From: Nitrosomonas sp.
Lineage (GTDB): Bacteria > Pseudomonadota > Gammaproteobacteria > Burkholderiales > Nitrosomonadaceae
Reading direction: 5' to 3'
NCBI GenBank assembly: GCA_019745325.1
Contig: JAIETK010000011.1
Location: forward strand, 90,811-154,810
Length of the DNA stretch: 64,000 nucleotides
In this document: in pieces, positions 1 through 64,000 of the stretch
Numbering within the stretch: the stretch's first letter is position 1
Layout of the letters: every line of letters begins with the position of its first letter
Program-made: the position numbers and the translations under genes
The notes under the pieces: generated by a model
What the model saw: only the letters and a program-made list of their open reading frames with translations
Told to the model about the DNA's origin: nothing
The model's database searches: none

Positions 1-1647
1 AGCCATCAGCTCATGTTGCGCGCCGGACTTGTCCGCCGGTTAGGCAGCGGGCTGTACACATGGATGCCCTTGGGTTTAAGAGTTTTACGAAAAATTGAAA
101 ACATTATCCGGGACGAGATGGATCGGGGCGGCGCCATTGAAGTACTGATGCCGGCGATACAACCCGCTGAATTATGGCAGGAAAGCGGACGATGGGAGGT
201 TTTCGGGCCGCAAATGCTTAAAATCAAAGACCGGCATGAGCATGATTTTTGTTTCGGCCCCACTCATGAAGAAATTATTACTGATATCGCGCGTAAGGAA
301 ATCAAGAGTTATCGCCAACTGCCTCTCATTTTTTATCAAATACAAACCAAATTCCGCGATGAAATCCGTCCGCGATTCGGAGTCATGCGTGCACGCGAAT
401 TCATCATGAAAGATGCATATTCCTTTCATACCGGCGAAAATAGTCTGATGCAAACTTACCAATGCATGCATGAAACTTACAGCCGTATTTTCACGCGCCT
501 CGGATTGAAATTCCGGGCTGTTGCCGCAGATACCGGGGCTATTGGCGGCAGCGGCTCGCATGAATTTCATGTACTGGCAGACTCCGGCGAAGATGCCATT
601 GCGTTTTGCCCGGACTCTGATTACGCTGCCAATATAGAGCTGGCAAGCTCGTCATTCTCTCTAACAGAGCGGGGTAAAGCGGCAGGGGCTATGAAAAAAA
701 TGGCGACCCCCGAAAAAAAATCCTGTGCGGAAGTTGCGGAGTTCTTGAAAATTCCTTTGGAACAAACGGTCAAAACGCTTGCGATAAAAGCCAACGATCA
801 AATTTATCTGCTATTGCTGCGCGGCGATCATCAGCTAAATGAATTAAAAGTCAGGAAAATCCCTTTTTTATCGGGATTTCAAATGGCCAGTGAAGAAGAT
901 ATCCTGCAGGTTACAGGAACAGTGCCGGGCTATATTGGTCCCCTAGGTTTGGATGCTTGCGTTATTGCCGATCAAGCTGTGCTCAATATGAGCAATTTTG
1001 TCTGCGGCGCAAATGACGAAGGCTTCCACTTCATCAACGTCAATTTTGATCGCGATCTCAAACTGCCAGCACATGTTTTTGATATCAGAAATGTCGTTTC
1101 CGGCGACGCTTCACCCGATGGCAAAGGTACTCTGGAAATCTGCCGCGGGATTGAAGTGGGACACATTTTTCAATTAAGAACCAAGTATTCTGAACTCATG
1201 AAGGCTACTTATTTGGACGAATCAGGGCAGATTAAAAATATGGAAATGGGTTGTTATGGTATCGGCGTATCGCGTATTGTCGCAGCCGCCATAGAGCAAA
1301 ATCATGATGCGCGCGGCATCATTTTTCCATTGGCCATGGCCCCTTTTCAGCTTGCCATTATTCCGATCGGGTTGCATAAAAATAACCTGGTCGCGGAAAT
1401 TGTCGAGAAACTATACAATCAATTTATCGACGCACACATTGAAGTCTTGCTGGATGACCGGAACGAACGCCCGGGAGTCATGTTTGCAGATACCGAGTTA
1501 ATGGGCATTCCTCATAGAATCGTGATCGGCGAACGCGGGCTTCAGCAATCGACTGTTGAGTATCAAAGCCGCAGAGATGAGACTTCACAAGCCATACCCC
1601 TTGATGAGATTTTTTCATTTATCACCGCCAAGTTATGCACAAACTAA
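1..1647 (+). CDS. proS: Prolyl-tRNA synthetase, 5'-truncated by the window edge
   Basis: Cytoplasmic class II synthetase that charges tRNA-Pro. The frame is already open at base 1 (it reads S-H-Q-L-M) and family members start about 20 residues further upstream, so the true start is outside the window and the ATG at 13 is internal. Class II motif 2 is visible near residue 117 ([17 protein letters not shown]) and motif 3 near 417 ([13 protein letters not shown]). The long insertion between them (about residues 225-390) matches the YbaK-like editing domain of bacterial-type ProRS, followed by the anticodon-binding domain. The 3' end overlaps the next gene by 13 bases, suggesting coupling. Identification is secure. 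Confidence 0.97.
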
Positions 1648-2225
1648 TCTTTATAAGCTTCATTGTGTTGTTTTCCGGGATTGCCAACGCCAACAATCCC
1701 CGTTACCAACAGCTTGCCGCCAGCACCCAAACCATTATCCTTCATGAAACCAGCGACCAAGCTGCCTCGTACACGGAGTATGCAGCTGTCGCTGACAATG
1801 TCACTTGGCTCATCAGCATGAGCCGCCGCTTGGAGAAATACATTCCGGACTTACTCGAACGCGAAGCTTTTTTAAGAACCGTGTACTATGAGGCAACGCG
1901 CGCAGGGTTAGATCCCCAATTAGTACTAAGCGTCATCCAGGTTGAAAGTGGCTTTAAGAAATACGCCGTTTCTCATGCCGGTGCGCGCGGCTATATGCAA
2001 GTGATGCCATTCTGGGTTGGTGTTATCGGACATCAAGACCACAATTTATTTCATCTGCGCGTTAATTTACGTTATGGCTGCACAATTTTGCGCCATTACC
2101 TCGATAAAGAAAAAGGCGACTATTTCCGCGCCCTTGGGAGATACAACGGCAGCTTGGGCGCAGCATCATATCCGCAATTGGTATTTAACAAATGGCAAAC
2201 TACCTGGCGTTATATCTCTTCATAG
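1635..2225 (+). CDS. Lytic transglycosylase, SLT domain, exported
   Basis: Predicted periplasmic murein lytic transglycosylase that cleaves the MurNAc-GlcNAc bond. An N-terminal signal peptide ([19 protein letters not shown]) precedes the SLT domain. The catalytic Glu sits in [14 protein letters not shown] (about residue 110), followed by the family GYMQVMP motif and a later GRYNGS-type motif. At 196 aa it is a short, single-domain member, similar to those often found next to proS in betaproteobacteria. The ATG overlaps the end of proS by 13 bases. The exact physiological role (turnover, or assembly of envelope machines) cannot be told from the sequence. Confidence 0.88.
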
Positions 2226-2275
2226 TGAGCCACTCGACAATAGCAAAACTCTTACCTGATTATTCCGAATCCAAG

Positions 2276-2746
2276 TTATTTTCTTTCGAGTGACTTCAAA
2301 TTAATAAAGCTTTCTATGCTTTCCCTTGAAATAATGCCTTGTTGACGTGCTGCGGGATTACCTTCAGGGTCGTAAAAATAGGTGCTGGGTAAAAGTGAGA
2401 TGTCATCCAACTGAGAAGCGATCTGGCGATTACCGAATACAATCGGATAGCTGATAGACATCGACTGCACAAACTCCATAACAGTCTGCGGATCGTCTGA
2501 ATCCATCGCCACACCGATCACCATGATGTCCTCGCGATCTTTGTAAAGCGAAATTAAATCGGGAATCTCTTTCAAACAAGGCGGACACCAGGTTGCCCAG
2601 AAATTAACCAGCACCCATCGCCCCTTGTAATCTTCAAGCTTATGAATTTTCCCTGTCGTATCTTGAAATTGAAACCCATGTACCGGGGCGCTCAGTATCA
2701 GCAGCAATGCGTAAAAAGCCAGCATTAACCTTCTCAAGTTTCGCAT
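2276..2746 (-). CDS. TlpA/ResA-like thioredoxin-fold protein
   Basis: Membrane-anchored or periplasmic thiol-disulfide oxidoreductase. A hydrophobic N-terminal segment (signal or anchor) is followed by a thioredoxin fold with the active site WATWCPPCLKEIP. CPPC is typical of TlpA-like reductases. The cis-Pro region is visible as LLPSTYF. I chose ATG 2746 over the GTG at 2758 because GAGG lies six bases upstream of the ATG; this gives 156 aa. The gene lies 13 bases downstream of leuA and is probably cotranscribed, although no functional link to leucine synthesis is obvious. The substrate is unknown; cytochrome c maturation is one possibility. Confidence 0.85.
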   Translation of the reverse strand: MRNLRRLMLAFYALLLILSAPVHGFQFQDTTGKIHKLEDYKGRWVLVNFWATWCPPCLKEIPDLISLYKDREDIMVIGVAMDSDDPQTVMEFVQSMSISYPIVFGNRQIASQLDDISLLPSTYFYDPEGNPAARQQGIISRESIESFINLKSLERK

Positions 2747-2759
2747 AACTTGCCTCACA

Positions 2760-4292
2760 CTATACTTGCGGATGCGCGCGCTCCAACTTACTGCAGAGCT
2801 TATTCAACGCGCTTAAATAAGCTTTCGCTGAAGCAACGACGATATCCGTATCCGCTCCATGGCCATTGACGATACGATCGGATTTACGCAGCCTTACCGT
2901 AACTTCTCCCTGCGCATCGGTACCGCTGGTAATATTGTTAACCGAGAACAATTGGAGCTCGGCGCCGCTCATCAGCAATTTTTCGATCGCCCGGAAGGTT
3001 GCGTCTACTGGCCCGCTTCCCTGAGATTCGGCACGCATTTCATTACCATTGTCGGAAATCACGATCTGCGCATAAGGTATTTCACCCGTCTCACAATGGA
3101 TGGTCAGCGATATCAGCCGGTAACATTCATGCAATACCAGTTCTTCTTCCGAAGCCAGCGCATGCAGATCTTCATCGAATATTTCATGCTTCTTATCCGC
3201 CAATTCCTTGAAGCGCATAAACATGTTGTTGAGCATTTCTTCGGATTCCAGCTCAATTCCCAATTCCATCAATCTGCTGCGAAATGCATTCCGGCCGGAA
3301 TGTTTTCCCAGCAATAACTTATTAGCATTCCAACCCACATCTTGTGCCCGCATGATTTCGTATGTTTCGCGATGCTTCAGCACACCATCCTGATGAATAC
3401 CCGATTCGTGTGCAAAGGCATTTGCACCGACAATTGCTTTATTCGGTTGCACAGGAAAACCGGTAATACCTGAAACCAGCTTGCTGGCCGAAACTATATG
3501 CGTAGCATCGATCTTGGTGTCGCAAGGAAAAAAATCCTGGCGCGTGCGGACAGCCATAACAATTTCTTCCAGTGCAGCATTTCCAGCTCTCTCACCCAAA
3601 CCATTGATCGTACACTCAACCTGCCGCGCGCCATTCATTACGGCAGCCAGTGAATTGGCCACTGCCAACCCTAGATCGTTATGACAATGCACCGAAAAAA
3701 TCGCCTTATCGGAATTCGGAATACGTTCACGTAAATTGCGAATGAGCTTACCGAACTGCTCTGGCATGGTGTAACCGACTGTATCCGGAATATTAAGCGT
3801 AGTCGCACCGGCGTCGATAACCGCTTCCAGAATCTTGCACAAGAAATCAATTTCCGAACGCCCTGCATCTTCCGGTGAAAATTCGATGTTATCGGTGTAT
3901 TGACGCGCCCATTTGACGGCTTTTACAGCTTGCGCGAGCACCTGATCCGGAGACATCCGCAGTTTATTCTTCATATGAATGGGAGACGTTGCAATAAACG
4001 TATGAATTCGTGCTGATTGCGCACCTCTAAGCGCTTCACCTGCGCGTTGAATATCCGATTCAATCGCACGGGCTAAACCACATACCACACTTTCTTTGAC
4101 CGTATCCGCGACCGCTTTGACAGCTTCAAAATCGCCATTGGAAGCGGCCGGAAAACCCGCTTCTATGACATCCACTCCCATCCGCTCCAACTGCCAGGCA
4201 ATGCGCACTTTCTCTTCTCTTGTCATAGAAGCGCCGGGACTTTGCTCACCATCACGCAGCGTTGTATCAAAAATAATTAAATGATCTTGCAT
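2760..4292 (-). CDS. leuA: 2-isopropylmalate synthase
   Basis: First committed step of leucine biosynthesis: condenses acetyl-CoA with 2-oxoisovalerate. The N-terminal TIM barrel begins with [16 protein letters not shown], and the metal-site signature [16 protein letters not shown] is at about residues 200-215. The C-terminal 125 residues form the LeuA allosteric domain used for leucine feedback. Length (about 510 aa) is normal for the long bacterial form. Possible starts are GTG 4304, ATG 4295 and ATG 4292; GGAG is best spaced (6 bases) for 4292. The 212-base gap upstream holds a candidate leader ORF. The gene lies downstream of ilvI-ilvH-ilvC on the same strand, linked by psd and pssA. Confidence 0.96.
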
Positions 4293-4381
4293 CATGCTCT
4301 CCACTTGAGGAAGAAATCTAAAAGAATAACAAAATTCGTTGCTCGAATTTTATAAGGAAGAAGTGAAGTAAGGATAGAAAT

Positions 4382-4474
4382 TTAGCGCGCAAGGCGCAAT
4401 AACGGCACCGATAGTTTTTTTATCGGAAAAGAAGGAAAATCAAATAAGGAGTAATTGGCAGTCAGATGCATCAT
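4382..4474 (-). CDS. Possible 30-residue leader peptide ahead of leuA
   Basis: In the gap between pssA and leuA an ATG-to-TAA frame encodes 30 residues with five leucines, four of them in the last ten positions (L-S-V-P-L-L-R-L-A-R). Leucine-rich short ORFs ahead of leuA are typical of transcription attenuators. An inverted repeat (CCGATA/TATCGG, 4409-4426) lies inside the frame, and a perfect 8-bp stem (4331-4338 with 4344-4351, AAAATTCG) lies between it and leuA. Against the idea: there is no clear ribosome-binding site and the AT-rich stem is not followed by a convincing U-run. It could be a chance ORF. Confidence 0.33.
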   Translation of the reverse strand: MMHLTANYSLFDFPSFPIKKLSVPLLRLAR

Positions 4475-4516
4475 GAGAGCGACTATAAATTTTTTTTTCT
4501 TATTGTGCAATAGATG

Positions 4517-5299
4517 CTAGCGATTAGATCCTTCCGGATTTTTCTTGCTCTTACCAAAACGCCATAATTTAATGAAATAGCCCGATAATGCATAAATAGC
4601 AAATAGAATAAATAATACCAAAGGCGGATGGCTGGGAATCAGCACAAAAAAGAACAGTACCAGCAACAAGACTGTGAAAAAAGGCACCCGGCGCCGCAAG
4701 TTTATCTCCTTACCACTATAGTAAGGAATATTACTCACCATCGTTAATGCCGCAAACAGCGTTACGATACTTGCCAGCCATTTGATATCGCTCCCTTGAA
4801 TATCAAAGTTCAACATAACCCATACTAATCCTGCTATCAACGCCGCAGCAGCCGGGCTGGGTAATCCTTGGAAGAAACGTTTATCAATTACTTCAATATT
4901 GGTATTGAAACGGGCTAACCGCAGTGCCGCGCAAGCACAGTAAATAAATGCGATAATCCAACCCCACTGGCCCATCTCCTTAAGCGCCCACTCATAAACG
5001 ATCAATGCAGGCGCAACCCCGAATGAAACCATGTCAGACATGCTATCGTATTCAGCGCCAAACTCACTTTGAGTTCCAGTCAGCCTTGCCACACGACCAT
5101 CCAGTCCGTCCAGCACCATGGCAATAAAAACGGCAATCGCAGAATATTCAAAATTTCCGTTCATTGCCTGCACAATCGCATAAAACCCGGCAAATAATGC
5201 AGCCGTCGTAAACAAATTGGGTAACAGATAGATACCGCGCCGGCGGAGCCGGGATTTGACTATAGCGCGCTCAGGCAGTAAATCAGGTGTTATGGGCAT
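4517..5299 (-). CDS. pssA: CDP-diacylglycerol-serine O-phosphatidyltransferase
   Basis: Integral membrane enzyme making phosphatidylserine from CDP-diacylglycerol and serine, the step before Psd in phosphatidylethanolamine synthesis. The CDP-alcohol phosphatidyltransferase signature is complete: DGLDGRVARLTG, then EFGAEYDSMSD, with the spaced G and Asp residues of the family (about residues 64-90). Several hydrophobic segments follow. At 260 aa it is the membrane type found in many betaproteobacteria, unlike the E. coli phospholipase D-type PssA. It lies 135 bases downstream of psd on the same strand. Confidence 0.95.
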   Translation of the reverse strand: MPITPDLLPERAIVKSRLRRRGIYLLPNLFTTAALFAGFYAIVQAMNGNFEYSAIAVFIAMVLDGLDGRVARLTGTQSEFGAEYDSMSDMVSFGVAPALIVYEWALKEMGQWGWIIAFIYCACAALRLARFNTNIEVIDKRFFQGLPSPAAAALIAGLVWVMLNFDIQGSDIKWLASIVTLFAALTMVSNIPYYSGKEINLRRRVPFFTVLLLVLFFFVLIPSHPPLVLFILFAIYALSGYFIKLWRFGKSKKNPEGSNR

Positions 5300-5434
5300 T
5301 CGGCTGCCTTGAAAACACAGTAGTAAAAATAAAATTCAGACTGGCCATGCTCACGTTAGTTTTCCTCAGAGTACCCATGCCAACAATGCTTAATGCTGCA
5401 GAAATAGCCTCAGACGCGCAAAGAATTTATTTTT

Positions 5435-6100
5435 TCAGCCAGTTGCGTTTGTTTCTTCACGAAATTCTGCCAATATGGATGTTGTCGCAAAGACTTTATC
5501 GCCGATATTGACATTCACTTTGGTATTCAGCGGTAAATATACATCCACTCTCGATCCAAATCGGATAAACCCGAAGCGTTGCCCCTTCGCCAAATGATCA
5601 CCCAAGGAAGCATGGCAAATTATCCGTTTTGCAATCAAACCGGCAACTTGCACACAAGTCACATCCGCGCCATTATCGGCTTTAATCCATAACGCATTGC
5701 GCTCATTCTCCAGTGACGCTTTAGGCAAATCGGCATTAATAAATTTTCCTGGGAAATACCACTTGTTGCATACTTCACCATCAATCGGGCTACGATTGGA
5801 ATGCACGTTAAAGACATTCATGAATACGCTGATTTTAACCGCTTCTCTGTCTAGAAAAGGATCTTGTGTTTTCTCAACGGCCACTATCCGGCCATCAGCA
5901 GGTGCCAAAACAGCATTTAGAACAACCGGTACTTCCCGCGGCGGGTCTCGAAAAAATTGTAATACAAAAATGGCAATCACCCAGAATGGTATTGCCCAAT
6001 ACCAGTCAACAAAGAAGGTCACACTGATCGCTGCCGCAAACGCAATCAGGATATGCAGCCAACCTTCGCGTGCGATGATAGGGTAAGGATAGTTAGTCAT
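5435..6100 (-). CDS. psd: Phosphatidylserine decarboxylase, short (type A) form
   Basis: Converts phosphatidylserine to phosphatidylethanolamine at the inner membrane. The proenzyme is expected to self-cleave at the Gly-Ser pair in [14 protein letters not shown] (about residue 180), giving a short alpha chain with a pyruvoyl group. N-terminal hydrophobic segments (about residues 15-50) anchor it. The 221 aa length and the RFGSRVD motif are characteristic of the short Psd-A group, not the E. coli LGST type. It lies between ilvC and pssA, 57 bases downstream of ilvC, so the two lipid genes sit within the branched-chain amino acid cluster. Confidence 0.95.
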
Positions 6101-6157
6101 GAAATGAACTGCGCCAGAAACTTAATGAATGTAAAAAATTAATTCGAATGAATAATC

Positions 6158-7228
<1,071 letters not shown>

Positions 7229-7241
7229 TTAACAAAATAAA

Positions 7242-7259
7242 CACTGTGGGTCACTGTGG
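7242..7259. promoter_or_regulatory. Tandem CACTGTGG repeat upstream of ilvC
   Basis: Two identical 8-mers, CACTGTGG at 7242-7249 and at 7252-7259, are separated by two bases, so they repeat with a 10-base period close to one DNA turn. They lie about 70 bases upstream of the ilvC start, in the only sizeable gap of the ilvI-ilvH-ilvC run. This arrangement would suit a regulator binding one face of the helix, but no regulator can be named and a chance repeat is possible. Confidence 0.25.
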
Positions 7260-7299
7260 ATTTAAGCTTTCAAGGCCCGGATTAATCTGCAAAAACGAA

Positions 7300-7791
7300 T
7301 TATACCTTTAAAATCCATTCACCGCGCCCTATACCCGATGCACCCGTGCGCACAGTTTCCAGGACAGCGCTCTTGCTGACAGCCTCAAGAAACGCATCCA
7401 GCTTTGCACTCGTGCCCGTCAATTCGATCGTGAAGGATTTGTCTGTAACATCAATGATGGAGCCGCGGAAAATTTCGGATAGCCGTTTGATTTCTTCTCG
7501 ATCAGATCCGATTGCGCGCACTTTTACCAGCATCAGTTCTCGTTCGATATGGTTGCCGTCATTCAAGTCAATAATCTTGACTACTTCAATCAATTTGTTT
7601 AATTGCTTCGTCACTTGTTCGACAACATCATCGGATCCTACTGTGACCAGCGTCATGCGAGATAGCGTCGGATCTTCTGTCGGCGCCACAGACAGTGATT
7701 CAATATTATAGCCACGCGCCGAAAACAGACCTGCCACGCGGGATAACGCCCCTGCTTCGTTTTCCATTAATAAAGAAATTATATGTCGCAT
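7300..7791 (-). CDS. ilvH: Acetolactate synthase, regulatory small subunit
   Basis: Regulatory subunit of acetohydroxyacid synthase, conferring valine feedback and stimulating the large subunit. An N-terminal ACT domain (MRHIISLLMENEAGALSRV, then FSARGYNIESLSVAPTEDP) is followed by the C-terminal small-subunit domain. The length of 163 aa matches the IlvH type. It starts only four bases after the end of the large-subunit gene, so the two are almost certainly cotranscribed and translationally coupled. Confidence 0.96.
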   Translation of the reverse strand: MRHIISLLMENEAGALSRVAGLFSARGYNIESLSVAPTEDPTLSRMTLVTVGSDDVVEQVTKQLNKLIEVVKIIDLNDGNHIERELMLVKVRAIGSDREEIKRLSEIFRGSIIDVTDKSFTIELTGTSAKLDAFLEAVSKSAVLETVRTGASGIGRGEWILKV

Positions 7792-7795
7792 TTGA

Positions 7796-9499
7796 TCACA
7801 CCAGAATCATCTCAGAAAGCCCTTTACCGCCTGGCACCATTGGAAAAACATTTTCGGTCTGATCAGTAATGAAATCCAAAAATACTAATTGATCTTTGAG
7901 CTTAAAAGCCTCTTTTAATGCACCTTCAATGTCTTCCGGCTTCTCAATGCGCATCCCGACGTGTCCATAACTTTCAGCCAATTTAATAAAATCAGGCAAC
8001 GCATCCATATAGGACTCCGCGTAACGATTGCCGTGGAAAAATTCTTGCCACTGTCTAACCATGCCCATGTAGCGGTTGTTTAAGTTGACAATTTTTAGCG
8101 GTAAACGATATTGCTTGCAGGTCGACAGTTCCTGAATACACATCTGGATACTCGCTTCACCAGTGACGCAAGCTACTTTCCCTTTTGGATTAGCCAATTG
8201 CACCCCCATTGCCGCCGGCATGCCGAATCCCATGGTGCCTAGCCCGCCGGAATTGATCCAGCGGCGCGGCTTATCAAATTTGTAAAACTGCGCAGCCCAC
8301 ATTTGATGCTGCCCGACATCCGAAGTAACGAATGCATCCCCTTTAGTCACATCAAATAGTTTCTCAACAACCATTTGCGGTTTAATAATTTTGCTATCAC
8401 GGTCGAATTTCAAGCAATCCCGCTCGCGCCAAAGGTCTATCTGCTTCCACCAATCCTTCAATGCCGCCTGATCGGGTTTTGCATTCTCGGATTTCAGTAA
8501 TTTTATTAATTCCTTCAACACATCCTGAACATCGCCGACAATCGGAACATCCACTTTCACACGTTTGGAAATCGATGAAGGGTCGATATCGATATGGACA
8601 ATTTTCCTGTTTTCATTGTAAAAATGCTTGGGATTGCCGATCACGCGATCGTCAAACCGGGCGCCGACCGCCACCAGCACATCGCAGTACTGCATCGCCA
8701 TATTCGCTTCATAAGTGCCGTGCATGCCCAGCATACCCAAGGACTGCTTATCGGTCCCCGGGTAACCGCCCAATCCCATTAAAGTATTGGTACAAGGAAA
8801 ATTCAGCAATTGCGTTAACTCGGTCAATTGTGCCGCAGCATCACTCAATATCACGCCACCACCGGTATAAATCATCGGACGCTTGGCGCTCAATATCAAT
8901 TCCGCTGCTTTCTTGATCTGCCTGGCGTGTCCTTTTACCACCGGGTTATAAGAGCGCATCGTGATCTTGTCCGGATATACAAACTTGGTTTTTTGTTGTG
9001 AAACGTCCTTTGGAATATCAACGAGTACAGGGCCAGGACGTCCGGTCGAGGCAATATAAAAAGCCTTTTTAATGGTTTGTGCCAGCTCGGTCACGTCCTT
9101 GACCAGGAAATTATGTTTCACACAAGGGCGTGTAATACCCACCGTATCAACTTCCTGGAATGCATCCAAACCGATAGCACTGGTCGGCACTTGACCGCTA
9201 ATGATGACCATCGGAATTGAATCCATGTAGGCAGTCGCGATCCCGGTCACCGCATTGGTAACACCTGGACCGGAAGTAACAAGCGCGACACCTACTTTAT
9301 TGCTGGAACGCGCATAACCATCCGCCGCATGGAGTGCGGCTTGCTCATGACGGACTAAAATGTGACGAACCTTATCTTGCTTGAACAGTTCATCGTAAAT
9401 AAATAACACTGCGCCGCCAGGATAGCCGAAAATACACTGCACCCCCTCTTCCTGCAGGCACCGTATGGTAATTTCAGCACCGGTCAGTTCTACACTCAT
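7796..9499 (-). CDS. ilvI: Acetolactate synthase, catalytic large subunit
   Basis: Thiamine diphosphate- and FAD-dependent enzyme making acetolactate or acetohydroxybutyrate, the entry step of valine, leucine and isoleucine synthesis (ilvB in some naming schemes). The N-terminal PYR domain has the catalytic Glu in LVRHEQAALHAADGYARSS (about residue 50). A central FAD-binding domain follows, then the PP domain with VTGEASIQMCIQEL and NLNNRYMGMVRQWQ. The metal-binding GDGS motif of the family reads GEAS here, an unusual form. Length (567 aa) is normal. It is the first gene of the ilv cluster, with a 115-base upstream gap. Confidence 0.96.
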   Translation of the reverse strand: MSVELTGAEITIRCLQEEGVQCIFGYPGGAVLFIYDELFKQDKVRHILVRHEQAALHAADGYARSSNKVGVALVTSGPGVTNAVTGIATAYMDSIPMVIISGQVPTSAIGLDAFQEVDTVGITRPCVKHNFLVKDVTELAQTIKKAFYIASTGRPGPVLVDIPKDVSQQKTKFVYPDKITMRSYNPVVKGHARQIKKAAELILSAKRPMIYTGGGVILSDAAAQLTELTQLLNFPCTNTLMGLGGYPGTDKQSLGMLGMHGTYEANMAMQYCDVLVAVGARFDDRVIGNPKHFYNENRKIVHIDIDPSSISKRVKVDVPIVGDVQDVLKELIKLLKSENAKPDQAALKDWWKQIDLWRERDCLKFDRDSKIIKPQMVVEKLFDVTKGDAFVTSDVGQHQMWAAQFYKFDKPRRWINSGGLGTMGFGMPAAMGVQLANPKGKVACVTGEASIQMCIQELSTCKQYRLPLKIVNLNNRYMGMVRQWQEFFHGNRYAESYMDALPDFIKLAESYGHVGMRIEKPEDIEGALKEAFKLKDQLVFLDFITDQTENVFPMVPGGKGLSEMILV

Positions 9500-9614
9500 G
9501 CTAATTACATCCTAATATCAATTTCAAAAAAATTATAGAAAATAACACTCAAAAACTTCACTGTCTCATCAAAAAACAGAACGTTACGAAGAGCAAGTCA
9601 TTATCCTTGCTACT
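9500..9614 (-). promoter_or_regulatory. Probable promoter region of the ilvI-ilvH-ilvC cluster
   Basis: This 115-base AT-rich gap between tldD and ilvI contains a perfect TATAAT on the minus strand (9537 down to 9532), about 33 bases ahead of the ilvI start. No convincing TTGACA-like box lies 17 bases upstream of it, so the assignment rests on the -10 element and position alone. I found no leader peptide with runs of Ile, Leu or Val codons here. Confidence 0.35.
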
Positions 9615-11051
9615 TTAAATCCCCGTCCCGCCCACTGTCAGGCCATCGACGCGCAAAGTCGGCTGCCCGACGCCGACCGGTACGCTCTGACCTTCTTTGC
9701 CGCAGGTACCGACCCCCGGATCCAGCAGCATATCATTCCCGATCATGGAAACCCGGGTCAACACATCCGGGCCGTTACCAATTAAAGTAGCGCCTTTAAC
9801 CGGGTAAGTAATTTTGCCATCTTCAATCATATAGGCTTCCGCAGCCGAAAAAACAAATTTCCCGCTGGTAATGTCAACCTGACCGCCGCCGAAATTGGCC
9901 GCATACAATCCATGTTTCACCGACGCGATAATCTCAGCGGGATCTTTATCGCCGTTCAACATATAAGTGTTGGTCATGCGTGGCATCGGGATATGTGCGA
10001 AAGATTCTCTCCGGCCATTTCCGGTGACCGGCAAATCCATCAACCGGGCATTTAAACTGTCCTGCAAATAGCCTCGCAGTATGCCATCTTCTATCAATAC
10101 CGTACATTGCGTCGGATTGCCTTCGTCATCGATATTCAACGATCCGCGCCGCCGGGGAATGGTGCCGTCGTCGACCACGGTAACGCCGGGTGCCGCCACG
10201 CGCTGCCCAACACGCCCGGAAAATGCCGAACTTCCCTTGCGGTTAAAATCACCTTCCAATCCGTGACCAATCGCTTCGTGCAGCAATATCCCGGGCCAGC
10301 CGCTACCCAGCACGACCGTCATCGTACCGGCGGGCGCCGGACGCGCATCCAAATTGACCACTGCCTGATGAACCGCTTCCCTGGCGTAGTCCTGCAAAAC
10401 TTCATCGGTAAAATGTTCATAGCCGAAGCGTCCGCCGCCGCCAGCCACCCCTTGCTCACGCCGGCCTTTTTCTTCGGCGATTACCTGCAACGACAACCGG
10501 ACCAAAGGCCTGACATCGGCTGCCAGCATGCCGTCGCTTCGAGCAACCAGAATGACTTCGTACTCACCCGCCAGCGACGCAACCACTTGCGTAATCCTGG
10601 GATCGAGCTGCCGGGTAAAGCGTTCCACCTTTTCCAATAATGCTACTTTTTCTGCGTCCTTCAGGCTCGCGATCGGATCTTCAGGCAAATATAACTGCGC
10701 CCGTTGATCCAGCGCGTTCCGCTTTGCTATTTGAACCGCATGCGAACGTCCTTGGCTCGCAATTGCGCGTGTCGCTTGGGCGGCTGACACCAGCGCCGAC
10801 ATGCTGATATCATCGGAATAGGCAAAACCGGTTTTTTCACCGCAAACCGCGCGAACGCCAACCCCTTGGTCGATATTGAAACTACCCGACTTCACGATAC
10901 CTTCTTCCAGCATCCAGCCTTCAGAGCGGTTATATTGAAAATAGAGATCCGCGTAATCGATCCGATGAGACAATAACTGCGCCATCACTTGCTGCAAGCC
11001 CGAGACATCCAAATCGTAAGGCATTAGCAAGCTGCGATTGGCAATCGCCAT
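9615..11051 (-). CDS. tldD: TldD metalloprotease (TldD/TldE system)
   Basis: Metal-dependent protease subunit that with TldE (PmbA) trims unfolded peptides and matures some ribosomally made peptides; cytoplasmic. The TldD zinc motif is visible as [13 protein letters not shown] (about residue 257), a HExxxH arrangement, followed by [12 protein letters not shown] and the C-terminal cysteine region [15 protein letters not shown] chose ATG 11051 (478 aa): a GAG lies five bases upstream and its N-terminus aligns best with the family. An in-frame ATG at 11087 would add 12 residues. It follows a nitrilase gene on the same strand, a common betaproteobacterial pairing. Confidence 0.94.
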
Positions 11052-11152
11052 AAAATCTCTATTTTCCGTGCTACCGTTAATGTTCATAATTGTAATTCAA
11101 ATAGTCTAGCTGCAACCGCAAATAAATTGCTCATGATACCGAATCTTTACGC

Positions 11153-12016
11153 TTAGCAGGGTTGTAAAATCCGATGATCCAGCGCGGGCAGATTGGCTCG
11201 CAAACTCGATTGATAATCGGGGTCGATCGTCGCCACAACCGCGCCGGAACCGCGCGGCAAGCGTTCGATCACTACTCCCCACGGATCGACAATCATGCTA
11301 TCGCCATTGGTTTCCCGCCCATTCACATGATAACCGCCTTGTCCTGGCGCAATAACATACGCCATGTTTTCGACGGCGCGCGCCCGCACCAGAACTTCCC
11401 AATGCGCCTTTCCGGTAATCGCTGTAAATGCCGCTGGCGCCAGGATAATATCAACTTTATCCATCAGCCGGAACAATTCCGGAAACCGTAGATCGTAGCA
11501 TATCGACAAGCCGATTCGTCCGAAAGGCGAGTTTACCGTGACTACTTTATCCCCCGCCTTGATGGTTTTCTCCTCGGCATAACGTTCATGCCCCAGTTGC
11601 AAACCAAACAAATGAATTTTGTCGTAACGGGCTACTTGCTGGCCGTCATCCGCATAAACCAGACAACTATTATAAACTTTATCAGGATCCGGCGAAGCCA
11701 GCGGCACCGACCCCCCCACCAGCCAGATTCCTAAACGTCTTGCGGTGTCACTTAGAAATTTCTGAATTTGTCCTTCCCCCGGCTGCTCCCGCACCGCCAG
11801 TTTATCGGTATCCTTCATGCCCATGATGCAAAAATATTCAGGCAGCACAACCAATTTGGCGCCACGGCCAACTGCGTCCTCGATCAGCCGCGCGGCTTCT
11901 TCGAGATTAGCGGATACGCTCGGACCTGAAGCCATTTGTATTGCGGCCACACAGAAACCCTTATCGGCATCTTTATCAATCTTCGATGGATCGCTTTTAA
12001 TTGTATTTTTCAACAT
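11153..12016 (-). CDS. Carbon-nitrogen hydrolase (nitrilase superfamily, Nit-type)
   Basis: Cytoplasmic C-N hydrolase with the Glu-Lys-Cys triad visible: Glu in VVLPEYFCIMG, Lys in ARYDKIHLFGLQ and Cys in GLSICYDLRFPELFR. These motifs place it in the Nit1/Nit2-like group, whose known members hydrolyse deaminated glutathione or omega-amides; the actual substrate is not shown by the sequence. The first roughly 20 residues before FCVAAIQMASG are not conserved in the family, so the start may be a little downstream. It lies 101 bases upstream of tldD and diverges from glnE across a 243-base gap with no recognisable operator. Confidence 0.88.
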   Translation of the reverse strand: MLKNTIKSDPSKIDKDADKGFCVAAIQMASGPSVSANLEEAARLIEDAVGRGAKLVVLPEYFCIMGMKDTDKLAVREQPGEGQIQKFLSDTARRLGIWLVGGSVPLASPDPDKVYNSCLVYADDGQQVARYDKIHLFGLQLGHERYAEEKTIKAGDKVVTVNSPFGRIGLSICYDLRFPELFRLMDKVDIILAPAAFTAITGKAHWEVLVRARAVENMAYVIAPGQGGYHVNGRETNGDSMIVDPWGVVIERLPRGSGAVVATIDPDYQSSLRANLPALDHRILQPC

Positions 12017-12259
12017 ACTTTTCTTTCTCTGGTTCAGATTTCCAGAAAATCTTAATTAAAAAAATATCTTGTGGATATTCAAAAAATAAATTCTATTATC
12101 AATCACTTCCGGTATATGCATCATGTACGGTACCGAATCGGTGTTACCCAACCCGGATTCTAGCATTTAAGTAGGAAAACGTTCTATTTCGTTTTATTCA
12201 CCATGCCAACCGTCACTTTCCTGTAAGCTTATTGATTATTTTATTGCTCATGACGGTCT

Positions 12260-15055
12260 ATGAGACATCACGATCACTCGCCAGAAGCCATTCTTGCCGC
12301 CGCGCTGCCTTCCAGCCGTTATGCGCAACGGTTATTGGATAGCGAGCCGGCCCGAAAAACCGCCTTGTTGGAAAATCTGCATTCCCCTTTTCATAGAAAA
12401 GAAATGCAAGATCATCTCGAATTGAGATTCGTACAAATCGCGGACGAAGAAAGCTTAAATACCGTATTACGGGATCTACGCAAACAAGTCATCCTTCGAC
12501 TGGCGATCCGGGATATCAGCGGCCAAGCGGATTTAACGGAAGTAATGACCTGCATGACCGATCTGGCCGAAGTCACGATCAATTGCGCCCTCAAATTCCA
12601 CGAAATGTGGCTTACACAACCGCACCGTTTCGGATCGCCACGGGGTGAAAACAGTCATTCGGTTCAGCATCTGCTGGTGGTCGCCATGGGCAAACTCGGC
12701 GGTGGAGAATTGAATGTCTCATCCGACGTCGATTTGATCTTCGTATATCCGGAAGATGGTGAAACCGATGGCGCCAAATCCATTTCGAATCACGAATTCT
12801 TCGCGCGCCTCGGACGCAAGTTAATCGCCAGTCTCAATGATTTTACCGCGGACGGTTATGTATTCCGGGTTGATATGCGGCTCCGCCCGCATGGAGAAAA
12901 CAGTCCTTTAGCCATCAGCTTCCCGATGCTGGAGGAATATTTCATCAAGCAAGGCCGGGAATGGGAACGCCATGCCTGGATCAAGGGACGCGTGATCGCC
13001 GGCGGCATCGATAGCGAATCCATTTTGATGGAACAAATTGTCAGACCCTTCGTATTCCGCAAGTATCTGGATTTTAATGCATACGAATCGATGCGCCGCC
13101 TGCACGCGCAACTGCGCAAGGAAGTCGAACGCCGCGAACTGCACGACAATATCAAATTGGGACCGGGCGGTATCCGCGAAATCGAATTTATCACACAAGT
13201 TTTCCAATTAATCCGCGGCGGGCGGGATGTCGATTTATGCATCCGTCCTACCCTCGGCGTTCTGCAACGGCTTCAAAAAAAACAGCAATTACCGAAACAA
13301 GCGGTCTCCGAGCTTATCGAGGCTTATTGCTTCTTACGGAAACTCGAACACCGCTTGCAATATCTGGATGATCAGCAAACTCAAACCTTGCCATTGAATC
13401 CCGAGGATCAACAACGCATCGCCAGCGCAATGGGCTTCAGCGGCTACGAGCGGTTCATGGAACAATTGGACAAACACCGGAGTGACGTAACGCGTCACTT
13501 TGAGCTCATTTTTGCCACACCTCGGAAATCTCCCTCGCATGACATGCTGGCCTATTTATGGCAAGCTGAAGCGCACGATACCTCGCAAACGGAAGCCGCC
13601 GCAACGCAATTGAGTACCATGGGTTTTACCGAACCCGAAAAAATCTCGGAACGGATCCGCTCGTTTTATCAAGATAATGCCTATCAGCATCTCGCCGAAT
13701 CGAGCCAGCAACAAATCATTACGTTGATACCCATGCTCATTGAAGCCGCTTCGGAACATCCGCCGGTCGACATCACGCTGGAACGCATGCTGCAATTACT
13801 CGAAAAAATCAGCACCCAATCTTCTTACTTGGCGTTGCTGCTGGAGCATCCACATACCTTGCAGCGCGTCGCGGGAATCGCCTCCATCAGTCAATGGGCA
13901 AGCGATTATCTGGGGCGTCACCCGATCCTGCTGGATGAATTGTTGCGCCAAGCTGAACCGCATCCGGTTCCGGATTGGAAAGTACTCAATAACGAATTGA
14001 TCTACCAATTGAATCATGTCAACAATCCGAAAAATGACGTGATCGAATGGCAAATGGACGTTTTGCGGCACTTCCAGCATGCGCAAGTATTCCGCCTGCT
14101 GGTTACCGATCTCGAAGGTTCCTTGCAATTGGAAACGTTGAGTGATCATCTGACCGCATTGGCCGATCTGGTACTGGACAATGTGCTGAATCTTGCCTGG
14201 TCCGGTTTGAAGAAACGCCACCGGGAAAACCCAGCTTTTGCAGTAATCGGTTACGGCAAACTGGGAGGCAAGGAACTCGGCTACGCATCCGATCTCGACA
14301 TGGTATTTCTATACGACGATGACCACCCCGACGCAGCGGAAATCTATACCAAGCTCGGACAAAGCATCAACGCCTGGCTGACCCGCCACACATCCGCCGG
14401 ACTTCTGTATGAAACCGATCTGCGCCTGCGCCCGAACGGCGCTTCCGGCTTGCTGGTCAGCTCGATGGAAGCATTCGCGCAATATCAGCATCAACAAGCC
14501 TGGGTATGGGAGCATCAAGCACTGACCCGTGCTCGATTCGTTGTCGGCGATCCGCACGTCGGTGATGTTTTTGAGCAGACGCGAAAAGAAATTTTGTGCA
14601 AGCAACGCAACCTGACCGGACTTAAACAGGAAATATTGAAAATGCGTGAAAAGATGCTGGAAGCGCACCCCAATCCGACAGCGTTGTTTGACATCAAGCA
14701 TGATCGCGGCGGTATCATAGACGTCGAGTTTATCGTGCAATATCTGGTACTCGGCTACTCGAATCAGTATCCGGAACTCACCGGCAACATCGGAAATATC
14801 GCGCTTTTAAAACTTGCGGGGGAGCTGGGACTCATAGAAAAAATCACTGCGGAAAAAGCACGCTCGGCCTATCGCGAATTCCGGCGTATCCAGCACCGGC
14901 AGCGTTTGAATGGCGAAGCGGATATGGCCGGCAGTGCGCCGGTGGATAGCCAAGCGCAAAAATTCACCCGGGTTGAAGACAGCCCTTTGAAAGAGGATCG
15001 CAAAGCGGTACTGGCGCTATGGAAAGAAGTTTTTGGAACTAATGCATTGTATTAA
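12260..15055 (+). CDS. glnE: Bifunctional glutamine synthetase adenylyltransferase/deadenylylase
   Basis: Controls glutamine synthetase by adding or removing AMP in response to PII status and glutamine. Two nucleotidyltransferase-like halves are visible. The N-terminal deadenylylase carries AMGKLGGGELNVSSDVDLIF (about residue 145) and the C-terminal adenylyltransferase carries GYGKLGGKELGYASDLDMVF (about residue 660). Each is followed by the downstream acidic and arginine motifs, such as VDMRLRPHGENSP and TDLRLRPNGASG. At 931 aa it is full length. Start ATG 12260 has only a weak ribosome-binding site, but no other in-frame ATG lies nearby upstream. Confidence 0.97.
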   Translation: MRHHDHSPEAILAAALPSSRYAQRLLDSEPARKTALLENLHSPFHRKEMQDHLELRFVQIADEESLNTVLRDLRKQVILRLAIRDISGQADLTEVMTCMTDLAEVTINCALKFHEMWLTQPHRFGSPRGENSHSVQHLLVVAMGKLGGGELNVSSDVDLIFVYPEDGETDGAKSISNHEFFARLGRKLIASLNDFTADGYVFRVDMRLRPHGENSPLAISFPMLEEYFIKQGREWERHAWIKGRVIAGGIDSESILMEQIVRPFVFRKYLDFNAYESMRRLHAQLRKEVERRELHDNIKLGPGGIREIEFITQVFQLIRGGRDVDLCIRPTLGVLQRLQKKQQLPKQAVSELIEAYCFLRKLEHRLQYLDDQQTQTLPLNPEDQQRIASAMGFSGYERFMEQLDKHRSDVTRHFELIFATPRKSPSHDMLAYLWQAEAHDTSQTEAAATQLSTMGFTEPEKISERIRSFYQDNAYQHLAESSQQQIITLIPMLIEAASEHPPVDITLERMLQLLEKISTQSSYLALLLEHPHTLQRVAGIASISQWASDYLGRHPILLDELLRQAEPHPVPDWKVLNNELIYQLNHVNNPKNDVIEWQMDVLRHFQHAQVFRLLVTDLEGSLQLETLSDHLTALADLVLDNVLNLAWSGLKKRHRENPAFAVIGYGKLGGKELGYASDLDMVFLYDDDHPDAAEIYTKLGQSINAWLTRHTSAGLLYETDLRLRPNGASGLLVSSMEAFAQYQHQQAWVWEHQALTRARFVVGDPHVGDVFEQTRKEILCKQRNLTGLKQEILKMREKMLEAHPNPTALFDIKHDRGGIIDVEFIVQYLVLGYSNQYPELTGNIGNIALLKLAGELGLIEKITAEKARSAYREFRRIQHRQRLNGEADMAGSAPVDSQAQKFTRVEDSPLKEDRKAVLALWKEVFGTNALY

Positions 15056-15174
15056 ATATACTTTTCACTCAGCGATGAATTTAAGCTGATCTTCATATCT
15101 GAATTAATCATAAATTACTTGAAACAAAACTGATAACCATTGAATATTAAATAGAAATTATTTTTTCGAGATTT

Positions 15175-15190
15175 TGGCACGAATTCTGCT
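15175..15190 (+). promoter_or_regulatory. Sigma-54 (RpoN) promoter of the pilin gene
   Basis: TGGCACGAATTCTGCT matches the -24/-12 consensus TGGCACG-N4-TTGCW with one mismatch and correct spacing. It ends 60 bases upstream of the pilin ATG, and the predicted +1 is near 15201. Pilin genes in many proteobacteria use RpoN with the PilS-PilR two-component system, so the context agrees. PilR-binding sites would be expected in the roughly 100 AT-rich bases upstream; I could not identify a specific repeat there. Confidence 0.8.
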
Positions 15191-15203
15191 ATCGATTCAA
15201 TAC

Positions 15204-15220
15204 ACACACATCGGGTGTGT
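15204..15220 (+). promoter_or_regulatory. 5'-terminal stem-loop of the pilin mRNA
   Basis: ACACAC (15204-15209) pairs perfectly with GTGTGT (15215-15220) around a five-base loop. The hairpin begins within about three bases of the predicted sigma-54 transcription start and 30 bases upstream of the ribosome-binding site. Terminal hairpins of this kind are known to protect abundant mRNAs from 5'-dependent decay; that role here is an inference. Confidence 0.45.
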
Positions 15221-15250
15221 CCTACTCACAACCAAAAAGGAGAACTGCAA

Positions 15251-15700
15251 ATGCAAAACGTACAAAAAGGTTTTACCCTGATCGAGTTAATGATTGTTGT
15301 GGCCATTATTGGTATTTTGGCAGCGGTCGCGGTGCCTGCTTATCAAAATTACGCATTAAAAGCAAAATATACAGAGGTTATTAATGCAACGGCAGGTATT
15401 AAAGCCGGTATTGAAGTATGTGTACAAGAAGGCAACTGCTTTAATGCTGGCGGCCCTGCAATACAAAACGTTGCTTTCGGTGCATTTGGATTGATACCGG
15501 CAGCTCCTGTAGCTAGTACTTTCTTAAATGGTGTCGTTGTTACAGCCGCTGGTCAAATTACAGCGACTGCTACAGCAGTTCAGGGTTTAAATAGCGAAAC
15601 TTACATATTAACACCTGCTGTCGATGCTCAAGGAAAAGTAACTTGGACAGTAAATGCAGCGAGTACTTGTCGTACGCGTGCTGCAGGTGCAATTTGCTAA
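15251..15700 (+). CDS. pilA: Type IV major pilin precursor
   Basis: Structural subunit of the type IV pilus, exported and processed by prepilin peptidase. The type III leader MQNVQKG is followed by [20 protein letters not shown], with cleavage expected between Gly7 and Phe8 and Glu5 of the mature chain present. The mature protein has two cysteine pairs, one in CVQEGNC near residue 60 and one in the C-terminal [10 protein letters not shown]; the latter resembles a pilin disulfide loop. ATG 15251 is preceded by AAGGAG; the frame extends upstream to 15215 without support. Length (149 aa) is typical. A sigma-54 promoter lies upstream and a terminator directly downstream. Confidence 0.95.
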
Positions 15701-15723
15701 AACCAAATAGATTCTGAACGTAA

Positions 15724-15749
15724 AAAAACCGCCTTTTATGGCGGTTTTT
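15724..15749. terminator. Rho-independent terminator between pilA and the convergent PilB-like gene
   Basis: AAAAACCGCC and GGCGGTTTTT form a perfect 10-bp inverted repeat around a six-base loop. The A- and T-rich outer arms give a U-run in either direction, so it can end both pilin transcription (+) and the reverse-strand pilB operon that stops at 15798. Confidence 0.88.
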
Positions 15750-15797
15750 CTATCAGTTCTATTTAATAATTTATACCTTATAAGATTTATCAATAAA

Positions 15798-18182
15798 TCA
15801 TTTAATACACACCACCCGTACCTGATGCATATCAGTAACCCCTTGTAACACCTTCTCGATCCCATCCTGTTTCAGCGTTCGCATCCCATCGCCCAGCGCC
15901 GTTACCAGCATTTCCGCCACGCGCGCGCGTTCCTGCACATTCTTTTTGAGGGCATCGGTCGCGGTCATCAGCTCGTGCAATCCGACCCGTCCGGCATAAC
16001 CGGTACCGACGCATTCATCACAACCGATCGCTTTGTAAAGCGTAATCCGGCCCTGATCATCTCCATATTGCCGGATCCATTGCGCGCGAATTTCACGAAG
16101 CGCAGATTCGGGATCGGCTTTGAAACGATCGATATTTCTCAGTTCCACACAATACTCGTCTAACAGAGTATCGATTTCCTGCTCGCTGGCGACGTAGGAT
16201 TCCTTGCAATGTTTGCATAGCCGCTTCGCCAACCGTTGCGCCAAGACTCCGAGCAGCGCATCGGCAAAGTTAAACGGATCCATGCCCATATCCAGCAAAC
16301 GGATCACCGATTCCGGCGCGCTGTTGGTATGCAATGTCGCCAAAACCAGGTGACCGGTCAATGATGCTTCAATGCCGATGCTGGTGGTTTCCTTGTCGCG
16401 CATCTCGCCGACCATGATGATATCCGGATCCGCCCGCAGAAAGGAACGCATGATGACCGGAAAAGTGAGTCCCGCTTTGACGTTGATCTGCACCTGCCGC
16501 AAACCTTTCTGGGTGATCTCCACCGGATCTTCCGCCGTCCAGATCTTGGTATCGTTCTGATTCAGATATTTTAAAACCGAATGCAGCGTCGTCGTTTTAC
16601 CGGAGCCGGTCGGGCCGCACACAAAAAATAAGCCATAAGGTTTGCTGATGATACTTTTCAGCTCCTTCAGGTTATGCGCTGTAAACCCCATGTTTTCCAA
16701 TGGAATCGGCTCGCCCGCGGCCAGAATCCGCATCACCACGTCCTCCATGCCGCCCGCCGATGGAATCGTCGCCACCCGCAACTCGATATCCAGCGGCGCG
16801 AACTTCTTGAACTTGATTTTGCCGTCCTGCGGTTTGCGCTTCTCCGATATATCCAGATCGCACATGATCTTGATCCGTGTAACCAGCGGATTCCGGTAGC
16901 CGGCTGGAATCTCGATATAAGGCATCAGCGAGCCATCCTTGCGGAAACGGATTTTGGTTTTTTCCTTGCCGGGAAAAGGCTCGATATGAATATCCGAGAC
17001 TCCCTGTTTATAAGCATCAATGATGATTTTATTGACGAGTTTCACCAATTCGTTGTCGGAAGCGGCGGAAGACTCTTCTTTGTCGTTATCAGTTTCTTCG
17101 GTATCAATCGATTCCCCTTGAAGACCGACAAGCATCTCATTGATATCGCCCGAATCGATTTCGTCGCCGCCATAAAATTGCTTCACCGTTTCATCAAATT
17201 CCCGTTTGGTGGTGACGGTATAGATAATTTTATTTTTCGGAAAAATGGTATTGGCGATGCGTTGTGTTTTAATCCGCTCGGGATCCAGCGTTAAAATCAC
17301 CAGACCATCTTTGGTGTCGTCAATCGGCAGAATCGCGTTACTTTCGACATAATCCCTTTTTAGATTTTTCAGCAGTTCCGCCGGTTTTACACGATCAGCT
17401 TTAAAAGGCTCGTATTTCACCGCGAAGAAAGAAGCAAGCGCTTTTCCAATAACCGGCAATCCGATCTGAAATTCATCGAGCAGGATATCTTCCAGATCGC
17501 ACCCCTTTTTGCGTGCCGAGCGGGCGGCCAGTTCCAGTTCCGCCGCGGAAATTGTTGCATCCAGCACCAGATAATCATATTTCGATTTCAGCAGTTGCGC
17601 GGGTTTTTCCGGCTGTTTAAGAGCGCCCGAAACCGCACGGCAAATTTCGGTGACACCTTGCACAATCTCAGACGGAAAGGCTTGATTGCTTTTATGATTG
17701 ATTGCCTGAACAATGCCTATCAATGCTTGGTTTTCCTGGTTCAATATTGGCGCAACCAGCATTTGCTTGGTTCGATAGCCGGTACGTTTGTCGGCTTCAT
17801 TGGAAAAAACCAGTTGCGCATCAATACGCTTCAATTCACTTTTGTTGTAAACATCTTCGATATTGAGCGTTTTCTTTTGCAGACCGGCATGCCCCATGAT
17901 ACTGGTTTCTGTTACCGGAATTTTCAGATCCTGAAAAGTATCAATTCCGGTTTTTACCCGCGTGATGAAGAACGATTTATCGTCGCTCAATGCATAAATC
18001 GTTAACCGATCCGCATTAAACAGCGCACGGATATCTTTACTCGCTTCCACCATGATTTCATCAACATTGTTCGCAGCCTGAATCTTGGCGATCACTGCTT
18101 GCAGGCTTTTAGAGAAATCCTGTGCAGGAATGCTATTGGGGATATTTTTTTGTTTAAGCAGCGTTGGCGCAGATGTACTCAT
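15798..18182 (-). CDS. PilB/GspE-type secretion ATPase with N-terminal GAF domain
   Basis: Hexameric ATPase of the type II/IV secretion family, probably powering pilus extension since it faces the pilin gene. Domain order: a GAF domain at about residues 25-190 (SKDIRALFNADRLTIYAL, then TKQMLVAPILN), an MshEN/GspE N-terminal domain at about 205-350, then the ATPase core. Walker A is GPTGSGKTTTLHS (about 524), the Asp and His boxes are DPDIIMVGEMRDKET and LATLHTNSAPESV, and a tetracysteine zinc site uses CKHC (about 657) and CDEC (about 722). Classical PilB proteins are about 570 aa; the extra length is the GAF domain. It may be a second, signal-responsive PilB paralogue. It is the last gene of a reverse-strand run starting at 21631. 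Confidence 0.9.
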   Translation of the reverse strand: MSTSAPTLLKQKNIPNSIPAQDFSKSLQAVIAKIQAANNVDEIMVEASKDIRALFNADRLTIYALSDDKSFFITRVKTGIDTFQDLKIPVTETSIMGHAGLQKKTLNIEDVYNKSELKRIDAQLVFSNEADKRTGYRTKQMLVAPILNQENQALIGIVQAINHKSNQAFPSEIVQGVTEICRAVSGALKQPEKPAQLLKSKYDYLVLDATISAAELELAARSARKKGCDLEDILLDEFQIGLPVIGKALASFFAVKYEPFKADRVKPAELLKNLKRDYVESNAILPIDDTKDGLVILTLDPERIKTQRIANTIFPKNKIIYTVTTKREFDETVKQFYGGDEIDSGDINEMLVGLQGESIDTEETDNDKEESSAASDNELVKLVNKIIIDAYKQGVSDIHIEPFPGKEKTKIRFRKDGSLMPYIEIPAGYRNPLVTRIKIMCDLDISEKRKPQDGKIKFKKFAPLDIELRVATIPSAGGMEDVVMRILAAGEPIPLENMGFTAHNLKELKSIISKPYGLFFVCGPTGSGKTTTLHSVLKYLNQNDTKIWTAEDPVEITQKGLRQVQINVKAGLTFPVIMRSFLRADPDIIMVGEMRDKETTSIGIEASLTGHLVLATLHTNSAPESVIRLLDMGMDPFNFADALLGVLAQRLAKRLCKHCKESYVASEQEIDTLLDEYCVELRNIDRFKADPESALREIRAQWIRQYGDDQGRITLYKAIGCDECVGTGYAGRVGLHELMTATDALKKNVQERARVAEMLVTALGDGMRTLKQDGIEKVLQGVTDMHQVRVVCIK

Positions 18183-18193
18183 AAAATCGCTTC

Positions 18194-18958
18194 CTAAAAT
18201 TCAAGTGATTGATTGTTTTCCAATCGTCTCGGATGAAATCTTGCCAGGCATTGCCGGATTTCGTTCATGGTGATATCCGCTTCGCCGGGCTTTAAATGCG
18301 AAATTAAAATTTCCGCTTCACCCTCCAGCTTTTCCAATTCTTCCATCAATAAACTGGGACAAAGATGTTTGGATCGGATGGCGATTGCTCTTTTTTCATT
18401 ACAAAAAGCGGATTCAATGATCAAATACTTTAAATTCGAGATTTTATTCACGATCGGCCAGAATGCGTCATGCGTGGTGGTATCGCCGGTAAAAACAAGG
18501 CTGGCATGACCGGAATCCAATTGATAACCTACTGCCGGAACAGTGTGATTCGCCGGAAGCGGTATGATTTTCCGGCCATTCAGAACGACAGCTTGTTCCG
18601 GCAATAGCGCTTCATAGCGCATATAAGGGAAATCCGCATCCGGAATTTTTGTGAAATCCGGCCATAAGTGCCAATTAAATAAATGTTTCTGCAGTACCGT
18701 CAGCGTCGCTTGAATGGCATGAACGGTCAACGGTTTCGTGCGTAATGAACCGACCGTATCCACCAGAAAAGGAATGAAAGCCACATGATCCAAATGTGCG
18801 TGCGTCACAAAAACGTGATCAATCTTGGTCATCTCTTCGACACTCAGATTTCCGACCCCCGTCCCGGCGTCAATCAGGATATCGTCATCCAGTAGCATCG
18901 CCGTGGTTTGCGCCCCACCGCCGATACCGCCGCTGCATCCCAAAATTCTCAGTTTCAA
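18194..18958 (-). CDS. Metallo-beta-lactamase-fold protein, class II cyclic-nucleotide phosphodiesterase-like
   Basis: The MBL metal-binding motif is clear in VFVTHAHLDHVAFIP (about residue 51), with a later GDTTTHDAFW segment and a conserved His in SHLKPGE. The N-terminus (MKLRILGCSGGIGGG) and the SKHLCPSLLMEEL stretch resemble proteins annotated as class II cAMP phosphodiesterases in betaproteobacteria, so hydrolysis of 3',5'-cyclic nucleotides is the leading guess; other phosphodiester substrates are possible. Translation must start at a TTG (18958), since the next ATG would delete the first strand. It lies 11 bases upstream of the GAF-PilB gene and is probably cotranscribed with it. Confidence 0.8.
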   Translation of the reverse strand: MKLRILGCSGGIGGGAQTTAMLLDDDILIDAGTGVGNLSVEEMTKIDHVFVTHAHLDHVAFIPFLVDTVGSLRTKPLTVHAIQATLTVLQKHLFNWHLWPDFTKIPDADFPYMRYEALLPEQAVVLNGRKIIPLPANHTVPAVGYQLDSGHASLVFTGDTTTHDAFWPIVNKISNLKYLIIESAFCNEKRAIAIRSKHLCPSLLMEELEKLEGEAEILISHLKPGEADITMNEIRQCLARFHPRRLENNQSLEF

Positions 18959-18979
18959 CGGACTAGCCCAGAGAAAGAA

Positions 18980-19405
18980 TTATTTAACCAGTAAGACGGG
19001 TATCTGCGACAGCTGCATCACTTTGCTGGTCACGGACCCCAAAAGCAATCCTTTTAAACCACCTCTACCGCGCGGCCCCATTACGATCAGATCATATTGC
19101 TTTTCGGTGGCAAATCGCACGATCATCTCAGCCGGATCACCCACCGTAATATGAAACTGGTAAGCAATCCCGGCTTGATCCAATATGTCGCGAGCTTCAT
19201 GCAGGTTTTTCAAGCCTTCCTCTTGATGATATTGCTTGATATCCGCTTGATTGATGAATAATGACACATTTCCATCGAGCGGATATTGAACATTAAGCAG
19301 ATGAAACTCCGGTATTTCCTTGTACCAATCGAGCAATTGAATAAAATCAGCTACAGCTTTTTTCGAGCATTCAGAGCCATCAACAGGCAACAGTATTTTC
19401 AGCAT
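18980..19405 (-). CDS. Universal stress protein, UspA family
   Basis: Single-domain Usp of 141 aa. It begins with MLKILLPVDGSECSKKAV, the usual strand followed by the Asp that contacts nucleotide, and ends with the ATP-binding signature GPRGRGGLKGLLLGSVT and a final IPVLLVK strand. The intact G-x2-G-x9-G-S/T motif suggests that it binds ATP. It is 21 bases upstream of the MBL gene and 26 bases downstream of terC, within the same run. Its role is probably in stress or redox adaptation; no partner is evident. Confidence 0.9.
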   Translation of the reverse strand: MLKILLPVDGSECSKKAVADFIQLLDWYKEIPEFHLLNVQYPLDGNVSLFINQADIKQYHQEEGLKNLHEARDILDQAGIAYQFHITVGDPAEMIVRFATEKQYDLIVMGPRGRGGLKGLLLGSVTSKVMQLSQIPVLLVK

Positions 19406-19431
19406 GATAATCCTCTATTTATCTATCCAGG

Positions 19432-20154
19432 TTATTGCCTGGAATTGTCTTCATCGGCCAGATCAACGATCGGTCTCGCTTCAGCCCGCTTACGAGCGGC
19501 CAGCGTTTTACCGGCGGCAATTACCACGATTGCCATGGCAGCGGGAGCGATCCAGTGCAGAAAATTCGCATTCACATCAACCCATTCCTTGGTAACCACA
19601 TCGGTTACCGCCATATCGCCCGCAATCCACCCCAGCAACCCTGCACCGATTGCAATCGTGACCGGATATCGATCCATGACCCTCATTACCAGTTGACTAC
19701 CCCAAACGATGATCGGTACGCTGATCACCAATCCAAAAATCACCAAGCTGATTTCGTCCTTTGCCGCCCCCGCAATGGCAATCACATTATCAAGACTCAT
19801 CACCGCATCCGCGACGATAATCGTTTTGATAGCGCCCAGCAGCGTGGTGCTGGCGTCTACTTCGTGACTGCCTTCCGATTCAGGCTGTAATAGCTTGATA
19901 CCAATCCAAACCAGCAATGCCGCGCCTGCAACCTTCAGATAAGGAATGGTTAACAGATTCAATGCAAAAAAGATCAGCACAACACGCAGCACAATTGCAC
20001 CTGCAACTCCCCAGAAAATCCCGAGCTTGCGCTGCTTATCCGGTAAGCGTCTGCAAGCCAACGCAATGACTACCGCATTGTCGCCACCTAAAACGATATC
20101 AATCGCAATAATTTGCAGCACGGCTAACCAAAACTGCGGACTATCAAATGCCAT
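19432..20154 (-). CDS. TerC-family integral membrane protein (YjbE type)
   Basis: Seven or so hydrophobic segments with the TerC hallmark acidic motifs: DIVLGGDNAVVIALAC near residue 20 and DAVMSLDNVIAIAGAA near residue 120, both within membrane segments and probably metal-binding. Characterised TerC relatives export manganese or calcium or affect tellurite resistance. At 240 aa it fits the YjbE subgroup. ATG 20154 is preferred over an adjacent TTG at 20157. Its place among uspA and patatin genes does not identify the transported ion. Confidence 0.87.
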   Translation of the reverse strand: MAFDSPQFWLAVLQIIAIDIVLGGDNAVVIALACRRLPDKQRKLGIFWGVAGAIVLRVVLIFFALNLLTIPYLKVAGAALLVWIGIKLLQPESEGSHEVDASTTLLGAIKTIIVADAVMSLDNVIAIAGAAKDEISLVIFGLVISVPIIVWGSQLVMRVMDRYPVTIAIGAGLLGWIAGDMAVTDVVTKEWVDVNANFLHWIAPAAMAIVVIAAGKTLAARKRAEARPIVDLADEDNSRQ

Positions 20155-20193
20155 CAACTTTCCTAAGAAATATTTAATTAAGTATGGGAAATG

Positions 20194-21390
20194 CTACGAG
20201 CGTTCCGCCCGGTTCTCGCTATCCTGAATCCCGATAAATTTCAGCAATTCCGTTTTCTGCTGAAGCGTATCGTTATAACCCAATTCGATTAAATCCCGGC
20301 AAAAAGCCATTTCAAACAACACGTAACTCAACAAGGTTGATCCGTTAGGTCCCATCGCGCCGATCGCGCGATACAAATAACGCATGATCCAAGGCAAAGT
20401 ATCCGCGTATTTTTGCGCAATCTCATTGATGCCTTCGCTTGGCGCTATCATCATCGCTTCGACCGGTCGTAACGAGATATTTTTTTCCTTGAATGCCGCC
20501 GGTGGAATCAGTTTTAAGGTTTCGTTAATACGCAGCAAGCGTTCCAAATCCACGTCCAAGCTATCAACAAAAATACTGTTCAACGCATGCCCGGCTATCT
20601 GCGCAAATGGCGGATAACCCGATACGCTCACACGTTTCGGTTCATCGGTCACGGGCTTGCGCACACCGATTATCAATACTTTATCCGCGCCCAAATGCAA
20701 TGCCGGGCTGATCGGCGCCAGTTGACGCATGGAACCGTCGCCGAAAAATTCCCGGTTCAGTTTTACCGCTGGAAAAATAAATGGTATTGCCGATGAAGCC
20801 ATCAGGTGTCCAACTCCGATCTCAGCCGGAATCCCCAATCTTTGGGCTCTTTTCCAGGGAGTCACTGCTTTAGCCGCCTGATAAAAAGTGACTGATTGGC
20901 CAGAAGTATAGCCCCATGCGGTAAGACCGAGTGCATATAAAGAGCCGGAACGGATGGAATGCTGAATTGTACGAAAAGAGAAGCGGTTTCTTAATAAAGC
21001 TTCTAAGGGGGAATTATCCAGCAAGGAAATCGGATGATGCTGACCGTATTCGGCCGATACCAAAGAAAGCATACAACGCAGGGTATTATGCAGCACCCCC
21101 AGGAAATCGGACCGGTAGATCTGGTCGACATGAAAATTCGACCAGACGGCTTCCAGTCTTTCAACGCCTTCACCAAAATTGCTTGCCGAAACTGCAATAC
21201 TGGCTGCATTAATCGCACCAGCCGAAGTACCGCAAATGATGGGAAAAGGATTACGGCGTTTATCCGGCAATAATTCCGCAATCGCTCGTAACACTCCTAC
21301 CTGATAAGCTGCGCGAGCACCCCCTCCGGTCAGAACCAAACCGACTCTGGGCGCACCTGAATCTTGTTGTTGCTCATGCTCGAACTGCAA
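20194..21390 (-). CDS. Patatin-like phospholipase
   Basis: Predicted lipid acyl hydrolase of the RssA/patatin class with a Ser-Asp dyad. The oxyanion loop is GGGARAAYQVGVLRA (about residue 22), the nucleophile elbow is CGTSAGAINAAS (about 54) and the catalytic Asp is in FGDGSMRQLAPISPA (about 216). A C-terminal region of about 130 residues has no domain I recognise. No ATG or GTG is available: the frame begins with TTG at 21390, inside the end of the small upstream ORF (17-base overlap), implying translational coupling. Length of 398 aa is within the bacterial range. Confidence 0.88.
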   Translation of the reverse strand: MQFEHEQQQDSGAPRVGLVLTGGGARAAYQVGVLRAIAELLPDKRRNPFPIICGTSAGAINAASIAVSASNFGEGVERLEAVWSNFHVDQIYRSDFLGVLHNTLRCMLSLVSAEYGQHHPISLLDNSPLEALLRNRFSFRTIQHSIRSGSLYALGLTAWGYTSGQSVTFYQAAKAVTPWKRAQRLGIPAEIGVGHLMASSAIPFIFPAVKLNREFFGDGSMRQLAPISPALHLGADKVLIIGVRKPVTDEPKRVSVSGYPPFAQIAGHALNSIFVDSLDVDLERLLRINETLKLIPPAAFKEKNISLRPVEAMMIAPSEGINEIAQKYADTLPWIMRYLYRAIGAMGPNGSTLLSYVLFEMAFCRDLIELGYNDTLQQKTELLKFIGIQDSENRAERS

Positions 21391-21631
21391 ATTCTGATTT
21401 CACCCTCTCCAGCGCATCCCGTAAGGTCTCTTCTGGTAAGTTATTTAACGAACTGGATAAAATTTTCGCCGCCTGACATGCCGAATCCGGCAATATCGAA
21501 CTATCCAGTTTAGCCACAAAAACAGCTGCAGCGCCAGTCGCATTCAAAAGACTCTGACGCTCACTCATTAGAATTTCCATTTCTTCGCGCAGCATGGAAA
21601 CTTCTTGTTCTCTCAAGATGGTATTAGGCAT
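21374..21631 (-). CDS. Small uncharacterised protein upstream of the patatin gene
   Basis: An 85-residue protein I do not recognise. Residues 5-30 are strongly charged and helical (LREEMEILMSERQSLLN), suggesting a short coiled coil, followed by an Ala-rich segment containing one Cys and a second helix. It is likely real: ATG 21631 has AAGGA seven bases upstream, and the stop overlaps the TTG start of the patatin gene. It would be the first gene of the six-gene reverse run ending with the GAF-PilB gene. Confidence 0.65.
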   Translation of the reverse strand: MPNTILREQEVSMLREEMEILMSERQSLLNATGAAAVFVAKLDSSILPDSACQAAKILSSSLNNLPEETLRDALERVKSEFAVRA

Positions 21632-21778
21632 ATGATATTCCTTATAACATAAATACAGTAACCCGCCTGTCGAGCAATATAACAGAACTATAATTCATTT
21701 ATATTTTGAACTCTGTGCTGTTTATCACTCTTTTCAGCTTTTTTAACCAAATTCATTAACGGCATCTGTACTCATATC

Positions 21779-22741
21779 ATGAACCATCACACTACTACGC
21801 TATATCCCGAAATCCAACCCTATCAGCAAGGCATGCTGACCTTGGATAACATCCACACCATGTACTGGGAAGTATCCGGCAATCCTGCCGGCATCCCCGT
21901 GGTATTCCTTCATGGCGGACCGGGCGCCGGAGCATCTCCAGCCCACCGGCGCTTTTTCGATTCTGCATCTTATCGTATTGTCGTGTACGATCAAAGGGGC
22001 GCAGGCCGATCTTTACCGCTTGGCGAGATCCAGGAAAATACCACACTTCATTTGATCAACGATCTGGAATTACTCCGTCAGCACTTGAGAATCGACCGAT
22101 GGCTGGTCTTTGGCGGCTCCTGGGGCAGCACATTAGCCCTCGCTTATGGCGAAGCGCATCCCGAGCGCTGCCTTGGTTTTATTCTGCGGGGAATTTTCCT
22201 GTGCCGCAAACCGGAAATTGATTGGTTTTTATATGGATTGCGCAATTTTTTCCCGGAAGCCTGGCGGGAATTCGTAGCACCGCTGTCTATCGAAGAACGC
22301 CGCGATATTCTATCCGCATACCATCAGCGCTTGATGAATCCCGATCCCGCCGTCCACATGCCGGCCGCGCGCGCTTGGAGCACGTACGAAGGATCTTGCT
22401 CGACCTTATTGCCAAGCCCCGCAACCGTCAGTTATTTCGCGGGCGACACCGTGGCGCTCGGGCTTGCCCGCATGGAAGCGCATTATTTCAAGCACAACAT
22501 CTTTTTGCCGGAAAATTCATTGCTGGATAACGCGCATAAATTGCACAACATCCCGGCAACCATCGTGCAAGGACGCTACGATGCGGTTTGTCCGATCGTC
22601 AGCGCCGATGATCTGCACCATGCCTGGCCGCAAGCGGAATACCTCATCATCGACGACGCCGGGCACTCGGTATGGGAACCGGGCATACAAGCAGCATTAA
22701 TCCGTGCTACGAATCAATTTAAAATGCGAAGCATCCGTTGA
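21779..22741 (+). CDS. pip: Proline iminopeptidase
   Basis: Alpha/beta hydrolase (peptidase family S33) releasing N-terminal proline from peptides. The oxyanion motif VFLHGGPGAGASPAHRRFFD is at about residue 42, the nucleophile elbow GGSWGSTLALAYG at about 112, the Asp in QGRYDAVCP and the His in DDAGHSVWEP near the end. Length (320 aa) and the N-terminal LYPEIQPYQQGML segment match the family. It is transcribed alone, divergent from the small ORF at 21374-21631 and convergent with the lipase gene. Confidence 0.95.
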   Translation: MNHHTTTLYPEIQPYQQGMLTLDNIHTMYWEVSGNPAGIPVVFLHGGPGAGASPAHRRFFDSASYRIVVYDQRGAGRSLPLGEIQENTTLHLINDLELLRQHLRIDRWLVFGGSWGSTLALAYGEAHPERCLGFILRGIFLCRKPEIDWFLYGLRNFFPEAWREFVAPLSIEERRDILSAYHQRLMNPDPAVHMPAARAWSTYEGSCSTLLPSPATVSYFAGDTVALGLARMEAHYFKHNIFLPENSLLDNAHKLHNIPATIVQGRYDAVCPIVSADDLHHAWPQAEYLIIDDAGHSVWEPGIQAALIRATNQFKMRSIR

Positions 22742-22798
22742 CCACCGGAAATGTAAATCGCACTTGGTTTTACTTGTCAGCCCGGCATATCCAGTACC

Positions 22799-23950
22799 TT
22801 ATTCAGGGCGGGCAATAGCTGCTTGGTTGCTCGACAGCTCTTTAAGATAAGGTAAATATTGTGCGTGTTGTCCGATAAAAAAGCTGCTTTTGGCCGGATT
22901 TCTCACTATTTCTTTTACTTCGCTTGGATGCCGGATCGACTCCAATACCCTTCCACCCAATTTACTGGCAACATCTTTAAAGCGTTCCGGATAAGAAGCG
23001 GAAAGATTTTCGCCGCGCAGCTTATTTTGGTAATTCACGTACCTTAATTTTCCGACCGGCACAAAATTCACATTATTATCCTCCACCCACGTTCTAAGCG
23101 ACTCTTTAAGCTGAGAAATTTCTTCCGGCAACAATATTTCCGGAATATTATTCAGTTTCTCAAGCAGGATGTCATACGTCACTTTTCCTAGCGGCACATG
23201 CGGAACAAAATCATATTGATATTCAAAACGCCATAAATTATCAAATACTCCCGCTATATCGCGTTCATTAATCATCTTTCCGTGAGCGGTAAAAAACCGA
23301 GGAGCTGCAAATGTATAAGTCACAATTCTCGTAAAATCTTTTCGGAAATCGACGGTGGCACCCGTTGCCAATGCACCACCTTTGCTGTGACCTGTCAGAT
23401 ACAAAGTTCCCTGCGCTTGATTTTTGAATGGCTGCCAGATTTCTTGATCCTGCAAGATCTTCTCATGCAAGGATCGTAATGATCTTTCGAAACCGGCGTG
23501 CCTGCCTTTTTCAAACAATAACTCCCGGGTATCCGGATCAAGATCATGGAAACTGAACAGTTTAAAGTTGTTCAGCCAATCCGATTTATTCGGCTCCGTG
23601 CCCCGGAAGGCAATAATCGCACCATTGGGAATTTTTAGCAGAATCGCTGCATCGATTTCGGCACCTCCATTCCCAGATGATCCTGGCGAAGAAAACACTT
23701 CCACCGAGTGAATATTCAGTCTCGAGAAAGCTTCTCTCAAGGATTCTGGATTCTCAGTTGCGGCATCTTTGAGGCAATTTAATACATTAATACGATCCGC
23801 ATCTCTCTGGCGCTCGCTGGTAACTCGATATGCACATTCAGATGCGGTAGCCAACATGACAGCAGTGTTGTCATCCCAATCTGCATATCCGGCATTTGCA
23901 GATATCAAGTATGCTGCCAATAAAGCCATTAGAGTATGTTTAGTTTTCAT
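22799..23950 (-). CDS. Secreted class 3 lipase
   Basis: Predicted exported triacylglycerol lipase-like hydrolase. A signal peptide (MKTKHTLMALLAAYLISANA) is followed by a lipase_3 fold: AIIAFRGTEPNKSDW (oxyanion loop), the nucleophile elbow LYLTGHSKGGALATG, and a candidate catalytic Asp/His pair in YQYDFVPHVPLG. ATG 23950 has AAGGAAAG upstream; an in-frame start at 24013 would place 21 residues ahead of the signal peptide and is rejected. Length is 383 aa. The substrate is unknown. It is a single gene preceded by a 418-base gap. Confidence 0.88.
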   Translation of the reverse strand: MKTKHTLMALLAAYLISANAGYADWDDNTAVMLATASECAYRVTSERQRDADRINVLNCLKDAATENPESLREAFSRLNIHSVEVFSSPGSSGNGGAEIDAAILLKIPNGAIIAFRGTEPNKSDWLNNFKLFSFHDLDPDTRELLFEKGRHAGFERSLRSLHEKILQDQEIWQPFKNQAQGTLYLTGHSKGGALATGATVDFRKDFTRIVTYTFAAPRFFTAHGKMINERDIAGVFDNLWRFEYQYDFVPHVPLGKVTYDILLEKLNNIPEILLPEEISQLKESLRTWVEDNNVNFVPVGKLRYVNYQNKLRGENLSASYPERFKDVASKLGGRVLESIRHPSEVKEIVRNPAKSSFFIGQHAQYLPYLKELSSNQAAIARPE

Positions 23951-24368
23951 TATTCTTTCCTTAAAAATGATCAAGAAAAATTTCTCAAAACCAGTTGCTG
24001 TGTTTAAAAACACAACTCCGCCAATGTCAATCAGAAATCGGTCTATCGAGAATCCCTTTGACGAACAAACTGATCGGGTATGAGCACATACCAGTCGCCA
24101 ATTATTACAATAGCGTTACAAAATTAATAGGAAACACCTGTAGCACTACAACTGTAGTAGTTGAATCTTTCCGCGTTAAGGAATTACAGCAGGCGCGTCG
24201 TAAGATTTGACGCTTCACTCCACAATAACCAAACTCGCCATTGATCCGGAAAAACCCTTTTATTCCCGCTTTAGGCTTGCCACCCCCGTACCGTATACTC
24301 CCAATCTTTGGCAAGATACGCTTGATTTAATTTAAATCAATAAGATACAAACAAGTGCGGAGTTTGCA
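23951..24368. other. 418-base gene-poor gap with overlapping palindromes
   Basis: Divergent intergenic region between the lipase and the EAL-HDOD gene; I see no supported ORF. A cluster of overlapping short inverted repeats lies at 24145-24163: ACTAC-aact-GTAGT (24145-24158) and CAACT-gtagt-AGTTG (24149-24163). It could be an operator. A ribosome-binding site (GGAG) precedes 24369. No tRNA or clear small RNA is visible. Confidence 0.4.
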
Positions 24369-25607
24369 ATGGACAATTATTTTCTCGGACGGCAACCCAT
24401 TCTGGACCGGAATCAAAACTTGGTCGCATATGAATTATTGTTCCGCCAGGAACAAGCCCAGGAAGCAACGGTCGTTACCGATGACTTATCCGCATCGGCA
24501 AATGTTATCGTTAACGCCTATGGCCGCTTCGGTATCCAAAATGTACTAGGGCAACAACGGGGCTTCATCAATGCGGATCCCGGTTTGATCATGAGCGATA
24601 TCATCAGCTTGCTGCCCTGTAAACATGTGGTTTTAGAGGTCAGAGTACCCGATCATATCACTGAAGATTTCTTGCGGCACTGCAACGAATTAAAGCAAAA
24701 AGGCTATCAATTCGCACTGGATAACATTGTTGCCATCGATAGCAAAATTGAGCAGCTGTTGCCGATCGTCAGCATCGTGAAAGTTGATGTATTGTCACTG
24801 GAAATAGATGCATTAGAGAAATTGGTAAACACTCTGAAACGCTGGCCCGTTCTGCTGTTGGCATTGAAAGTGGAAAGCCGCGAACAGGAAATGCGCTGCA
24901 AGCAGCTGGGATTTCAAATGTTTCAGGGATATTATTTCGCCAAACCCGAGGTTATGTCAGTCAAACGCGCGGACCCCGGAAAATTATCGCTGATGAAGTT
25001 GCTCACGCTGGTAACCGACAATCGCGATCACGATGAAATTGAACGGGAATTCAAACGCCAGCCAGGTTTAAGTTATCACCTCATGCGCATGGTCAATTCC
25101 GTAGCCGGGGATCTGCCGCGCAAAATCAATTCGATCAAACACGCCATCACATTGATGGGGCGCGAGCAATTATTGAAATGGATTCAACTATTGCTCTATA
25201 CCTCCAATCCCGTGGAAGACAGCGCGGTTAACCGGCGCATGCAAACCGCCGTCGAGCGCGGCAAGTTGATGGAATTAATCGCCGCCGCGGAACGTCCGCA
25301 CGATAAAAATCATCAGGAGCGGGCTTTCATCGTAGGCATTCTATCTTTACTTGACGAGTTGTTAGGCATCGACATGCAACAGATTGTGAACAAATTGGGG
25401 ATCTCGGACGATATGCACCAAGCTTTGATAATGCGGGAAGGACGTCTGGGTCAAGCGCTCAAATTGGTTGAAGGCGACGAGAGCGGCGATAATGCCGCCG
25501 TTGAATCGGCGCTCGCCGGATTAGGATTCTTGAGCTTACGCGAATTTAACGGCATCAAATTGCGCGCTTCCGACTGGGCCAATCAAACGGGTGAAGTTGC
25601 CAATTAG
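24369..25607 (+). CDS. EAL-HDOD signalling protein with degenerate EAL domain
   Basis: Two-domain cytoplasmic signalling protein of the YuxH group. The N-terminal EAL-like domain (about residues 1-200) starts MDNYFLGRQPILDRNQNLVA with YELLF in place of EAL. It keeps some c-di-GMP-site residues (LEVRV, KVDV, ALKVES, QGYYFAKP), but the catalytic DDFG region reads ALDNI, so hydrolysis is unlikely. The HDOD domain (about 200-390) lacks the metal HD pair. Such proteins usually act as c-di-GMP-linked or chemotaxis-linked effectors, some affecting type IV pilus motility. GGAG lies six bases before the ATG. Length is 412 aa. Confidence 0.88.
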   Translation: MDNYFLGRQPILDRNQNLVAYELLFRQEQAQEATVVTDDLSASANVIVNAYGRFGIQNVLGQQRGFINADPGLIMSDIISLLPCKHVVLEVRVPDHITEDFLRHCNELKQKGYQFALDNIVAIDSKIEQLLPIVSIVKVDVLSLEIDALEKLVNTLKRWPVLLLALKVESREQEMRCKQLGFQMFQGYYFAKPEVMSVKRADPGKLSLMKLLTLVTDNRDHDEIEREFKRQPGLSYHLMRMVNSVAGDLPRKINSIKHAITLMGREQLLKWIQLLLYTSNPVEDSAVNRRMQTAVERGKLMELIAAAERPHDKNHQERAFIVGILSLLDELLGIDMQQIVNKLGISDDMHQALIMREGRLGQALKLVEGDESGDNAAVESALAGLGFLSLREFNGIKLRASDWANQTGEVAN

Positions 25608-25634
25608 CCGGAACCCGCCGATCGCACCTCAAAG

Positions 25635-26084
25635 TCAAGGCAAGCGCTCGAACTCGGAAACAATGAATCCCAATTCATCGTCCGAAGCGCCCTTTATGCG
25701 ATCGATATTGATCCGTTCCGGGAAACCGTATACCGGATGGAATTTCACTGTAACCCGATCCGCCTTACCGCTTTGGTGAGTTTGCAATATCGAGAATAGA
25801 CGATCAATGGTCGCATGACGCTCAAAATATTCCGAGTGAACATCCGCCTTTGTGATGATGCCGCCATGCGCATCTTTCATCGATACCACCTGCCCGTCCA
25901 GAACTTCGATTCGTAGCGGCATGCGCCCCCTGAAAGGGCAATAGCAAACGATACGCAACTCGAACCGGTAATGCGGAATTTTGGCTTCTTGCCATCTGCG
26001 TTGTTGGTAATCGGAATGACTTTGCCCTGACGTTGCACATGCCATGATGGTAAAAGCCAGTATTAACCAAACTATTTTTTTCAT
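25635..26084 (-). CDS. Lipoprotein resembling DUF6174
   Basis: A 149-residue predicted lipoprotein. It begins MKKIVWLILAFTIMACATSG, with a lipobox ending in Cys at position 16. The mature part has YRFELRIVCYCPFRGRMPLR, with the C-Y-C-P cluster I associate with DUF6174, and then VTVKFHPVYGFPERINID, also family-like. Function is unknown. The start at 26084 overlaps the stop of the upstream CPBP protease gene as ATGA, so the two are translationally coupled. A longer in-frame start at 26225 would lie inside that gene and remove the signal peptide logic, so it is rejected. Confidence 0.78.
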   Translation of the reverse strand: MKKIVWLILAFTIMACATSGQSHSDYQQRRWQEAKIPHYRFELRIVCYCPFRGRMPLRIEVLDGQVVSMKDAHGGIITKADVHSEYFERHATIDRLFSILQTHQSGKADRVTVKFHPVYGFPERINIDRIKGASDDELGFIVSEFERLP

Positions 26085-27001
26085 TTCAACGCAAGATTCC
26101 CGAAAAAACCGCCAATCTCCATCATCCAGGCTACTCCCAAGTGCACGGCAAGGCCACCGGCGATCGATTGTGTCCGGTACGCGACAATACCCAATATCAA
26201 TCCGCCGAAGTAGGAAGAAATACATTCAAACAGTGGCTTACCAAAATGGATACTACAATAAAAAGCCGCCATCGGTAAAATCGCAGCCGCTCCAACGTAG
26301 CGGACAAAAGCAAAAATCAGAAACCCGCGAAAAAATAGCTCAATGGTCACAAAATCCAAGCCATAACTGATTTCATACAATAACTGAATAATGATCGGAT
26401 GCTCCGTATGCGGCAATATGAAATCAATTTGCTTTAACCGCGGATAAGTATTGAGAAAATCCGGCTGCGTGCTGGCAAAAACGATCAGCGGCAGCATGAA
26501 TCCCAGCATCAGCATATAAGGCCGCCATTGAACACCTATCCATGTCATCCCCCAGAAACTCTGTTGCGCCGGTAAATGCATGGCCAAAATCAGCAATGGT
26601 ACCAACACTACCAACAATCTAAACGGTAATGCCGTCACCGCCGCTACATAATCACCCCAAACGCCCGCCGCTAAATTTTCGAAGGGATTGGTAATACAAA
26701 CTTTAAGCGCGAATAGCAGCGGAGCAAACATCAGCAAGCCCCAGAATACCGGCGTTAAAGCACCCTGATTCATTCTTCGCGCGATCACAAAACAGTAAGG
26801 AATCACAAAAGCGCAGTAGTACACCCCGCTCAACGCTGCAAATTGGTAATAGCGTGACCCCAAGCCGGCAATCATCTCGCGCTCGATCCCTAGTTGATAA
26901 TTCAAAGTAACCAGAATCCCGATCCAGATGCTACAAAACAGCAACAACCATTTATCAACCGTTAAAACATAATCCCGCAAATAATCGAGAAAGATGGTCA
27001 T
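26081..27001 (-). CDS. CPBP-family intramembrane metalloprotease
   Basis: Polytopic membrane protein (306 aa, about eight hydrophobic segments) with the CPBP/CAAX-protease motifs near the C-terminus: IELFFRGFLIFAF, where the usual E-E-x3-R appears as I-E-x3-R, and the His of YCSIHFGKPLFE. A later GLILGIVAY segment also fits. Known relatives process prenylated proteins or bacteriocin components, but most bacterial members have no defined substrate. It is coupled to the downstream lipoprotein gene by a 4-base ATGA overlap, which makes the lipoprotein a candidate partner or substrate. Confidence 0.82.
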   Translation of the reverse strand: MTIFLDYLRDYVLTVDKWLLLFCSIWIGILVTLNYQLGIEREMIAGLGSRYYQFAALSGVYYCAFVIPYCFVIARRMNQGALTPVFWGLLMFAPLLFALKVCITNPFENLAAGVWGDYVAAVTALPFRLLVVLVPLLILAMHLPAQQSFWGMTWIGVQWRPYMLMLGFMLPLIVFASTQPDFLNTYPRLKQIDFILPHTEHPIIIQLLYEISYGLDFVTIELFFRGFLIFAFVRYVGAAAILPMAAFYCSIHFGKPLFECISSYFGGLILGIVAYRTQSIAGGLAVHLGVAWMMEIGGFFGNLALK

Positions 27002-27196
27002 AGATAGAAATCAATCGAACGAGACATGGTATCAGCCGGGGTATATTGTTCGTAATAATTACAAAAGAAACAATGCAGTAATTCTTTGTTGAAGGGTGAA
27101 ATAAGTAGCTTTCTTCTCTTTTTTCAAGCTTTTCCATCAGCAGCCGTAAGATACACTTCACATTCTAACCTACTCAACGATTGCGGAGACCTTGCC

Positions 27197-28159
27197 ATGA
27201 GCACAGCTTTACACGAAATTGACGAACGCACAAACCTGACAGCTCACAATAAATTCGAATTATTGCTGTTTAGATTGGGAGAAGCTCCGGGTACTGACCA
27301 CCGCGAATTATTCGGCATTAACGTCTTTAAAATACGCGAAATCCTGGTGATGCCAACCATCACCGCAGTTGCCAATGCTCCTCGATATGTCATGGGCGTC
27401 GCTAATATTCGTGGCCAGATCATTACCGTCATTGACCTACCCAAAGTCGTCGGTTGCACGCCGAAAAAAGGAACTTCCATTCTGCTGGTAACCGAATATG
27501 CCCGGTCAACACAAGCTTTCGCCGTTGAGGAAGTCAACGAGATCGCGCGTCTGGAATGGAATCAAGTCATCGCCGCGGATGGAAAAGGCGGCAACCTGGT
27601 AACCAGTATTGCCCGGCTCGATGGCGACAGGGAAGATTCCCGTTTAGCACAAGTGCTCGATGTCGAGCAAATACTGCGCGATGTACTACCTGATTCATCC
27701 GGAAGTATGGAAATGGAAAACATCGACGTTAAGTTGACGATTCCGCCAGGGAAAGTAATACTGGCAGCCGACGATTCACCGCTTGCCCGCAGCATGATTG
27801 AGAACGGTCTCAAAGCAATGAACGCGCCTTTTGTAATGACCAAAACCGGATTGGAGGCTTGGACCAAGATACAATCGATAGCGGAAGCAGCGCACGCCGA
27901 AGGCAAAACTATCCAAGATAAAGTAGCGCTAGTACTCACCGATTTGGAAATGCCGGAAATGGATGGATTCACGCTGACGCGCAACATCAAGAATGATCAG
28001 CGCTTCAAATCGATTCCTGTGGTTATTCATTCGTCACTCACCGGTGAAGCCAATGAGAACCACGTCAAATCAGTCGGCGCGGATGCCTATGTCGCTAAGT
28101 TCGCCGCGAATGAAATGGCTTCAGCGATCCGGAATGTTTTAAACAAAGCACATACCTGA
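27197..28159 (+). CDS. cheV: Chemotaxis adaptor CheV (CheW-REC)
   Basis: Coupling protein between chemoreceptors and CheA, with a receiver domain that can be phosphorylated. The CheW domain occupies about residues 20-165 (FGINVFKIREILVMP, then GVANIRGQIITVIDL). The REC domain (about 190-318) has the acidic pair LAADDSPLAR, the phospho-acceptor Asp in LVLTDLEMPEMDGF, and Thr/Ser and Lys positions in VVIHSSLTGE and YVAKFAANE. ATG 27197 is chosen; the frame extends upstream to 27086 only by a non-conserved stretch. Length is 320 aa. It stands alone, followed by a strong terminator. Confidence 0.94.
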   Translation: MSTALHEIDERTNLTAHNKFELLLFRLGEAPGTDHRELFGINVFKIREILVMPTITAVANAPRYVMGVANIRGQIITVIDLPKVVGCTPKKGTSILLVTEYARSTQAFAVEEVNEIARLEWNQVIAADGKGGNLVTSIARLDGDREDSRLAQVLDVEQILRDVLPDSSGSMEMENIDVKLTIPPGKVILAADDSPLARSMIENGLKAMNAPFVMTKTGLEAWTKIQSIAEAAHAEGKTIQDKVALVLTDLEMPEMDGFTLTRNIKNDQRFKSIPVVIHSSLTGEANENHVKSVGADAYVAKFAANEMASAIRNVLNKAHT

Positions 28160-28202
28160 AACTAAATAAAGCTTGGTTCTCCGAAAAGAGTTAAGTCTGT
28201 AA

Positions 28203-28236
28203 ATAACAAACCTCGTCTACGAGACGGGGTTTGTTA
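28203..28236 (+). terminator. Terminator hairpin downstream of cheV
   Basis: AACAAACC-T-CGTC pairs with GACG-G-GGTTTGTT around the loop TACGA, a 13-bp stem with one T-G pair. The 3' arm ends in a T-rich stretch. It starts about 40 bases after the cheV stop. A run on the other strand is also possible, but the TM2 gene there ends much further right. Confidence 0.75.
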
Positions 28237-28397
28237 TTCCAAGGGAAATATTGCAAAAACCATTACACCCGGCGAAGCTGCGTTGGGACCCGGCTCAAAT
28301 GGCTCATATACCTCATTAAATTGCGTTTTTTCACTGGATCGCACTTTATATAACTTTTGTTTGCAACTTTTACCAAAGCTTGCGTAAAACAAACGCA

Positions 28398-28808
28398 CTA
28401 ACTATCCGGCAACACCTCCGTCTGTGCGGCAACTTCCCGGTAGATTCGTTCCATCACGCCATTATTGTAATCCTGCACCACGGTTTGCGACTGAAACAGC
28501 GCCTTCAGCTCAACCGCCGTAATAACGATCAGCAACAATAGTCCGACTCCGGCCAGCGATGTAAACAGCATCAGCATACCAATCAGAAAAATGCCGAGAT
28601 TAATAAAACCGCGTACCCATTTTCCCAGATAAAAATGATGCAACCCGGCAATAAAAAGGAAGTTCAGCGTTGCGTAAGTATCGGGATCTTTGAGTTGCTT
28701 TTCCACTTCTCGAAAGAACCGCGGGCGTTTGTCATCCGGTAATTCACGCACCATTCTGCGAATGCGCTCTTCATCGGCCGCGATGGTTTGCTTGTTTTTG
28801 ATCCGCAT
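28398..28808 (-). CDS. TM2-domain membrane protein
   Basis: A 136-residue protein. The N-terminal half is charged and helical (KNKQTIAADEERIRRMVREL). The C-terminal half has two hydrophobic helices joined by the TM2 signature GLHHFYLGKWVRGFINLG. TM2 proteins are widespread and their function in bacteria is unknown. ATG 28808 lies ten bases after the end of the small upstream gene; a longer frame to 28910 would overlap that gene extensively and is rejected. The two genes probably form an operon. Confidence 0.75.
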   Translation of the reverse strand: MRIKNKQTIAADEERIRRMVRELPDDKRPRFFREVEKQLKDPDTYATLNFLFIAGLHHFYLGKWVRGFINLGIFLIGMLMLFTSLAGVGLLLLIVITAVELKALFQSQTVVQDYNNGVMERIYREVAAQTEVLPDS

Positions 28809-28818
28809 GACTCGATTG

Positions 28819-29031
28819 TCAGCGCGCCAGCGTAATAATAACGGCCTCCCGTTTCCAGAATAATAAAAACCGCTTCTGCTCGACAAACTGGAACACCAGC
28901 GTCCAGCCATCCGCCGCTTCTTTATTGAGCGTCACCTCCAGACGTTTGATCGGTATGCCCGACGCCCCCAGAAAAATTGTTCCCAATCCGCCCTCCGTTA
29001 CGTATAACACCTTGTATTCTTTATAAGCCAT
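28819..29031 (-). CDS. Small DUF4177-like protein
   Basis: A 70-residue protein beginning MAYKEYKVLYVTEGG and continuing with LEVTLNKEAADGWTLVFQF, the short beta-rich pattern with an ADGW-type turn typical of DUF4177. No membrane segment or catalytic motif is visible and the function is unknown. ATG 29031 has GAGG seven bases upstream; the frame extends to 29073 without a ribosome-binding site. It is just upstream of the TM2 gene. Confidence 0.65.
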   Translation of the reverse strand: MAYKEYKVLYVTEGGLGTIFLGASGIPIKRLEVTLNKEAADGWTLVFQFVEQKRFLLFWKREAVIITLAR

Positions 29032-29166
29032 GCCGATACCTCGATGAAAAATATGATTATGGAACAAACTCATTTCCGGGAAAGATTAGCACTTGTGACG
29101 GAATCAGCAAGCCTGCGGTAAAACGCAATAACCATGAAAGCCGGTACGGCAATCACGGTTGCCAGA

Positions 29167-29748
29167 TTAGGCCAACAAAACCCGTCTTCGGTATGCGATT
29201 ATCGCCATCATCAACATACAGAGTATCAACATGACCGCAGGAAATAGTAATGTCGTTAATGTCAAATTTTCCAGCGCCAACATGACCAATACATTGCGCA
29301 GCATAAACAATCCAAAAAACAGCAACGACTCCGAATACGGGAATTGGTAGGCTTTTCTGATCGTTGGCCCGAACCCGGCGACATCGATAGCCGTCAACAG
29401 AATCACCGCCCACAACGGATCGGCTGTCCAATACCACAACGGCAACGACAACAGCGCCACGATAAAAAACAGCCAATCGGCTCGCGTAATGGTCACATCC
29501 GCACGTTTAACATACGCCAGATAAGCGATAAAAATGGTGATGCTCGCCGAAACCCCGATCGGCCACGTACCGGCTCCGCCATTGTCTTCCAGTTGCGCGA
29601 GAAAAATCAGCAGCGTCGTCACGCCCCAGATGACCCAGGAGAAAATATGCGGACGGATCGTGCCCCGGAAGATTTCCCGGATGTAAGGAATGAACGCAGC
29701 CAGGGTAATCGCGATTGCGATAAGGCTGAATGTTTCTTTGTAAAACAT
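29167..29748 (-). CDS. Uncharacterised polytopic membrane protein
   Basis: A 193-residue protein I cannot assign. It has about six hydrophobic helices. The first helices carry AFIPYIREIFRGTIRPHIFS, followed by WVIWGVTTLLIF; a P-x-I-R-x4-G-x3-P-H pattern of this kind is reminiscent of small sensor or SWEET/PQ-loop-like membrane proteins, but I do not claim that family. It is a single gene with no close partner; the next gene on the same strand starts 135 bases further left. Confidence 0.7.
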   Translation of the reverse strand: MFYKETFSLIAIAITLAAFIPYIREIFRGTIRPHIFSWVIWGVTTLLIFLAQLEDNGGAGTWPIGVSASITIFIAYLAYVKRADVTITRADWLFFIVALLSLPLWYWTADPLWAVILLTAIDVAGFGPTIRKAYQFPYSESLLFFGLFMLRNVLVMLALENLTLTTLLFPAVMLILCMLMMAIIAYRRRVLLA

Positions 29749-29937
29749 GCTTTTCTGAAACGCTGAAATTATTAAAAGCGATGTATGAGTGCGCGACTTC
29801 CAATTGGTTCAGTTCAAAAAATAACTTTCGAAAATACCGGGGAAAAACAGCGCTGTGATAATCAGCGAGTACTGGTTTGTTATTGCGTTTGCTGTTTTTG
29901 TTGTCTGGCTCCGGTAATATCCGGATCCTAACGGTCG

Positions 29938-30498
29938 TTATCGACCGGCATTCTCGACGCTTTCGGTTCCAAGCTTGCGCATTTCAATCAACGACCAGCC
30001 CAGGTTTTGTTTCTTCGCATTCTTGATGAAGCAATAAAATTGAACCACGGTAATACTCGCATCGACAGCAAACTCGGTATGCAATGCATCCGACTCACCC
30101 GGTTCAATCTCAAATTCACCGGAGTCCCAATGCCATTGCCGGGCCGCAATTAACGGCCATTCAACCTGGGTTTGATCCTGCAATAGCAGATCATGACTCT
30201 GAGCAATTCGCTCATTTACTTCCATTGATAGTGGCAATACCTGCCGTAAGCGGATTTCCGCAAACCGCGAGTGCAATATCACTTTACCAGTATTTTTAAT
30301 CGTCACATTCGCGTGTATCAGGTTCTTTCCATGATCCAGCGCATATTCATCGCAGGCGATTTTCAGCTCAATTTGCGGGTAATTGAGCCGGTGCTTGATG
30401 AATAAAAAGTAAGTCCAAATGCCGCCGACAATGATGGCGCCGGTTGTGGCAATCGATTGCAGAAAATCCGCATAATTCTTGAGTTCGATAACATCCAC
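29938..30498 (-). CDS. Uncharacterised membrane-anchored protein
   Basis: A 186-residue protein with one N-terminal transmembrane segment (about residues 15-33, IATTGAIIVGGIWTYFLFI). The rest is a soluble, beta-rich domain (IELKIACDEYALDHGKNLIH, then ANVTIKNTGKVILHSRFAEI) resembling an Ig-like or carbohydrate-binding-type fold in pattern only. Start is GTG 30498 with no good ribosome-binding site, so the N-terminus is provisional. No catalytic motif is seen and the function is unknown. It is flanked by other uncharacterised reverse-strand genes. Confidence 0.6.
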   Translation of the reverse strand: MDVIELKNYADFLQSIATTGAIIVGGIWTYFLFIKHRLNYPQIELKIACDEYALDHGKNLIHANVTIKNTGKVILHSRFAEIRLRQVLPLSMEVNERIAQSHDLLLQDQTQVEWPLIAARQWHWDSGEFEIEPGESDALHTEFAVDASITVVQFYCFIKNAKKQNLGWSLIEMRKLGTESVENAGR

Positions 30499-30576
30499 GC
30501 TGATGGTATTCCTTATCGACCAATCGTTAACAAGAGAATTCTATACTCACATCCTCGCGGCACACAAAATATCGCG

Positions 30577-31215
30577 CTACTCCCAGATCACCATCTTGAA
30601 TCGCTCCTTGACGATACCGAAGTAATTGCACTTCCAATCGCTTTGCGCGAAGAAGTCGAGGTGATGCCACCGGTCTTTTTGTTTCAAAATGCTGGCAGCA
30701 GCATCGTCCCAGTCGATGGCGGCGAATCTCGGCTCCAGTTCCTGCTTGCGGTCTTCGACTTCGGCGTAATCGAAACCGTCGTATTCCCAGTGCAGTACCT
30801 CGAATACGTTACCGTCGCGGTCGGCGTAGTCGATGCTGAAATCAAGCCCCCATTTCGGACGGATGCGGATGATCTTGTAAATCAGCGGATTGGCTTTCGC
30901 CCAACACTGCAATTGTTGCAACGCCTCTCCGGCATACCCCTTGCGCTCGAACAGCAGACTGTGATTCAGCACCGCACCCTCGACCCGGTCCGGTTGCGTG
31001 AACCACGGCGCTTTCAATGCATGATGGTGCTCCCGGTGCGAATGCGCTTGCGTCCCGTTGGCTTCGGCATAACGCTGTTCGAGATCGGTCAGGTCGTAAC
31101 CGTTCTGATCGAACAACGCCAGATCGCGCGCCAACGGAATGCTTGAAGTTTGCAACGGCAAGTCCCAATGACTTTTAGGATTGAATTGGTGATCGGTTAA
31201 ATCGAGATAACTCAT
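30577..31215 (-). CDS. Uncharacterised cytoplasmic protein
   Basis: A 212-residue protein I do not recognise. It is rich in Asp, His, Trp and Tyr, with EHHHALKAPWFTQPDRVEGA in the first half and GNVFEVLHWEYDGFDYAEVE in the second. The latter stretch and the conserved-looking IRIRPKWGLDFSIDYADRDG suggest a compact alpha/beta domain. No signal peptide or membrane segment. ATG 31215 (MSYLDLTDHQ) is preferred to an upstream start at 31242. A 229-codon open frame on the opposite strand (30457-31146) is a shadow. Confidence 0.65.
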   Translation of the reverse strand: MSYLDLTDHQFNPKSHWDLPLQTSSIPLARDLALFDQNGYDLTDLEQRYAEANGTQAHSHREHHHALKAPWFTQPDRVEGAVLNHSLLFERKGYAGEALQQLQCWAKANPLIYKIIRIRPKWGLDFSIDYADRDGNVFEVLHWEYDGFDYAEVEDRKQELEPRFAAIDWDDAAASILKQKDRWHHLDFFAQSDWKCNYFGIVKERFKMVIWE

Positions 31216-31310
31216 GAATACTGACAATCTATCAATGAACAAACTATCGCGCGGAATCTACTGGAAGGCTTCGCGGCTGTCAAATACCAGTAAAGCAAGC
31301 GATCAGGCAA

Positions 31311-31607
31311 CTAACCGCCATGACGCGGTTTTCCGTACAGTACACGCAACTCATCCTTGGTTTTTTCCAGCACCTCACGCTGTTGCGCGGACAAATGCTT
31401 CCCCGCCCGGTTGATGTAAAAATTCAGCATAGCCATCGCCGACACAAACGGCTCCGCCTTGCGCCGCTCACTGCTGTCGGCGGAATGCTTTAGCGACAAC
31501 GCGATCTTATAGGGATCGTTCCAGGTGAATATACCGGGTTCAAGATCCAGGGCGTTGCTGGTTTCGGTGATGTGTTGGGACCAATTTTGCACATTATTTT
31601 GAAGCAT
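31311..31607 (-). CDS. DUF3175-family protein
   Basis: A 98-residue protein whose pattern fits DUF3175 closely: WSQHITETSNALDLEPGIFT, then DPYKIALSLKHSADSSERRK, FVSAMAMLNFYINRAGKHL and a C-terminal LEKTKDELRVLYGK. The family is common in soil proteobacteria and has no known function; no catalytic residues are evident. The start lies inside the 3' end of the upstream coiled-coil gene (14-base overlap), so expression is probably coupled, although base composition differs sharply between the two genes. Confidence 0.82.
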   Translation of the reverse strand: MLQNNVQNWSQHITETSNALDLEPGIFTWNDPYKIALSLKHSADSSERRKAEPFVSAMAMLNFYINRAGKHLSAQQREVLEKTKDELRVLYGKPRHGG

Positions 31608-32976
31608 TATTTCTTGTCGTTTCGCTCGTTGATCTTTGATCCCCTCTCCTCCAGAAATTCATAAACCCATGCGTTGGGGAAGCATCCTGCTCGGTTTTAC
31701 CGTAAATACGAAGCGGTTCTCGACTCAAAACATTTATTGTAACTTCCGATAATAAAGTTAACGCAGTTTTTCCTTCATCAAGATCAACATTACGCAAATG
31801 TTCCATATGATCTCTATAGCCTTGAAAAGCTTTTGACGTGGCTTCTTTAAAGGCATAATCTTCTTGGACTCGAATAACATTTCCATACTGGATAGCACTA
31901 AACCAACCAAGCCATACCATGGGGGCAGCCAGTGGTAATCTAAGCATCAACTGATTCCAGAATGTTGTTTCTTCTGGTACTGCCATGCCAACAAGAAGAT
32001 ACAATGCAAAACCAGAAAGTAGTAATATGCTGAAAGCAAAGGCAGTTAACCAAATCCATTTTGATCTTTCAAGTTGTTTCCCGCGTTCTGAGAATGCAGC
32101 TGCTAAACCAGCACTTGCTCCACGAGGCAAAATGGAATCAATTATCTTCTCTTGTTCTACACATTTTTCTTGTAACTCAGAAAGTTGATTAATCATTACT
32201 TTCAATTGGTTATCTAACTCTGCACAATCTCCCAATAGTTTCCTATATTCTCTATCAAAATTCGTAAATTGATCGTCGTGATTAATGCGATGTTTATTTA
32301 ATTGTGCTTCAAATTCACTTTTATTATTCTCGACAACTTGAATATATTCACTCCTAATTTGCTTGATTTTCTCAAACTCAACCGCAGCATTATTTAAGTA
32401 TTTATTAGTTTGTTCTTGAATCTCAGTAACTTTATCCTTACAAGTTTCTATTTCTTTCTCTGCATTCTTTACTGTTCCATGAGATTCCTCTATTTCTTCT
32501 ACCAGAATACTCGATTTATCAAGAAGTTCTATTTTTTTAGAAAGCTCTCTTTGAGCAGTATTCATTAGCGAAAGCGCTTGTGATAGCTCTGCTGTAAAAT
32601 TCGCATTGATTGATTCTTGGTGATTCTTTGGGGCATAAACTACCGCTGTATGTATAACTGCCAATGTATTGATTAAGTAGTTAACAAAATTCTGAAGATG
32701 GCTGTAATTTCCAGCCTCTAATTGTTGAACTGTACTTAATAAAGATGGAAGATAAATAGCTGCAAGAGATTTCGCTAAATGATAGCCAGGACTAAATCCA
32801 TTTGGTGCTTTAGACCTTTCAAGCCATATTGAAACAGTTTCTACTACTTCATTTAACATTTCTAAAGAAGTATTTGGCAGATGTGGTTTCCAAAGTTGCG
32901 GATTACTGAGTGCAGCTGCATACACTACTGCCCATTTATTTTTCACCTCACTGAATTGATTCTTTATGTCGTCCAT
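31594..32976 (-). CDS. AT-rich coiled-coil membrane protein of unknown function
   Basis: A 460-residue protein with no family I can name. A mostly helical N-terminal domain (about residues 1-115) is followed by a long coiled coil (about 115-290, for example VKNAEKEIETCKDKVTEIQE). Then come a short Gly/Ala-rich linker (LPRGASAGLAAAF) and two transmembrane helices at about 300-322 and 340-362, and a C-terminal helical tail (residues 365-460). ATG 32976 is preferred (AGAGGG upstream) over 33015. The gene is clearly more A+T-rich than both neighbours and uses A/T-ending codons, suggesting acquisition. It could act in membrane-linked stress, partitioning or defence; nothing decides between these. 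Confidence 0.75.
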   Translation of the reverse strand: MDDIKNQFSEVKNKWAVVYAAALSNPQLWKPHLPNTSLEMLNEVVETVSIWLERSKAPNGFSPGYHLAKSLAAIYLPSLLSTVQQLEAGNYSHLQNFVNYLINTLAVIHTAVVYAPKNHQESINANFTAELSQALSLMNTAQRELSKKIELLDKSSILVEEIEESHGTVKNAEKEIETCKDKVTEIQEQTNKYLNNAAVEFEKIKQIRSEYIQVVENNKSEFEAQLNKHRINHDDQFTNFDREYRKLLGDCAELDNQLKVMINQLSELQEKCVEQEKIIDSILPRGASAGLAAAFSERGKQLERSKWIWLTAFAFSILLLSGFALYLLVGMAVPEETTFWNQLMLRLPLAAPMVWLGWFSAIQYGNVIRVQEDYAFKEATSKAFQGYRDHMEHLRNVDLDEGKTALTLLSEVTINVLSREPLRIYGKTEQDASPTHGFMNFWRRGDQRSTSETTRNNASK

Positions 32977-33081
32977 ATACCCTCTTTTATCAGTGGTTAA
33001 TTTCTTCAGTCCCACAATAAGTTAGAAATAATGTTTACACCATCCACTATTATCTATTTTATTAATTATAAATCATGATAT

Positions 33082-33747
33082 TTATCTCAATCTTATAATA
33101 TCCAATAATCCAGTCTTTCTCTTAGCAATTATCTCATGGTTAAACGGCACTACCCCCAGCAACAACCCCTCCAACCGCTGCTCCAACGTCGCAATATTTT
33201 CTTCCAGTACCTGCATCTGCGGATGAACACAATTCGCCACCCACCCCGCCAAAGTCAGACCGGCCGCACGGATCGCTTGCGCGGTCAGCAAAGCGTGATT
33301 CAGACAACCGAGGCGCATGCCGACCACCAGGATCACCGGAAGATTTAATGCGCGCGCCAGATCGGCGCCGGTTTGCTGTGCACTGAGCGGCACCAAAAAA
33401 CCGCCCGCGCCTTCGACGATGACGATGTCTGCCTGGCTGCTGAGCGCTTGATAAGCGCGTTGAATGACGGTGAGATCGATTTCGATCCCGGCTTGTTTTG
33501 CGGCGATATGCGGCGAGACCGGCGGATCGAAAGCGTAAGGATTGATGTGCTCGCGCGCGGCGCTGATGCTGCTGGCGGCGATCAGTTGTTCGACATCGTG
33601 CCAGCGGCCGTTTTCACTACCGGCCACTACCGGCTTCATGCCCACAACCTTTTTGCCTTGCGCGGCAAAAGCTCTGAGCAATGCGCAACTGACGGTGGTT
33701 TTGCCAACACCGGTATCGGTACCGGTGATGAAGTAACCTTGCGCCAT
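33082..33747 (-). CDS. bioD: Dethiobiotin synthetase
   Basis: ATP-dependent enzyme closing the ureido ring of biotin from diaminopelargonate and CO2. The P-loop is FITGTDTGVGKTTVSCALL (residue 6 onward), KPVVAG follows, then the second nucleotide motif VIVEGAGGFLVPLS. Length (221 aa) is normal. It is the last gene of bioB-F-H-C-D, one base after bioC. The last residues run into an AT-rich segment bordering the coiled-coil gene. Confidence 0.95.
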   Translation of the reverse strand: MAQGYFITGTDTGVGKTTVSCALLRAFAAQGKKVVGMKPVVAGSENGRWHDVEQLIAASSISAAREHINPYAFDPPVSPHIAAKQAGIEIDLTVIQRAYQALSSQADIVIVEGAGGFLVPLSAQQTGADLARALNLPVILVVGMRLGCLNHALLTAQAIRAAGLTLAGWVANCVHPQMQVLEENIATLEQRLEGLLLGVVPFNHEIIAKRKTGLLDIIRLR

Positions 33748-33748
33748 A

Positions 33749-34630
33749 TTAAGGCGGCAACCCCAATTGCCGCCGCGTTTCCGGCGTCAGGATCGAACGC
33801 GGGTCGAACGGTTTCCAGGCATGACCATACACCACTTCAAATGTGGCGGGCAATTTGCCGTCGCGGCGCAAGGTCTCATAGGCATTGATCGCCTGCCGCC
33901 ATTGATGCTTGCCCATCAATCCCTGCCGCCGCCCCTGAATCACATTATGCGCGCCGATGGCTTTGAGGTCGCGCATCACGCTGATGACGTCGTCGTACGT
34001 CAAGGTGATGTATTCCATGTCCATCACCGGCGTGGAAAAGCGGTTATTCAGCAGCAGATCGCCGATGTCGTGCATGTCGGCAAAGCGGTTGACGTGCTGG
34101 TAGCCGTCGATACGCCCGAACGACTGGCGCAATTCCTTCAGCGTATCGGGGCCGAAGGTGCTGAACATCAACAGCCCGTCGGCACGCAGGATGCGATGCA
34201 TTTCAGCGAAGGTATGCTGCAGGTCATTGCACCATTGCAATGCCAGATTCGACCAGATCATGCCGACGCTTTCGTTTTTGAACGGCAGCTGCTCGATATC
34301 GCCGCACACATAATCGCTGCGCTGTTGCTGCAGTGGCAGCAAACGTTGCCACCAAGCGGTATTCGGTCGCGCATGCGTGAGCATGGTCCAAGCGATATCG
34401 ACTGCGATCAATCGGCTTTTCGGGTAGCGCTTGGCCAACTGCTGCGTGCCGTAACCGGTGCCGCTGCCGGCATCGAGAATCACGTCCGGCTGGTATTTGA
34501 TGTATTCCAACCGTGCCAGCATACGATGGCTGATTTCGCGTTGCAATACCGCTGCTTGGTCGTAACTACCGGCGGCGCGTTCAAACGAGGCGCGCAGTTG
34601 TTTCTTGTCAAGAATTTGTTCTGAAATCAT
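33749..34630 (-). CDS. bioC: Malonyl-ACP O-methyltransferase
   Basis: SAM-dependent enzyme that methylates malonyl-ACP so that fatty-acid synthase can build the pimeloyl chain for biotin. The SAM motif I is VILDAGSGTGYGTQQLAKRY (about residue 53), and the methyltransferase_11 pattern continues with GMIWSNLALQWCNDL and ILRADGLLMFSTFGPDTL. Length is 293 aa. The start overlaps the end of bioH by 23 bases, indicating coupling. A 285-codon open frame on the opposite strand is a shadow. Confidence 0.94.
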   Translation of the reverse strand: MISEQILDKKQLRASFERAAGSYDQAAVLQREISHRMLARLEYIKYQPDVILDAGSGTGYGTQQLAKRYPKSRLIAVDIAWTMLTHARPNTAWWQRLLPLQQQRSDYVCGDIEQLPFKNESVGMIWSNLALQWCNDLQHTFAEMHRILRADGLLMFSTFGPDTLKELRQSFGRIDGYQHVNRFADMHDIGDLLLNNRFSTPVMDMEYITLTYDDVISVMRDLKAIGAHNVIQGRRQGLMGKHQWRQAINAYETLRRDGKLPATFEVVYGHAWKPFDPRSILTPETRRQLGLPP

Positions 34631-35378
34631 TAAGATGTGCTACAAATTGTTCGGGGTACGATAAAAACGGCGCATGGCCGCAGTGTTCAAACTTCACATA
34701 TTGCGACTGCGGCAATTGCCGGTGCATCCAATCGGCCGCCGCCGGGTGCGTAATCACGTCATTGCCGCCATGCATGATCAAAACCGGTTGACGGATTTCG
34801 CCGATACGATCGCGCAAATCGCTGTGCTGTAATATCTTCAATCCTTTCTCTAGCGCTGCCGGATCCGGCTCGGCGCGCTGAAAAAAACTTTTGCGCAGTT
34901 TTGACAGAATTTTGCCCGCATCGCGATCGCCGCTCATTTGCAGCGTCAGGAAACGATTGATCGTCGTGGCATAATTCAGTTTCAGGTTCTCCAGAAACAG
35001 TTGCAACAGTTTGCGATCCATACCAAATGGCCAGTCGTCCTGCCAAGCAAAACAAGGCGTCGTCGAAATCAAAATCAATTTCTCAATTCGCTCCGGCTGG
35101 CGCAATGCCAATTGCATCGCGACTTGCCCGCCCAACGACCAGCCGCCGAGCATACAATTTTCCGGCAGGATATCCGCAACGATCCCGGTCAGATGTTCGA
35201 GCGTTCCCGGTTCGCACATCTGACTCAGGCCATGCCCTGGCAGATCGACCAGATGCAAACGAAAACGTTGCGCCAGCGAATCGCGCACACTGCCCCAAAT
35301 GCCGCTGTGCATCGCCCAGCCATGCAGCAGCACCAGATCGGGACCTTGCCCGGATGTTTCGATATGCAGTGCGGTCAT
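34608..35378 (-). CDS. bioH: Pimeloyl-ACP methyl ester carboxylesterase
   Basis: Alpha/beta hydrolase that removes the methyl group from pimeloyl-ACP methyl ester, ending the BioC-primed route. The oxyanion region is LVLLHGWAMHSGIWG, the nucleophile elbow is LGGWSLGGQVAMQLAL (Ser near residue 80), the Asp lies in LIMHGGNDVITHPAA and the His in EHCGHAPFLSYPEQF. Length (256 aa) equals that of E. coli BioH. It shares a 4-base ATGA junction with bioF. Confidence 0.95.
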   Translation of the reverse strand: MTALHIETSGQGPDLVLLHGWAMHSGIWGSVRDSLAQRFRLHLVDLPGHGLSQMCEPGTLEHLTGIVADILPENCMLGGWSLGGQVAMQLALRQPERIEKLILISTTPCFAWQDDWPFGMDRKLLQLFLENLKLNYATTINRFLTLQMSGDRDAGKILSKLRKSFFQRAEPDPAALEKGLKILQHSDLRDRIGEIRQPVLIMHGGNDVITHPAAADWMHRQLPQSQYVKFEHCGHAPFLSYPEQFVAHLNDFRTNS

Positions 35379-36541
35379 GACGGTGTGGCCAGTTCGTGCA
35401 AGGCATCGATTAGCCGTGCGATGTCTTGCGGCTGATGCGCCGCGGACAATGAAATGCGTAAGCGCGCCGTCCCATGCGGCACCGTCGGCGGACGGATCGC
35501 CGGAACCAGTATGCCGCGTTCCCGCAATGCCTGGCTGACCCTCATCGCATCAACGCTATCGCCGATCAGCAACGGTTGAATCGGTGTATCGGACGGCAGC
35601 AATTTCCACGGCGATGATTGCAACCCCTGTTTCAATTGAGCGATATGTTGCGCTAATAATTCGCGCCGCCATTCGTCCTGTCCGATCAATTGCAAACTCG
35701 TCAACAGTGCATGCGACAACGACGGCGGCGTGGCGGTGGTGTAAATATAGCTGCGCGCCGACTGGATCAGGGTTTCGATCACGTCCGGCTGCGCCGCGAC
35801 AAATGCGCCAAATACCCCAGCCGCTTTACCAAGCGTAGCCATATAGACCACCCGTGGAGAATGGACGGCAGACGTCAGTGGTAAATGCAGACTACCACGC
35901 CCTTGCTGTCCGAGCACACCGAAACCGTGTGCGTCATCCAGCAACAGCATGGCGTCGTAACGCTCGCACAAAGCAATTAACTGCGGAATCGGCGCAATAT
36001 CGCCTTCCATACTGAATACCGCATCGGAAATGATCAGCTTGCGCCGCGCTTGGGTCGCCGCCAAGCGTTTCTCCAGTACCACCAGATTGAGATGCGGATA
36101 CCGCACAAATTTAGCGCGCGACAACAGTGCCGCATCGTTGAGTGACGCATGATTGAGCTTATCGGCAAAAACGGCATCGTCGCGCCCGGCCAGCGCCGTC
36201 ACCACGCCGGTATTCGCCATGTAACCGGTAGAAAACAGCAACGCTCGCGGAAAGCCGCAAAATGCCGCCAGTGCCTTTTCCAAATCATGATGTGCCAAGG
36301 AATGACCGTTAATCAGGTGCGAAGCGCCCGCGCCAACACCGTATTGACGCACCCCCGCAGAAGCCGCCTCGATCAATTGCGAATGATTGGCGAGTCCTAG
36401 ATAGTCGTTGCTGCAAAAAGCCAGATATTCACAGCCGTCAATGCTGACATGGCTTGCTTGGGGGCTTTCGAGAATTTGCCGGTGACGCAGCAAGCTTTGC
36501 TGTTCGCGCTTGCGGAGTTGACCGGCCAGATCGGAGAACAT
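35375..36541 (-). CDS. bioF: 8-amino-7-oxononanoate synthase
   Basis: PLP enzyme condensing pimeloyl-ACP and alanine. The alpha-oxoamine synthase features are present: FCSNDYLGLANHSQLIEAA near the N-terminus, GAGASHLINGHSLAHHDLE, LLLDDAHGFGVLGQQGRGSL and the PLP-binding Lys in MATLGKAAGVFGAF (about residue 235). Length (388 aa) is normal. It abuts bioB with no gap and overlaps bioH by four bases. Confidence 0.96.
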   Translation of the reverse strand: MFSDLAGQLRKREQQSLLRHRQILESPQASHVSIDGCEYLAFCSNDYLGLANHSQLIEAASAGVRQYGVGAGASHLINGHSLAHHDLEKALAAFCGFPRALLFSTGYMANTGVVTALAGRDDAVFADKLNHASLNDAALLSRAKFVRYPHLNLVVLEKRLAATQARRKLIISDAVFSMEGDIAPIPQLIALCERYDAMLLLDDAHGFGVLGQQGRGSLHLPLTSAVHSPRVVYMATLGKAAGVFGAFVAAQPDVIETLIQSARSYIYTTATPPSLSHALLTSLQLIGQDEWRRELLAQHIAQLKQGLQSSPWKLLPSDTPIQPLLIGDSVDAMRVSQALRERGILVPAIRPPTVPHGTARLRISLSAAHQPQDIARLIDALHELATPS

Positions 36542-37549
36542 TTACGACAGCGCGTGCAACCCCAGCTTATCCAATAAGGCACGGTCGCGATCGGTTTCCG
36601 GATTTCCGGTAGTCAATAACTTGTCACCATAGAAAATCGAATTGGCGCCTGCCAGAAAACACAATGCTTGCACCGCATCGGACATTTCCTGGCGGCCTGC
36701 GGATAACCGCACCATGGCTTTCGGCATGGTAATCCGGGCAGCCGCGATGGTGCGGACAAACTCCATCGGATCGAGCGCTGCGGTACCGTATAGCGGCGTG
36801 CCTTTTACTTGCACCAGATGATTGATCGGCACCGATTCCGGATACGGATTCAAATTCGCCAGCTGCGCGATCAACCCGGCGCGCGATTCCCGCGTTTCCC
36901 CCATGCCGACAATGCCGCCGCAGCATACATTAATACCGGCATCGCGCACATCCTGCAAGGTATCCAGACGATCTTGATACTGCCGCGTGGTAATGATTTC
37001 CTCATAAAATTCCGGCGCAGTATCGAGATTATGATTGTAGTAATCCAAACCGGCTTCGCCGAGCTGCTGCGCTTGCCCCGGCTTCAATAAACCCAGGGTG
37101 GCGCAGGTTTCCATGCCGAGCGATTTAACCGCACGGATCATTTCCGTCATCTTTTCAATATCACGCTGTTTCGGACCGCGCCAGGCAGCTCCCATGCAAA
37201 ACCGCGATGCGCCTTTGGCTTTAGCTGCTGACGCCGCCGTGACGACTTCATCGACCGACAGCATCGCCTGATTTTCAACGCCGGTATGATAACGCGCCGC
37301 TTGCGGGCAATAACCGCAGTCTTCGGGACATCCACCGGTCTTGACCGAAATCAGTGTCGACAATTGCACACCGTTTGGGTCGTGATGCTGCCGATGAACC
37401 GTCTGCGCTCGATAAAGCAGATCGTTGAACGGCATATCGAGCAACGCTAATATTTCCCCGATGCTCCAGCGCAGCATGCGTCCGGAATTGCCGGTTGCAC
37501 TACTTTGTTCGGTTTTCGTTTCGAGGTTTGACGATGTATCCAAATTCAT
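36542..37549 (-). CDS. bioB: Biotin synthase
   Basis: Radical-SAM enzyme inserting sulfur into dethiobiotin. The cluster-binding motif is [19 protein letters not shown] (about residue 72), with [18 protein letters not shown] and [17 protein letters not shown] supplying the second cluster cysteines. Length (335 aa) is slightly short of E. coli. It is the promoter-proximal gene of bioB-F-H-C-D; bioA is not in this window. A 127-base gap separates it from divergent comF; I could not identify a BirA operator there. Confidence 0.97.
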
Positions 37550-37676
37550 ATCCGTGTACCTATTGAGCTAATTGAGTCCTGCAACAATCCCTGCGTTTGC
37601 CGATAGCTTAATGAATTAAACTACATTGGGCAGCCCATTTTACCATTGCCCATTTTTAAACGGCTGATTATATTTT

Positions 37677-38372
37677 GTGCGATTTCTGACTGAAACTCCT
37701 TGCATCCTTTGCGGTGTCCATACATCAGAGGATTTTTGCAAGCCTTGTCACGATCATTTGCCACGTTTACCGGCATATTGCTGTCCGATTTGCCTTTGGC
37801 CGGTGCCGACCGGGGAAATTTGTGGCGCTTGTTTAAAAACTCCGCCGGCGTTCACTCGCACGATCGCGGCACTGCGTTATGACTTTCCTGCCGACGCATT
37901 GATCCAATCGTTGAAATATCAGAACAATCTAGCGATTGCACCGATCCTCGCCAACCTTCTGTTCGCTCGCTTGCAAACCATCGCCGCAAAACCGGATATC
38001 ATTGTGCCGATGCCATTGCATCCAATCCGGCTGTGCGAACGCGGATTCAATCAGGCAATGGAAATCGGCCGGTATCTCGCACAGCAGATGAAGATTCCGC
38101 TATTACCCGATTGCTGCAGCCGCATCAAGCATACACCGCCGCAAACCGGATTACCGTGGAAAGCGCGGCAAAAAAATATCCGCAAAGCGTTTGACTGTAC
38201 AATTGACTTATCGGGCAAACATGTCGCAGTGCTTGACGATGTGATGACTTCAGGCGCTTCATTGAATGAACTGGCTGCCGTGTTACGTCAGCAGGGTGCT
38301 GCCGAGATCAGCAACTGGGTAATTGCCAGAACCCTGCCGGAATTGCATCAAACAACAGTCCATACCGTGTAA
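37677..38372 (+). CDS. comF: ComF-family phosphoribosyltransferase-like protein
   Basis: Competence-related protein with an N-terminal zinc-ribbon-like region (cysteines in CILCGVHTSEDFCKPCHDHL and CPICLWPVPTGEICGAC) and a C-terminal phosphoribosyltransferase fold whose PRPP loop is VAVLDDVMTSGASLNELAA. ComF is needed for DNA uptake in several bacteria, probably in the cytoplasm. Start is GTG 37677; no ATG is available ahead of the first Cys pair. Length (231 aa) is typical. In betaproteobacteria comF often lies divergent from bio genes, as here. trmL follows 21 bases downstream. Confidence 0.9.
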   Translation: MRFLTETPCILCGVHTSEDFCKPCHDHLPRLPAYCCPICLWPVPTGEICGACLKTPPAFTRTIAALRYDFPADALIQSLKYQNNLAIAPILANLLFARLQTIAAKPDIIVPMPLHPIRLCERGFNQAMEIGRYLAQQMKIPLLPDCCSRIKHTPPQTGLPWKARQKNIRKAFDCTIDLSGKHVAVLDDVMTSGASLNELAAVLRQQGAAEISNWVIARTLPELHQTTVHTV

Positions 38373-38393
38373 TCATTGTGATCCAAACAGAGC

Positions 38394-38858
38394 ATGTTCA
38401 ACATCGTTCTTCATCAACCCGAGATCCCGCCAAATACCGGCAATATCATTCGTCTGTGCGCCAATACCGGCATGCAATTGCATCTGGTCAAACCGCTCGG
38501 CTTCCCGCTCCAGGACAAGCAATTATTACGCGCCGGGCTGGATTATCACGAATTTGCATCCATCAAGGTGCACGAAAACTGGAATGAATGTTGCCTGACA
38601 CTACAGAATCACCGCACGTTTGCGATCACCACAAAAGGCACGCAGCGATACGACAAAATCGCTTTTCAGCCAGGGGATGTATTTGTGTTTGGTTCGGAAA
38701 CCCGGGGACTGCCCGCGCCGGTCATGGAAACCTTTGCGGAACCGCATCGCATCCGCGTACCGATGGTCGCTGCAAGCCGCAGCTTAAATTTATCCAATAC
38801 AGTGGCAATCATCGCCTACGAAGCGTGGCGTCAAATCGGGTTTCCGGATGGAAATTAA
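38394..38858 (+). CDS. trmL: tRNA (cytidine(34)-2'-O)-methyltransferase
   Basis: SPOUT-class enzyme that 2'-O-methylates the wobble base of tRNA-Leu isoacceptors. It begins MFNIVLHQPEIPPNTGNIIR, the conserved TrmL N-terminus, and has the knot motifs FVFGSETRGLPAPVME, IRVPMVAASRSLNLSNTVAI and a final YEAWRQIGF. Length (154 aa) is right for the single-domain type. It is probably cotranscribed with comF and convergent with pilQ (seven bases apart). Confidence 0.95.
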   Translation: MFNIVLHQPEIPPNTGNIIRLCANTGMQLHLVKPLGFPLQDKQLLRAGLDYHEFASIKVHENWNECCLTLQNHRTFAITTKGTQRYDKIAFQPGDVFVFGSETRGLPAPVMETFAEPHRIRVPMVAASRSLNLSNTVAIIAYEAWRQIGFPDGN

Positions 38859-38865
38859 AAACGGA

Positions 38866-40977
38866 TTATTGCAAATTCAAGCTATCGCTCAAAATACGCG
38901 GCGTTACAAAAATCAGCAATTCGCGCTTGTCGTCCTGTTTTGAGGTATTTTTGAAAACATTACCCAGTACCGGAATATCACCCAGCATCGGCACTTTATT
39001 GACAACTTCATTCTCGGTTCGGTCAAAAATTCCACCGATCACGACCGTTCCGCCATTTTCAACCAGCACCTTGGTAGTCACTTGTTTGGTATTAATCGGT
39101 GGCGGCAAGAATTGATTGATCGGCACGCCGATCTTATCTTGATTGACATTTAGCTCCATGTCGATCTGGCCATTATGGGTAATCAGGGGCTTTACTTTTA
39201 ATCTGAGCGTGGCATCCATGAAACGGATACTGGTAGCGCCGCTGCTGGTCGCTTGCTGATAGGGAACCCGGTCACCTTGTTCTATGATCGCTTCGATCCC
39301 ATGCGCGGTGACAACTCTCGGACTGGCAATCACTCTGCCTTTTCTATCGGTTTCCAAGGCTGACAATTCGAGATTGATTAAGCGGCCATTGTTGATTTTC
39401 ATCAGACTTAATCCCAGCGCGGCGGGACCACCCAACAGACCGGTTGCAGCGGCTGCGGGCAAATTCACATTCAGGTTATTCGCTCCTCCGGCCGCGCCGC
39501 CTCCGGCTAATGCACTGGATCCGGTCGCGCTGCCTGAAATACCAAGCCTTTGGTCCCCCAAGCCCGTGGCGTTCTGAATTCCGAAGCGAGCGCCTAAATT
39601 GCGGCTGAAAGTTTCGATCGCTTCCACAATACGCGCTTCAATCATCACCTGTCTCTCAAAAACATCCAGTCTATGAATGCGTTTCCTGACTTCTTCGAGA
39701 CGGACTGGGATATCGGTAACGGTTATGGTATTACTGATCTCATCGATATTGATGGTACCGCGTTGACTGAGCATCCCTTCAAAGGACATTGAATTGACCC
39801 GGCGGTGATTCAAATGATAAATCTCCGAACGCAGCGGTTCCATTTCGGTGATTTGCATTTTAGCTTCAAGATCCAGCAGCTCCCGATCCGCCATCTCCTT
39901 GCGAGGCGCCACAAAAATCACGTTCCCGTTCTTACGTTTATCCAAATCGTGCGCTTGCAACACAATATCCAGTGCCTGATCCCACGGCACGTCTTTAAGG
40001 CGTAATGTCAGGTTACCGCCGACCGAATCGCTGGCAATAATATTCAGATTGGTAAAATCGGCGATTACTTGCAGTACCGCTCGCACTTCCACATCCTGGA
40101 AATTCAGCGACAGCCTTTCACCGGTATACCCGCCATAGACGCGCTTCCTTTTGGCCTGTTCTTCTTCATCTTCCGATAATGCACGCACATCCAGCACAAA
40201 ACGCGTTCCGGATTGCCGCGCGGAATGTTCCCAGCGCCCTCCGGCCTTTACCAGCATTCGAACGTTATCGCCTTTCTTGAACGTTTCAATGGTATGGATC
40301 GGTGTTGCAAAATCCATTACATCGTAGCGTCTGATCAAACTGGCGGGTAGTAGCGTATCAAAAAATTCGACGATAATATCTTCGCCTTGTTGCTGCACAT
40401 CAACGCTCATTCCCGCTTTTGTCATGTCGACTTCAACGCGTCCTTCGCCATTGGGGCCTCTGCGAAAATCAATATCCTGCAAGCTATTCATCCGCTTATT
40501 CGGTGATTCTTCGGCAAAACGGACCACTGCGTTGCTTGCTGAATTTTCCGCCACGCTCACTAATCGGATGAATACGAGATTGTTTTCGGCGCGTATGTCA
40601 TGTCGCATCAATCTTGCCAAGTTTAGTACCACGCGCGTTCGGTCACCTACTTGGATGATATTGGCACTGCGCAGATCGCCTTCCGCGGCTTCCTGAACAT
40701 TCTTGCCTAATTTGTTAGAAACATTATAGAAGTCAAAATAAATCCGGTGGGGATTGTCGAGTACCATACCGACAGGAAGATTTACTAAGGGTTTATCCAG
40801 CGTCAGTTTGGCGATGACTTCGCCATTCAGAAACGTTGAAAGATCGATTGCTAGAATACTGTTCTGCGCTTCATCCGCTCTTGCGGATTGCACAGTCGTG
40901 ATTAATGCTGATATACAGAGTATCCATACAGTTATTACTCCACCCAAGCTATAATTTCCGGTTAATAATAGCTTCAT
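38866..40977 (-). CDS. pilQ: Type IV pilus outer-membrane secretin PilQ
   Basis: Forms the gated outer-membrane ring through which pili extend and through which DNA may enter. After a signal peptide come two AMIN peptidoglycan-binding domains (about residues 35-280), an STN domain (LSLNFQDVEVRAVLQVIADF, about 290), a NolW/N1 domain (about 390-450) and the secretin core, ending with VENGGTVVIGGIFDRTEN, VPMLGDIPVLGNVF and LLIFVTPRIL. A Gly/Ala-rich insertion (residues about 495-530) interrupts the secretin domain. Length (703 aa) is normal. It is the last gene of pilM-N-O-P-Q. Confidence 0.96.
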   Translation of the reverse strand: MKLLLTGNYSLGGVITVWILCISALITTVQSARADEAQNSILAIDLSTFLNGEVIAKLTLDKPLVNLPVGMVLDNPHRIYFDFYNVSNKLGKNVQEAAEGDLRSANIIQVGDRTRVVLNLARLMRHDIRAENNLVFIRLVSVAENSASNAVVRFAEESPNKRMNSLQDIDFRRGPNGEGRVEVDMTKAGMSVDVQQQGEDIIVEFFDTLLPASLIRRYDVMDFATPIHTIETFKKGDNVRMLVKAGGRWEHSARQSGTRFVLDVRALSEDEEEQAKRKRVYGGYTGERLSLNFQDVEVRAVLQVIADFTNLNIIASDSVGGNLTLRLKDVPWDQALDIVLQAHDLDKRKNGNVIFVAPRKEMADRELLDLEAKMQITEMEPLRSEIYHLNHRRVNSMSFEGMLSQRGTINIDEISNTITVTDIPVRLEEVRKRIHRLDVFERQVMIEARIVEAIETFSRNLGARFGIQNATGLGDQRLGISGSATGSSALAGGGAAGGANNLNVNLPAAAATGLLGGPAALGLSLMKINNGRLINLELSALETDRKGRVIASPRVVTAHGIEAIIEQGDRVPYQQATSSGATSIRFMDATLRLKVKPLITHNGQIDMELNVNQDKIGVPINQFLPPPINTKQVTTKVLVENGGTVVIGGIFDRTENEVVNKVPMLGDIPVLGNVFKNTSKQDDKRELLIFVTPRILSDSLNLQ

Positions 40978-40986
40978 GACCTCATC

Positions 40987-41505
40987 CTAGTTTTTTAGCA
41001 TCAGTACACTTGTTCTTTCAACCCATTCATTGACACCTTCTTGAACGATTTCTGATAGCTTTACTTCCGATTCTGAGATCTCATCAATTCTCCCAAAGTT
41101 TTGACCCAGGTGATTCCCGACTCTTACACGATGCAGTATGCCTTCCGGGGATTTAATCAACGCGAAAATCGAATTATGTTGTTGCAACGAACCAACCATT
41201 GCTAGACTTTCCAGCGGATAAGCCTCCAATACTTCTTTGCGGCGATTCAGATCAGGCTGGATATCACTCATGCTTGCAAACGCTTGATCATTTTGGCGGG
41301 GAGCGAAAGGATTGGGCGCGTCAAATGCCATATAAGTAAAAGGTTTATAGGACTTAACTTCCGGCAATGGATCAATTTGTCCATGCAACCCCTCGCCCGA
41401 ACTATGGATAAACACTTCAAGATCACTATAGTCATTTTGCTGACACGCAGTAAGTAGAAATTGAATCGCCACGACCAATACTAGCAGGAATGTGTTTTTT
41501 AGCAT
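40987..41505 (-). CDS. pilP: Type IV pilus assembly lipoprotein PilP
   Basis: Inner-membrane lipoprotein linking the PilMNO platform to PilQ. The signal peptide ends with a lipobox (VVAIQFLLTACQQND, Cys near residue 21). The conserved features RKEVLEAYPLESLAMVGSL and GILHRVRVGNHLGQNFGRI form the HR-type domain that contacts the secretin. Length (172 aa) is typical. It lies nine bases upstream of pilQ and three bases downstream of pilO. Confidence 0.94.
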   Translation of the reverse strand: MLKNTFLLVLVVAIQFLLTACQQNDYSDLEVFIHSSGEGLHGQIDPLPEVKSYKPFTYMAFDAPNPFAPRQNDQAFASMSDIQPDLNRRKEVLEAYPLESLAMVGSLQQHNSIFALIKSPEGILHRVRVGNHLGQNFGRIDEISESEVKLSEIVQEGVNEWVERTSVLMLKN

Positions 41506-41508
41506 AAT

Positions 41509-42123
41509 TTATCTACCTTCGGCTTGCTTTACCAGTTCCCCTTCGTCCAGATAACGATAGGTTTTTGCAACAGCATCCAGAACCAGTTTACCGTCATTCC
41601 CGGGTTTGACATTGATATCATTGAGCGTCACGATACGTGATAGATGTGCTATATCGCTGGCAAAAGCGCCTATCGCGTGATAATCGCCGGTTACACGAAT
41701 CGCAACGGGAAGCTCCGCATAAAATGCATTGATCGTTTCCTGCGTCGCGGGTTTAAATAATTCGAATTGCAACCCTCGGCCCAAACCGGCTTGATTAATA
41801 TCGATCAGCAACGCTTCCATCTCCGATTTATCCGGAAGCTGGCGCAACAAGGTTCCCAGCGATTTCTCAATGTCTTGCAATTGTTCACGCATCGCCGGTA
41901 AATTTACAGCGCTGCGTTTTTTAATCAGATAGGTATTTTTCAAAGTTTCTTCTTCCGCTTGAATTCTTTCAAGCGTCTCAAATTCGTCTTGCCAGATAAG
42001 GAAATGACCTGCAGCGATGATCCCAATCAATAAAATTATCAACGCTACGACTTTGAAGGCTACCGGCCAATCTCCAGCTCGATTGATATCAAGCTGGCGC
42101 AGCTCCATGAGAAGATTTTCCAT
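41509..42123 (-). CDS. pilO: Type IV pilus inner-membrane protein PilO
   Basis: Bitopic inner-membrane component of the alignment complex. One transmembrane helix lies at about residues 22-45 (FKVVALIILLIGIIAAGHF). A coiled coil follows (about 50-95) and then a ferredoxin-like domain (LPVAIRVTGDYHAIGAFASD, then IVTLNDINVKP). Length (204 aa) is normal. PilO pairs with PilN, whose gene lies nine bases upstream. Confidence 0.94.
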   Translation of the reverse strand: MENLLMELRQLDINRAGDWPVAFKVVALIILLIGIIAAGHFLIWQDEFETLERIQAEEETLKNTYLIKKRSAVNLPAMREQLQDIEKSLGTLLRQLPDKSEMEALLIDINQAGLGRGLQFELFKPATQETINAFYAELPVAIRVTGDYHAIGAFASDIAHLSRIVTLNDINVKPGNDGKLVLDAVAKTYRYLDEGELVKQAEGR

Positions 42124-42132
42124 GACTTTTAC

Positions 42133-42717
42133 TTACCCGGTTGTATTTTGAGAAGGCTTCTGAATATCATCCATCGTGGTGCGCCGAAGTTGAATTTTCA
42201 TGTTGAACTCGTTTTGACGCACATTATCCTGAGTCATCGCCTTAATCTCGATCAGCAGCGGCGATGTCAGCCACGGCGAGGATTCCAGGTTACGCATCAA
42301 TGCTGATACGCGGGCATTCGATTGCGCGTAGCCCATCAAAGTGATGTCATGATCATTTTGCTGAACACTTTGCAAATACACACCATCCGGTAATAGTCTG
42401 GCCAATTGATCCAATAAATGAACCACTTCGGAACGGCTATTCTGTAATGTTTCAACTACTTGCTTACGCGACAGCAATTCTTGCGTCTGCGTTTTGATAT
42501 TTCTAATTTCCGCGATTTCTTGATCCAAGAGCGCAATTTGATCGTTCAAAAATTGGTTGCGGCCATTTTGATATTCGATTTCACCCGCGATCATCGAATA
42601 TACACTCCAGACGATCATAATCCCGAACACGCTCACCAATCCCGCCGATACCGCAATTTGTTGCTGCCTGGCTTTACGTTTCAGCTCGCGATGAGGAAGT
42701 AAATTAATACGAATCAT
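42133..42717 (-). CDS. pilN: Type IV pilus inner-membrane protein PilN
   Basis: Bitopic membrane protein that binds PilM through its short cytoplasmic N-terminus; MIRINLLPHRELKRKARQQQ contains the INLLP motif that docks on PilM. A transmembrane helix is at about residues 22-43. A coiled coil and a ferredoxin-like periplasmic domain follow (LLPDGVYLQSVQQNDHDITL). The ATG overlaps the pilM stop by four bases. Length is 194 aa. Confidence 0.95.
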   Translation of the reverse strand: MIRINLLPHRELKRKARQQQIAVSAGLVSVFGIMIVWSVYSMIAGEIEYQNGRNQFLNDQIALLDQEIAEIRNIKTQTQELLSRKQVVETLQNSRSEVVHLLDQLARLLPDGVYLQSVQQNDHDITLMGYAQSNARVSALMRNLESSPWLTSPLLIEIKAMTQDNVRQNEFNMKIQLRRTTMDDIQKPSQNTTG

Positions 42718-43814
42718 GATGGATCAAAACTGCGTAAAGCCAAACCGCAGGCAACCAATAGAGAGGGTGCATCGAGATTGAGCTGGCGTGGAATGATCCG
42801 GCTGGATAACTCCATTGTTGAAAAAGGATTGACTATTAATGTGCTTACCTGAGTACGCGTCGAAATGATTGCATCAAGGCCAGGAATTACTGCGCTGCCG
42901 CCGGCTAAAAAAATGTAATTAACTTCGGTATATTGCGTTGATGTAAAAAAAAATTGAATGGCGCGCATCACCTCGATCGCCAGCGTCTCGCAGAAAGGTT
43001 GCAAAACTTCCGCATTGTAGTTTTCCGGCAAGCCGCCGCTGCGTTTAGCCGCTTCGGATGCTTCCAGCGAGAGATTAAACTGATTATGAATTTCCTGAGT
43101 TAGTTGATTGCCGCCAAACGGTTGATCCCTTGTATATAACGATTCACCGTTGAGCAACACATTTATTTTCATGACCGTTGCACCGATATCGACTAATGCA
43201 ATTATTTGGTCTTTTCCACTCCCGGGTAATTGATTCAACGTCAATTCAAATGCTGCTTGCGCTGCGTAGGGCTCAACATCCACCACGACGGTTTTAAGAC
43301 CGGCAGCCTGTGCTGTCGCCACACGATCCTCGACTTTCTCTTTTCGCGATGCCGCAATCAGAACCTCAACTTCTTCCGGATTATCAGGAACAGCCTTCGT
43401 TACTTGAAAATCAAGATCAACTTCATTTAATGGAAAGGGAATATACTGACTGGCTTCGTTCTCGACCTGAAACACCAAGTCGTCTTCCCGTTGCCCCGCA
43501 GGGACGATAATTTTTTTGGTAATCACATCGGTTGCGGGAAGTGCAAGCGCCACATTTTTTTGCCTCGTTCCCATGCGCTTCCAGCCCCGTTGCAAGCTTT
43601 CGCTGACCGCTTCCATATTGACGATCTCACCGTCAAGCATGGCATCAGCCGGTAATGATTCTATCGCATACCGTTCAATTCGATAGTTCTGACTGCTACC
43701 TATTCGGGACAATTCGACCAGTTTTACTGCAGAAGAACTTATATCCACACCAATCAATGCCGGAGGCTTAATCTTTAGAAAATCAAAATTGATGTCAAAA
43801 TTTCCCTTGAACAT
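42714..43814 (-). CDS. pilM: Type IV pilus assembly ATPase-like protein PilM
   Basis: Actin-like cytoplasmic protein that binds ATP and the N-terminus of PilN, forming the cytosolic ring of the pilus machine. Phosphate-loop motifs are GVDISSSAVKLVELSRIG (residue 20) and IALVDIGATVMKINVLLNGE (about 205), with YIFLAGGSAVIPGLDAII near the end. Length (366 aa) is normal. It heads the pilMNOPQ operon and diverges from the PBP1A gene across 228 bases, the usual arrangement. Confidence 0.96.
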   Translation of the reverse strand: MFKGNFDINFDFLKIKPPALIGVDISSSAVKLVELSRIGSSQNYRIERYAIESLPADAMLDGEIVNMEAVSESLQRGWKRMGTRQKNVALALPATDVITKKIIVPAGQREDDLVFQVENEASQYIPFPLNEVDLDFQVTKAVPDNPEEVEVLIAASRKEKVEDRVATAQAAGLKTVVVDVEPYAAQAAFELTLNQLPGSGKDQIIALVDIGATVMKINVLLNGESLYTRDQPFGGNQLTQEIHNQFNLSLEASEAAKRSGGLPENYNAEVLQPFCETLAIEVMRAIQFFFTSTQYTEVNYIFLAGGSAVIPGLDAIISTRTQVSTLIVNPFSTMELSSRIIPRQLNLDAPSLLVACGLALRSFDPS

Positions 43815-44042
43815 TGGTCTATTTGCGGCGATACTTCAGAAATATCATATTAATAATATTGTTGAATTGATGTGAACTCTTTGCAAGAATTCATTGAATT
43901 TATTCAGTATACTAAATAAGTATGCTAAATCACAAAATTTTGATTCTGCCAGAGTTCTGGAAATTTTATTTAAAGAAAAGGGGTCGATATACCCCCTATA
44001 ACTTTTCACTCCCACAAACCTACCATTAATCAATCGTAATTC

Positions 44043-46364
44043 ATGTTCTCCCGTTGGTTGTTTTATCTTTTTGTAACGGTTTCCGCTACAGGATTCATTG
44101 GCATTCTGCTGGCCGGTTTTGCAGCACTGGTCATTTATTCCAATTTGCCTTCTTTGGAGACACTGACGGATTATCGCCCGAAAATTCCGTTACGCATTTA
44201 TAGCGATGAAGGCTTATTGATCGGAGAATTCGGCGCTGAGCGCCGAAACGTAGTGAGCATCGCCGAAGTTCCCCCGCATCTCAAGCAAGCTATTCTGGCT
44301 GCCGAAGATGATCGCTTTTATGAACATGGCGGGGTCGACTACCTCGGTGTACTTAGAGCCGCTTACTCTAATTTCACTTCGGGCGCTGTTCGTCAGGGCG
44401 CCAGCACCATTACAATGCAAGTAGCCCGCAATTTTTTTCTGACCAGAGAGAAAACTTTTACGAGAAAGCTCAGTGAAGCGTTACTGGCATTTAAAATTGA
44501 ACATAATCTCACCAAGGATAAAATACTAGAACTCTATATCAACCAGATTTATCTTGGGCAACGCAGTTATGGTTTTGCAGCAGCTGCGCAAACCTACTTC
44601 GGCAAGTCCCTACAAGAAATCAATATTGCCGAAGCGGCTATGTTAGCGGGATTGCCCAAGGCGCCTTCCGGATATAACCCCATCAGCAATCCAAAACGCG
44701 CTAAAAGCAGGCAATTATATGTATTGGGCCGTTTACACAAGCTAAATCACATATCCAGTCAGGAACTCAGTGAATTAGAAAAACAACCCATTTCCGTGCA
44801 AAAGCAAACAGCGATATTTGCGATGCCGGCGGATTACGTCGCTGAAATGGTTCGTCAAGTGATTTATGATCGTTATCAGGAAGATGCCTATAATAAAGGC
44901 ATTAAGGTATATACAACCATTCGCAAGCTCGATCAGGAAGCTGCCTATCAGGCTTTACGGAAAAATGTGCTTGAATACGACAGGCGCCGAGGCTATCGCG
45001 GCCCGGAAGCTTATATCGACTTACTCAAGAACGGGGCGAATCAGGAAAAAACACTGGATGATGCCTTGGACGAAGTCAGTGACAGCGATAATATATTTGC
45101 AGCCATCGTTCTATCCGCCAAACCTAATGCCGTTCAAGCTTATCGAAAAGGCGGTGAAATTGTTGAGATAACCGGGGAAGGTCTAAAATTTGCACAAAAG
45201 TTTCTTAGCGATAGAAAAGAGCCTGGAAAAAAATATATTGTTCCCGGCGCTCTGATCCGTATCCAAAAAGAAAATAATCTATGGCACATCGTACAACTTC
45301 CGGAAGTTGAAGCAGCACTCGTCTCGTTGGATCCAAACGATGGCGCCATCCGCGCTTTAATAGGCGGTTTCGATTTCCAGAAAAATCAATTTAATCATGT
45401 GACACAGGCTTGGCGGCAACCCGGTTCCAGCTTTAAACCTTTCATTTATTCCGCAGCTTTGGAAAAAGGATTTACCCCCGCCACGATTATAAATGATGCA
45501 CCACTGTCTTTCAGTGCTACCCAAACAGGGAGCAAGCCTTGGGAACCCAGGAATTTTGATGGAAAATTTGACGGCCCCATGCGGTTGCGTACCGCATTAG
45601 TCAAATCAAAAAATCTGATATCCATTCGGATCCTTCAGGCCATCGGCATTCACTATGCACAAGATTACATTACGCGATTCGGTTTCGATGCAACACGCCA
45701 CCCGCCCTATTTACCGATGGCTCTGGGGTCTGGTTCAGTGACTCCCATGCAGATGGCGGTAGGTTATGCTGTGTTTGCAAATGGCGGTTTTCGTGTCGCT
45801 CCCTATTTCATAAAAAGAATTGAGGATGAAAAAGGTAACGCACTTGAGCAATTCCAGCCAATCACCGTCACTGCGGGTGCCAAACGAGTCATTGATCCAC
45901 GCAATGCATTTATCATGACGAACATGATGCAAGATGTTATTAATTATGGTACGGCCGTCAGAGCCAAGCAACTGGGACGCACTGATTTAGCCGGCAAGAC
46001 CGGTACTACCAGTAATTTCGTAGACGCATGGTTTTGCGGCTTTCAAAAAGACTTGGTTACCATCGCATGGACGGGTTACGACGAACCTAGATCATTGGGC
46101 AATAACGAAACCGGCGGACGTGTAGCTCTGCCCATTTGGATGGATTATATGGGACCGGTCCTAAAAGGTATTCCAGTCGCGGAATACAAACCGCCGAATG
46201 CTGTCACAATTGCAAAAATAAATTCAAATTCAGGATTTAGAGATCCGTCGGGAGATATTTCTGAGTTCTTCTTTAGTGAGCAGCTACCGCCGATGTCTGA
46301 TATTCCAGTTGTTGAAGATCACGCGCCTTTAACAACCAGAGATTTAAGAGATCAATTATTCTAA
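44043..46364 (+). CDS. mrcA: Penicillin-binding protein 1A
   Basis: Bifunctional peptidoglycan synthase (also called ponA) anchored in the inner membrane. An N-terminal transmembrane helix (residues 5-30) precedes the GT51 glycosyltransferase domain, with the catalytic Glu in AEDDRFYEHGGVDYLG (about residue 83) and GASTITMQVARNFFL. The transpeptidase domain has SSFK (about 462), SKN in VKSKNLISIRI and KTGT (about 650). Length (773 aa) is normal. It is divergent from pilM; the downstream end is six bases from the convergent hemB stop, with no clear terminator. Confidence 0.97.
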   Translation: MFSRWLFYLFVTVSATGFIGILLAGFAALVIYSNLPSLETLTDYRPKIPLRIYSDEGLLIGEFGAERRNVVSIAEVPPHLKQAILAAEDDRFYEHGGVDYLGVLRAAYSNFTSGAVRQGASTITMQVARNFFLTREKTFTRKLSEALLAFKIEHNLTKDKILELYINQIYLGQRSYGFAAAAQTYFGKSLQEINIAEAAMLAGLPKAPSGYNPISNPKRAKSRQLYVLGRLHKLNHISSQELSELEKQPISVQKQTAIFAMPADYVAEMVRQVIYDRYQEDAYNKGIKVYTTIRKLDQEAAYQALRKNVLEYDRRRGYRGPEAYIDLLKNGANQEKTLDDALDEVSDSDNIFAAIVLSAKPNAVQAYRKGGEIVEITGEGLKFAQKFLSDRKEPGKKYIVPGALIRIQKENNLWHIVQLPEVEAALVSLDPNDGAIRALIGGFDFQKNQFNHVTQAWRQPGSSFKPFIYSAALEKGFTPATIINDAPLSFSATQTGSKPWEPRNFDGKFDGPMRLRTALVKSKNLISIRILQAIGIHYAQDYITRFGFDATRHPPYLPMALGSGSVTPMQMAVGYAVFANGGFRVAPYFIKRIEDEKGNALEQFQPITVTAGAKRVIDPRNAFIMTNMMQDVINYGTAVRAKQLGRTDLAGKTGTTSNFVDAWFCGFQKDLVTIAWTGYDEPRSLGNNETGGRVALPIWMDYMGPVLKGIPVAEYKPPNAVTIAKINSNSGFRDPSGDISEFFFSEQLPPMSDIPVVEDHAPLTTRDLRDQLF

Positions 46365-46370
46365 AATTTA

Positions 46371-47402
<1,032 letters not shown>

Positions 47403-47446
47403 CTAAGAACGGGGAACTAATTTTATCATTTTATCCTCTTATTTAC

Positions 47447-47550
47447 GGACAATCTTGATCGTCCCCCTGTCTTTCCTCCCTGAGACAGGGCCTTAAGTGA
47501 TATTAAGGCGGTTCCCCCGGTTTTATTCCCCTTTAACCGGGGTTTTTTTT
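47447..47550 (+). ncRNA. Candidate structured small RNA between hemB and engB
   Basis: On the strand opposite to both neighbours three hairpins lead into an intrinsic terminator. GGAC (47447-47450) pairs with GTCC (47461-47464). CCCTGTCT (47465-47472) pairs with AGACAGGG (47483-47490) around the loop TTCCTCCCTG. CCTTAA (47491-47496) pairs with TTAAGG (47503-47508). The terminator stem CCCCGGTT/AACCGGGG is followed by eight T. The loops expose CCUCC and UCCCC, complementary to Shine-Dalgarno sequences. From memory, a family called Betaproteobacteria toxic small RNA has a similar C-rich form, possibly at this same locus; I cannot confirm a match. A weak -10 (TATCAT 47424 or TATCCT 47432) is the only promoter hint, so the 5' end is approximate. 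Confidence 0.72.
47515..47550 (+). terminator. Intrinsic terminator of the candidate small RNA
   Basis: CCCCGGTT (47515-47522) pairs with AACCGGGG (47535-47542) around a 12-base loop, followed by T8 (47543-47550). The U-run is on the plus strand only; the minus strand has A8 ahead of the hairpin and no U-tail, so it does not serve engB. This is the main evidence that something is transcribed rightward here. Confidence 0.88.
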
Positions 47551-47562
47551 AAGAAGTAACAG

Positions 47563-48159
47563 TTACTTGTCATCAAGCCATCCATTTATCACTGCGGATG
47601 CAGTGTCTACCCCGAGGGATGATTGGCTCGAAAATAATTGAACGCTACAATTTGAATAAGTGGTACTGAGAATCATATCTACCTCTCGCAAGGTATTATT
47701 TGCCTGTTGCTTGCTTAGCTTGTCAGCCTTCGTTAACAAGACATGGATGGCTTTTCCTGTTGGAGAAAACCAATTCAACATTTTTATATCCAATTCTTTA
47801 AGAGGATGGCGGATATCCATGATTAATACCAAGCCTTTAAGGGCTTGGCGAGTTTGTAAATAATTTTCTAAAACGCTTTGCCAATGGCGTATCACCGAAG
47901 CTGGAACTTTCGCATAACCGTATCCAGGCAAGTCGACCAGAAATTTTCCTGCACTTATTTGAAAAAAATTGATATGTTGTGTCCTTCCGGGCGTTTTACT
48001 CACAAAAGCCAAGCGATTCTGGTTTGTTAAAGTATTAATCACGCTCGATTTACCCGCATTTGATCGTCCAGCGAATGCTATTTCAATGCTTGTGGATGAA
48101 GGCAAATCCCGCTCTTCGTAGGCAGAAGTAAAAAAAAATGCTCGATGAAACTGGGACAT
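47563..48159 (-). CDS. engB: Ribosome-assembly GTPase EngB/YsxC
   Basis: Small essential GTPase acting in late 50S assembly. The G motifs are visible: P-loop [18 protein letters not shown] (about residue 30), a switch with [23 protein letters not shown] (G3) and [12 protein letters not shown] (G4). Length (198 aa) is normal. It is four bases downstream of coaX and appears to be the last gene of birA-coaX-engB. Confidence 0.96.
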
Positions 48160-48163
48160 ATGA

Positions 48164-48925
48164 TCAGTTTTTGCTTAGATTATTTCGGTCGTCTAATATT
48201 ACATTATTTGCGATAATGACGAGTCCTTCCAGCACCAGATTATCTATGATTTCATAAGGAATTCTAATAAAAGGCGCAAGTTCGATACAACCACCGCCGC
48301 TTATGAAACATTTTAAATTAGGTGTTTTTAGCTGCTCAGATATCGAACAGTATAAACGCTCAATCGCGCCCAATACACAGTGCATCAAACCACTTTGCAC
48401 TGCATCATCTGTAGATTGAGGGAAATTTTTGAAGGAGCCGATTTGTAAATTTTTTATTTGCGTTTTTGACTGCAAACAGTCTCGCATCAAATTTATACTG
48501 GGAAAAATGATGCCACCTAAAAATACTCCTGAATTAGAAAGTGCATCAATGGTCACCGCAGTGCCAATATTCACAACCATACAGGCTTGGTGATGAATAT
48601 TCCAAGCTGCTACAAGAGCAGCCCAGCGATCACACCCCAATTGCTCGGGATTGTGATAACCATTTGATACTCCACATTGAGATGCACAAGCACTTATCCA
48701 ATAAGGTTTTACAGGCCATAGCGAAAAAATTGCATCAATATCATTTCTCAAATTGTCAGTCGCCACGTGAGAAATGACAATTTGTGAAGGTGCCGGAAAC
48801 TTCTTAAAAGAATCTAGCAAAAGGGAAATTTCAGTATTCGATATTTTTCCTTTTGCAAACCAGAGACCGTCATTTCTAAGGCCCCATTTAAAGAAAGTAT
48901 TTCCAGAATCGATGGCTAAAATCAT
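48164..48925 (-). CDS. coaX: Type III pantothenate kinase
   Basis: First step of coenzyme A synthesis by the CoaX type of kinase. The fold motifs are [18 protein letters not shown] at the N-terminus (family D-x-G-N-T), [16 protein letters not shown] (about residue 97) and [16 protein letters not shown] (about 120). ATG 48925 fits the family N-terminus; a TTG at 48937, one base after the birA stop, is the alternative. Length is 253 aa. The birA-coaX pair is a common arrangement. Confidence 0.93.
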
Positions 48926-48938
48926 TATCAATAACAAA

Positions 48939-49748
48939 TTAGATTGATGATTTAAGTCTTAAAGAAATATCACCAATATAAAATGTTCGTCTACCAATGG
49001 AAGTGATCAAGTTGAGAGCACCAGAATCACTGACTCCGTCAACAGTTCCATCAATTGTTTCACCATTTGCGAGCACTAGTGTAACCGGATAGCCTTCATA
49101 AGCATGAAAACCGATCCATTCAGTTCTAAAATGTTGAAATCCGAATGCTTCGTAATCTTCAAGTATATTTCGTAACTCTGATAGCAATATACCGAGAACA
49201 TAATTACGATTTATATGGTAGCCCGTGATTTTGAATAAATCAGTGGATTCTTGATCAAGAATTTTTTTAATTGATTCAGCCAGATAAAAATTTATTCCAA
49301 TGCCAATTACAGCATAGGTTTGATCATTTACTGTCCGCTTAATATCAATTAATACTCCCGCAAGTTTTTTATGCTGAAACAAAACATCATTCGGCCATTT
49401 GAGCTTAAAATCGATAGTAAAAAGCGATTTGAGTGTCCTGATTATCGCAAGTCCAATTACTAGGCTTAGGCCTGATAATTTGGCAACGTCTTTTGTGAAA
49501 GATTTTAAAACAGAGAATGTTAAGCAATTGCCAGGATCGCCATGCCAAATTCGCCCCTGTCTACCTCTCCCATTAGTTTGAAATTCAGCGACAACGACAC
49601 TTAGTGTGTCATCATCAAATGCTAATTGCGATAAGTTACGTAAAATCCAATTATTGGTAGAATCAGTTTCATCTAGAACGCTTAACCGAATATATTCGGA
49701 GAGCGTTGGGCAGGTATTCAGAATTTCATGATGATTTAATTTATTAAT
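48939..49748 (-). CDS. birA: Biotin-[acetyl-CoA-carboxylase] ligase, no standard start codon
   Basis: Attaches biotin to the carboxylase carrier protein. Translating past the first TTG (49382) gives an intact enzyme: VLDETDSTNNWILRN, then the biotinyl-AMP loop TNGRGRQGRIWHGDPG, and KWPNDVLFQHKKLAGVLID, ending in the C-terminal SH3-like domain. The frame is open from an in-frame TGA at 49788-49790, but between that stop and DETDSTN there is no ATG, GTG or TTG. I place the start provisionally at ATT 49748, which has TTTAGGCGAC just upstream and gives 269 aa; ATT 49787 or CTG 49721 are alternatives. There is no N-terminal helix-turn-helix, so it should not be a repressor. Starting at 49382 would delete the active site. 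Confidence 0.85.
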   Translation of the reverse strand: MNKLNHHEILNTCPTLSEYIRLSVLDETDSTNNWILRNLSQLAFDDDTLSVVVAEFQTNGRGRQGRIWHGDPGNCLTFSVLKSFTKDVAKLSGLSLVIGLAIIRTLKSLFTIDFKLKWPNDVLFQHKKLAGVLIDIKRTVNDQTYAVIGIGINFYLAESIKKILDQESTDLFKITGYHINRNYVLGILLSELRNILEDYEAFGFQHFRTEWIGFHAYEGYPVTLVLANGETIDGTVDGVSDSGALNLITSIGRRTFYIGDISLRLKSSI

Positions 49749-49849
49749 GTCGCCTAAACTATTCTTATTAGTTTGAAATTTATAAATTCAGTTCCACCGA
49801 GTTTATTAAAACCGTTCAATATAAATAATAAACATTAGCTATTATCAAA

Positions 49850-50245
49850 TTACACTTGAGTTGTATCGCTATCAGTCAATTCAATATTTGGTCGATCGAC
49901 AAGTTCAACTAAAGCCATTGGTGCGTTGTCTCCCTTTCGAAATCCAAATTTAAGAATTCTCAGATACCCTCCTGGGCGCGTGCTATATCGTGGCCCAATT
50001 TCGGCAAAAAGCTTTACAACATTTTCACGATTTCTAAGTTTATTAAAAGCCAAGCGCTTATTTGAGAGTGATGATTTTTTTCCTAAAGTAATAACGGGCT
50101 CAAGAAATCTTCTTAATTCTTTAGCTTTAGGCAAAGTCGTTTTAATTGCTTCATGCTGCAATAATGAATTACTCATATTACGTAGCATTAAAATTCGATG
50201 ACTGCTAGATCGATTTAATTTTCTTAGAGCACAACTATGACGCAT
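49850..50245 (-). CDS. rplQ: 50S ribosomal protein L17
   Basis: Large-subunit protein bL17 near the exit tunnel. It begins [20 protein letters not shown] and has the family [20 protein letters not shown] stretch. Length (131 aa) is normal. It is the last gene of the alpha operon; the ATG overlaps the rpoA stop by 11 bases. The 101-base gap to birA holds no recognisable terminator, so read-through into birA-coaX-engB is possible. Confidence 0.97.
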
Positions 50246-51236
50246 GATTAATATCCTTAACTAAATTATCTAAATTGGGGGGGGGCCAATTGTCTAATTT
50301 CATCCCCAATGTTAATTCGCGTGCAGCAAGAACTTCTTTGATCTCATTAAGTGACTTTCTCCCCAAATTAGGAGTTCGCAATAATTCCGCTTCAGTACGT
50401 TGAATTAAATCGCCGATATAGTATATGTTTTCAACTTTAAGGCAATTAGCTGATCTGACTGTCAATTCCAAATCATCAACTGGTCTCAATAATATTGGAT
50501 CAATCTGGGGGATTTGAGGTTGTTCTTTAGGTAATGGAGTGCTTTCAAGATCAGCAAATACAGATAATTGCTGAACTAAAACTCGTGCAGCATACCGTAT
50601 CGCCTCTTCCGGCTCAACAATTCCATTTGTTTCAAGATCAATCACTAATTTGTCTAAATCAGTACGCTGTTCAACGCGCGCACTTTCAACAACATAACTA
50701 ACACGTTTTACCGGGCTAAATGAAGCATCAAGTAAAATTGTACCTACATTATTATCTTGATTTTTGTATCTTCTTAAAGTTGCCGGAACATAACCTCGTC
50801 CTTTTTCAATCTTAAGCTGAATATCGATATTTCCATCTGAAGTTAAGTGAGCGATAATATGGTCAGGATTGATGATTTCGACGTCGTGACCTACTTCAAA
50901 ATCACTTGCTGTTACAATTCCTTTTCCAGATTTCCTTAAAGTTAGAATTGCCTCCTCGTTATTATGCAACTTAAGGATAATACCTTTAATATTCAAAAGT
51001 ATATCAACGACATCTTCTTGCACTCCCTCGATCGATGAATATTCGTGTAACACTCCAGCGATCTTTACTTCTGTTGGGGCAAATCCTATCATCGATGACA
51101 GTAAGATACGTCGCAAAGCATTACCTAACGTGTGACCGTAGCCTCGTTCAAAAGGCTCCATTACAACTGTGGCGTGCAAGGGAGATATATTTTGAACATC
51201 TACGATGCGAGGTGTTAATAAATCATGACCATGCAT
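50235..51236 (-). CDS. rpoA: RNA polymerase alpha subunit
   Basis: Alpha subunit that assembles RNA polymerase (N-terminal domain, residues 1 to about 230; [20 protein letters not shown]) and contacts UP elements and activators (C-terminal domain, about 250-320; [20 protein letters not shown] and [15 protein letters not shown]). Length (333 aa) is typical. The coding strand has a run of nine C (50277-50285) encoding Pro-Pro-Pro 13 residues before the stop, followed immediately by the overlap with rplQ. Confidence 0.98.
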
Positions 51237-51275
51237 AACAAAGTCCTTTATATTTGCAATCGAATTGACTATTAA

Positions 51276-51902
51276 TTATTTCGAATATAACTCAACAACT
51301 AGCGATTCATTTATAGTCGAAGAAATATCAGATCGATCAGGCAATGCTTTGAATATGCCTCGCATTTCTTTTACATCTATGTCAAGCCATATTGGAAAAG
51401 TTCGGTTATCAGCTGCACTTATTGCAGTTTTAATTCTTAATTGATTTTTTGCTTTAGGTAAAAGCTCAACAACATCACCAGGCCTAACCTGATAGGCAGG
51501 TATATTCGTACGCTTCCCGTTAACTAAAATGCAGTTATGTCTTACAACTTGGCGCGCCTCTGAACGAGAGGCTCCGAATCCCATCAAATAGGCCACATTG
51601 TCTAATCTACTCTCGAGAATTTGCATTAGGTTAACACCCGTTATTCCCTTCTTACTATCAGCATTTTTATAAATATTTCGGAATTGCTTCTCTAAAATTC
51701 CGTATATTTTTTTGATTTTTTGTTTTTCTCTTAGTTGGACACCATAATCAGATAGTCGCCCTTTTTTTTGACCGTGTTGACCTGCAGGATAATTTCTTCT
51801 TTCAATAGCACATTTTTCAGTAAAGCATTTCTCACCCTTGAGAAAAAGTTTCTCACCCTCACGGCGACATTGCTTGCATTTTGGTTCAAGATTTCTAGCC
51901 AA
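51276..51902 (-). CDS. rpsD: 30S ribosomal protein S4
   Basis: uS4, a primary 16S rRNA-binding protein; in E. coli it also represses the alpha operon. The N-terminal zinc-type cysteines are present (CKQC, then CFTEKC), followed by the S4 RNA-binding domain (SRLDNVAYLMGFGASRSEAR). It starts with TTG at 51902, six bases after a strong AGGAG. Length is 208 aa. Confidence 0.97.
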   Translation of the reverse strand: MARNLEPKCKQCRREGEKLFLKGEKCFTEKCAIERRNYPAGQHGQKKGRLSDYGVQLREKQKIKKIYGILEKQFRNIYKNADSKKGITGVNLMQILESRLDNVAYLMGFGASRSEARQVVRHNCILVNGKRTNIPAYQVRPGDVVELLPKAKNQLRIKTAISAADNRTFPIWLDIDVKEMRGIFKALPDRSDISSTINESLVVELYSK

Positions 51903-51911
51903 TATCTTCTC

Positions 51912-52301
51912 CTAAATTCTTCTTTTTTTTGGTGGTCGACATCCGTTATGCGGCACAGGCGTTACGTCAGAAATACTAGTTATCTTAAAGCCTGCCGAAT
52001 TGAGTGCACGTACTGCAGAATCTCGCCCAGGCCCGGGTCCTTTAACTCGAACTTCTAAATTTTTGACACCACACTCAATAGCAATTTTACTAGCGTTTTC
52101 AGCAGCTACTTGTGCAGCAAATGGTGTACTTTTTCTTGAACCTTTAAAGCCTGCACCGCCAGATGTTGCCCATGATAACGCATTACCTTGCCTATCTGTT
52201 ATAGTTACAATAGTATTATTAAAAGATGCGTGAATATGTGCTATACCCTCTGATATATTTTTTTTAATTTTTTTTCTAACTTTAGATGTAACTTTTGCCA
52301 T
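51912..52301 (-). CDS. rpsK: 30S ribosomal protein S11
   Basis: uS11 of the 30S platform. The N-terminus [19 protein letters not shown] and C-terminal [20 protein letters not shown] and [13 protein letters not shown] are diagnostic. ATG 52301 fits the family; a longer frame to 52442 would run into rpsM. Length is 129 aa. It lies 28 bases after rpsM and nine before rpsD. Confidence 0.97.
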
Positions 52302-52329
52302 CAGATTTTCTATCCTGTAAAAAATTATT

Positions 52330-52689
52330 TTATCTTGCTCTGATTGCTTTCCGTGGTCCCTTTCGCGTCCTCGCATTAGTTCTTGTTCGCTGGCCACGCA
52401 CAGGCAAACCTTTACGATGCCGTAACCCTCTATAACATCCAAGATCCATCAATCGTTTAATATTCATTGAAATCTCACGACGCAAATCGCCTTCGATAGT
52501 GAATCTAGAAATTTGCTCTCGCAGATCGTCAATTTGTTTTTCAGTTAAATCCTTAAGCTTTCGATCAGTCTCGATGCCAATTGATTTGCAAATTAACGTA
52601 GATCTAGTGCGTCCTACTCCATAGATCGAAGTAAGTGCAATGCCTACATGCTTATGATTTGGTAAGTTTACCCCTGCAATACGTGTCAT
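52330..52689 (-). CDS. rpsM: 30S ribosomal protein S13
   Basis: uS13 of the 30S head, contacting the P-site tRNA through its basic tail. It begins [20 protein letters not shown] and ends with [17 protein letters not shown]. Length (119 aa) is normal. It opens the alpha gene block, 22 bases after rpmJ. Confidence 0.97.
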
Positions 52690-52711
52690 TCTTAACCCTA
52701 CACTTATATTA

Positions 52712-52825
52712 TTAACCTTGACGCTGCTTATGTCGCGGATCTTCGCATATTACGCGTACGATCCCTTTTCTTTTTATTACTTTACATTTCCTGCATAATT
52801 TCTTTACTGAAGCACTGACTTTCAT
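52712..52825 (-). CDS. rpmJ: 50S ribosomal protein L36
   Basis: bL36, 37 residues, found by reading the gap between infA and rpsM. It begins [20 protein letters not shown] and carries the zinc-binding set Cys11, Cys14, Cys27 and His32, so it is the zinc-containing form. Stop TAA at 52712-52714. Its position after secY and infA is the usual betaproteobacterial order. Confidence 0.97.
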
Positions 52826-52848
52826 GATCTACTCTTATTTTGGTTAAA

Positions 52849-53067
52849 TTATTTTGCTCGGAATGTAATCCTTGCTCTCGTCAAATCATATGGAGTTAGA
52901 TCGACAGTTACTTTATCGCCGGGCAATATCCTTATGTAATGCATCCTCATTTTCCCTGATATGTGACCTAAAACTATATGTCCATTTTCCAATTTAACAC
53001 GGAATGTAGCATTGGGTAGCGTTTCGAGAATTTCACCTTGCATCTGTATAGTTTCTTCTTTTGCCAT
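52849..53067 (-). CDS. infA: Translation initiation factor IF-1
   Basis: S1-like OB-fold protein that binds the 30S A site during initiation. [20 protein letters not shown] and the family-wide [20 protein letters not shown] stretch identify it. ATG 53067 gives the normal 72 aa; an in-frame upstream start at 53088 is not conserved. It lies between secY and rpmJ, the position typical of betaproteobacteria. Confidence 0.97.
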
Positions 53068-53104
53068 ATGATATTTTGACTTTTTCAAGTGAGATAATCA
53101 AACA

Positions 53105-54433
53105 CTAATGCATAGGAACTCTGCTATTTCCTTTTAAATTTGCCTTCTTAAGCAAACTATCATATTGTGATGACATGACGTGAGATTGAACCTGTGACAT
53201 AAAATCCATAGTAACAATAACAATTATGAGCAAAGATGTTCCACCAAAATAAAATGGAACATTCCATTTTAGAATCAAAAACTCAGGAAGAAGGCAAACT
53301 AAAGTAACATAAAGCGATCCAGTCAATGTTAATCTCAACATTATGTTTTCTATATAACGTGTTGTTTGTTCGCCAGGCCTGATGCCAGGTATAAAAGCTC
53401 CACTCTTTTTTAGATTATCAGAAGTTTCTTTGGGATTAAAAACTAAAGCCGTGTAAAAAAAACAAAAGAAGATAATCATAATTGCATAAAGTATTACATA
53501 TACAGGTTGCCCAGGTGCCAACGCACCACTAATATCTTTTAACCATAACATAGAATCATTATTGACAAACCAGCCCGCCAAGGTAGCCGGAAATAAGATT
53601 ATACTTGATGCAAAAATTGGTGGGATCACTCCAGCCATATTTAATTTAAGTGGTAGGTGAGAACTTTGACCTCCAAAAATTTTTCTGCCAACTTGACGTT
53701 TCGCGTAATTTACTAAAATCCTTCGCTGTCCTTTTTCTATATACACCACTAAACACGTTACAATTGCCGCAGCAATAAAAATTCCTAATGCAACAAGGAA
53801 ATGCATTGATCCAGTACTAACAAGATCTAACGTTCCACCTATAGCGCTAGGTAATCCCGCTGCTATACCAGCGAATATAATTAATGATATGCCATTACCA
53901 ATCCCTCTTTCAGTAATTTGCTCGCCTAGCCACATTAGAAAAATTGTACCTGTCACCAATGTAATAACAGTAGTTAAGATAAACATACTACCAGGAACTA
54001 TTACCAAACCATTCTGTGACTGCAAAGCAATTGAAATCCCATAACTTTGAACTAAAGCCAGCAACAAGGTACCATATCGCGTATATTGTGTAATTCTTCT
54101 CCGACCACTTTCCCCTTCTTTCTTTAATGCTTCAAGATGTGGTATCGCAACAGTTCCTAATTGCATGATAATTGAAGCCGAAATATACGGCATAATGCCC
54201 AGTGCAAAAATAGAAAATCTAGCAAGAGCGCCCCCTGAGAACATATTAAACATTCCCAACACACCATTTTCTTGCGAATTAAAAAGATCTTTTAAAACTG
54301 CTGGATCGATACCTGGAACTGGAACATGAGCACCAATTCTGTATACAATCAAAGCAAAAAAAAGAAACCATAATCGTCTCTTCAAATCTGCGAACTTATC
54401 AACAGATTTTTGCATTACCGCATTTATTGACAA
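53105..54433 (-). CDS. secY: Protein translocase subunit SecY
   Basis: Channel subunit of the Sec translocon in the inner membrane. About ten transmembrane helices; conserved segments include [13 protein letters not shown] (first periplasmic region), [14 protein letters not shown] and [13 protein letters not shown]-like [20 protein letters not shown]. Length (442 aa) is normal. The start is TTG 54433, with GAGG seven bases upstream; the next in-frame ATG is six codons later. Confidence 0.97.
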
Positions 54434-54447
54434 TTCATAACCTCACG

Positions 54448-54882
54448 TCACTTTTGATTTCCACTAACATCTTCCACTAGATCTCTCATGCTTCCACTAA
54501 TAGAAATATTTTCTAATTTATATTTTTTGTTAGTAATAGAAGGATTATAAATTTTCACCTTTTTTATTTTTCTTGAAACCAAGCCTTTTAACTTGAGTAA
54601 ATTCAGATTGATCGTTTCATTTTCAGCTATAATATCGAGGTCTACCAACTTTAGCGATACACTTTGTTTAGTATTTATAGAAGTGAATCCTTTCTTAGGT
54701 AGTCTGCGTTGTATTGGCATTTGCCCACCTTCGAATCCAATTTTATGAAATCCTCCAGAGCGTGATTTCTGCCCTTTATGTCCTCGTCCACAAGTTTTGC
54801 CATGTCCGCTTCCCATTCCTCGGCCTACTCGCTGTTTATTTTTTTTTGCTCCTGATGGAGGTTTTATAGTATTTAAATACAT
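54448..54882 (-). CDS. rplO: 50S ribosomal protein L15
   Basis: uL15, a 23S-binding protein. It begins [20 protein letters not shown] and has the Gly-rich basic stretch [13 protein letters not shown] and [21 protein letters not shown] 54882 matches the family start; a TTG at 54891 overlapping the rpmD stop is rejected. Length is 144 aa, 14 bases ahead of secY. Confidence 0.96.
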
Positions 54883-54887
54883 ATTAT

Positions 54888-55070
54888 TCAATCACATTTA
54901 ACGAGATAAAATACTTTATTAATCATTCCACGTATTGATGGTGTATCATTTAAAATCGAATAACTATTAATCTTCGACAAACCCAAGCCCTTAATGGTTT
55001 CACGGTGTATTTTTTTTGTACCTATAGTGCTTTTAATTAACGTTATCTTTATAGTTCTATTATTTGTCAT
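54888..55070 (-). CDS. rpmD: 50S ribosomal protein L30
   Basis: uL30, 60 residues: [20 protein letters not shown], then [20 protein letters not shown] and [11 protein letters not shown] match the family. The start overlaps the rpsE stop by 11 bases. Confidence 0.95.
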
Positions 55071-55605
55071 GCTTTCCGCCCAAAATCTCTTCTACACTTT
55101 TATTTCTTTTTGCTGCGATCTCCGCAGGAGTTCTCATCATACTCAAACCTTTAAGTGTAGCTCGAACAACGTTATAAGGATTTGTTGATCCGATACATTT
55201 AGCCAGTATGTTTGTCATGCCCATAACCTCAAAAATTGCTCGCATAGGGCCTCCAGCGATAATGCCTGTGCCTTCGGGAGCAGGTTGCATGTACACTTTT
55301 GCGGCTCCATGAGACGCTGTTATAGGATGATATATAGTTCCGCCTTTCATTTTAATTTTAATCAATCTTTTTCGCGCTTCATCCATGGCTTTCTGAACAG
55401 CAACAGGAACTTCCCTTGCTTTCCCTTTGCCCATACCCACACCGCCATCACCATCACCAACCACAGTAAGTGCAGCAAATCCTAGAATTCTGCCTCCTTT
55501 AACAACTTTTGTTACTCGATTGATCGCTACCATTTTTTCTCGAAGATTATCCCCATTATCTTCTTCGGTACTTGCTTTATTACTTAGTTTATTTAATTTA
55601 GACAT
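55060..55605 (-). CDS. rpsE: 30S ribosomal protein S5
   Basis: uS5, involved in decoding accuracy and mRNA helicase activity of the 30S. The double-stranded RNA-binding-like region [20 protein letters not shown] and GYGMGKG-type [14 protein letters not shown] are visible, as is the C-terminal SVRATLKG-like [19 protein letters not shown]. Length (181 aa) is normal. Confidence 0.97.
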
Positions 55606-55614
55606 TTTGTTAAT

Positions 55615-55971
55615 TTAAAAAATTAATCCTTCTTCACGCGCGGCTTCTGCCAAAGCTTTGACACGTCCATGATATCGATATCCTGATCTATCAAATGCAA
55701 TTTTCGATACGCCATGTTCTTTTGCCTTTTGGGCAATTTTTCTTCCGATCAAAATTGCTGCAGCAATATTTCCACCATTATTTATTTCTTCTTTAAAATC
55801 TTTTTCAAGTGACGAAGCTTGAGTAATTACAATATTCCTGCTGTCATCAATAACTTGTGCATATATATGCAAATTCGTTCGGTGCACACACAACCGAATC
55901 GCTTTATTATTGGCTATCCGAATTCTTGTTTGTTTAGATCTTATCAATCTTCTTTCTTTGTTACTTTTCAT
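55615..55971 (-). CDS. rplR: 50S ribosomal protein L18
   Basis: uL18, which binds 5S rRNA with L5. [20 protein letters not shown] and the C-terminal [20 protein letters not shown] are diagnostic. Length is 118 aa; it ends nine bases before rpsE. Confidence 0.97.
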
Positions 55972-55982
55972 ATAAAGCTCAA

Positions 55983-56516
55983 TTATTTTTTCTTGGTTTC
56001 TTTTAGGATAATAACTTCATCGCTATATCTAATTCCTTTTCCCTTATAAGGCTCGGGTCTTCTATAGGATCGGATATCAGCGGCTACTTGCCCTACTTTT
56101 TGCTTATCAATTCCCTTAATTACTATTTCAGTTTGAGTTGGAGTTTCAATTTTAATGCCTATAGGAATCTCATGATCTATCTGATGAGAAAAACCCAATG
56201 ACAAATTAACTTTATTATTAACAACCTGAGCCCGGTATCCAACACCAACCAACTGAAGTTTCTTCTCGAAACCGATCGTCACACCTTTAACCATATTAGC
56301 GATGAGCATTCTTAAAGTTCCAGCCAATGCATTTGCTTGTTGCGTGTGCGTAACTACTTCTACTTTTACTTGATTGTTATAATTCTCAACATTCAATTCA
56401 ACTGGCAAATCTTGCTTTACTTCACCCAACGGGCCTTTTACCGAAAGGCATTTTCCAGATAAAGTAATTTCAACTTCTTTTGATATAGCTATAGGACTAT
56501 TGCTTACTCGAGACAT
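55983..56516 (-). CDS. rplF: 50S ribosomal protein L6
   Basis: uL6, near the factor-binding site. It has two repeated domains; [20 protein letters not shown] starts the first and the C-terminal [20 protein letters not shown] is diagnostic. Length is 177 aa; it ends 11 bases before rplR. Confidence 0.97.
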
Positions 56517-56537
56517 TTTTTTTGATAATTCACTAAA

Positions 56538-56933
56538 TTAAACTACACAACATAATAATTCACCACCCAATCCGTTTGCTCTAGCTTTTTGATTAGTCAT
56601 AACGCCTTTCGAGGTAGAGACAATCGATATACCCAGACCATTTTTTACGTTAGGTAAGTTCGAGCATGATTTATAAATTCTCAAACCTGGTTTGCTTATT
56701 CTTATTATTTGTTCAATTACAGGCACACCACAGTGATATTTTAAATTAATTACTAATTCACTTTTATTAGATATCGCAACGATTTCATATTCATGAATAT
56801 ATCCTTCATCCTTAAGCACATTTGCTATAGCGATCTTTAATTTTGAACTTGGCATTTTAACAGATAGCTTATGAGCCATTTGTGCGTTTCTGATTCTGGT
56901 AAGCATATCTGATATCGGATCACTTAAACTCAT
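56538..56933 (-). CDS. rpsH: 30S ribosomal protein S8
   Basis: uS8, a primary 16S-binding protein and, in E. coli, the translational repressor of the spc operon. It begins [20 protein letters not shown] and ends with [20 protein letters not shown]. Length is 131 aa. Confidence 0.97.
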
Positions 56934-56967
56934 CTCAACTTTTATCCTTTATTTGTACGGCAAGAAA

Positions 56968-57273
56968 TTACCAGCTTGCTTTTGTAATACCCGGAATTTT
57001 ACCACTCATCGCAATCTCTCTTAGCTTAATTCTTCCCAATCCAAATTTCGAATAAACACCTCGTGGTCGACCTGTCAATTCACATCTATTCCTTAATCTT
57101 ACCGGACTAGCATTTCTAGGAAGCATCTGCAAGGCTATACGTGCCTCATTGCGCTTTTCGATAGGTATCGTATAGTTATGAATTATGCTAATTATTCTAG
57201 CCCTTTTATCAGCATATTTATCAACTATTCTTTTTCTTTTTAGATTTCGATTAATTAATGATAGTTTTGCCAT
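56968..57273 (-). CDS. rpsN: 30S ribosomal protein S14, zinc-free type
   Basis: uS14 of 101 aa. [20 protein letters not shown] and the end [13 protein letters not shown] identify it. The zinc-binding cysteine set is absent, so it is the long zinc-independent form. ATG 57273 ([10 protein letters not shown]) lies eight bases after the rplE stop; an in-frame start at 57285 would overlap rplE and is not conserved. Confidence 0.96.
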
Positions 57274-57281
57274 ATTTATTC

Positions 57282-57821
57282 TCAATTCTTAAAAGGAAAA
57301 TGAAAAGCTTCTAGTAATGCTTTTGCCTCTAAATCATTTCTTGCTGTAGTCGAAATCGATATATTCATCCCACGCAAAGAATCAATTTTATCATAATCAA
57401 TCTCAGGAAATATTATCTGCTCTTTTATACCCAAATTATAATTTCCACGACCGTCAAATGATTTACCCGAAATTCCTCTAAAATCTCGTATTCTTGGCAT
57501 AGCTATCCCAATTAATCTATCTAAAAATTCATACATTCTTATATGACGAAGAGTAACTTTACATCCGATAGGATAATCTTTTCTAACTTTAAATGTTGCT
57601 ATTGATTTTTTTGCTCGTGTAACTATGGGCTGCTGCCCAGTTATTTTTTTTAAATCCGATAGTGCATTGTCAATTATCTTTTTATCGGTTGTTGCTTCTC
57701 CGAGACCAATATTCAGTGTTATCTTCGATATCCTAGGAACTTCCATAACTGATTTATATTTAAAATCAGTCATCAATTTTTTCACAACTGCCGTTTGATA
57801 ATGTTCTTTTAATCGAGCCAT
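57282..57821 (-). CDS. rplE: 50S ribosomal protein L5
   Basis: uL5, which binds 5S rRNA and contacts the P-site t[23 protein letters not shown], then [16 protein letters not shown] and [20 protein letters not shown] are characteristic. Length is 179 aa. Confidence 0.97.
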
Positions 57822-57842
57822 TTATAACTACCTCCAACAAGA

Positions 57843-58157
57843 TTATCCAATTAATTCACCGGTAGATCTAAAAACTCTCTTTTTTTCTTTTTGTGAATCT
57901 AAACTCATTTTAATTTTATCAATTTTACTTGTTTCAAAATTATAAATAGCGACATTGGAAATGTGGATGGGCATTTCCTTGTTGATTATTCCCCCAGCAG
58001 TGCCAGTAGCAGGATTCGGTTTTTGATGCTTTTTTGCGGAATTTATACCTTGAACAATCAAATGCTCGTTTTTAATTACATGCAAAACTGTGCCTCTCTT
58101 ACCTTTATCTTTGCCTGTAATAACCATTACTTCATCACCTTTCTTAATTTTAGGCAT
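57843..58157 (-). CDS. rplX: 50S ribosomal protein L24
   Basis: uL24, an assembly initiator with a KOW motif: MPKIKKGDEVMVITGKDKGK followed by RGTVLHVIKNEHLIVQGIN. Length is 104 aa. It lies 14 bases after rplN and 21 before rplE. Confidence 0.97.
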   Translation of the reverse strand: MPKIKKGDEVMVITGKDKGKRGTVLHVIKNEHLIVQGINSAKKHQKPNPATGTAGGIINKEMPIHISNVAIYNFETSKIDKIKMSLDSQKEKKRVFRSTGELIG

Positions 58158-58171
58158 TTTCTATCACCGAT

Positions 58172-58540
58172 TCATAAAACTTCAGGAGCTAATGAGACAA
58201 TCTTCATAAACTTTACAGTACGCAATTCTCTAGTCACTGGCCCGAATATCCGTGTTCCTATAGGTTCTAATTTATTATTTAATAACACTGCAGCATTATT
58301 GTCGAATTTGAGCAATGAGCCATCATTGCGTCGCACTCCCTTAGTAGTTCGGACCACGACAGCATTGTACACTTCACCTTTCTTGACTCTCCCTCTTGGC
58401 GCAGCATCCTTGATGCTGACTTTTATAATATCTCCTATGCCAGCATACTGTCTTTTTGATCCACCAAGCACTTTAATACACATCAGGGATCGCGCACCAG
58501 TATTATCGGCTACTCTTAGTTTGGATTGCATTTGTATCAT
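58172..58540 (-). CDS. rplN: 50S ribosomal protein L14
   Basis: uL14 at the subunit interface: [20 protein letters not shown] and [20 protein letters not shown] are diagnostic. Length is 122 aa. It opens the spc-type gene block, 64 bases after rpsQ; that gap is the largest between rplC and rplQ and could hold a promoter or operator, but none is recognisable. Confidence 0.97.
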
Positions 58541-58604
58541 TGATCTGTTCTCTTTTATAGGTTTATTATCTGCAAATTCTTCAAAAAGCTATTAATCTTT
58601 AAAT

Positions 58605-58877
58605 TTAAAAGTCTTCTTTTGTACAGACAAGCAACTCTTTAACCAACCAATTTTTGGTTTTAGATATTGGGCGACACTCTTCGATTAAAACAATGTCTCC
58701 AATATTTATATTATTATTTTCAACATGAGCTTGGTATTTCTTAGAGCGTGTTATATATTTTTCATATAGAGGGTGCTTAAGCCGACGCTCAACAAGAACC
58801 GTGACTGTTTTAGCCATCTTGTTACTGACAACTTTACCATTTAAGCTGCGACTACGTTTTATATCTTCACTCTTCAT
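58605..58877 (-). CDS. rpsQ: 30S ribosomal protein S17
   Basis: uS17, a primary 16S-binding OB-fold protein: [20 protein letters not shown] and [18 protein letters not shown] are characteristic. ATG 58877 gives 90 aa and overlaps the rpmC stop by 11 bases; an upstream start at 58895 lies deeper in rpmC and is less likely. Confidence 0.96.
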
Positions 58878-59064
58878 AATTTTTTTTCTGAGCAATCAAA
58901 GTTTTCAATCTAGCTATATCTTTTCTATTTTTTTTAATTTGCTGCGTATTCGACAACTGCTGAGTCGCATGTCGCATCCGTAAACTAAATTGTATTTTTA
59001 GCAGCGTCATCAATTCTTCATTTAATTCATGAAGTTTTTTGACTCTCATATCGCTAATTTTCAT
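58867..59064 (-). CDS. rpmC: 50S ribosomal protein L29
   Basis: uL29, a small helical protein at the tunnel exit where SRP docks. [20 protein letters not shown], then [20 protein letters not shown] and [12 protein letters not shown] match. Length is 65 aa. It starts two bases after rplP and overlaps rpsQ. Confidence 0.95.
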
Positions 59065-59066
59065 GT

Positions 59067-59483
59067 CTATACACCAATTTGTCTGACGATAAATGTCGTT
59101 TTTATAGGCAACTTTGCTGCTGCTAATGAAAAAGCTTCTCTCGCCAACTCTTCATTAACTCCATCCATCTCATATAACACTTTACCCGGTTGTATCTCAG
59201 CTACATAATATTCAGGATTGCCTTTTCCATTTCCCATTCTAACTTCAGCTGGCTTTTGCGATATGGGCTTATCTGGAAAAATTCTTATCCATATTCTACC
59301 ACCTCTTTTAATATGCCTCGTCATTGCGCGTCTAGCAGCCTCAATCTGCCTAGCTGTTAATCGTCCCCGCCCTAACGCTTTCAAGCCATATTCTCCGAAA
59401 CTTACTTTCGCTCCTCTTGTTGCGATTCCAGTATTCCTTCCTTTTTGCTGCTTTCTATATTTTGTTCTTGATGGTTGAAGCAT
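59067..59483 (-). CDS. rplP: 50S ribosomal protein L16
   Basis: uL16, near the A-site tRNA elbow. [19 protein letters not shown] and [20 protein letters not shown] are diagnostic. ATG 59483 has GGAG six bases upstream; a TTG one codon earlier is rejected. Length is 138 aa. Confidence 0.97.
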
Positions 59484-59527
59484 CAATTTCTCCGTTTAAA
59501 ACAACGCTATTGATTTTATAAATTCTA

Positions 59528-60298
59528 TTATTCTGAAGAAGTTGCTTTATCAACGATCGAAGAAGTTTTTAAATCAACATCTGATAACGTCATGACTGAT
59601 CTCTTCGATATTTTTTTCTTTTCATTTTCTAAGCTCGTATTACCGTGCAATGTAATTGCTTGTTCAGAATTTCCAAGAATTTCTCCCTTAAAAATCCATA
59701 CTTTTATACCAATAATTCCATATGTCGTTTGTGCTTGAGCCGTTCCATAATCCAAATCCGCTCTTATCGTATGAAGTGGCACTCTCCCTTCGCGATACCA
59801 TTCTCTTCTGGCGATCTCTATGCCGTTTAATCGTCCTGAACTCATTATTTTGATTCCCTGAGCTCCGAGTCTCATGGCATTTTGCATAGCTCTTTTCATA
59901 GCACGTCGAAACATTATTCTTTTTTCTAATTGCTGCGCAATATTATCTGCTATGAGTTGAGCATCTATCTCTGGTTTTCTAATTTCCTCAATATTGACAT
60001 GCACAGGAACTCCCACTCTTTTCTGAAGTTCACTTCGTAACACTTCAATATCTTCTCCTTTTTTTCCGATTACAACCCCTGGCCTGGAACTAAATATTGT
60101 AATCCTGGCGTTTTTTGAGGGCCGCTCAATCAAAATCCTTCCGACCGAAGCATTTTTTAGCTTTTCATTTAGAAAATGTCGCACTTTAATATCTTCGTTG
60201 AGCATTTTTGCAAAATCATTACTATTTGCATACCATCGAGATTGCCAGTTTTTATTTACTGAAAGCCGGAATCCTATTGGGTGTATTTTTTGCCCCAT
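59528..60298 (-). CDS. rpsC: 30S ribosomal protein S3
   Basis: uS3, at the mRNA entry tunnel. It begins [20 protein letters not shown]. The KH domain loop is [17 protein letters not shown] (about residue 72), and the C-terminal domain contains [17 protein letters not shown]. The last roughly 45 residues are a variable Ser/Lys-rich tail. Length (256 aa) is slightly longer than in E. coli. Confidence 0.97.
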
Positions 60299-60316
60299 GT
60301 GCTATAGCCTTATATT

Positions 60317-60658
60317 TTAATTTTTAATCTTATCGCCTACCGTGAGCGATATATGACAAGTTGGTTTAAGAATTCTATTTCCCCGACCTTTCGCTCTTGC
60401 GCTGGTTCGCTTCATAAACATCCCTCTATCCACATGAATAGAAATAACTCTGAGCTCATCAATATCTGCACCATCGTTGTGTTCTGCATTTGCTATTGCA
60501 GATTCTAATAATGCCCGCACTATTGTTGCTCCCTTCTTAGGACTAAAGTGTAGGATATGCAAAGCTTTATCGACTGATAACCCTCTTATCTGATCAGCCA
60601 CCAGTCTCCCTTTTTGAGCCGATAGTCGCGCGCCTCTTAAAATCGCCTTTGTTTCCAT
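60317..60658 (-). CDS. rplV: 50S ribosomal protein L22
   Basis: uL22, lining the exit tunnel. [20 protein letters not shown], then [19 protein letters not shown] and RGRGNRI-type [20 protein letters not shown] are typical. ATG 60658 has AGGA seven bases upstream; an ATG at 60661 is the alternative. Length is 113 aa. Confidence 0.96.
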
Positions 60659-60667
60659 CATACTTTC

Positions 60668-60949
60668 CTATCGTTTAGTTACAGCTTTCTTGTCCCCAGC
60701 ATGCCCCTTAAATGTTCTTGTCAGTGAGAACTCACCAAATTTGTGACCAACCATATTCTCGGTTACAAATACAGGGATATGCTGCTTTCCATTATGCACG
60801 GCAACCGTAAATCCAATAAAGTCAGGAATTATTGTAGATCTTCTTGACCATGTCTTGATGGGTTTTTTATCATTTCTTTCTCGTGCTTTCTCAATTTTCT
60901 TCAGTAAATGATTATCAACGAATGGTCCTTTTTTTACTGAGCGTGCCAT
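60668..60949 (-). CDS. rpsS: 30S ribosomal protein S19
   Basis: uS19 of the 30S head: [20 protein letters not shown] and [20 protein letters not shown] are diagnostic. Length is 93 aa; it lies seven bases after rplB. Confidence 0.97.
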
Positions 60950-60956
60950 TTAATTA

Positions 60957-61790
60957 CTATCCTCTCTTCGTATAACGATGCCGTACAATCATTGATTCTG
61001 TTCGCTTATTTTTTCTTGTTCGATATCCTTTTGCAGGTACGCCCCAGGGGCTAACCGGATGCCTTCCTGCTGAAGTTCTACCTTCTCCTCCACCGTGAGG
61101 ATGATCTATAGGATTCATTGCAACGCCACGAACAGTCGGTCTTTGACCCCGCCATCTCATAGCACCAGCTTTTCCGATTGATCTTAAATTGTGTTCCACA
61201 TTTCCCACTTCGCCTATCGTAGCACGACAGTCTATATGAATCTTACGCATCTCCCCGGAACGTAACTTAATTTGCGCATAACTTCCTTCTCTTGCCTGTA
61301 ACTGTGCAGAGGCTCCAGCTGATCTTGCCAGTTGTGCTCCTTTACCAGGCAGCAATTCGACACAATGAATGATAGTACCCATTGGAATATGACGTAGTGC
61401 TAAAGCATCTCCAATTTTGATTTGAGCATTATTTCCACTACTTATCTTTGCGCCAACATGCAATCCTTTAGGTGCAATAATATATTTTCTTTCACCATCC
61501 TGGTAACACAGCAAAGCTATATTAGCCGTTCTATTGGGATCATATTCGATCCGCTCCACTACTGCTGGAATATTATCTTTGTCACGTTTAAAATCAATGA
61601 GTCGATAATGTTGCTTATGCCCTCCGCCATGATGCCGCACTGTTATATGTCCATGGTGATTACGTCCAGCTTTTTTTGTCTGCTTTTCAAGCAAATTCTT
61701 ATAAGGTTTCCCTTTATGCAGTTCTTTATTTACTAATTTAACTACAGATCTTTTACCCGGAGAGGTTGGTTTTAATTTTATTAATGCCAT
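60957..61790 (-). CDS. rplB: 50S ribosomal protein L2
   Basis: uL2, needed for subunit joining and peptidyl-transfer centre structure. [20 protein letters not shown] starts the chain; the functional His lies in [20 protein letters not shown] near the C-terminus. ATG 61790 overlaps the rplW TGA by one base; a GTG at 61793 is rejected. Length is 277 aa. Confidence 0.97.
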
Positions 61791-62125
61791 CACTTAGCCT
61801 CGGTACCAGAAAAATTGTTTAAATTTAATTCTTGCCCTTCCTTGACGCTTACTATTGCTTTTTTCCAATTGCTCCGACTGCCTAAAAAGCGTCCAAATCT
61901 TTTTTTCTTTCCTTTAACTGTAATGGTTCTTACATTTTCTACTGTTATTTTTTGATCTTTCCACAACAGTTCTATTGCATCTTTTATTTCTTTTTTAGAA
62001 GCATCAAGCGCCACACGAAATATGGTTTGATTATTTTTTTCCCCTAAAAATGTTGCTTTTTCTGATATATGCGGAGCAAAAATTATTTTCAACAATCTTT
62101 CTTGATTAACTTCAAGTTCTTTCAT
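61790..62125 (-). CDS. rplW: 50S ribosomal protein L23
   Basis: uL23 at the exit-tunnel docking site for trigger factor and [23 protein letters not shown], then [20 protein letters not shown] are typical. Length is 111 aa. It is coupled to rplD by a 4-base ATGA overlap. Confidence 0.96.
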
Positions 62126-62742
62126 GACAAAAGTTCCTCAAATTTCTTTAGTCCATCCGTTGTTATCAGAACTTTTTTAAATTTTAGCAAACTTACTGGA
62201 TCTGCATTATGCACTTCTACGACCGAAACATGCGGGACATTCCGTGATGATAAAAATAAATTTTCATCAATTTCATGTGTTATGACCATTGTTCCTTCCA
62301 TGCTCATACCAAGAAGAGTTATTTTTTTTAAAAATTCTTTAGTCTTAGGATATTCAACACTAATTTGCTCCGTCACGACCAACCTTCCGTCCCTTATTAA
62401 TTGCGACAAAATGACACTCATGCCGGCACGATACATCTTTTTATTTAATTTTTTCTTATAATTCTCTTCGGGTGAATTCGGAAATATTTTTCCACCGCCC
62501 CGCCAAATGGGACTCGATGCCATTCCTGCCCTCGCACGTCCAGTGCCTTTCTGCCTCCAAGGTTTTCTAGTGGATTTAGCTATATCCGAGCGCCCCTTTT
62601 GTGCTCTAGACGCCGCTCGCGCATTCGATAAATATGCTGTAATCACTTGATGAACCAGTGCTTCATTATATTCTCTATTAAACACCTGATCAGAGATAAT
62701 CACTTTTTCCTGCTTTTCTTTTCCGATAAGCTCAAGTTCCAT
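62122..62742 (-). CDS. rplD: 50S ribosomal protein L4
   Basis: uL4, with a globular domain and a tunnel-lining loop; in E. coli it also represses the S10 operon. [20 protein letters not shown] and [20 protein letters not shown] mark the loop. Length is 206 aa. Confidence 0.97.
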
Positions 62743-62781
62743 TGCTTATTCACCCTATTGCTGTTAATTATGCTTTTTAAT

Positions 62782-63426
62782 TTATTTAGAACCTTTGATA
62801 CTCGGATACACAAAAACATTACTTCCTTTGAAGCCTGGAACAGCGCCTTTTATTAACAGTAATTTCCTTTCATTATCAATCCTTAATATTTCAAGATTTT
62901 GTGTTGTCCTTTTTACACTTCCCATATGACCTGACATTCTTTTGCCTGGAAAAACACGCCCAGGATCTTGCGCCATTCCAATCGAACCTGGTTTTCTATG
63001 TGCCTTTGAGTTGCCGTGACTAGTTCTATTCGATGAAAAATGATGCAATTTGATTGTCCCCGCATAGCCTTTTCCAATAGTTGTTCCAGAAATATCAACC
63101 AATTGGCCAACTTGAAAAATACTACTGTCAACTACCGTTCCAATCTTAAATTGTTCAATTTCTTCATCGGGTATTCTAAATTCTTTTAAAATCTCACCCG
63201 CTTCTACTGCAGCCTTTGAATAGTGCCCTGCAATTGACTTGGATAAACGACTGGATCGCTTGCTTCCAAAAGTTATTTGCACGGCGCTATAGCCATCGTT
63301 ATTGTTTCTCTTTAATTGAGTAATTCTATTATTTGCGATATCTATAACAGTAACCGGCAAGCTATCACCATTTTCTGTGAAAATTCTTGTCATTCCGATT
63401 TTTCGTCCAATCAAACCTAAGCTCAT
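62782..63426 (-). CDS. rplC: 50S ribosomal protein L3
   Basis: uL3, an early 50S assembly protein. [20 protein letters not shown] starts the chain; [20 protein letters not shown] and [20 protein letters not shown] are diagnostic. The second of two close ATGs (63426) is chosen because GAGG is six bases ahead of it and directly abuts the first. Length is 214 aa. Confidence 0.97.
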
Positions 63427-63516
63427 TTTCATCCTCGATAAAGGAAATCTTTACTTTTTATTTTTACAGAAGAGCAATCTTTCGTACATTTCAACCATTA
63501 ACTTTCCATAGATTAC

Positions 63517-63825
63517 TTACAATTTTATTTCCACATCAACTCCCGCAGGCAAATCCAGTTTCATCAAGGCATCTACTGTTTTATCAGTTGGATCAATAAT
63601 ATCCATCAAACGCAAATGAGTCCGAATTTCAAATTGATCACGCGATGTTTTGTTAACATGCGGCGATCGCAATACATCAAAGCGCTCTATTTTAGTTGGA
63701 AGAGGCACAGGTCCTTTGACAACCGCTCCGGTTCTTTTAGCTGTTTCTACAATTTCAAGCGCTGATTTATCGATCAACCGATAATCGAAAGCTTTTAGCC
63801 GAATTCTAATTTTTTGACTTTGCAT
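63517..63825 (-). CDS. rpsJ: 30S ribosomal protein S10 (NusE)
   Basis: uS10, which also acts as NusE in transcription antitermination. [20 protein letters not shown] and [20 protein letters not shown] are diagnostic. Length is 102 aa. It heads the S10 block; a 90-base gap to rplC and a 70-base gap from tuf carry no clear promoter. Confidence 0.97.
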
Positions 63826-63895
63826 GATAATTTTCCTTAGTATCCAGATTCAATACACGATCATACTGAATTCAGCATCTAACAAACTTTCTCTC

Positions 63896-64000
63896 TTACT
63901 CAATAATTTTGGCGACGACACCGGCACCCACTGTTCTGCCGCCTTCACGTATCGCAAATCGCAGTCCATCTTCCATCGCAATTGGTGCTATCAAATTAAC
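63896..64000 (-). CDS. tuf: Elongation factor Tu, C-terminal fragment cut by the window edge
   Basis: The last 34 residues of EF-Tu are readable on the minus strand: [20 protein letters not shown], then [14 protein letters not shown] and TAA at 63896-63898. This is the conserved end of domain III. The rest of the gene lies beyond base 64000. tuf directly ahead of rpsJ is the usual order (fusA-tuf-rpsJ). Confidence 0.96.

Follow-up and report, generated by a model that had tools for sequence, protein, structure and literature searches.

Anti-hemB, or Burkholderia RNA 7 (Rfam RF02837), is a catalogued family of small RNAs (sRNAs) for which no functional study was found in the open-licence literature. 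One listed member, ncS04 of Burkholderia cenocepacia, is 105 nt long with a RACE-confirmed 3' end, shows no significant change across seven conditions in Table 2 of the report that lists it, and is stated there, citing others, to bind Hfq (PMC5688073). Anti-hemB also appears in Table 2 of PMC3521395, and the available parts of a study on effects in E. coli do not include it among the RNAs tested (PMC11722255). The report on ncS04 also covers ncS27, an RF02278 RNA (Betaproteobacteria toxic small RNA) with CU-rich stretches, over-production of which attenuates growth (PMC5688073). ErsA of Pseudomonas is sigma-22 dependent (PMC8395346, PMC7565897), and specific mRNAs have been reported as targets of both ErsA and sX13 of Xanthomonas (PMC8395346, PMC3771888). 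The polA locus is shared by sX13, Spot 42, and alpha-r7, and the question of whether this extends to other bacteria has been raised (PMC3771888). No link of anti-hemB to ErsA, sX13, or Spot 42 was found in the available text of the open-licence PMC literature; in the excerpts of PMC5688073, Spot 42 is mentioned only as an example of an RNA accumulating under nutrient stress.

We analyzed a 64-kb stretch of DNA (the window) that carries an RNA of this kind in the gap between hemB and engB. The features of the locus are as follows.

46371..47378, minus strand: hemB (porphobilinogen synthase), the divergent neighbor (ORF; protein identity)
47413..47419, plus strand: sigma-E-type -35 element GGAACTA, one letter off GGAACTT (sequence; relatives)
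47437..47441, plus strand: sigma-E-type -10 element TCTTA, 17 nt after the -35 element (sequence; relatives have TCTTA, TCTGA, or TCATA)
47447..47464, plus strand: probable transcription start and weak 5' stem GGAC/GUCC (RNA fold; a start at about 47447 is implied by the promoter)
47464..47550, plus strand: anti-hemB sRNA core, RF02837 model positions 1-81 (65.5 bits against a gathering score of 49.5)
47466..47489, plus strand: hairpin 1, with arms CCUGUCU (47466-47472) and AGACAGG (47483-47489) and the anti-Shine-Dalgarno-like loop UUCCUCCCUG (47473-47482) (fold; the stem covaries and the loop is nearly invariant)
47490..47509, plus strand: hairpin 2, with GCCUUAA (47490-47496), a loop (47497-47502), and UUAAGGC (47503-47509) (fold; double changes at 8/8 pairs in relatives)
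47515..47550, plus strand: intrinsic terminator with a UUCCCC loop, made up of stem CCCCGGUU (47515-47522), loop UUAUUCCCCUUU (47523-47534), AACCGGGG (47535-47542), and T8 (47543-47550) (fold; double changes at 8/9 pairs in alignment A6 and 9/9 in A7)
47563..48159, minus strand: engB/ysxC/yihA (GTPase), the convergent neighbor (ORF; 51% identity over 194 amino acids to the E. coli yihA region)

The plus strand from 47447 to 47552 folds at -39.3 kcal/mol, compared to a mean of -24.9 for dinucleotide shuffles (z -4.48), and none of 200 shuffles folds as well; the minus strand of the RNA segment also beats every shuffle, with a milder z of -3.30. An earlier note on this DNA had described three hairpins and a T8 terminator on the plus strand, with no protein gene there and both neighbors on the minus strand. 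The fold resolves this into a weak 5' stem, two strong hairpins, and the terminator, and the ORF listing holds no plus-strand ORF of 30 or more amino acids overlapping 47447 to 47550. The terminator is missing from the list of a consensus terminator scan because its 12-nt loop exceeds the scan's 8-nt loop limit. The probable 5' end lies about 69 nt past the hemB start codon, with the RNA divergent from hemB and convergent with engB. The note called the RNA antisense-oriented; its complement would occur in a message only if a single transcript spanned engB, the gap, and hemB. The HemB protein is 78% identical to that of Nitrosomonas sp. Nm132, 79% to that of Nitrosospira briensis, and 84% to one partial MAG match, which points to a Nitrosomonas-like host.

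RF02837 is the only Rfam family above its cut-off within the window, where it matches the RNA over its full length, and our own covariance models score the locus at 69.1 bits (R2) and 59.3 bits (R3). With a score above gathering, a position between hemB and engB, and a CUCCCUG loop on covarying stems, the RNA is an ordinary member of an already catalogued family, and its existence is therefore not news. The earlier note sensed the kind of RNA and misfiled the family: it had named RF02278, whose model gives the RNA 18.0 bits (cut-off, 50), and membership is rejected (the best RF02278 match in this genome, elsewhere, reaches 33.4 bits and is also under the cut-off). The Rfam search that it proposed thus returned a catalogued family, although a different one. 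Its view of a conserved regulatory RNA agrees with the RF02837 score, the covariation, the near-invariant CUCCCUG, and the transcription of the homologue ncS04 (PMC5688073), and CCUCC-type sequence is displayed as it described, by UUCCUCCCUG in hairpin 1 and by UUCCCC in the terminator loop. It missed the name of the family, the occurrence of relatives between polA and engB, and the sigma-E-type promoter motif. RNAs of RF02278 (ncS27 and the related S17) do share unpaired CU-rich stretches complementary to ribosome-binding sites (PMC5688073), but they are double-hairpin RNAs at other loci.

The models of ErsA (RF01719, also Pseudomon-1) and Spot 42 (RF00021) are absent from the window matches and have no match in the organism's own genome (G000); RF00021 likewise has none in any of 274 genomes of the class, and E. 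coli gives a match as the positive control. A second own-genome match, at C2:106699 (L002:1501-1599; 29 bits with RF02837, 33.4 bits with RF02278, a terminator-like region), was rejected because R3 matches only the window locus in G000 and the hairpin loops, judged by eye, are not CCUCC-type. Compared to anti-hemB as represented by ncS04, the window RNA has the same full-length model, the hemB-engB gap occupied by most matches, and the same hairpins, terminator, and CUCCCUG loop. It differs in hairpin 1, which is CCUGUCU/AGACAGG rather than the usual CCCGCU/AGCGGG, and in its upstream sigma-E-type promoter, which two Burkholderia copies that were examined do not have.

Within the window's order, which we take to be Burkholderiales (class Gammaproteobacteria, both in the GTDB sense), RF02837 scores above cut-off in 104 of 150 genomes and matches at E <= 1e-3 in 120. 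Matches in this order or in loci fetched by HemB protein are called beta here, and class matches outside the order are called gamma. Eighty loci fetched by HemB form a sample unbiased by the RNA, which is present in 40 of them (41 matches); EngB is also detected within the fetched DNA at 27 of these 40 loci, compared to 3 of the 40 loci without the RNA. Among 148 scored matches (matches rather than genomes, as the same genome may recur between sets), HemB is directly upstream and divergent in 124, and 102 of these also have EngB downstream on the opposite strand. The others have EngB upstream in the same orientation, with HemB not detected in the fetched DNA (15), adjoin neither (6), or have EngB only, downstream or overlapping (3).

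Covariation was assessed in A6 (the window and HemB-fetched loci, 41 distinct rows) and A7 (76 distinct rows). As the earlier note had anticipated for an alignment of relatives, compensatory changes are widespread: two-sided changes occur at 21 of 23 pairs in A6 and 22 of 23 in A7, with 97.7% and 97.3% of cells pairing, respectively, in alignments whose fitting to the structure favors it. Sliding the partners by one column lowers pairing to 47 to 59% in the two alignments, and 0 of 500 shuffles, which leave relatedness in place, attain any of five covariation measures. The stem of hairpin 1 varies with compensation, and the CUCCCUG loop columns carry the full 2.0 bits in A6 and 1.8 to 2.0 bits in A7. 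In 115 of 118 beta copies and 54 of 77 gamma copies, the initial 35 nt include CUCCCUG. A loop kept more tightly than its compensating stem suits an RNA that pairs in trans, and from its complementarity to GGGAG we infer that the partner is a Shine-Dalgarno sequence.

Several beta loci depart from the usual arrangement. Nitrosospira briensis has two tandem copies inside the hemB-engB gap (L035:2195-2411), the second of which follows a GTTGTTGTTGTC-like spacer and has no sigma-E-type motif. Copies in two other beta genomes (L190:1379-1472 and L191:1361-1454) have neither HemB nor EngB in the fetched stretch and carry a CCCC-rich hairpin 2 loop, like gamma RNAs. At a rearranged locus (L014:826-2560), the sRNA lies behind a co-oriented engB and ahead of two ORFs that by eye resemble response regulators.

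Beyond the order, matches to the family recur beside engB. RF02837 matches 124 of 274 class genomes, 14 of them above cut-off; two of each (G000 and G049) belong to the window's order, leaving 122 genomes outside it. Weak matches alone prove little, since sub-cut-off matches also occur in 3 of 14 control genomes, and position decides. Placement was counted in 116 of the 122 genomes, with one row each plus two second rows. EngB is among the matches listed for 70 of the 116, and in 54 of these 70 the distance from the RNA to EngB is no more than 1 kb, with the two convergent in 50 and co-oriented in 4; in the remaining 16, the RNA is on another contig (14) or distant on the same one (2). For the other 46 genomes, EngB is not among the matches listed and the RNA was not placed. 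Of the 68 gamma loci fetched, 39 are flanked by a co-oriented PolA upstream and an opposing EngB downstream, 15 have only EngB so placed, 6 only PolA, 2 an inverted order, and 6 neither, in a set of which 40 loci were chosen for adjoining EngB (L254 to L293, convergent except L257 and L293, which lie behind EngB on the same strand) and only L225 to L252 were unselected for position. The usual order is polA -> sRNA -> <- engB in gammas and hemB <- sRNA -> <- engB in betas. PolA was not found in the fetched flanks of beta loci L003 to L193; the window has hemB there instead.

All 77 gamma matches of R2, some of them not beside engB, make up alignment A8, in which double changes occur at 23 of 23 pairs. 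The model R3 was built from A8 only. In a search of 71 sources (378 kb), it scores the window at 59.3 bits (E 2e-9), and the runner-up among the 70 controls, at 20.1 bits and E 0.13, is not significant. Matches between the groups are reciprocal: RF02837 finds the gamma RNAs, and the gamma-only R3 finds the window. R3 matches 133 of 274 class genomes; where EngB is among the matches listed (149 genomes), at least 64 have an R3 match within 1 kb, a count that includes R3 training loci, and 69 have no listed R3 match. At 20 engB loci (L294 to L313) from genomes mostly without an RF02837 match, R3 finds slot RNAs with E < 1e-3 in 4 (L295, L302, L305, and L307). A search of the phylum gave R3 matches in 9 of 190 genomes, two of them outside the class at 36.0 and 36.5 bits; neither PolA nor EngB was found beside the matches of these two or of L341 and L342 within the class.

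The gene is repeated at some gamma loci. Genome G319 has four tandem copies in one engB slot (L264:1847-2587), and several nearby matches also occur in G410, G409, G298, G255, G296, G276, G389, and G388. In G170, two such RNAs without adjoining PolA or EngB (L333:1513-1874) both have an upstream sigma-E-type motif. The sRNA of G279 has a c-di-GMP-I riboswitch (77.9 bits) nearby (L235:2037-2121).

The main evidence for a link to ErsA is the position and overlap of the matches to the ErsA model. RF01719 matches 10 of 274 class genomes, and all 10 matches adjoin polA and/or engB. The sole match above cut-off (G310) has PolA upstream, and EngB adjoins each of the nine weak ones (29 to 37 bits), with PolA next to seven of them as well; six of the weak ones overlap RF02837 rows in gamma genomes. 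ErsA resembles the window RNA or its relatives in its polA linkage, C-rich loops, sigma-E/sigma-22-type promoter, and model overlap with RF02837 at six places, but its direct match is weak and its 5' part differs. With R3, ErsA scores 25.7 bits and the two sX13 loci score 27.8 and 27.7 bits, values that prove nothing alone because L331, a low-complexity C-run without PolA or EngB, scores alike (27.9 bits). The sX13 model (RF02232) matches 12 of 274 class genomes; the two matches above cut-off are beside PolA and not EngB, and five of the ten weak ones are beside PolA or EngB while five are not. Like the window RNA, sX13 has three stems and C-rich loops, which act on G-rich motifs (PMC3771888), and it is sited downstream of polA as the gamma relatives are; it differs in that the sigma-E motif is not seen, the two above-cut-off genomes place it away from engB, and its R3 score is weak. 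Spot 42 (spf) is alike in position only, filling the E. coli polA -> sRNA -> <- yihA(engB) slot, but it has neither CCUCC-type loops nor a sigma-E motif, and homology is unsupported (R3 16.2 bits, E 0.22). These comparisons suggest a kinship of the window RNA with Pseudomonas ErsA and possibly also with Xanthomonas sX13.

Sigma-E (AlgU) promoters have a consensus of which GAACTT-N14-19-TC[TAG] is one form. With this strict pattern, motifs were counted in upstream stretches, leaving out duplicates and stretches under 100 nt, and compared to 200 first-order shuffles. The motif is present in 58 of 144 beta stretches, a set that includes top-scoring matches (A2), compared to a mean of 1.5 and a maximum of 6 in shuffles and 0 on the opposite strand, and in 42 of 77 gamma stretches, compared to a mean of 0.6, a maximum of 3, and 1 on the opposite strand; related copies are not independent in either count. 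GAACTT starts mostly 42 to 51 nt before the match in betas and 46 to 60 nt in gammas. The window itself has GGAACTA-N17-TCTTA (47413-47441), with GAACTA 50 nt before the match, and fails the strict pattern. The strict motif stands 49 to 51 nt before the match in Nitrosomonas Nm132 (L034), Nitrosospira (L035), and G015 (L116), copies from Sideroxydans, Gallionella, and other relatives have GGAACTA as the window does, and by eye four loci of the same genus (L114 to L117) read GGAACT followed by T, A, or G. The start implied by the promoter, about 47447, coincides with the left border given in the earlier note. The genome also has an RpoE equivalog (319 bits against 236), with an ORF beside it that by eye looks like an anti-sigma factor.

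The motif is not universal. Even a relaxed form occurs in only 22 of 41 HemB-fetched copies, four of which (Paraburkholderia) have it at another distance and were not counted, and is absent from the other 19, among them Burkholderia, Cupriavidus, Variovorax and other Comamonadaceae, three Gallionellaceae, and the second Nitrosospira copy. Upstream of four Variovorax copies (L066, L077, L083, and L100), TTGAAA-like or TTGATC-like sequences and TTAAATT are seen by eye instead, which suggests a promoter swap. The ErsA locus carries the motif, as expected of a sigma-22-dependent RNA, and the strict motif is missing at the sX13 and Spot 42 loci.

By analogy with sigma-E sRNAs, the targets would likely be messages for envelope proteins. 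Candidate sites were sought with the pattern CAGGGAGG-N3-12-ATG in five genomes of the genus, giving 10 (G000), 4 (G015), 10 (G063), 1 (G107), and 5 (G146) sites, compared to 2, 0, 0, 2, and 1 for the backward pattern. Half of the 10 own-genome sites precede ORFs longer than 250 amino acids, which by eye are ExeA-like, glycosylase-like, Cas8-like, aldehyde dehydrogenase-like, and P450-like. BLASTP among 13 ORFs of at least 40 amino acids from the five genomes found no shared target with this one strict pattern. Loop duplexes at the pattern sites reach -16.1 to -20.0 kcal/mol (among 58 ORFs of the window, the most stable is -10.0), which follows from the choice of sites by complementarity to the loop.

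We consider the RNA most probably to be an anti-hemB-family, ErsA-related, sigma-E-controlled sRNA that masks Shine-Dalgarno sequences in trans, an explanation that we hold with fair confidence. An independent transcript of about 104 nt would run from the sigma-E (RpoE)-type promoter, activated by RpoE, to the intrinsic terminator. The rigid CUCCCUG loop of hairpin 1, assisted by the C-rich terminator loop, would pair with GGGAG-type Shine-Dalgarno sequences, so that the RNA, probably with Hfq, would cover ribosome-binding sites and block translation of a set of mRNAs, likely including those of envelope proteins, under envelope stress. The window RNA, ErsA, and possibly sX13 would then be branches of one sRNA gene that often converges on engB, downstream of polA in gammas and beside hemB in betas.

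The same locus could be read in other ways. It is rather unlikely, in our judgment, that a trans-acting C-rich sRNA is transcribed here by the housekeeping sigma-70, with the sigma-E-type motif a relic or a chance occurrence. The one-letter departure of the window -35 element, the 19 of 41 copies without even the relaxed motif, and the steadiness of ncS04 across conditions (PMC5688073, Table 2) speak for this reading, but the strict motif in L034, L035, and L116 stands within a nucleotide of the spacing of the window variant, and GGAACTA itself recurs in the Sideroxydans and Gallionella copies. That the RNA is a cis-antisense regulator of hemB or engB, pairing with a read-through message or interfering with the hemB promoter, is improbable. 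HemB is indeed directly upstream and divergent in 124 of 148 scored matches, and an engB-hemB cotranscript, if made, would contain the complement of the RNA. However, the RNA starts past the hemB start codon, 15 of the 148 matches sit behind a co-oriented engB where the fetched DNA shows no HemB, PolA takes the upstream place on the same strand in 45 of 68 fetched gamma loci, and an invariant loop in variable, compensating stems is not what simple antisense pairing would call for.

Least credible, and in our view very improbable, is a decoy or ribosome-directed RNA that lowers translation globally because CUCCCUG mimics the 16S anti-Shine-Dalgarno sequence, or whose loop binds a protein. The anti-Shine-Dalgarno sequence of 16S rRNA is CCUCCUUU. 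The loop resembles it but keeps CUCCCUG instead, which predicts selective GGGAG targets. Growth is attenuated by over-production of the CU-rich RF02278 RNA ncS27 (PMC5688073), as such a decoy might do, but the reported action of ErsA and sX13 is on individual mRNAs (PMC8395346, PMC3771888).

Taking the sigma-E-controlled, trans-acting reading together with the distribution of relatives gives a tentative history, to which we assign slightly less than an even chance. The last common ancestor of beta- and gammaproteobacteria would have had a sigma-E-controlled, Shine-Dalgarno-masking sRNA gene converging on engB, whose descendants would be anti-hemB, ErsA, sX13, and unnamed RNAs of many gamma families, some of them amplified in tandem. 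The stress promoter would have been lost in Burkholderia- and Comamonadaceae-type lineages, and the E. coli slot would now hold Spot 42, by replacement or extreme divergence.

The interest of the locus lies in this wider sRNA link and in the stress promoter, both of which are computational and testable. RNAs described separately in Burkholderia, Pseudomonas, and perhaps Xanthomonas, and previously filed under separate names, are linked by this comparison, which suggests a wider sRNA lineage that often has a stress sigma-factor promoter. For the question raised about the polA locus of other bacteria, our tallies answer yes for many gamma genomes. For the anti-hemB family, the comparison offers a function, which would be the control of envelope stress.
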